DNA from: Saccoglossus kowalevskii | Taxonomy: Eukaryota > Hemichordata > Enteropneusta > Harrimaniidae | Assembly: GCF_000003605.2 (NCBI RefSeq) | Contig: NW_003109107.1 | Location: forward strand, 198,428 to 233,099 | DNA length: 34,672 nt | Direction: 5' to 3' | The notes under the pieces: generated by a model | The model's database searches: none | What the model was told of the DNA's origin: nothing | The model's input: the letters and a program-made list of their open reading frames with translations, nothing else | Position numbers and translations under genes: made by a program | Shown: in pieces, positions 1-34,672 of the stretch | How positions within the stretch are numbered: position 1 is the stretch's first letter | How the letters are laid out: every line of letters begins with the position of its first letter

Positions 1-1029
1 GTCATATTATCTTGCCCTATTAGGTTATACAGTAGATTTTGTGGTTTACTAAACGAAGGTCTTCAAGACGCTCTTACAATTGCACTGTATATTATTTACA
101 TTTCAACTAATAGTACCTACCTATAATGCACTAACACAACAAGTAACATACACGAACCAACTTCATTGCTGCATTGTTTATCAAATTAAATTAGTACCAT
201 CTTCACTTGGACATCGTAGTAAATTGAATGACGTATCACACAAACCAGACGAAACACAGAAATGGATCCGACACATAATACAGCACAATACTGAGGTGTT
301 CTAACGTTCCAAGTGTTTGAAATCGTTATGAGCACGCCGTCTCAGACCTAATAAAATGATCGCCGAAAAAAAGACATAGTATTAAATAAGAAGCAGCTTA
401 TGTACAAAAAACCAACAAATGAAAAGTAATTTGTTAGTGCTTACTAATTTTTTTTTAAATATGACCACATGTAATAAATACAAATAATGTCTTGTGTAAA
501 TATTTTTTCTTTGTATCTTTAGTGGTCTAACTTTATTATTTTAATACAACATTGTATCAGTAATTTTCAAAATCAGTTTGTTCTTAATAAACCTGGCAAT
601 AGCTGCAACGATCAATATTTTTCTCTGGTTTGTTATCACTTTTAATAATACCTTTCGCGTGTTTTTAGTGCATTTGTAACTGTCATCGCCGAAATGTGGG
701 CACTGAAAGCATAACATATACGCTATGTGCCGACGTTGACATTAAAACACTTTCAAACGAAAATAAATGACCGTCGGGTTGCGTCCAGATCTCCAGAGGG
801 CCCCATCTATTGAAATACAGGTCTGTTCGTGATGTCACTACATGACAACTTATTGAAGATCGTTGGCGATCGATACGTTACCATCATGAAACACTAAGCT
901 AGTATTCCGCGCAGACAATAACATCCATATTGCATCTCGGCTTTACACTGTATATACTATTTGACAGTTCAAATATAATGAACTTAAGATTCTAGTAGCT
1001 ATTTATTACTGATATCATTTGGAAAATAC

Positions 1030-1257
1030 TTAATAAACCGAATAATCGAAATATAGATTGTCAGCAACTGTGGAAGGACAATTGGAATCTACTAGGTGTG
1101 CTTGTGATTTACATAACAAAGGATGTTTACGATTTACTGAGTTGATAGCGTTCCTCTGCAAGCAAGACTCCTGTATTTCTTCTTCGTTATGGTGCAGAAG
1201 CCATTGACTGCCATCCATTTCTACATCCTGGAAGTATGAGTTATCACCAGTGCACAC
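1030..1257 (-). pseudogene. Fragment of an unidentified repeated ORF family (copy 1)
   Basis: On the - strand an open frame runs through DVEMDGSQWLLHHNEEEIQ and ends in the tail NLYFDYSVY followed by a stop. The same segment recurs at 26533-26995 (-) and in inverted orientation at about 11826-12345 (+). This copy lacks roughly 230 bases that the 26.5-kb copy holds in the middle. A splice-acceptor-like CTTCCAG stands just before the DVEMD stretch in all three copies, so it may derive from a last exon. I do not recognise the family, and conservation could simply reflect the duplication. Confidence 0.4.
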
Positions 1258-1479
1258 TTCTCTAGTATATCCCCTATTTAGTGAATTTATTCATTGTATT
1301 TTCCTGTGCTTTGTTTTTTGCGATTATTTTGAGAGGTTTTAAAGTCAGGAGTTTAAATTTGATATTTCATTTCCAGTACTATTGTCTTGTCTACCGCTAG
1401 CAGTGAAATAACCTCCTGCCTAGTGTGAGTTCTATGGGTGCCTCTCTCAATAGCAATACGTAGGCCTTACACTGTGACA

Positions 1480-2370
1480 GATAAAACTTAATGTGTACAC
1501 TTAGTGTTTTGATATTGGTATAGCGTTTTAATATATAATTCCTAAATGTAAGGAGCGTGAAGCCTAGACTGTCTCAATATGTAGCAAAGCAAATATTATG
1601 ATCACACAATAGCCTGAAAAGCCTCTGCTAGTTCCACGAAGTGTTGTTTCGAAACTTAAACTCACCTCACTATACGCGCAACCTCGTACGTAATCGCCAT
1701 TCATTCGGATGTCAACAAGCGTGACCTGCGATATTGAAAAAAAAACACCTGCAGCGAACGAGTCGACATTTTGATAGCTCATACACGCTATCCCTATTAT
1801 ATTTTGGTTTTTCTGCACATTGACGTTATTACTAGGTGACTTGGAGGATTCTTTAATCTGTCACTTCATTGCAGTTATTGTGTCGTACAAAATCACTCGT
1901 ATCTTTGAACAGACTTACCAATTTTGGCGGGCCATTGTTGTCACACTCGATGTGAAAGCAATGGTTGCCACAAAGTGAACAATTCACATTGGTTTTGTTC
2001 TATATTTGTTTGGCATATTGAATACACAGTTCAAGTGTTGCGTCTACTACCAACATGAATAAAATTATTTCTCTGAAATCCATAGACAACTATTTTGGTC
2101 CTAGGGAATTGACCTCGTCTTTTATTTTCCTGCAAAAATGGCCACCAATTCAAATTTGCGTTGTGTATAGAAAGATTAACATCTTTAAAAATAGCACGGT
2201 TGATTTCGCTTGCGGAATGTAGACAAACTGTTTTTCATGCCTGTCCTAATGTCACCAACTCCTTTCAAATCGTAATACATGTACAGTTATATATATTACA
2301 GGTGACATGGTAAAGGCAAGGTTCATGGACATTGAATATTGGTACATGGATGGAAATCCTCAATACAAAA
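1480..2370 (+). repeat. GIMAP-array module M1
   Basis: First full copy of a repeated module. It opens with ACTTAATGTGTACACTTAG and contains GCGTGACCTGCGATATTG, then TATTATATTTTGG, a GTTATTACTAGGTGA segment resembling a 5' splice site, and the 13-bp palindrome GTGAACAATTCAC at 1975-1987. It ends near GGTACATGGATGG. Homologous copies start near 3360, 16320, 28457 and 33225. M1 is about 3.2 kb upstream of gene A and M2 lies between them, so its role, if any, is unclear. No long open frame is shared by all copies, so I treat it as non-coding. Confidence 0.75.
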
Positions 2371-3359
2371 AAACGAGTTCTACATATTCACAGATCCAAT
2401 TTCTGTGTGGGCGGTTATGTGAGGGCGCTTAATACACTGGTGGCAAGTCTGTTGGGATTTCGCGGTCATACGACTTTCACGTTCACTCCTTGTTTACGCA
2501 ATTTATTCTTATTTTTCAAGAATTTTTCATCAGAATCGCAACAGACCGCAAGCAAGTCTAAGATTGTGTAATACATAGAGCTAAATGCGCTGAGCAAACA
2601 AAACAATTACTTTGCACAAAAGTATGTTCGAGGTGTTCAATTTCTGATAACATAAACACGGGTTTCCCCTGCCGTTCCTGGAATCTTACCGATATAGATT
2701 TAATCGCAATTTCCGTAGCCATCGCTATTAATTCACAAACAAAACTCGTGGTGAAATAATAATTAGTAATTTTCACCTTTGTCGTCATTTTTAATTATCC
2801 TTGCTATTTCCCACACCAGAGTGAATAAAACTGGAACACCAATACTTGCAGTATGTCATTAAAAGCAGTGTAATACGAATGCATGATGCAAAGCCCTTTC
2901 TATAAATGTCTAAATGTCCTTTGGTCGAAGTAAGAAACGAGGTGATAATATCAGAGCATGGGTCTTATTTAGTAACTCCTGCCAGAGCAACTGCACAAAA
3001 CATAAGGACAAATTAACAGCTCCTAATTATGATATTCCTAGATTAACACCAGTTGTAAATGAGACATAACTTATTAATTCTCAACTCCGATGAAAGAATC
3101 ACTGTGAAAAAGTCCTACTCACTGCGAAAGCTACTCACTAAGAAGCTACGTAACATAAATCAAAAGTTCTTTTGGGGATCACTGGATTTTGAAATGATGT
3201 GAAGTGGTCACCCTGTTTTTGTTTTTTTTGGCTTGGGGGGAATTGTTTTCATACTTTTGCGACATCAGATTCCCCAGCACCCCCTCCTGGCCAAAGAAAA
3301 TGAGCAGTCCCTTATTACTGGTACCAGTTGGGAAATCCTTAATCAACCGAAGAATCGAA
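2371..3359. other. Spacer between modules M1 and M2, no supported gene
   Basis: This stretch is duplicated at about 27487-28456. Short open frames on both strands are preserved in both copies (+ 2332-2571 against 27447-27659; - 2558-2788 against 27706-27921). I see no recognisable domain, and their similarity is no higher than that of flanking non-coding DNA, so I do not call them genes. Confidence 0.55.
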
Positions 3360-4290
3360 ATACAGATAAAACTTAATGTGTACACTTAGTGTTTTGATAT
3401 TTGTATAGCATTCGTTTTAATATATAATTCCTAAATGTAAAGAGAGTGAATCCTAGACTGTCCCAATTTGTGGCAAAGCAAAAAAAAAATAATTTATGAT
3501 CACACGATACCCACAAACCCTCTGCTAGTTCCGCGAAGTGTTGCTTCGAAACTGAAGCTCACCTCACTATACGCGGAACCCCATACATAATCGCCATTCA
3601 TTAGGATCGACCTCTTTTCAACAAGCGTGACCTGCGATATTGAAAAAACAGTTCTGCAGCGAACGGGTCGACATTTTGGTAGCTCATACACGCTGTTCCT
3701 ATTATATTTTGGTCTTACTACACATTGAAGTTATTACTAGGTGAGTTGGAGGATTTTCTAATCTGTAATTCTGGTTCAGTTACTCTGTCGTACAAAGTAC
3801 TTCGATCACTAGTATCCAACAATTGAAAATATTTGCCACTTATGGCGGGCCATTGTTGTCACACTCGATGTGAAAGCAATGGTTGCCACAAAGTGAACAG
3901 TTCACATTGGCTTCGTTCTATATTTGTTTGGTATATTGAATACACAGATCGCGTCTACTACCAACACGGATAAAATTATTTCCCTGAAATCCATAGACAA
4001 CTAATTTGGTCCTGGGGAGTTGTGGTCGTCTTTTATTTTGTCTGTAAAAATGACGAATTCGCGTTGTGCATACATTAACGCCCTTAAAAATGGAACGGGT
4101 GATTTTACTTGCGGAATGTAGACAAACTGTTCTTCGTACCTGTCCTAATAATGTCATCAGCTCTTTTCAAATCGTAATACATGGAGTAGAGTTAACTATA
4201 TCCCTCTACAGGTGGCATTGTAAACTCAGAGTCCACGATTATTTGTACATGATGGGAACCCTCAATACAAACATATTATCTTTGAATCAT
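3360..4290 (+). repeat. GIMAP-array module M2, upstream of gene A
   Basis: Second full module, ending about 0.87 kb before the start codon of gene A. TATTATATTTTGG lies at about 3700-3712 and the donor-like ACTAG|GTGAGT places a possible exon end at 3740. The palindrome here is GTGAACAGTTCAC (3893-3905), with six-base arms. It reads CTACAGGTGGC near 4200 with no insertion, so it is the empty-site counterpart of the small transposon in module M4. Its position matches M3 before gene C and M4 before gene D, which suggests a promoter or 5' untranslated exon. That function is inference. Confidence 0.75.
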
Positions 4291-5158
4291 ATTCACACTT
4301 AGCCCGTGATTTAAATGCAAAAAATAAACAAATTCTGTGTGGCAATGTTTGGCACTCAATTAGAAACTACTTTCTTAGCTGGCAATTGCTGGAGAGCATC
4401 TAAGTATGCAATTGTTCAGTGATGGGCCTCTTGCTATATTGCATCCGTTAGTGTGACGGATTTCTGCTTATGGGACTCCTGTTTCACTGATACAATCTTT
4501 GTGACATTGCTGGTTTGGTGCATGCACTAATGCACTATCGGTACAACCCTGGTATAGCCTTTAAAAAATGTTTGAAGGTCACTTAAGTCAACTTGAGAAC
4601 CTTCTTCTATACTTTCTCAGTATCTAAAGTGCTAGGTTAAAATCTGCATTGTTGAAGAAGAATTAGATTTCCAAGCAGACGCCGCTACAGTAGGGGCAAT
4701 CAAATTTGGTGATACCATGCACAGTGATTTCTTCGAGCACGCCTTTCCTACATAAAATCATTGTAAAACATAGAAATCACACATGGAAATGATGGTATAA
4801 ATCAAACAATCACCACTGGACGATTAAAAGACACATCAATCGTCTATATATTTAATCTGCGTATGCACTGAAATCAACAAATGTATGTATGATATATATT
4901 AGAAAACCTACATAATTCTAAAATAAACTCGCTGTATGTATGTATGTATGTATGTATGTATGATTGATTGAATTTGAATAAAAAGAATTTCAAATGAAAA
5001 CAGTTGGTTTTATAACTATTTCTAAATATGAATATAGGGTATTAACTTAAATATACTACTTTAAGATTATTGATTAAATAACCAAGCAGTTGAACAATTT
5101 TCAGAAGATGCAGATTCGCAAACATTTGACTTCAAGTTTTGATTCCATTGCAGTTACC
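4291..5158. other. Gene A upstream spacer and possible 5' intron end
   Basis: There is no open frame of interest. The last 120 bases align with those before genes B, C and D. They end in GATTCCATTGCAG followed by TTACC and the start codon. The similar GATTTCATTGCAG and TTTTATTGCAG at the other genes suggest a conserved 3' splice site, so an upstream non-coding exon probably exists. Module M2 offers a donor-like site about 1.4 kb away. Confidence 0.5.
4933..4963. repeat. (TGTA)n microsatellite
   Basis: About seven units of TGTA lie roughly 200 bases before gene A. A TACA run, its reverse complement, lies beyond the gene at 6501-6536. No equivalent run is seen near genes B or D. Confidence 0.95.
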
Positions 5159-6004
5159 ATGGCATATTCATCAGCAGGAAGGATCCCAAAAGGAGACCAA
5201 TTAACTCTTGTTCTTGTAGGCCGAACAGGTTCCGGTAAAAGTGCAACTGGAAACACCATATTAGGTAAACCACATTTCATGTCGGTGCGCTCAATGTCAT
5301 CAAAAACAAGAAACATAGCATGGGCTCGACGTGAACAAAAAAGAAAACTTGTGGTGATCGACACACCTGGATTCTTCGACACCAGTGGTGAACTGACCAA
5401 TGAAGATATGGCTAAAGAAATTGCAAAATGTGTTGGCATTGCAATGACGCAGGGCAGTGGTCTAGACGCTATTATATTGACACTAAATGCCGATGAACGA
5501 CTAACCGAAGAACACATCAACAGTATAAAGTTACTGCGTGCTTTATTCGGCGAAGACATGATGAAATACGTTACAATACTGTTTACACGGAAGGATCAAC
5601 TTGACCTCGATAAAGTCAGTTTAGCCGATTTCCTGAAGGAGATTCCCTCGTATCTGAAACATCTGCTAATAGACTGCAATAACAGGGTGCTAGCTTTCGA
5701 CAACAGAACAAATGACGCAAATGTCAAAGAACAACAGACTGCCGAGCTTGTGCGATTGGTCGACAAAACCAGAGCTTCCAACGGAAATAAACCGTTTACA
5801 AATGATATTACGAGACGCGTGAAGGAAGCCGTTGAAGATGATAGACTGTGCAAGTATACTGGCATGGGTGGTGCTGACAGACAAGCAGATGATATCGCAT
5901 CGGGCGGTAACAGTGATGTCATCGTAAAAATACTAGATTTTCTTACTGCACTAATTCCCGCTGCGTTAAAAGTTGCGGAATTAATTATACAAAGTAGAAA
6001 ATAA
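5159..6004 (+). CDS. GIMAP/AIG1-type GTPase, gene A (intact)
   Basis: 281-residue protein of the AIG1 (GIMAP) GTPase family. Visible motifs are the G1 P-loop GRTGSGKS at 21-28, a likely G2 threonine at 50, G3 DTPG at 68-71, the family-specific conserved box between G3 and G4 (about 107-131, [12 protein letters not shown] onward), G4 TRKD at 143-146 and a G5-like LAFDNR near 178-183. Residues 255-277 form a hydrophobic tail that could anchor the protein to a membrane, as in some vertebrate GIMAPs. In those animals the family acts in lymphocyte survival and vesicle or organelle biology; in invertebrates it is linked to immune response. I start at 5159 because the frame upstream of it is not conserved in gene D and CATTGCAG, a likely 3' splice site, lies directly before it. 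The coding part is one exon, 281 codons as in gene D. Confidence 0.95.
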
Positions 6005-6109
6005 CAAATGCAACTTGTGTTTTCATTTGTATTTGCGTATTGAGTGTTCAGAATTTAATATCATCGAGTCTGAGTTTAGACTGTTTTATTACAATTAGTG
6101 CCTGACAAA
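6005..6109. other. Gene A 3' flank
   Basis: The first bases after the stop, including TTTTCATTTGTATTTG and the later GAGTTTAGAC, recur after genes B and C, so they probably belong to the 3' untranslated region. I see no canonical AATAAA close to the stop. Confidence 0.45.
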
Positions 6110-6500
6110 AAGTTGTAGAGTCTCTTAGTACAAGTTAGGGATTTCAAGTCTCGCATTAGTACGAGCAAACTTATACTTCCGTTCCTAATACTGGGGATTC
6201 TTTCAACAAATGTTGACTAGATCATATACCTCATCTTTCTAATAATGCTGGTAAACATGTCGCAAATATTTGGAGACCAGAACATATACTTTGAGATCAA
6301 TACGTCTGAAAACTGTAATCCATTTAAATACTTGAAACATTTCTTGGCCAACTTACATTTTTGTAATTTAAGAATACGCTGCTAAACGCCAATGTCGCAT
6401 ATAATCCCATATATGAGATAAAACCATGCAGCAATAATAACTCAAAAATATTTGCAGTAAGTGTGGCAATTACTTTTAGAAAGACCAGGCTCCTTACATA

Positions 6501-6536
6501 TACATACATACATACATACATACATACATACATACA
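6501..6536. repeat. (TACA)n microsatellite
   Basis: Nine units of TACA lie about 500 bases after gene A. They are the reverse complement of the TGTA run at 4933-4963, so the two form an inverted pair around gene A. Confidence 0.95.
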
Positions 6537-8556
6537 ATCTATATGATTCCGCACGCTTAGCTTGTTATAAGAAATGACAACCAATATTTTTGCTTCATTT
6601 GTTTTCATTGACAGTGAGTCGTATATCGTTATTTGCAATTTATGTCGAACTTTGTATAATCATGTACATTGTTATGGTGTCATTCACACATATCCCATTA
6701 TTGGCAACACAGTTCACTATAATGTGTAAGTCATACTGCACACATGCAGTAGCAGTTTCAAATTAAACATTATTAACTCATAACTATCTAAAAACTTGCT
6801 CTACTGTATAATTTATATTTAAAAAGAAACATTTTTACATTACATGGCTTTCACAACAAACCATCGAAATTAAAATATTTTGGAATAAATTTCTGAATTA
6901 ATGGTACATTTATTTGAAATATAACATAGTGGTGCCAAGGATATCGTGGATATATTATATATTTTTCCCGTTTGAGTAATTCATAAAAAATCAGAAACTC
7001 TCAATCCAATTTATGATTTTATATAGAAATGATATTGATTATTAAAATATATATATTTTTTCATTTGATATATCATATGATATTTGTTTCTGTATATTGG
7101 ATATTGTATAAGAAAATATGAGTACGTCGAACCTCCGAAGCTAACATTTTAGGTCTGGGTTTATGGTGTGCATGGTAGGCCCTTTTGTCATATGAACTAT
7201 TAACATTTAAGTCTTGAGTCTACAATATTCGCTGGCAGGTGAACACGAACAACTGCTTACGTTTATCGTATTTCCTTTGCCGCTTGAATTCAATGACAAC
7301 AGTTGATATCACAACAATTTATTTAGAATGTACAAACAAATTTCTATAAAAAATGAAAAAAAAAAAATAACAAGAAAACCCAAAATGAGTGTCCTCTCAA
7401 CCTCATACAAAAATCCAAGCATTACAATTGATGAATACCAAGAAATATCAAAACCCACAAAACCACCAAACATTTGTCACCATGTAGTTTTCGTGACAGC
7501 TCCTGAACAAAAAACTATAGTGTATGTACAAAACAAAAGTAGAATGAATTTGCATCTTGGCGGGAAAAATGGCATTCAACACCAAATAGTTAAACACATC
7601 ACATCTAGAATGATTATAAAATCACATGATATATACACCATTACATGATTTTACAATTCTTTGTGTTTGTATTCAATCACTTCCATTCTTCCTATCACCC
7701 CTGCTAGCTCTTGGAAACCATTCCCTCACTAGTTTTGAATCTGTCTAGGACACTTCTCGGCGTTTGCGATGGCATTATTGTTGTACTCCAACATGTCCAG
7801 GCTGGATATGACGACTTTGTCTAATACGTATCTAAAACGTATTGCAGTATATTAAGACAATTGTGCAGTTGAAAAAATGTGTCATTTCTGTTGAAGAAAC
7901 ACACTTTAATAGAAGTAATATTAGTATGCAGACTAGATATGTTCGTACCCATTGCAGTTTATAATCTGTTGCAAACCCCCTCAATACATTTTATTGTGCA
8001 TTGGTTGTATGTTTTCATTGGTTGTTTGGGTGAATGTTTTCTTTGTCAGAAATACCATCGTCTCCGTCGTCTGTCTGTTCTGGTTCTGGATGAAAGAGTG
8101 GGCTAATAGCTACTTTCGTTTCTTGGTTGAAGTCGTTTAAACCATGTGTATTTGCAGTATTGTCATTTGAGACAAAGATGCTCGTACCTTTGTATCAACA
8201 ACATTTGATTGATAAATATTTATTCCAGCCAATTTTAGACAATATAAAAAGTTATTATTATCAGAAATTATATTGGTAGAATAATACAAATTTGAAAAAA
8301 AAACATAGAAACATATATTATAGTAATGGGTGAATCAATAATTATTACGACTGAGTCACCAATTTTGTAGCAGAGTTTTAGCTCCAAGTACAGGAAACGA
8401 GAATTGCAGTCATTCCAATGATAGGACGCCGTCATACTGGTTCATTTTAGTATTGGTGGGAAAGATTTGCTTCAAGCTTTCAGTTATTTTTACTGGTTTC
8501 AAATTCTCGTACTCTATTCCTCTAGTTAGATTAGGAAGAAGGAAATGAATTGTTAC

Positions 8557-8688
8557 CTGAGGCAATAACACAGTATCCATACCGCTACTCAAACATGATT
8601 TCCTTCAGCAATAGCATTTCTATCGTCAACATTGACGTCTGTGCATGCACGGCTCTCAAATGCCAGGTCATGTAAACCAATCTCGCCC
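8557..8688 (-). pseudogene. Exon-like remnant of an unidentified gene, copy 1
   Basis: On the - strand a 132-base segment sits between an acceptor-like TTTTATTTCAG and a donor-like CTCAG|GTAACA. One frame reads GLHDLAFES and then TDVNVDDRNAIAEGNH, followed by a stop. The second copy at 24675-24880 shares GLHDL and NVDDR in the same frame and carries extra codons between them. Both are interrupted, so this is probably a dead exon carried along in the array spacer. I cannot assign the family; the cysteine and tryptophan content of the longer copy would suit an extracellular domain. Confidence 0.42.
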
Positions 8689-9219
8689 CTGAAATAAAAC
8701 AAAACAGTTTTATACAAATGCTCATACATTGCCAAGCTGTAAATAAAGACTGTATGATTGTACCAAACTAGGTCAATGCTTGTGACGTTTCCTATCGAGT
8801 GAATATTGTAAATACCTTCGAACGACCAATGATACTAACTGTACACACTGACGTTAATAGGAGTTCACGGACATTTCACTGACCATAAACTAAGCAAAAA
8901 ATATACTGACAGTCTAGCCAGATTGCCACCAAGTTCTTACCATTTAGTGTGGGCATCATTCTATTCCAATTTTCGGTGTTGGATAACTAAACATGACCCT
9001 TTCACAAAGCGAAAATAAATGACCGTTGGGTTGCATCCAGTTCTATTGAAATCCAGGTATGTTCAGGATAGTTCTACAACTTATTTAGGGTTGTGGAAGA
9101 AATATCAAATACGTCACCAAAATGAAAGGCTAGGCCGTTTTTTGGCGGTTTCTAACTGATGATTTTATGTGCCATTTCTCCATAATAGTTTGCGTCGTGC
9201 ATTATAAAAATCTACGGTC

Positions 9220-9260
9220 CGCGTCACGTGACCGATTTTAACAAAATGGCGGCTACGTCA
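9220..9260. promoter_or_regulatory. Candidate CpG-rich promoter cluster
   Basis: Within 40 bases lie a TCACGTGA palindrome (9224-9231, E-box class used by USF/MITF-type factors), an ATGGCGGC (9246-9253, the core of a YY1-type site) and a TACGTCA CRE-like half site (9254-9260). The stretch is richer in CpG than its AT-rich surroundings. Such clusters are known from housekeeping promoters. No gene can be seen starting here except the short ORF below. Confidence 0.4.
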
Positions 9261-9365
9261 TTTCAAAATCCAAGCTATCGCCGCTTCAAATGTTATTCTC
9301 GTAATAGAAATTGTTTGTATTATAGCTACGTGGACCATGTCAATTTTCACAGAAACAAAAGATAA
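9246..9365 (+). CDS. Possible 39-codon small ORF
   Basis: An open frame starts at the ATGGCGGC inside the promoter-like cluster and reads MAATSFQNPSYRRFKCYSR, ending in HRNKR and a stop. It is basic and rich in Arg and Tyr. It could be a 5' exon, a short protein or chance. No homologous copy is visible in the other array units, so conservation cannot be judged from this window. Confidence 0.2.
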   Translation: MAATSFQNPSYRRFKCYSRNRNCLYYSYVDHVNFHRNKR

Positions 9366-11640
9366 ACCATAATCTTGTGATTAATTTTAAAAACTGTTGA
9401 CACAATAATTGTATGGAATGTTTTGAAATGTATGCACCGTAACTGGTTATTTGAAAGTTCAAAGAAAACGAATTGAATTGAAAACGATAAATAAAACGAT
9501 GAGAGAGAGTGAGACTTGCAAGCAAAATGTTCACCAAGTTCACAACATACAACATAGCATTTATCATTAGTTAGCAATTTTATTCATTGATTGTATTTAA
9601 CATAATTCATGCTTCATTTTTAATAACGAATTTGCATTGGTATTAATCACATTGAACGACCAGTTATAAGACCAGTATTGTTCTCTTAATTCGAATTCAC
9701 GTGTTAAGGTTTAGTTAATTGTTATAATACATGACAGTTAAAGTGTTCTATTGCTGTTTGAAACTATCCAATTCAATTTCTGTTGACTCATCAGAAAGTA
9801 GTCAGCTTCCGTTCTCTCTCATTAATTGAATGTTGAAACTAAGGTTTCAACCACAAATTGAGTCATACCTAAATAGAGGTTTATTAAACGACGTGAAGTA
9901 AATTATGTTTGTTCTTTCTATTTCATATACTTGTTTTGCAATTTCTAAATAATAACAACTGAATAAAGTGACAAAATGGTGATTATTATTAGTAAAATAC
10001 GAGGACAGGGATATCTAAAACCTTTCTAATCTCGTGATTCAACTTTTGACAATACATGGTTGTAACGAGTAACAGTCTAAAGCACTTAATCCAATAAGAG
10101 GGTGTAAATATTTATGGGACTTGGTGACATAGGCGCTTTCTGACGAAGTAAAAAATACCCTGGCAAATGTTCAAGTATATTAACAATACTTTATTTTCTA
10201 TTACTTCATAACTTGGCAACGTGGTTGGTAATACCAAACACGAGTAGGATTACCAAAATGCAACTTTAATTTTGCTGATTAATATTCAAACTGCCAAGAT
10301 AAATATGTCATTATTTGTTTTGCGTGTGCCACAACAATTTATGTTACCCACCTATGAGAAACATTGATTGTTATCAGAGAAATACGAGCACTTAAATTTT
10401 TACTAACGCATTTCAAATATATACTACATCGTATAATGTTATCTTTCACAGTTTGGCACTAAGCATTTTTCATGGATGCAAAATCATAGCAACAATAACA
10501 AAGAGAAAATTTTGAACTATCAAACAAAGACATTTTATATGATTTCACCTGGAGTAAATTCATTTATAGTTTCCATGTCACCATGTTGTGTTAATTTGAA
10601 GAGTGTGTAAATGAGCGCTAGTTATTCATTACGTAAATCGCATATCTTTGTACAATAATATAAGTACCTGGTATGTACGAACCCCATATGTCTGGTAGTA
10701 TTTTCCGGGTTAAAGTTCGGATTAGTTTATACATTTTTAAACCATCAATGTCAATGCATACATTTCCACTGAATAATACTTCCTAGTTCCTCGTGATGAC
10801 GAACACAACTAATATGAACCTAAGTCATTATACATCTTCTATAATGATAAGATTTTATTTCACCCCATAACGGTTGTCTTGGTAGGTGTTCGATCTGACA
10901 CCACAAACGTGAGATGCTGATTTCGAGGAGGATGTTCATTACATATCACTAACATAACTATATCAACGTAAGTAATGTTCACACACATAACTAAAATATA
11001 TGATATGAAGGTACCATATATTTGATTGATATTGAAGTTTATTTGACAAAAAAAATGATTGAAGTTGTGTATTTTCTTATTAATGGCGCAATAATCCATA
11101 TTTCCATGCAATGGATGGCGACTGTAGAATTTGACAGGAACAATAAAATCTGGAACACAAATGTATAAAATCTGTTATATAAAACGTAGGCCAATATTCT
11201 CAATATAACGTCAAACATTTTACTAAAGATGTGATTGTGGAATTCGGTTGCTGGAACGGATTTTCTATTTTCCAATTCGTTCATCTTAGTAGCTATACAT
11301 AACTCAATTGATTGCATGTAATACACTGTAAGATTATAACATAAACCACGCCCTCTAACGTTGCACTAGCCAATAACATGGCAATAACCCATACTAATTT
11401 TCGCATTTAACCAATCATGGATAATTCCGTTGACATTATTGATAGCACACATGTCACTGGGATGTACGTGTCATTAGGATATACCCTTACACATTGTAAC
11501 TTACTCAAGATCTGTAATGACATATGCTAACATAGATACTGTTTATGACCCTGTAAAATAATCATCATAACACCTCAAGCCGATATCAATATCGGATGCT
11601 GTTAACCTGCAAATGTATATATATATACATATATTTATGA
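9366..11640. other. No gene seen
   Basis: AT-rich sequence with scattered short open frames on both strands (for example - 9340-9577 and - 11039-11326). None shows a domain, splice framework or a second copy in the window. Confidence 0.6.
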
Positions 11641-12345
11641 TAATTGTCACAGTGTAAGGCCTGCTTATTGCAATTGAATAGGGTAGACAAGACAATAGTA
11701 CTGGAAATGAAATACCCACACACCAAAATACCAAGTTAAAGCTCCTGGCTTTAATACCTCTCAAAACAAGAATTAAAACTCAGAAACATACAATGAATAC
11801 ATTCACTAAATTAGGGAAGTCTATGGAAGTGTGCAATGGTGATAACTCATAGTTCCAGGATGTAGAAATGGACGATAGTCAATGGCTTCTGCAACACAAC
11901 GACGAAGAAATACAGGGGTCTTGCTTGCAGAGGAACGCTGTTATTCTGGAGGCACCGCTGATAGCCAGAGATCGCAGAGCAGTTCTTACAAGTCTCACAG
12001 AATGGTGATTGTATCCTTTTTCATTTGTCTCACAATAGCACAGCAGCTATATACAGGGTACTTATTTGAAATGATTGAACCCAACTGTCCTCAAGCTAGC
12101 CTATTTATAGGCATAAATAGTCCAGATTCAGGGACACTACCTGGGTTTCCACATGAGCCAATCATAATGTCTTGCTAGCAGTTTTCTCACGTGGGCATCG
12201 TAAACATCCTTTGTTTTGTAAATTACAAGCACACCTGGTAGATTCCAATTGTCTTTTCAGAGCTGTAAACATCTTTTGTTATGGAAATCACAAGCACACC
12301 TTGTAAATTCCAATTGTCCTTCTAGTGTTGTGAACAAGTATGACC
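11640..12345 (+). pseudogene. Inverted copy of the unidentified ORF family
   Basis: Homologous to the reverse complement of about 26560-27220. A frame reads DVEMDDSQWLLQHNDEEIQ, then LQRNAVILEAPLIARDRR and AVLTSLTEW before a stop. Other parts (EMIEPNCPQASLF, PDSGTLPGFPHEPII) survive in a different frame. A segment of about 70 bases encoding a KHPLLCK-like stretch and LVDSNCP-like residues is repeated twice in a row at about 12195-12255 and 12262-12330. The orientation is opposite to the two array copies, so this piece was inverted or inserted separately. The family is not recognised. Confidence 0.45.
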
Positions 12346-13040
12346 TGTAAATTATCACACGGCAATGCGCACCGTTTCTTCACATGATTTCATGCACACT
12401 TCTATTTGCAGGGTTTGAGGTAATATGACAAAAACATAGAATAAAGGATGCTAACAATAATAATATTATTGCCAATCTTGCCTGTGATAACACATTGTAA
12501 TCATTGTTTTATTACATTCAAATCTCTGTCTCCTTGAGTCTCACATACAATTTCATTATTACGTTTTGCTTATGTTATTATCGTTTAGGCCAATTTAAAT
12601 ATAATAAGCATTTTTGTTAATACGTTGGAGTATATGTCTGGGCAATTATTAGTTATCATCTTATCAATAAATTCTAAAAACGAAATTCAACTCAATTGTT
12701 ATCATTTTCAAAAGTAATATTATCTCCCGCATTGAATGGCTCTTTCGCCTTCCATATGCTATCTTGCGTCCTGCGGGTACTTTCAAAAATCGAGTTGCAG
12801 ACAAACTAGGTGTTTTTATCTCCCTACATCAACTCCATATTCCACAAATACTATTCATTTGGATTTCTCCGATTATAGAGTACATGTAGTTCAATCATAT
12901 GATCTATTATGACTCCAGTCCTTAACTGGGCGTCAGTTCAAAGTACAATGCATAAGTAAACATTAAGAACAAAATGCCGGTCACCCCTGACCTATTTCAT
13001 CAATAAAACTCGTTTCGGGCAGCCTGACTCAGACAGTATT
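12346..13040. other. No gene seen
   Basis: AT-rich spacer without a supported open frame, RNA gene or repeat. Confidence 0.55.
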
Positions 13041-13315
13041 CGTATATAATATTCCGCGCAGACAATGACATCTATATTGCATCTCGGCTTCACATTGTAT
13101 ATATTGTTTTGATAATTCAAATATAACAAACTAAAGACTCTGGCAGAAATGTATTACTGATATCAGTTAGAAAACCTTTAGTCAACCGAAGAATCGAAAT
13201 ACAGAAAACACTTAATGTGTACACTTAGTGTTTTGATATTTGTATAGCGTTTGTTTTAATTCTCCTAAATGTTAAGAGCGTGAAGCCTAGACTGCCCCAA
13301 TATGTTAATAAAAAA
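13041..13315 (+). repeat. Truncated spacer and module piece upstream of gene B
   Basis: Bases 13041-13190 match 908-1040, and 13199-13315 match the beginning of the module (ACTTAATGTGTACACTTAG through GAAGCCTAGACTG). The match then stops abruptly. The module's palindrome and donor-like site are therefore absent upstream of gene B, the copy that has become a pseudogene. Confidence 0.75.
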
Positions 13316-13372
13316 AATGAACTGGATCGCGGGCATTTTAGGTGACTGATTTCATTGGCACACGAAAGAGAT

Positions 13373-13502
13373 TGGCCAATGTGTTTAACCTAACCCGAGG
13401 GTTGAAATTAGATTATGGTATGACTGAACTGCGTCCTAACTCGTACGATTAGCCAATTGAGTTTAACCTGGAGGTTGAAATTGGATTATGGTATGACTGA
13501 AC
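13373..13502. repeat. Short tandem duplication, period about 77 bp
   Basis: Two imperfect copies of a segment ending in GATTATGGTATGACTGAAC, beginning near 13373 and 13450. Both contain GAGTTTAACC-like and GGTTGAAATT stretches. No coding potential is seen. Confidence 0.85.
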
Positions 13503-13709
13503 AAGTAAATAACAACGATCTGCATTGACACTTAGTTTAGTGGTATATGAGGGCCATCTTCTTTATAATATTGGCCACATTTTATAGAACAACAATAACT
13601 GCCGCTCTACATATTGTCTCGCCAAATATGTTATAATGCAACTTTAAAGTAAACCAGGTTTGTCGCGCAAAATATGACATCTTATAGCTGCGGTAAGCCA
13701 TATGCGGCG

Positions 13710-14100
13710 GCCATAGGAACCGCCCGTTTTTTCAAGTGATCAAATTGTTGTCGCCATTACGGTTTTTGTCTGACGCAAGAGAGTTCTTTTATTCTCGTAT
13801 TTTTTTCAGCCTTGTTGAGTTGCTTGTTTATTTGGCTTTTTTTTTACCCTTCCGTTTCTTGTTAGCGTTTTGGCTGTCAAACAATATCGGTAGGAATGTC
13901 GAAAATATCTTAGTCTTGACTGGAGGACTCACGATTCTGGTCTCGGCACCAAATGCAGGAAAAGGTTAGAATCGTGACGCAGAGAGGAGACTAAGACCAG
14001 TTGAGTTTACTTTGAACACAAAGCAGTAACTGATTTAATCATGAACACTAAGTAGCTAAATACTGCATCAATTGAAGGCTACAGGATGTTACAGGATGTT
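13710..14100 (-). mobile_element. BEL/Pao LTR retrotransposon fossil, fragment 1
   Basis: Old, broken fragment. On the - strand it holds part of a long terminal repeat (about 13954-14100), then a primer-binding-like TGGTGCCGAGACC and a short remnant of the internal region up to about 13710. It aligns with fragment 2 at 17060-18060 and lacks most of the gag-derived part seen there. Only pieces remain, with many differences between the two copies, so it is clearly dead and not recent. Confidence 0.75.
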
Positions 14101-14925
14101 TATTGACACAGGTTAACCCAAATATTTACGAACGCACTCGCATTTACCTGCTTCGGTTGTTTTCGTAATGTCATTCTAGCTAGTACCGAAGCGCATACTA
14201 TCAGTTCTAACCAGAAATACAATCTTTGTGTTTTTACCTTTCGATCGTCGTTGTTTCTTTTCAAACCGGCCAATTGTCGGATGATTTATAGCAATTGTAA
14301 TAATTCCAACGTTCGTCTACGATATTTATGAATACATAATGAGTAAATTTATATATTATTTTGGTTTTTCCCAGAATTTGTGATTTTTCTATATAGATCA
14401 AATGGCGGTGTTGGCGTCGACAGTATTGAGTAGACGCTTGGTAGTTTTTTTCGGACAATGCGTTTGAAGACTTGATATGCTCACGCAATTGAAGGCATTT
14501 AACGTTCAGTAAATTTTAATTATCTTTGTTTTTTTATAATTACAAAAACATGGAGAATAAATTTCTATATGTTTTGTCGCATCTGTGATGATTGTTTAAC
14601 CAAGAAAAAATAACTAACTTGCGTTATCGATCGGTTGTTTATTGGATTTAAAAGTTAAGTCCGAAAACAAAAGTGGCACGCATGTGACCAAAAAAAGTCG
14701 CGTTGCTAGTTTGTTTTTTAGTAGTCTGTGGTGTCACTGAATTTGAACGAGACAAATTTCAAATGAAAACTTTATAAATAAAGTATAAATATGGCTGTGT
14801 TGATTTCAATGTACTAATTTCAGATTATTGATTCAATAAACAACCAAGTTAAACAGTTTAGCATTTTAATCAATTAAAATCAAGACAAAAATTTGACCTG
14901 GAGTTTTGATTTCATTGCAGAGAGA
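14101..14925. other. Gene B upstream region
   Basis: No gene is seen in 14101-14760. The last 170 bases align with the upstream region of gene C. They contain a TATA-like TATAAATATGG (14784-14794), a match to TTGATTCAATAAACAA and the acceptor-like GATTTCATTGCAG that precedes the start codon. Confidence 0.55.
14784..14794 (+). promoter_or_regulatory. TATA-like element upstream of gene B
   Basis: TATAAATATGG about 140 bases before the start codon. The same string stands at 18313-18323 before gene C. It may mark a proximal promoter, which would compete with the idea of a distant 5' exon. Confidence 0.35.
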
Positions 14926-15713
14926 ATGGCGTATGCATCCGCAGTAAAGATCAAAGAAGGGGAACAGTTAACCATTGTTCTTGTAGGCATAACAGGTTCC
15001 GGTAAAAGTGCAACTGGAAACACCATATTAGGTAAACCTCATTTCATGTCAGTGCGCTCAATGTCATCAAAAACAAGAAACATAGCATGGGGTCGGATCG
15101 AACAAGGAAGAAAACTTGTGGTAATCGACACACCTGGATTCTTCGACACCAGTGGTGAACTGACCAATGAAGATATGGCTAAGGTGATTGCAAAATGTGT
15201 TGGCATTGCAATGACGCAGGGCAGTGGTCGATGCCGATGAACGACTAACCGAAGAACACATCAACAGTATAAAGTTACTGCATGCTTTATTCGGCGACGA
15301 CATGATGAAATATGTTACAATACTGTTTACACAGAAGGATCAACTTGAACTCGATGAAGTAAGTTTAGCCGATTTCTTGAAGGAGGTTCCCTCGTATCTG
15401 AAACATCTGCTAATAGACTGCAATAACAGGGTACTTGTTTTTGACAACAGAACAAATGACGCAAATGATCGACAAAACCAGAGCTTCCAACGGAAATTAA
15501 TCATTTACAAATGATATTACGAGACGCGTGAAGGAAGCCGTTGAAGATGATAGACTGTGCAAGTATACTGGCATGGGTGGTGCTGACAGACAAGCAGATG
15601 ATATCGCATCGGGCGTCAACAGTGAAGTCATCGAAAAAATACTAGACTTTCTTGTTGCACTAATTCCCGTAGCGTTATCAGTGACGCAGTTAATTACACG
15701 ACTTGGAAAATGA
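14926..15713 (+). pseudogene. GIMAP/AIG1-type GTPase pseudogene, gene B
   Basis: Collinear with gene A over its whole length and clearly once the same gene. It keeps the P-loop (GITGSGKS), the [10 protein letters not shown] switch region and the hydrophobic tail. Relative to gene A, 23 bases are missing after the codons for TQGSG (about 15230), which shifts the frame and ends it after about 104 codons. A further 35 bases are missing at about 15467, and an in-frame TAA replaces the Lys codon of the NGNKPF stretch at about 15500. The acceptor-like TTTCATTGCAG before the start is still present. The upstream module is truncated and a BEL/Pao fragment sits nearby, so expression may also be impaired. 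The remaining codons look little decayed, so inactivation seems recent. Confidence 0.92.
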
Positions 15714-16319
15714 CTATTTGAAAAAGGCAACTGCTGTTTTCATTTGCATTTGTACACGTGAAGTACTTTAAAATAATGCATTGAATTTTCAGAATTAAAC
15801 ATTAACTCCAGTGATTGTGGGTTTAGATTTTTTATTAGTACCTGACAATGTTATACTTCTATTAAAAAAAATAGAGTTTATTAGTGCGAGTTAGTAATTT
15901 CATGTCTCGCAATAGTTCCATTATATGTTAAGTTATATGTAATCTTGATTTGAACATTAACATTATGAGTCAGATTTTAAACTCATAACGCCACATTAAG
16001 CTTGTCAGTGTTATATTGCACTGGGGTTATTGACACAGCCATTGACAACATTGTAGTCAACATCAGTTTAATAGTACATAGGCATTGTAACAATATACAG
16101 TTATGAATCACATTGATACCATAGTCAGTTTAGTAGTACATATGCATTGTTACAATATTAAGTTATAAATATCATTGGTATTATAGTTAGTTTAATAGTA
16201 TATAAACATTGTTACAATATTAAGTTATATATCATATATGGCATTTTACTGAAATTCAGCAATGAGCGATTTACACTGTGTGTGTTTGTTTTTATACCAT
16301 TAATCATAGTGTTATGCTT
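15714..16319. other. Gene B 3' flank
   Basis: The first part (TTTTCATTTGCATTTGTA, later ATTAAACATTAACTCC) aligns with the 3' flanks of A and C. ATTAAA at about 15795 could serve as a polyadenylation signal. The rest holds a minisatellite and no gene. Confidence 0.5.
16064..16245. repeat. 62-bp minisatellite, about 2.9 units
   Basis: Units start at 16064, 16126 and 16188, each opening with CAGTTTAATAGTA or a close variant and containing CATTGTTACAATATTAAG. The exact 62-base spacing of the first two steps suggests slippage or unequal exchange. Confidence 0.9.
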
Positions 16320-17060
16320 CAAGCCTAGACTAAACTTCCGTAGTTATTCAGCATATCGTTATCGACACACGTTACCGTTACCTTATCGTTTTGAACATCA
16401 TCTCACATACGCGAGACCCAACACGTAATCGCCACCTATCATGTTTGACCACTTGTCAATAAGCGTGACCTGCGATATTGAAAAACAGCTCTGTAGTGAA
16501 CGGGTAGACATTTTTGGTAGCTCATACACGCTGTTCCTATTATATTTTGGTCTTACTACTCATTGACGTTATTACTAGGTGAGTTTGAGGATGTTTTAAT
16601 CTGTCTCTGTCTCAGTTACTCTGTCGTACAAAATACTTCGTTTACTCTTATTCAATAATTGAAAAGATTTGCCACTTATGGCGCACCTTTCCTGTTACAC
16701 TGGCCCTAATCTGCAAGCAATTGTTGCCACAAAGTGAACAATTCACATTGGTTTCGTTCAATTTTTGTTTGGTGTATTGCCTACACAGTTCAAGTGTGGC
16801 TTCTACTACCAACATGAATAACATTATTTCCCGGAAATCTATAAACTATTTTGGTCCTCAGAATTGTGGTCGTCTTTTATTTTCTGCCAAAATGGCCACC
16901 AATTCGAATTGTTGTTATGCATACAAAGATTAACGTCTCTAAAAATGACACAGTTGATTTTACTATTCTTCATACTTGTCCTAATAATGTCACCAAGTCT
17001 GTTCATAATGTTGATACAAATAGTAGAGTTGGTACATGGATGAGAACCCTAATTACAAAA
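16320..17060 (+). repeat. GIMAP-array module M3, upstream of gene C
   Basis: Third full module. It carries TATTATATTTTGG, the donor-like GTTATTACTAGGTGAG at about 16570 and the palindrome GTGAACAATTCAC at 16734-16746. In the middle it reads CCTGTTACACTGGCCCTAAT, like M5 and unlike M1, M2 and M4 (TTGTCACACTCGATGTG), so there are two module subfamilies. It is followed directly by the BEL/Pao fragment, which separates it from gene C. Confidence 0.75.
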
Positions 17061-18060
17061 AAAAGATCTTTGAGTCCTACATACTTACTGATAGTTGCGG
17101 GAAGCTTCTCGATTGGTACTAGCAGGTCGCCATAGGAATTTTCCATTTTTTTTCAAGTGATCAAAGTCCACGGATGTACGTTTCTAGCTTGTCATAGGAG
17201 CTGGTTATACTCGATAGAGTACTATTTGGCGAGATTTCCTAGAGTGATTTCATGTAATTGGAAATGATTTTGTGGGGCTGGCCATATCGCTGTTTCAATA
17301 GAGCTTGTGCTTCTAAGTAATTTGCGTTGGTTAGTTGCAGTCTCTCCACTATTCTTGCAGCTTCATCAGTTTGGTTGTGAAGTCAGATTCTGGAGTTCTT
17401 CCATCTTCTGAGCTTGTGTCGCTATATACCACCGATGTAAATTATCGATGTCCTCTTGTAGTCATAGAGGTGTCCGATGTTGTCCGTGGTTTCGCTGTTG
17501 AAGCATTTGTTCACTGTATCTTCCTCGGAAGTGTTCGCAAACTAATAGTTAATATCATTCACAATATTGCATAATCATCCGCTTCTTCAAAGTGTCATGT
17601 GTCGTCTTTTTCATTTCTTGAAGTATTGTTTCATGACATTCCTGGATGATTTCTATATCTTTCTTAATGTCTTGAATTGCCATTACGTTTTTTGTCGGAT
17701 GCAAGAAGTTCTTTCTCAATCTTCTTCAGCATTGTTGAATTGCTCGGTCATTTGGCTTTTGTTTGGCTTTCTGTCTGTTGCTCGACCAAAATATTTTAGT
17801 TTGGGTGACTCACGAACCTGGTCTCGGCACCAAATGTCGAAACAGGTTCGGATTGTGGAGTAGAGAGGAGACTAAGGCGAGATGGGTTTAGTTAGAACAC
17901 AACGCAGCCACTGATTTAATTACGAGACCCAAGTAACTAAATACTGCAGAAATTGCCAGCTAGAAGGATGTTACATAACACTAAAGTCGTAATAACTACA
18001 TAAGGCCAGGCATTTGATCATCTTATCCAAACCGACAAATATAACACACATTTTGCGACA
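17060..18060 (-). mobile_element. BEL/Pao LTR retrotransposon fossil, fragment 2
   Basis: Broken element on the - strand. Parts in element order are one long terminal repeat (18060-17835, about 226 bp, starting TGTCG and ending CGACA), a primer-binding-like TGGTGCCGAGACC just after it, and a gag-derived region running down to about 17060, recognisable by stretches such as ERLQLTNANYLEAQ and LKQRYGQPHKII typical of BEL/Pao gag. The pol region and the second LTR are absent, and the gag part has several breaks. It is an old fossil. Confidence 0.85.
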
Positions 18061-18479
18061 GTCCCGGCCCCTGGCACCTTGGTTTTTATTGTTGAGATAC
18101 ATAGACGATAGCTACCTTCATGGGCAGGGAACCAGACTAATATTAGGTATATTATGTCGAACGTGAAAGTTTTCAATCGTTAAGAAATATACCATTTGTA
18201 TTTAATAAACTTATACACTGAAGTCAACAAATGCATGTATGCTATACATGATAAATAAAGCTAAATATTTATAAACTGAGATTGAATCTATATGATATAA
18301 TTGAATGATAAATATAAATATGGGTTTGTTGACATAACAATACTTCTTTCAGTTTATTGGTTCAATAAACAAACAGTTTTTAAACAGTTTAAATGTTCAA
18401 TCAATTAAAATAATGACTTTTCTGAAGGTCCTGAAATCGAAAAAATTTAACCTCGAGTTTTAATTTTATTGCAGATACC
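18061..18479. other. Gene C upstream region
   Basis: Between the fossil LTR and the start codon. It contains TATAAATATGG at 18313-18323, TTGGTTCAATAAACAA, TTCAATCAATTAAAAT (shared with D) and the acceptor-like TTTTATTGCAG directly before ATACC and the start codon. Confidence 0.5.
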
Positions 18480-19313
18480 ATGGCGTATGCATCCGCGGGA
18501 AGAATCCCAGAAGGGGTACAGTTAATGCTTGTTCTTGTAGGCCGAACAGGTTCCGGTAAAAGTGCAACTGGAAACACCATATTAGGTAAACCACATTTCA
18601 TGTCAGTNNNNNNNNNNNNNNNNNNNNNNNNNNNNNNNNNNNNNNNNNNNNNNNNNNNNNNNNNNNNNNNNNNNNNNNNNNNNNNNNNNNNNNNNNNNNN
18701 NNNNNNNNNNNNNNNNNNNNNNNNNNNNNNNNNNNNNNNNNNNNNNNNNNNNNNNNNNNNNNNNNNNNNNNNNNNNNNNNNNNNNNNNNNNNNNNNNNNN
18801 NNNNNNNNNNNNNNNNNNNNNNNNNNNNNNNNNNNNNNNNNNNNNNNNNNNNNNNNNNNNNNNNNNNNNNNNNNNNNNNNNNNNNNNNNNNNNNNNNNNN
18901 NNNNNNNNNNNNNNNNNNNNNNNNNNNNNNNNNNNNNNNNNNNNNNNNNNNNNNNNNNNNNNNNNNNNNNNNNNNNNNNNNNNNNNNNNNNNNNNNNNNN
19001 NNNNNNNNNNNNNNNNNNNNNNNNNNNNNNNNNNNNNNNNNNNNNNNNNNNNNNNNNNNNNNNNNNNNNNNNNNNNNNNNNNNNNNNNNNNNNNNNNNNN
19101 NNNNNNNNNNNNNNNNNNNNNNNNNNNNNNNNNNNNNNNNNNNNNNNNNNNNNNNNNNNNNNNNNNNNNNNNNNNNNNNNNNNNNNNNNCGGGGCTGACA
19201 GACAAGCAGATGATATCGCATCGGGGGGTAACAGTAGTGTCATCGAAAAAGTACTAGGCTTTCTTACTGAACTGATACCCGTGGCGTTAAAAGTGGCGCT
19301 GTTATTTATTTAA
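18480..19313 (+). CDS. GIMAP/AIG1-type GTPase, gene C (middle unknown)
   Basis: The start ([14 protein letters not shown]) and P-loop GRTGSGKS are present, then 582 unknown bases, then the last part ([13 protein letters not shown] onward) with a hydrophobic tail ending KVALLFI. The coordinate offset to gene A is the same before and after the gap (13321), so the hidden stretch is as long as in gene A. If it is collinear the protein has 277 residues, four fewer than A and D at the C terminus, and its tail loses the basic end (QSRK). Whether the hidden middle is intact cannot be known here. The acceptor-like TATTGCAG precedes the start. Confidence 0.75.
18608..19189. other. Assembly gap (582 N)
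   Basis: A run of unknown bases inside gene C covering the region that in gene A encodes the switch regions, G4 and G5. The length equals what collinearity with gene A predicts, so it is not an arbitrary placeholder size. Confidence 0.99.
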
Positions 19314-19632
19314 TGTTATGTTTTCATTTGTATTTGTATTATCTGAGTTTAGACTTTTTTATATTACAATTAACGCTTAATAATGTATGTGATTATTTGA
19401 AGCTCGTCAGCAGGCAGAACTCGTCATGTTGTCCAAACACTTTAACCCTTATAACAGCTTACTTTTTCAACCAACTCAAACATTAGCATACCTTACCATA
19501 GATTAGCATTTATATATATATAGTGTAGATACAATAGTCGATTATTCCAAAACAAAAGTGCTCAATACAAATTATATGTAGAGCGGGTGAATACGGTGAT
19601 AGAGGAGTTAATACACAACTACATGAATATTG

Positions 19633-19680
19633 AAACTCGACAGCACTGTTTCGTAAGGTACCTCACTCATCAGGAGCTTT
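19633..19680 (-). ncRNA. Hammerhead ribozyme of the Penelope-like element
   Basis: On the - strand all core elements occur in order: CUGAUGA (19673-19667), stem II GUGAG/CUUAC closed by GUAC (19666-19653), GAAA (19652-19649), a very short stem III CAG/CUG (19648-19641) and UC before the cleavage site (after 19639). Stem I is formed by 19674-19679 with 19633-19638, six pairs including one G-U. The tiny stem III is the hallmark of hammerheads described in Penelope-like elements, which are thought to process element RNA and may work as dimers. It lies about 80 bases beyond the endonuclease stop, where the element's terminal repeat is expected. The fold was worked out by hand. Confidence 0.85.
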
Positions 19681-19761
19681 ATGTTTAATCATTCACTGCA
19701 CCAAAGAGCATACATTATAAGCTTCGCAAATTAACATATTGATTAAAATTAAATAGAAAGT

Positions 19762-20163
19762 TTAATTGTTACATATTAGAGCTTTTGATCTGTGTCGGCA
19801 TGATGACACGAGTTCATTTCTTTTGTTTAATGTGAAGTGGTGGGGTCTAAAAATTATGATGAATTTTTCTTTCAAACATAAAATACATCGTTTGCTGGAG
19901 CTATTATACGGGCTACCGCGAGCAAGAATTTCCCATTGTATTTTATATTCAATATCTTTTTCTTTGAGTGACCAGACGTGTTTACTTAGTTCTGTCGCAT
20001 TTCTGGAGGCCTGATTGCGAAATGAGGCCGTGTGGTTTCTGTATCTTGTTTTGAACTCATTACCAGTAAGTCCGACGTACGTTTCACTGGTGTGCTTGTC
20101 TAAACGCGTAACGTCCGCTTGGTATACGACGCCGGACTGCAAACACTTCCCGTCTAGTGGACA
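19762..20163 (-). CDS. GIY-YIG endonuclease part of Penelope-like element
   Basis: The - strand frame begins at the Cys motif CPLDGKC and continues to a stop at 19762. Visible motifs are VVY and YVGLTG (the GIY and YIG positions), KTRYRNH with the catalytic-type arginine, the helix ATELSKHVW, and a C-terminal RCILCLKEK cysteine pair. This layout is typical of the C-terminal nicking domain of Penelope-like elements, which cuts the target site. The Cys motif matches the zinc-finger-like linker that normally joins RT to this domain. No start codon is needed because it is the 3' end of a larger protein. Confidence 0.88.
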   Translation of the reverse strand, partial: CPLDGKCLQSGVVYQADVTRLDKHTSETYVGLTGNEFKTRYRNHTASFRNQASRNATELSKHVWSLKEKDIEYKIQWEILARGSPYNSSSKRCILCLKEKFIIIFRPHHFTLNKRNELVSSCRHRSKALICNN

Positions 20164-20186
20164 TGTTTTTTTTTTCTTCGCAAAGA

Positions 20187-21533
20187 GACTACCTACATCG
20201 TCTAATCGAGAAAACGGAACACTTCCTACGTAGAATGCGATGGAAAGCTCACTTCTTTCTGAACCCGACTCGATCCTCGTCCAGTAAACAGACCTATGGT
20301 TTTAATTCAACAAAAAACCCGCCGCATATAGAAGAGTTAAAAGAATTCGAAGATGGAATGCTAAGCATCATAACATCCACTAAGTTTAAACCCGTGAGTA
20401 GTGTTTTCCTCAAAAAACTCAACAATGATGTTGATGCTATTTCAAATGAAAACAAACTGTTAATTCCAGCTGATAAAACCACGAACTTTTATAAAATGGA
20501 AACGTCCGCTTATCGTAAACTCCTAGAAAAGAACGTGACTAAATCGTACAAAATATCTACCAACGCTACCGCTGCTAACATCACGCAAATTGATAAGCAA
20601 ATCGCCCAGTCATTGGAAATTGACGACCGAATGGACGTCAGCGCGAAGAAGGAGGCTTACATAACATTAACAGATCACAAACCGAACTTCGCAAATAACC
20701 CATCGTGCAGACTAATCAACCCAAGCAAATCTGAAATAGGGAAGATAAGCAAACAAATCCTGGATAGAATTAACAAGAAAATCATCAAAGCTACTGATAT
20801 CCACCAGTGGAAAAATACGTCCTCCGTGATAAAATGGTTCGACAACATCGACAATAAGCCACGCTATAACTTTATTTGTTTTGCCTCGGCTTATGATAAT
20901 ATCCCGGATGAAGAAATAAACATAATCACTCACGCCAAACAAACATTGTTGATCCACAATCAATCGCCGTGGCAAAAGAGGGGCTCCAACACGTTTGATG
21001 TCACAATGGGAAGTTTCGACGGTGCAGAGACCTGTGAACTTTTGGGCTACTTCCTGCTTTTACAGCTCAAAGTACAGTTAAAAAAGAAAGTTCACATCGG
21101 TCTATACCGAGATGATAGCTTAGTCGCCTTAGACGCCTCATCCAAAGAGACTGAAAAAATCAAAAAAGCTATCTGTCGCGTGTTTAAAAACAACGGCCTA
21201 AAGATCACGATCGAAGCAAACAAGGAAATCGTAAACTTCCTTGATGTCACGCTAAACCTCATTGAATGTTCGTACAGTCCCTTCGTAAAGCCTAATGCCA
21301 ACTTGGTATATGTACACAAGGAGAGTAATCACCCACCCGCCATCACAAAGAATATCCCGGCCGGGATTAACAAGCGTCTTTCTGCAATATCGTCAGATAA
21401 GGAGATACTTTATACTGGTAATCTAAATTTCGATAATGAAATGGACGGAAAGGCCGTCTATTTGCTGATTTATCACCTTATATTGTTTAAACATAAACAA
21501 CCCAGGTCGAATAAACTTAGGGTAAAATATTAG
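20187..21533 (+). CDS. Reverse-transcriptase part of Penelope-like element (broken)
   Basis: Family-typical stretches appear in order: RRMRWKAHFFLN, PADKTTNFYKME, LTDHKPNFANNPSCRLINP, the SIGKIS-type region (KSEIGKISKQIL), FDVTMGSFDGAETCELLG, the catalytic YRDD at 21105-21116, NFLDVTLNL and the thumb-like SNHPPAITKNIPAGINKRLS. The palm is not complete and recognisable homology fades near 21430, before the C-terminal part that should lead to the endonuclease, so this copy is non-functional. The nominal start at 20157 lies in inverted-junction sequence; real similarity begins near 20187. Confidence 0.85.
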   Translation, partial: DYLHRLIEKTEHFLRRMRWKAHFFLNPTRSSSSKQTYGFNSTKNPPHIEELKEFEDGMLSIITSTKFKPVSSVFLKKLNNDVDAISNENKLLIPADKTTNFYKMETSAYRKLLEKNVTKSYKISTNATAANITQIDKQIAQSLEIDDRMDVSAKKEAYITLTDHKPNFANNPSCRLINPSKSEIGKISKQILDRINKKIIKATDIHQWKNTSSVIKWFDNIDNKPRYNFICFASAYDNIPDEEINIITHAKQTLLIHNQSPWQKRGSNTFDVTMGSFDGAETCELLGYFLLLQLKVQLKKKVHIGLYRDDSLVALDASSKETEKIKKAICRVFKNNGLKITIEANKEIVNFLDVTLNLIECSYSPFVKPNANLVYVHKESNHPPAITKNIPAGINKRLSAISSDKEILYTGNLNFDNEMDGKAVYLLIYHLILFKHKQPRSNKLRVKY

Positions 21534-21610
21534 AGACAAACACATCTATAAATACCATGGCAATACATTTACAGAAAGAAAAAGAAAATATTGTACTTTT
21601 TATATGTTTG

Positions 21611-22979
21611 ATAAGGAACGATTTACATTGTGTGTCTGTTATATTTCGAGCATAAAATAAACTTTCGTAATTATTCAGCTTATCGTTCCTGTTTATTTCC
21701 AACTAACAGCTATACTAGTTTACAGTTGCTTACTGCTTCGACAACATGACTTTCAGTATAGATTTCAAAAATTCATCACGTATATTTTGGGCCACTATAA
21801 CAAATGCGGCAATATATTGTATATAACTCCCATGTTTGTTGGAATTTTGAAAAAAAATTAAGCAAACTTTTAAAAATCTGATATGATTGTGATTATGTAC
21901 TAACTCAATACTTACAATACATGTGACGTGTACAGTGACGTCACATAAATCGAAAGCCCTCACAGTTCCATGTGGGAAAGCCTTTCAAATGAACTCAGGC
22001 TGTAAGTCCAAGCATTGGAAACTTCTCTTCAAAAGGTACGAACAAGTTCTTGTTTCTTTTTAATATGTTTAAATCTTTTAATCAGTTCTCATGATATGAA
22101 CGTCTGCCATTTTAATTCCCCCTTGGTCCACGCCATAGTGTTTCGTGTGACTATGAAAGGGAGTTCCAATAAGAATTCGTACATACTTTTTGAGCCTTTT
22201 GTAGTGTGGTATTGCTCATAATATAGGTGAATTGGGATAATTTGATAATAGTGATAATTATCTCATTGGAAGATTTAAAATTTGAGATGAAACAAGACAA
22301 AAGCTTGCTCCTTTCTATTTCATATTTTGAACAAAGCAGTTTGCTCATTTTCTCGCACTGTTCGATAACATTGTATGTGTGTTCGGTGGGGGGGGGGGCG
22401 GTACGTGCGATAGGTTGTTTTTCCTCTAGTTTACATAATTTGATCTAAATTTATTTTTATATATAACCCGGGTTGGTCCCGTTTTTTAATTATTTGAATC
22501 TTAATAACTCAAATTGTGAATTTTTTCAGTAGTTCTGAACATCATCTGAATTATTGAGTTACTACGTCAAAAAAGTATAATTTTATACTGAATTAAAATT
22601 ACGATATTTGTTGTTAAGATATATGACACTCTAACTAGTTGGCACTCTCAATACTCAATGTAATATTTTATTCCATATTGTCAGGGTCGTCAGTTTTCAA
22701 AAATGTTTTATACTGCAATTGAAAGTTACACGAGATAATGACGATTACGCTAAATAAAAATAGATGATTTACAATTCCCATACTGTTGGAATGTTAAGAC
22801 AATTTTCAAAGATCTTTAAAGAGAGCTAGAAGGTTGAAAAGTTCGGTTGAAAAGACAGTAATGTTAGGGGGAAAATCGTAAAAGTTGGACGGCAAGTAAT
22901 ACAAGTTCATTGAAAGTTGTGCAAGTTGGTCGCATAGTCGATATAATTAAACTAACAGATTTTCTTTTAGCTCGTTTCC
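21611..22979. other. Spacer, no gene seen
   Basis: Begins with sequence homologous to the gene B downstream flank (to about 21700), then AT-rich DNA with weak open frames only. It contains a G-run at about 22388-22398. Confidence 0.55.
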
Positions 22980-23609
22980 TCAACTTCCGTTCCTAATAAT
23001 AGAAATTCTTTCTACAAATCTCAGTACTTGGCCGAAGTAGTCCAATTTCCCCTAGCGTCCTCGATCTTATCTTCCTGTCTAATAATGCTGGTAAACGTGT
23101 CGTAACAGAACAATTTCTGCTTTGAGATCAATACGTCTAAAAACTGTATTCCAATCAAATTCATCACTGTACCAACTGACATTGGGTAATTTTAAAAAGA
23201 CTAAACTTCTTGTACATATAATCTATATGATTTTGAAGTACTTTGTTGTGGTAGCATTCACACATTTTCTAAAATTGACGTCGCGGTAACACATCTAGGC
23301 GTGACTTATAGAATGATGTATGCATGGGATAAGATGTAAAAGTAATTACTAGTTAATATTTCTGTTTAACCATTTGCACAAAATGTCAGAATGTGATCTT
23401 AAAAATCTTTCAATCACGAGCAAACCAGCTGGCGTGTCATAAATAGTTTACGATGAAGTATCAGTATTACATTTACGTCATGTTCCTGTATATTGTTAAT
23501 GAAAGACATTATCCATCAAAATATTTTCAATAAATAATCAATAATCAGTAATTATCTTTCTATGAAACTTGAACTTGAATTTAAAGAAACGACAGAATCA
23601 AGTTTCCCT

Positions 23610-23786
23610 TCCTAATATCTTGATGTCCCCCTTGAATTTCACTCTACGGATAACCTTTTTGCTATGCTGTATGACAAAAGTAATGACATCATGGTTACAA
23701 TCATCAATTTTCCTCAACTTTGTAGTAATATCGTTCTTTCTCCTGCTTATGGTTTATACATTTTTCAGCTTACTCGATATGCTAGA
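23610..23786 (+). mobile_element. Retroelement RT-derived fragment
   Basis: Short, decayed piece with YLDV, then LYDKSNDIMVTIINFPQ, SNI..SPAYGLYI and QLTRYAR. This motif order is common near the end of reverse transcriptases of a widespread invertebrate retroelement family whose exact clade I cannot name. The nominal 163-codon open frame here (23569-24060) reads mostly in another frame and is not a gene. Confidence 0.6.
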
Positions 23787-24674
23787 GATTGAACCGGATA
23801 TGACGACTGGAGTTGAATTATTATCTACATGTGCTATACCCCATCCTCCAATAAAAAAACAGCATGTAATGCATTGTCATCACAAACGCTTTATTTTGTG
23901 TACATCATCACTGCCAGACTATGGATCACATCTACTGAAATGTAGGTTATCTGTAGTTATCATAGCGCACAGTGTTTCCGCCTCAGCTATTCTTTCTACT
24001 TTAGCCTTTATTTTTCCTTTCCTTCCTTTTTCAATATCCAGACTGAACATTTGGAAATAAAAACCAACCCATATGAAGCAAACATACTGTTGTAGGGGTA
24101 CCAAATAACATAACTTATTTTAGTATGATTTTGTTATCAACCACGAAGGGTGGACTAGTGAAAATCAACATCAGCTTTTGAACAAGATAAAAAGAATTGT
24201 TAATGTTTAAAATACTTATTGAGATATAATTCATTACACATGTGTTCGATAAAGCGATTGTAGACTTTCGAATAATAGCGCCACCCACGGTTGTTATTTT
24301 GCAGTCATTTGGGACAAAGATGCTCGTACCCATGTATCAACAACAATAAATATTTATTCCAGCTAATAGTAGACAATATAGTGATATGAGAAATTGTTTT
24401 GGTAGAATAATACAAATTTGAAAAGAACATACATTAACATTTGAGTCTTAATTTTAATTCCAGAGTCGTTAGCTTGGCACAAATATCTTAGCAGAGTTTT
24501 GGCTCCAAGTACATTTATTTCAAAGCAGTTATTTCAGATATAGAACACCGCCTTATTGCATACTCGTTAAATTTATTACTAGTAAGAAAGATTTGCTTCA
24601 AGCTTTGAGCTGTAATTTACTGGTTTCAAATTCTCATATTTGATTAGCATAGGGATAACTTAATAAATTGTTGC

Positions 24675-24880
24675 CTGAACCAATAATTCACAGTTATCGT
24701 ACCGCCACTCAGAAATGCCACTGTGGTTTTCCTAAGCAACAACACAATCCCTGTCATCAACATTGTCGTCTGTGGTCGTCCATGGATACACTTTATTACT
24801 CTCATAACGCATGCAGGGGCCAACCCACAATGGTTGGCTATCAATTGACAGGTCATGTAAACCAGTCCCAATGACTCGTC
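24675..24880 (-). pseudogene. Exon-like remnant of an unidentified gene, copy 2
   Basis: Longer copy of the 8557-8688 segment. On the - strand, TTTGTTGTCAG precedes it and CAG|GCAACA (a possible GC donor) follows. The frame reads GTGLHDLSIDSQPLWVG, CMRYESNKVYPW, TTTDDNVDDRDCVVA, then one stop, then ENHSGISEWRYDNCELLVQ. The residue mix (Trp, Cys, Tyr, charged turns) looks like genuine protein, possibly extracellular. I cannot match it to a named domain. The stop and its presence in array spacer suggest a relic exon. Confidence 0.45.
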
Positions 24881-26532
24881 CTGACAACAAAACGAAACAG
24901 TTTAAAATTAGGAGTCGCCATTGTTACCAAACATTTGCTTAATATTTTATATAGTTACCATTGAATTGTTCATGCATTGTCAAGCCAAATTAGTTACAAT
25001 CACATTTATCCATGAAATAGATGATATGGTTGTTCGAAACTAGGGGTCCATGCTTGTGACGTTTTCTATCGAGTCAACATTTGGAATACCTTCGAACTAT
25101 CAATGGTAAGAGAATGTGTACACAGTAACGTTTCAATGACCATAAACTAAACAGAAAACATACTGACCTGACAGTCCAGAACGGCTAGGTAGCCATCAAG
25201 ATCTTAACATTTAGTGTGGGCATCATTTCATCCCACTTCTTAATGTGGGATAAGGAAACAAGTGCCGGGGACATTCATGTCACATTAACCAATGAAAACT
25301 ACCAATATAAGAAATAGTATTCAAATTCCATGATAATATGTTACTATTATTAGTGTGTCATATCATTTTCTTGGATTGAAATAATTCAAGGTGGATTTTA
25401 AAGCTACATACAGTATAATAACGTTTCTAATTTATAAAGAGAGTAACTTGAATAATACGTGTATCCATTAAAAGTCATATTATCTTGCCCTATTAGGTTA
25501 TACAGTAGATTTTGTGGTTTACTAAACGAAGGTCTTTAAGACGCTCTTACAATTGCACTGTATATTATTTACATTTCAACTAATAGTACCTACCTATGAT
25601 GCACTAACACAACAAGTAACATACACGAACCAACTTCATTGCTGCATTGTTTATCAAATTAAATTAGTACCATCTTCACTTGGACATCGTAGTGAATTGA
25701 ATGACGTATCACACAAACCAGACGAAACACAGAAATGGATTCGACACATAACACAGCACAATACTGAGGTGTTCTAACATTCCAAGTGTTTGAAATGGTT
25801 ATAAGCACGCCGTCTCAGACCTAATAAAATGATCGCCGAAAAAAGACATATGTATGACCACCACTATACACAATGAAGTATTAAATAAGAAGCAGCTCAC
25901 ATGGATGTACAAAAAACAAACAAATGAAAAGTAATTTGCTAGTGTTTACTGATTTTTTTTAAATATGACCACATGTAATAAATACAAATAATGTCTTGTG
26001 TATATATTTTTTCTTTGTATCTTTAGTGGTCTAACTTTATTATTTTAAAACAAAATTGTATCAGTAAATTTCAAAATCAGTTTGTTCATAATGAACCCGG
26101 CAAAAGCTGCAACTATCAATATTTTTTTTCTCTGTTTTTGTTTTCACTTTTAATAATACCTTTCGCGTGTTTCTAGTGCATTTATAACGTTCATGACCGA
26201 AATGTGGGCACTGAAAGCATAACATATACGCTATGTGCCGACATTGTACATTAAAACACTTTCAAACGAAAATAAATGACCGTCGGGTTGCGTCAAGATC
26301 TCCAGAGGGCGCCATCTATTGAAATACAGGTCTGTTCAAGATGTCACTACATGACAACTTATTGAAGATCGTTGGCGATCGATACGTTACCATCATGAAA
26401 CACTAAGCTAGTATTCTGCGCAGACAATAACATCCATATTGCATCTCGGATTTACACTGTATATATTGTTTTGACAGTTCAAATATAATGAGCTAAAGAT
26501 TCTATTTATTACTGATTTCATTTGGAAAATAC

Positions 26533-26995
26533 TTAATAAACCGAATAATCGTAATACAGATTGTCAGCAACTGTGGAAGGGCAATTGGAATCTACTTGTG
26601 CTTGTGATTTACATAACAAAGGATATTTACGATCTACTGAGTTGCCTATCTGAGAAGCTGAGCAAGACCAAATTATGATTGGCTCATGTTGAAACCCAGG
26701 TGGTGTTCCTGAATCTGGGCCATTTGTGCCTATAAATACTAGTAGGCTAGACTGAGGATAGTTGGGATTCATCATTTCAACTGAGTACCCTGTGTGTTGC
26801 TGCTGACTTATTGTGAAACAAGTATGAACTGCTCTGCGATCTCCTGCTATCAGCGGTGCCCTCCAGAGTACCAGTGTTCCTCTGCAAGCACGACTCCTGT
26901 ATTTCTTCTTCATTGTATTGCAGAAGCCATTGACTGCCATCCATTTCTACATCCTGGAAGTATGAGTTATCACCAATGCACACTTCCCTAGGCAA
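26533..26995 (-). pseudogene. Longest copy of the unidentified ORF family
   Basis: Two overlapping - strand frames are open. One carries FQDVEMDGSQWLLQYNEEE. The other runs 135 codons through APLIAGDRRAVHTCF, MMNPNYPQSSLLVFIGT, NGPDSGTPPGFQHEPIII and KYPLLCKSQAQVDSNCP, ending NLYYDYSVY and a stop at 26533. The frames are split relative to the 11.8-kb copy, where the DVEMD and APLIARD parts share one frame. It may be a real last exon in an ancestor. No known domain is recognised. Confidence 0.4.
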
Positions 26996-27218
26996 TCCCC
27001 TATTTTAGTGAATTTATTCATTGTATTTTCCTGTGCTTTGTTTTTCGTGATTATTTTGAGAGGTTTTAAAGTCAGGAGTTTAAATTTGATATATTGGTAT
27101 ATGTGTATTTCATTTCCAGTACTACTGTTTTGTCTACCACTTGCAGTGAATAACCTCTTGTCTAGTGTGAGATCTGTTGGTGCCTCTCTCAATAGCAATA
27201 CGTAGGCCTTACACTGTG

Positions 27219-27485
27219 ACAGATAAAACTTAATGTGTACACTTAGTGTTTTGATATTGGTATAGCGTTTTAATATATAATTCCTAAATGTAAGGAGCGT
27301 GAAGCCTAGACTGTCCCAATATGTAGCAAAGCACAAATTATGATCACACAATACCCTGAAAACCCTCTGCTAGTTCCACTAAGTGTCTCGAAACTTAAAC
27401 TCGCCTTACTATACGCGGAATCTCATACGTAATCGCCATCATTAGAATGCCAACAAACGTGACCTGCGATATTGAAAAAACACAC
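27219..27485 (+). repeat. Truncated module (counterpart of M1)
   Basis: Matches the beginning of M1 through TGCGATATTGAAAAA and then jumps to sequence equivalent to about 2405. The palindrome and donor-like site are lost. The next 0.97 kb is the counterpart of 2371-3359. Confidence 0.75.
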
Positions 27486-29056
27486 ATCTGCAGCTGTGTG
27501 GCCGGTTATGTGAGCACGCTTACGCTGGTGGCAAGTCTGTTGGGATTTTGCAGTCACACGACTTTCACGTTCACTCCTCGTTTACGCAATTTATTCTTAT
27601 TTTTCAAGAATTTTTTATCGGAATCGCAACAGACCGCAAGCAAGTCTAAGATTGTGTAAAAACGGACAGTTCGTTCGTACACAGGTACTAACTAGTATGT
27701 GCTTTCTAACTTGCAGTACATAGAGCTAAATGCGCTGAGGAATCAAAACAATTACTTTGCGCAAAAGTATGTTCGAGGTCTTCAATTTCTGATAACATAA
27801 CCACGGTTTTCCCCTGTCGTCCCTGGAATCTTGCCGATATCGATTTAGTCGCCATTTCTGTAGCCATCGCTATTAATTCACATACAAAACTAGTGGTGAA
27901 ATAGTAATTAGTAATTTTCACCTTTGTCGTAGTTTTTAATTATCCTCGCTATTTCCCACACCAGAGTGAATAAAACTGGAACACCAATAATTGCAGTATG
28001 TCACTGAAGCAGTGTAATACGAATGCATGATGCAAAGGCCATTCTATAAATTTGTAAATGTTCTTTGGTCGAAGTAAGAAACTAGGTGATAATATCAGAG
28101 CATGGGTCTTATTTAGAAACTCCTGCCAGAGGAACTGCACAAAAACATAAGGACAAATTAACAGCAGTTGTTAATGAGACATAACTAATTAGTTCTCAAC
28201 TCCGATGAAAGGATCAATCTGACAAAGTTCTACTCACTAAGAAGCTACGTAACATAAATCAAAAGTTCTTTGGGGGGGTCACTGGATTTTCAAATAATGT
28301 GAAGGGGTCACCCTGTTTTTTTTGGGGGGGGGGATTCTTTTCATACTTTTGCGACATACGATTCCCCAGCACCCCCTCCCCGGCAAAAGAAAATGACCAG
28401 TCCCGTATTACTGTTATCAGTTGGAAATTCCTTAATCAACCGAAGAATCGAAATACAGATAAAACTCAATGTGTACACTTGGTGTTCTTATATTTGTATA
28501 GCATTCGTTTTTATTAATATATAATACATGATTGTAAAGAACGTGAAGCATAGACTGCCCCAATATGTGGCAAAGCAAAAACAAATTATGAGCACAAACC
28601 ACAAACCAACCACAAACCCTCTGCTAGTTCCGCGAAGTGTTGTTTCGAAACTTAAACTCACCTCACAATACGCGGAACCCATACATAATCGCCATTCATT
28701 AGGATTGACCTCTTTTTAACTAGCGTGACCTGCGATATTGAAAAACAGCTCTGCAGAGTCGACATTTTGGTAGCTCATACACGTACGCTGTTCCTATTAT
28801 ATGTTGGTCTTACTACACATTGACGTTATTACTAGGTGAGTTGGAGGATGTTCTAATCTGTAATTCTGTTGCAGTTACCCTGTCGTACAAAGTACTTCGA
28901 TCACTAGTATCCAACGATTGAAAATATTTGCCACTTATGGCGGACCATTGGTGTCACACTCAACCTGAAAGCAATGGTTGCCACAAAGTGAACAATTCAC
29001 ATTGGTTTTGTTCTATATTTGTTTGGCATATTGAATACACAGATCAAGTGTCGTGT

Positions 29057-29355
29057 CTGGGGCAAGGGGGTAGGTCGTACAGTTTTACGAGAAATAAAAA
29101 GGGCTTTTTACAATTTACAAGGGAAAAAAATACGTTTTTACAATTTACAGTGAGAATTGAATTTTGCAGTGAATTGTGCATCGAGTCGTTTTACAGTTTC
29201 AAAAATGTAATTTTCCTGGATTATTCTTATTGACATTTTTTATTTGGATGACACATTTTTACAGTGTACGAAAATTGATTACGTTGTACGTCTAGCCTGT
29301 GATTACAGAATTTCGGAATTTATTTTTTCAATTAACGTTGTACGAACAAAAAATA
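29057..29355. other. Unique segment replacing part of module M4
   Basis: M2 has about 90 bases here (CTACTACCAACACGG and following); M4 has about 300 unrelated AT-rich bases instead. TTTTTACAATTTACA appears twice within it. No inverted repeats, open frame or duplicated target site are visible. Confidence 0.55.
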
Positions 29356-29561
29356 TTGCAATTGTGGTCGTCCGTCTTTTATTTTGTCTGCAAAAATGGC
29401 GAACTGGCGTTGTGCATGCATACAAAGATTAACTCTTAAAAATGGCACGTTGATTTCCCTCGCGGAATGTAGAAAAACTGTTTTTCGTACCTGTCCTAAT
29501 AATGTTATCAGCTCTTTTCAAATCGTAATACATGGAGAGGTGTTAACTACATCTCTCTACA

Positions 29562-29711
29562 CAGTGGCGGAGCTTTTCTTGGGGTCCGGACCCCCCCCCC
29601 CCGTATAAAAATTTATTCAATTTGTCTTTGTATAAAATAAAATAATCATTAAATTAGTCTGGCGATTTTAAAGTTTGGACGCCCCCATAAAAAATCGTGT
29701 ATCCGCCCCTG
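29562..29711. mobile_element. Small non-autonomous DNA transposon (TIR element)
   Basis: 150-base insert with imperfect terminal inverted repeats, CAGTGGCGGAG at the left and ATCCGCCCCTG at the right. It is flanked by the direct repeat CTACA (29557-29561 and 29712-29716). The uninterrupted site is visible in module M2 near 4196 (CTCTACAGGTGGC), which fixes the ends. The termini resemble hAT-type CAGNGGCGGA ends, but the five visible repeat bases are fewer than the eight usual for hAT, so the superfamily is left open. It has no coding capacity. Confidence 0.8.
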
Positions 29712-29780
29712 CTACAGGTGGCATGGTACACACAGGGTCCACGAATATGTGTACATGATGAGGACCCTCTATACAATAAC

Positions 29781-30362
29781 AAATTATAATTAGTCATATT
29801 CACACTTAGCCCATGATTTAAATGTAAAAGAATAAACAACGTCTATGTGGTAATGTTGTTTGACACTCGACTAGAAACTACTTTCTTAGATGGCAATTGC
29901 GGGAGAGCATCTGAGCATGCAATTGTTCAGTGACTGGATTCTTGCTATAAATTGCATCTCTTAGTGTGAGGGTTTTTGCCCTCTGCTTATGAGACTCCTG
30001 TTTCACTGACATTGCTAGTTTGGTGCATGCACCAAAGCACCATCGGTACAATCCTGATATAGCCTTTGACAACTTTTTGAAAGTCACTTGAGTCAACATA
30101 AGAACCTTCCTCTCTAGTTTCTTAGTATCTAAATTGTTAGAACTCTGTTCTTAGACTTAGTAGGCTTAGAAATGTGCTTTGTTAAAGAATTATTATATTA
30201 TTATATATGGGGGTATTAACTTAAATATACCACTTTACGATTATTGATTAAATAAACAAGCAGTTGAAAGAGTTTGGCCATTCAATCAATTAAAATCAAG
30301 ACTCTTCTGAAGATTCAGATTCGCAAACATTTGACTTCAAGTTTGATTTCATTGCAGTTACC
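29781..30362. other. Gene D upstream region
   Basis: Duplicate of the region before gene A but without the TGTA run. It contains TTCAATCAATTAAAATCAAG and ends in GATTTCATTGCAG followed by TTACC and the start codon. No other gene is seen. Confidence 0.5.
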
Positions 30363-31208
30363 ATGGCGTATTCATCAGCAGGAAGGATCCCAAAAGGAGA
30401 CCAATTAACTATTGTTCTTGTAGGCCGAACAGGTTCCGGTAAAAGTGCAACTGGAAACACCATATTAGGTAAACCACATTTCATGTCAGTGCGCTCGATG
30501 TCATCAAAAACAAGAAACATAGCATGGGCTCGACGTGAACAAGGAAGACAACTTGTGGTAATCGACACACCCGGAATCTACGATACCAGAAGTGAACTGA
30601 CAAATGAAAATTTAGCTAAAGATATTGCAAAATGTGTTGGCATTGCAATGACACAGGGCAATGGTCTGGACGCTATTATATTGACACTGAATGCCGATGA
30701 CCGACTAACCGAAGAACATATCAACAGTATAAAGTTACTACGTGCTTTATTCGGTGACGACATGATGAAATATGTTACAATACTGTTTACACGAAAGGAT
30801 CAACTTGATCTCGATAAAGTCAGTTTAGCCGATTTCTTGGAGGAGGTTTTCTCGTATCTGAAACATCTGCTAATAGACTGCAATAACAGGGTACTTGCTT
30901 TTGACAACAGAACAAATGACGCGAATGTCAAGGAACAACAAACTGCCGAGCTTGTTCGATTGATCGACAAAACCAGAGCTTCCAACGGAAATAAACCGTT
31001 TACAAATGATATTACGAGACGCGTGAAGGAAGCCGTTGAAGAAGATAGACTGTGCAAGTATACTGGCATGGATGGGGCTGTCAGACAAGCAGATGATATC
31101 GCATCGGGCGTCAACAGTGAAGTCATCGAAAAAATAGTAGGCTTTCTTGTTGCACTAATTCCCGTGGCGATAACGGTGGCAAAGATAATTATACAATTTA
31201 GAAAATGA
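30363..31208 (+). CDS. GIMAP/AIG1-type GTPase, gene D (intact)
   Basis: 281 residues, same architecture as gene A: P-loop GRTGSGKS (21-28), DTPG (68-71), TRKD (143-146), LAFDNR (about 178-183) and a hydrophobic tail (about 255-277) ending IIIQFRK. By eye it differs from A at roughly 30-35 positions, clustered in the segment around and just after G3 ([18 protein letters not shown] here against [18 protein letters not shown] in A) and in the C-terminal tail. The first 55 residues are almost identical. The start is fixed by the shared [10 protein letters not shown] and the acceptor-like CATTGCAG before it. Family role: nucleotide-dependent membrane-associated GTPases linked to immunity and cell survival. 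The specific role here is unknown. Confidence 0.95.
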
Positions 31209-31277
31209 CTGTTTGACAAAAGCAAGTGCTTTTTTCATTTGTACGCGTAAAGTACTTTAGCATAAGCCTGAATGCGT

Positions 31278-32312
31278 TGATACTTGGTGTATATGTACCT
31301 TGGGTAGACCTCTCTCAGATTTGTTCATTTCATGATGATATCTTCAATTCTCTAATTTTGGTGAATATTTTTGTCATTTTTGGTAAAAAGTACTATTTTC
31401 GACTTCTTGTTAAAAAACGCAAGTCCAATTGCTTTAATATTACATATATAGGTACTACATGTGAACCTCTCTCGGATTTGTTCATTTTGTAATGATATCT
31501 TTAATTCTATAATTTTGGTGAATATTTTTGTTATATTATCTAATTTTGATGATTAGTTTTGTCATTTTTGGTGAAAAGTGATATTTTTGAGTTTCGTTCG
31601 ATTGCTTTTATATTACATATATAGGTACTACATGTAGACCTTTTTCAGATTTGTTACTTTCGTGGTGATATCTTCAATTATCTAATTTTGATGATTATTT
31701 TTGTCATTTTTGGTAAAAAGTGATATTTTCGACTTCTTGTTAAAAAACGCCCAATTGTCCAATTGCTTTGATATTATATATTTAGATACTACATGTGATC
31801 CTCTCTCAGACTTGTTCATTTTATAATGATATCTTTAATTTTATAATGTTGGTGAATATCATTTTCGACTTTTTGTTGAAAACTGCAAGTCCAATTGCTT
31901 TGATATTACATATATAGGAGGTAGACTTCTCTTAGATTTGTTCATTTCGTGATGATATCTTCAATTATCTAATTTTGATGATTATTTTTGTCATTTTGGG
32001 TGAAAAGTGATATTTTTGAATTCTTGTTAAAAACCCACAAGTCCGATTGCTTTTATATTACATATATAGGTACTACATGTGGATCTTTTTCAGATTTGTT
32101 ACTTTCGTGGTTATATCTTCAATTATCTAATTTTGGTGATTATTTTTGTCATTTTTGGTGAAAAGTGATATTTTCGACTTCTTGTTGAAAACGCAAGTCC
32201 GATTGCTTCGATATTACATATATAGGTACTACATGTGAACCTCTCTTAGATTTGTTCATTTCGTGATGATATCTTCAATTATCTAATTTTGATAATTATT
32301 TTTGTCATTTTT
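31278..32312. repeat. Tandem repeat after gene D, about seven units of about 155 bp
   Basis: Each unit carries ATTACATATATAGGTACTAC or a variant, then AGATTTGTTCATTT, GATATCTTCAATT, TTTTTGTCATTTTTGG and GACTTCTTGTT. Unit anchors fall near 31443, 31614, 31771, 31909, 32062 and 32216, with a first incomplete unit from 31278. Units 3 and 6 share the variant TTTTTCAGATTTGTTACTTT. It begins about 70 bases after the gene D stop and has no counterpart after A, B or C. Confidence 0.93.
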
Positions 32313-33224
32313 GCATGAGGGAAGTAGTTAGTCTGTAAATGTATGGAAATGTTGTACATAATTGCATAAATAAAACATTGCATGTACGCACATTAGGCTT
32401 TTGTTCAGTGTCAATGAAATGTTTATATAAATACGAAATGATCTGCTATACATTCTGTTATGTATTAATTGATATGTACTGAAACGATTTATGTAATTAG
32501 TTTGTTAGGCTCGACGAATCAAATGAATGGTGTATTTTTGCTGTAATAGTAAAAATGTCGTTGAAAACAGCAGTGACATTGGATGGATATCAAGTGAATG
32601 GATATGTTATGCGACAGAGAATCATCAACATCAAGGGTTTCCTTCCTTCCTCCCTTCCTTCCGCTGATTAATAACACAGTTAATCTAATAAAACAGATTA
32701 TCATTCGTTATATATATAAAGAAGGGATGAATGAATTGCAATTGCAATAATAGAGCTTGTGATTCACACTGTCTATGCATATGTGAAAAAAGCGTTCGAT
32801 GCTAAGTTAAATTATTGTTAGTTATCCCACACCTAGCAAATAAATAAATAAATAACGCAAACATACACTGAATTAGGTGTTAAAAAGATGATCAGTTAAT
32901 AGCGTTTTTAATTTGCCTCTGTTAGTTATTAGTTTCCAAGATTCTGGGAGTGAATTCCGGAGTTGTATTGTAGAGTATTTAAGATTGTGGTGCTTTAATG
33001 TTTGATTGACTTTGGGGGAAGGCTCCAATTTCAATTCACAGTGACCACTATAGGATAGGGTTAAACATTATGGAAAATTTAAATTCATCGTTTCCATGGA
33101 ACCAACTTAGGCCCCTCCTTATTTTTCCTTGCTCTTCTATATTGACTTCCATATAATAGTAATAATAATAATAGTATGGTATTATAAAGTAATATAGCAA
33201 AAAGTGATATTTTATGAATATATA
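32313..33224. other. Spacer, no gene seen
   Basis: AT-rich DNA with short simple repeats: a CCTT-type run at about 32641-32662 and AAAT units near 32840. Weak open frames only. Confidence 0.55.
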
Positions 33225-33850
33225 AATATTTTCCTAAATGGAAAGAGCAAGAAGCTTAGACTGCCCTAATATATAGCAAAGCAAAAACATAATTTATGAT
33301 CACAGAATACTCACGAACTCACATGCCACCCACATCCTAAACTTAAACTCACTCCACCTCACATAGGCGGGGCCCAACACTTAATCGCCATCTATCATGT
33401 TTGACCTCTTGTCAACAAGCGTGACCTGTGATATTGAAAAAAACACCTCTGCTGCAAACGAGTCGACATTTTAGTAGCTCATACACGCTGTCCCTATTAT
33501 ATTTTGGTGTTTCTGCACATTGACGTTAGTATCAGGTGAGTTGGAGGATGTTTTACTCTCTTATGTTGAAGTTGCTCAGTTGTATACATTATTTCAATAC
33601 ATATTATCCAATAGTTGAAATGATGGCGGATCTTTCCTGTTACGCTGGACCTAATCTGCAATCAATGGTTGCCACAAAGTGAATAATTCACATTGGTTTC
33701 GTTCTACACTTGTTAGGTGTATTGCCTACATAGTGTGGCTTCTACAACCGGCATGGATAAAATTATTTCCCTGAAATCCATAGTCATCTCTTTTTGTCCT
33801 GGGGAATTGAGCTCGTCTTTTATTTTGTCTTGCAAAATGGCCACTAATTT
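33225..33850 (+). repeat. GIMAP-array module M5
   Basis: Fifth full module, subfamily of M3 (CCTGTTACGCTGGACCTAAT). The palindrome is GTGAATAATTCAC at 33679-33691, again with six-base arms. The donor-like site reads ATCAGGTGAGT at about 33530. By analogy with M2-M4 another GIMAP gene may follow within the next 1-2 kb, beyond this window. The module is cut off after AAAATGGCCACTAATTTG, where a different sequence begins. Confidence 0.7.
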
Positions 33851-33870
33851 GATCTACGTTCGACACTTAG

Positions 33871-34078
33871 TAGAAGCTACAAGCGGACGAGCGACGAGCA
33901 GACGAAAGCGGTGTCAGACGCATTGCAGCCACCCAAACCGAAAACTGCGAAAGAAGCGAAAACGCATGAGATATCTACCACCCCAACAGACGAGGACAAA
34001 TCTAATACCACTGTCATAACCGATTCTTCCCAAGTGTCCGTGAATTTTGTAAAAGGAAATATGAAACTTGAAATTTAA
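33871..34078 (+). CDS. Probable terminal exon of an unidentified gene
   Basis: A start-less open frame following an acceptor-like CGACACTTAG reads SYKRTSDEQTKAVSDALQ, PPKPKTAKEAKTHEISTT, PTDEDKSNTTVITDSSQ, VSVNFVKGNMKLEI and stops at 34076-34078. It is rich in Lys, Glu, Thr and Ser, like a disordered or cytoplasmic tail. The G+C content is clearly higher than the surroundings, and ATTAAA follows about 5 bases after the stop. The nominal ATG frame overlapping it (33717-34019) reads a different, Arg-rich product I consider a shadow. The family is not recognised. It could also be exonised or captured coding DNA, because no other module has it. Confidence 0.45.
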
Positions 34079-34672
34079 ATAATTAAATGAAAATTCCACC
34101 TTGTTCTTTGTTTTCATTCAGTGGCCACCTGTTATGTTAATCAGCTTTTCACTCCTGTTATGCTCATGAATATTTAAATTAACCCATTCATTAATAACAG
34201 TCCCGGCTTGTTAATCTATTGATAAAACAGTACCGTTAACAAGAATGCATAATTAATTAGGTTGAAACTGTCCGCTAACGAAAGTAAGAAACGTAGTTAG
34301 AACAATGGGGACGAGACAAAAAGTAGTATAACATGTAATAATAGTCGTACTCTATATTGTGAACATTAAAGTGTATTGGGCTAATGTGAATATTTTGGAC
34401 TGGAATGGTCATTGTCACCATACGTGTTCATCCCATACCCAATATACAACAACATCGGATTGCTTTATGTTGAGATGTAAGCAACTAAATGGTTTGCCAG
34501 ACACGGGCGGTCAATTGGTTGTAGCCTGGTTTTACCAGACTGACAGTTCCACGGATTCTCTACGCGTAACAGTAAGGTTTGAAATGACATCTTAGTCCGT
34601 TAGTGCTTATTGACTGATTATTATCTACAAGCAATAGCAATGAACAAATTTCGACCACTAGTTGACTTTTCG
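34079..34672. other. Right end, nothing firmly supported
   Basis: An open frame at 34359-34595 (+) encodes a 78-residue Cys/Thr-rich product containing CFMLRCKQLNGLPDTGGQ. It is less AT-rich than its flanks, but no domain, acceptor or second copy supports it. Confidence 0.35.

Follow-up and report, generated by a model that had tools for sequence, protein, structure and literature searches.

A predicted hammerhead ribozyme in the pseudo-LTR of a probable Penelope-like retroelement family of Saccoglossus kowalevskii

The motif on the - strand of the 34,672-nucleotide stretch of Saccoglossus kowalevskii DNA analysed here (the window) is best read as the hammerhead ribozyme in the pseudo-LTR (pLTR) of a Penelope-like retroelement family, a reading to which we assign a probability of roughly 0.88. 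This figure concerns identity, namely that the motif is a hammerhead and belongs to a Penelope-like element. We are less sure of the mechanism, and one of the alternatives weighed below, in which the fold serves the element as a landmark, shares the same identity. The earlier note on this DNA had placed a hammerhead at the end of a Penelope-like element, and both the match of an independently built covariance model (R1) and the repeated order of reverse transcriptase (RT), endonuclease, hammerhead and tail among the genomic copies support that placement. The element is a new member of an already published association between hammerheads and Penelope-like elements; the dimeric action and the uncut templates proposed for it are the noteworthy points. 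Searches of an open-licence library listed no report on this particular element family.

Direct reading and a strict scan both recovered every core base of a type I hammerhead (Table 1), and the scan of both strands of the window returned this as the sole site. The invariant core (CUGANGA...GAA, A15.1-U16.1 and H17) is present, and three helices of six, five and three pairs join at it with stem I open, the arrangement of a type I molecule. The six-pair stem I, CUGAUGA, closed stem II, minimal stem III and UC site described earlier for this strand could all be read directly, and the coordinates and cleavage position given for them are correct. The ribozyme had also been put about 80 bases downstream of the endonuclease, in agreement with an endonuclease stop codon at 19764-19762, on the same strand and 82 bases before stem I. 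Calling the hammerhead complete is accurate for the core and less so for the rest, since stem II is six bases short and a competing fold is predicted to be more stable. Neither the shorter stem II nor a possible outer helix of stem I had been mentioned in the earlier note. The outer helix would add six pairs and prolong stem I past an internal loop; over 22 distinct rows of the family alignment, 96.1% of its cells are paired, with zero compensatory changes. Stem II is shorter in the window than in all other aligned family copies except L158, which is without bases at the same place, the usual form in the alignment of the best 20 of 39 further matches being eight pairs closed by CUUG.

Table 1. 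Features of the window copy of the element (window coordinates).
Feature	Position	Strand	Details
Hammerhead ribozyme, type I (predicted self-cleaving)	19633..19679	-	Direct reading, strict scan, covariance model R1, chance estimate
Stem I	19679-19674 with 19638-19633	-	6 bp including one G-U
CUGAUGA	19673-19667	-	Core
Stem II	19666-19662 with 19657-19653	-	5 bp, loop GUAC
GAA	19652-19650	-	Core
Stem III	19649-19647 with 19642-19640	-	3 bp, loop GUGC
C17	19639	-	Predicted cleavage 19639/19638
Possible outer helix of stem I, 5' strand	19691..19696	-	Pairs with 19628-19623
Possible outer helix of stem I, 3' strand	19623..19628	-	Pairs with 19696-19691
Stem II segment	19653..19666	-	5 bp + GUAC, versus 8 bp + CUUG in most relatives
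Stem III segment ACAGUGCUGU	19640..19649	-	Self-complementary at 10/10 positions, two central G-U pairs
3' tail past ribozyme	19510..19632	-	Counterpart in relatives is the start of the 5' untranslated leader (L151, L161)
3' untranslated stretch, endonuclease stop to ribozyme	19680..19761	-	Direct reading, translation
C-terminal endonuclease, GIY-YIG-like motif letters	19762..20163	-	133 codons + stop, zero internal stops
Inversion junction	20164..20177	-	At an A run; an A run precedes the endonuclease in collinear L136 too
RT segment, inverted relative to endonuclease and ribozyme	20178..21406	+	Open frame, YRDD present, motif A missing

The frequency of such a structure by chance was estimated from 1.01e9 simulated strand-bases with the first-order composition of the window, using a slightly stricter scan that required GAAA. 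The simulation yielded 187 strict hammerheads, equivalent to 0.013 per window; six sites had at least the same total number of pairs (0.0004, or 4e-4, per window) and none had the 6/5/3 combination. The looser motif CTGATGA-N(6-24)-GAAA occurred four times in the window compared to 0.49 expected, with stems only in the occurrence at 19679-19633. Model R1 was made from 40 hammerheads, taken from 91 distinct segments among at least 120 viral-contig matches to a strict pattern, and contained no member of the Penelope-like element family. Against the whole window at E up to 10, it gave a single match at 19685-19627 (32.0 bits, E = 5.9e-8, the R1 E-values being rough), part of the score being due to the core itself because the sequences of R1 had been picked by their core letters. 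As an observation in its own right, at least 120 stretches of viral contigs (L001-L120) match one strict hammerhead pattern.

The Rfam models found no hammerhead in the window at their gathering scores and none at E up to 5 in 19400-19900, and at gathering score they found nothing in three related loci either. We give this negative result little weight since the same library, at gathering score, also missed three textbook hammerheads from viral contigs (L005, L007 and L058) supplied as positives. A covariance-model search, the check suggested in the earlier note, came out negative with Rfam and positive with the independent model. A chance resemblance to a hammerhead in AT-rich DNA, with which the missing Rfam match, a predicted fold no better than that of shuffled sequences and little covariation would be compatible, is nevertheless extremely improbable considering the simulated expectation, the R1 match and the recurrence of the structure both among related copies and in a second family of about 70% identity. 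These comparisons confirm the hammerhead of the earlier note as a real feature at the level of sequence.

To place the motif in its family, the genome from which the window comes (572 Mb, 4830 contigs) was searched. With the ribozyme stretch as query, the best 40 of 160 candidates were scored as matches, 88-100% identical and including the window itself; with the RT frame, all 66 of 66 candidates were scored and gave 61 matches, again including the window. As the best candidates were the ones scored (40/160; 66/66), copies resembling the ribozyme stretch of the window are over-represented. The best 20 of the 39 other ribozyme-stretch matches were fetched with their flanks. RT, endonuclease, ribozyme and tail lie in one direction in the collinear copies L136, L144, L154, L156 and L158, L136 additionally carrying a 45-base RT piece in reverse, and alignment of the fetched loci revealed variable 5' truncation points and some inverted arrangements.

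Conservation of the ribozyme was assessed over 23 rows, comprising the window, 19 of the 20 fetched loci, L154, L156 and L158; this alignment (A2) omits L144 (three core bases missing), L151 (flank formed by an inverted junction) and L153 (5' part missing). The whole core, scored at eleven positions, is intact in 19/23 rows, and deviations from the column majority amount to 8/299 in the core, 32/865 in stems I-III, 9/272 in the outer helix and 37/803 in the rest. Of 27 related loci, R1 matched 23 at E up to 10, and for 20 the E-value was below 0.01. In the pair statistics of the family, 96.2% of cells are paired, a value reached by 17/500 shuffles, compared to 25-51% when the partner strand is slid. 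The covariation score was reached by 37/500 shuffles and a single pair changed on both sides (203/500 shuffles as high), a weak signal attributable to the small divergence of the family.

These loci also bear on the possibility that the motif belongs to a retrozyme, that is, a small non-coding element spread as ribozyme-cut circular RNA that happens to lie beside an endonuclease fragment. Six of the 20 fetched loci (L131, L134, L140, L146, L147 and L148) do show ribozyme and tail alone, without RT or endonuclease, and metazoan retrozymes, as described in PMC7229834, have type I hammerheads and occur alongside Penelope-like elements. We regard a retrozyme as very improbable, given that the five collinear copies hold RT, endonuclease and ribozyme in one direction with differing 5' truncation points, that the strict scan of 31 loci around element copies (L152 and L158 overlap) detected one ribozyme in 15, none in 16 and no short tandem array, and that the ribozyme and leader of one copy, L161, continue into a reading frame. 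The window ribozyme shares with the retrozymes of that source the type I fold, mobility and, as proposed below, a tandem or circular RNA; it differs in lying within an element with RT and endonuclease, whereas the retrozymes there are non-coding, 170-400 bases long and tandem.

The pLTR hammerhead reading gains further from a sister family represented by L156, about 70% identical to the window, and L161, which was found later and used for neither R1 nor the family model R2. Flanks and outer helix sequence differ between the two families, while the letters of core and stem III hold but for one base; in L161 the same eleven core positions are unchanged, and an outer helix is again possible in L156, AAAGUU pairing with AACUUU (read by eye). 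L161 scored E = 1.1e-5 with R1 and E = 8.2e-15 with R2. For the predicted ribozyme, the sister family is a better argument than the pair statistics within the family.

The two sister copies complement each other, L156 having the ribozyme at the 3' side and L161 a complete ribozyme 5' of the reading frame, with 169 bases from the cleavage site to the ATG. In L161, the first part of the stretch between ribozyme and ATG matches what lies past the 3' ribozyme of L156 (94% identity over 116 columns), and in L151 the end of the tail continues unbroken into leader and ATG, with a ribozyme remnant before the frame. With the L161 leader matching the L156 tail and the L151 tail running into the leader, the 3' tail equals the start of a following unit, as in the pLTR and tail layout of Penelope elements (PMC3846280; PMC11167929). 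The family order, pieced together from separate copies, is hammerhead, 5' leader, RT, endonuclease, hammerhead and tail; among the copies seen, no single one had ribozymes at both ends. At 2900-3130, L151 also has a pair of ribozyme segments that meet head to head at a palindromic junction; a deletion in the first runs from stem II into the leader. This resembles the inverted pLTR junctions of Penelope elements, for which PMC3846280 describes pLTRs, tails and head-to-head palindromes. Neptune-like Penelope elements, treated in the same source, offer a possible comparison, the window element having CPLDGKC at the corresponding boundary.

The window copy is an insertion that is inverted in its 5' part, has lost internal sequence and carries a shortened stem II. 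Along the - strand, an upside-down RT segment precedes the endonuclease; RT, endonuclease and ribozyme share one direction in the five collinear copies, which identifies the 5' part as the inverted one. Between RT and endonuclease, a stretch present in the relatives is without counterpart in the window, measuring 325 (L152, the same place as L158), 340 (L136), 371 (L154) or 422 (L144) bases. A 60-base in-frame deletion at about 20878-20884 has removed from the RT frame the bases that hold RT motif A in L141, L151 and L152. Both the RT and the endonuclease frames are free of stop codons; despite this, a working RT is not expected from a copy that is rearranged and lacks motif A. The nearest of the 20 fetched copies, L130, is 96.7% identical to the window copy over 547 columns. 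In a check for a target site duplication, TATAAA was the only sequence common to the vicinity of both ends.

The protein part of the element had been described as broken, which is right with respect to inversion and internal deletion; decay by stop codons is not seen, both frames being open. As to the proposal that the ribozyme had outlived the coding region or been kept by recent insertion, the recent insertion fits and selective retention is not needed. The stop-free frames, together with the pattern of rearrangement and deletion, fit a fairly young insertion better than a selected ribozyme in a decayed element. We take the arrangement of the window copy to be what twin priming yields.

The putative names given to the two proteins rest on motif letters, the order of the genes and the anatomy of pLTR, tail and ribozyme, because domain, structure and sequence databases returned nothing significant. 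The endonuclease frame has cysteines and the letters VVY...TYVG, which we take to be GIY-YIG-like, and we likewise assume that motif A (FDVVEFYPS in sister copies) and YRDD are RT motifs; the RT of Penelope-like elements is of the telomerase-related kind. Pfam gave no RT or GIY-YIG family for either frame, only unrelated families below cut-off (best E 0.051), and a PDB sequence search found no match for the element proteins. The two structure models were poor (mean pLDDT 45.7 and 35.0). When the endonuclease model was compared with known folds, 351 matches came back at E up to 10 and not one at E up to 0.001. The GIY-YIG enzyme I-TevI appeared in that search at rank 41 (E 2.8) and was disregarded. 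Related proteins were not confirmed in viral contigs or prokaryote genomes, as expected for a eukaryotic element.

We then compared where the insertions end relative to the predicted cleavage site. Of 27 measured rows, one, a further partial match in L144 without a core, was set aside. The other 26 ends lie about 50 or about 125 bases past the site, with 0/26 at the site itself. The near class holds 10/26 ends, at 32-57 bases; the far class holds 16/26, of which 15 were measured at 101-133 bases and one, L143, was assigned by inspection since its own sequence continues past an internal deletion. The end of L153 is an assembly gap. A TA run of at least 10 bases adjoins 8/10 near ends (the exceptions being L139 and L154), compared to 0.8% of 16,362 random 36-base windows from 20 loci. 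Copies that end exactly at the site may be under-represented, because the query reached 39 bases past it and the best matches were scored. At the opposite end of the unit, L161, the one clear 5' end with a ribozyme, starts about 72 bases before its cleavage site, beside a TA run. Since the ends run past the site and L161 starts upstream of its own, the RNA copied at insertion had probably either escaped cutting at the ribozyme or been cut there and joined again. The natural record outside the lizard genome (that of Anolis, considered below) would then indicate that the product of cleavage is not what is usually copied.

Energy calculations, in a model that excludes tertiary contacts of the core, favoured other folds over the ribozyme in a single molecule. 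The best single-strand fold of the window sequence was not the ribozyme (z-score -0.41; 57/200 shuffles as good). For the window monomer, the ribozyme fold was predicted at -5.8 compared to -10.1 kcal/mol for the best fold, and with the outer helix at -6.9 compared to -17.0 kcal/mol; a monomer with the usual family sequence gave -11.2 versus -15.5 kcal/mol for the competing fold, and -12.9 versus -21.8 kcal/mol with the outer helix. With its ribozyme fold less stable than the best fold, the window monomer may not cut. The stem III segment ACAGUGCUGU can instead form ten pairs between two molecules compared to three within one, with a predicted self-duplex energy of -12.4 kcal/mol, and the stem III of the sister family (L156), ACAGUACUGU, self-pairs without wobble at -13.4 kcal/mol. 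The self-complementary stem III and the misfolding monomer suggest that the ribozyme may act as a dimer. The argument is suggestive and not strong because, given the three outer pairs, 36/256 possible loops would permit self-pairing of stem III. It does provide a concrete dimer prediction for the ribozyme, testable with short transcripts.

The same results can be read in another way, in which the hammerhead fold is kept for the element protein, to be bound or to set the RT start, with self-cleavage weak or unused. The absence of ends at the cleavage site among the 26 copies, their clustering in two zones past it and the competing fold of the monomer are all compatible with such a landmark. So is the behaviour in vitro of the Anolis carolinensis element PAc, whose mutants without ribozyme activity insert normally and whose ribozyme cuts only in the presence of the protein (PMC11167929). 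The conservation of the core points the other way: the eleven positions, some with no pairing role, are unchanged in 19/23 copies, L156 included, and in L161, which counts against a purely structural landmark, as this does not need non-pairing core positions. We therefore consider the landmark unlikely, while according it more weight than any other alternative to an active ribozyme. A stricter version of the dimeric reading, in which the hammerhead is an obligate dimer, cutting competes with copying, reverse transcription has to start downstream of the cleavage site and only RNA left uncut or re-joined into circles therefore serves as template, is somewhat more doubtful still; if it were true, the ribozyme would be a brake or copy-number sensor instead of a maturation device.

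Returning to the pLTR hammerhead as an active ribozyme, we take the element RNA to be tandem or circular and to contain at least two ribozymes. A pair of hammerheads would associate via their self-complementary stem III and could cut the RNA to unit lengths. The endonuclease would nick AT-rich DNA. Reverse transcription would begin at an internal point of the RNA, about 50 or 125 bases beyond the cleavage site, and the inserted templates would accordingly be uncut or re-joined. The window copy would be one such insertion, with a 5' part attached in reverse, as twin priming or self-priming can bring about.

The Penelope/Poseidon element PAc of Anolis has a pLTR hammerhead and two internal sites at which reverse transcription starts; it cleaves AT-rich DNA and mainly uses uncut RNA as substrate (PMC11167929). 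Compared to PAc, the Saccoglossus family shows the same order of a putative RT followed by a GIY-YIG-like endonuclease and the same pLTR location of the hammerhead. It also appears to share two adjacent RT start sites downstream of the ribozyme, which would account for the tail, as well as AT-rich targets and uncut RNA templates (PMC11167929). In contrast, the PAc frame starts inside the ribozyme, with the cut site 26 bases after the start codon (PMC11167929), while that of L161 starts 169 bases after the cut site, which would make the tail an untranslated leader. A further difference from PAc is that near ends in the Saccoglossus family often join TA repeats. According to PMC6155905 and PMC7761336, Penelope hammerheads are minimal variants that usually lack stem III or tertiary contacts; the latter, a 2020 review, adds that they may cut as dimers and calls their role in Penelope-like elements unknown. 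The window ribozyme shares with these minimal forms (Cervera and De la Pena 2014; Lunse et al. 2017, as described in PMC7761336 and PMC6155905) the type I core, a very weak stem III and the pLTR location, and, following PMC7761336, possible dimer action; its stem III is distinguished by having three pairs and by a self-complementarity that would give ten pairs in a dimer.

The element copy lies among related genes. Four AIG1/GIMAP-type GTPase frames were seen on the + strand at 5078-6004, 14878-15240 (a short one), 18435-19313 and 30294-31208. Three of them match Pfam AIG1 (E 6.6e-56, 2.6e-20 and 3.5e-54); that at 18435-19313 contains an assembly gap, and its ends match the other three frames. 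These putative AIG1-type genes are a local gene family expansion. Two AIG1 units with common downstream sequence, 6004-8993 and 19313-25260 (+), could be compared, the second being longer by about 3.6 kb of sequence located between about 19360-19395 and 22980. The Penelope-like copy accounts for 19510-21406 of this extra sequence, the remainder being unexplained by it. The paralogous unit was also considered as an empty site for the insertion and was set aside, since it brackets the extra sequence from about 19360-19395 to 22980 without giving exact ends. Downstream of an AIG1 gene, a tandem array with a period of 156 bases spans 31261-32313, with 2.9 copies at 31861-32313 and further related copies back to 31261. 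By eye, part of the 156-base unit is similar to what lies upstream of the L157 element copy.
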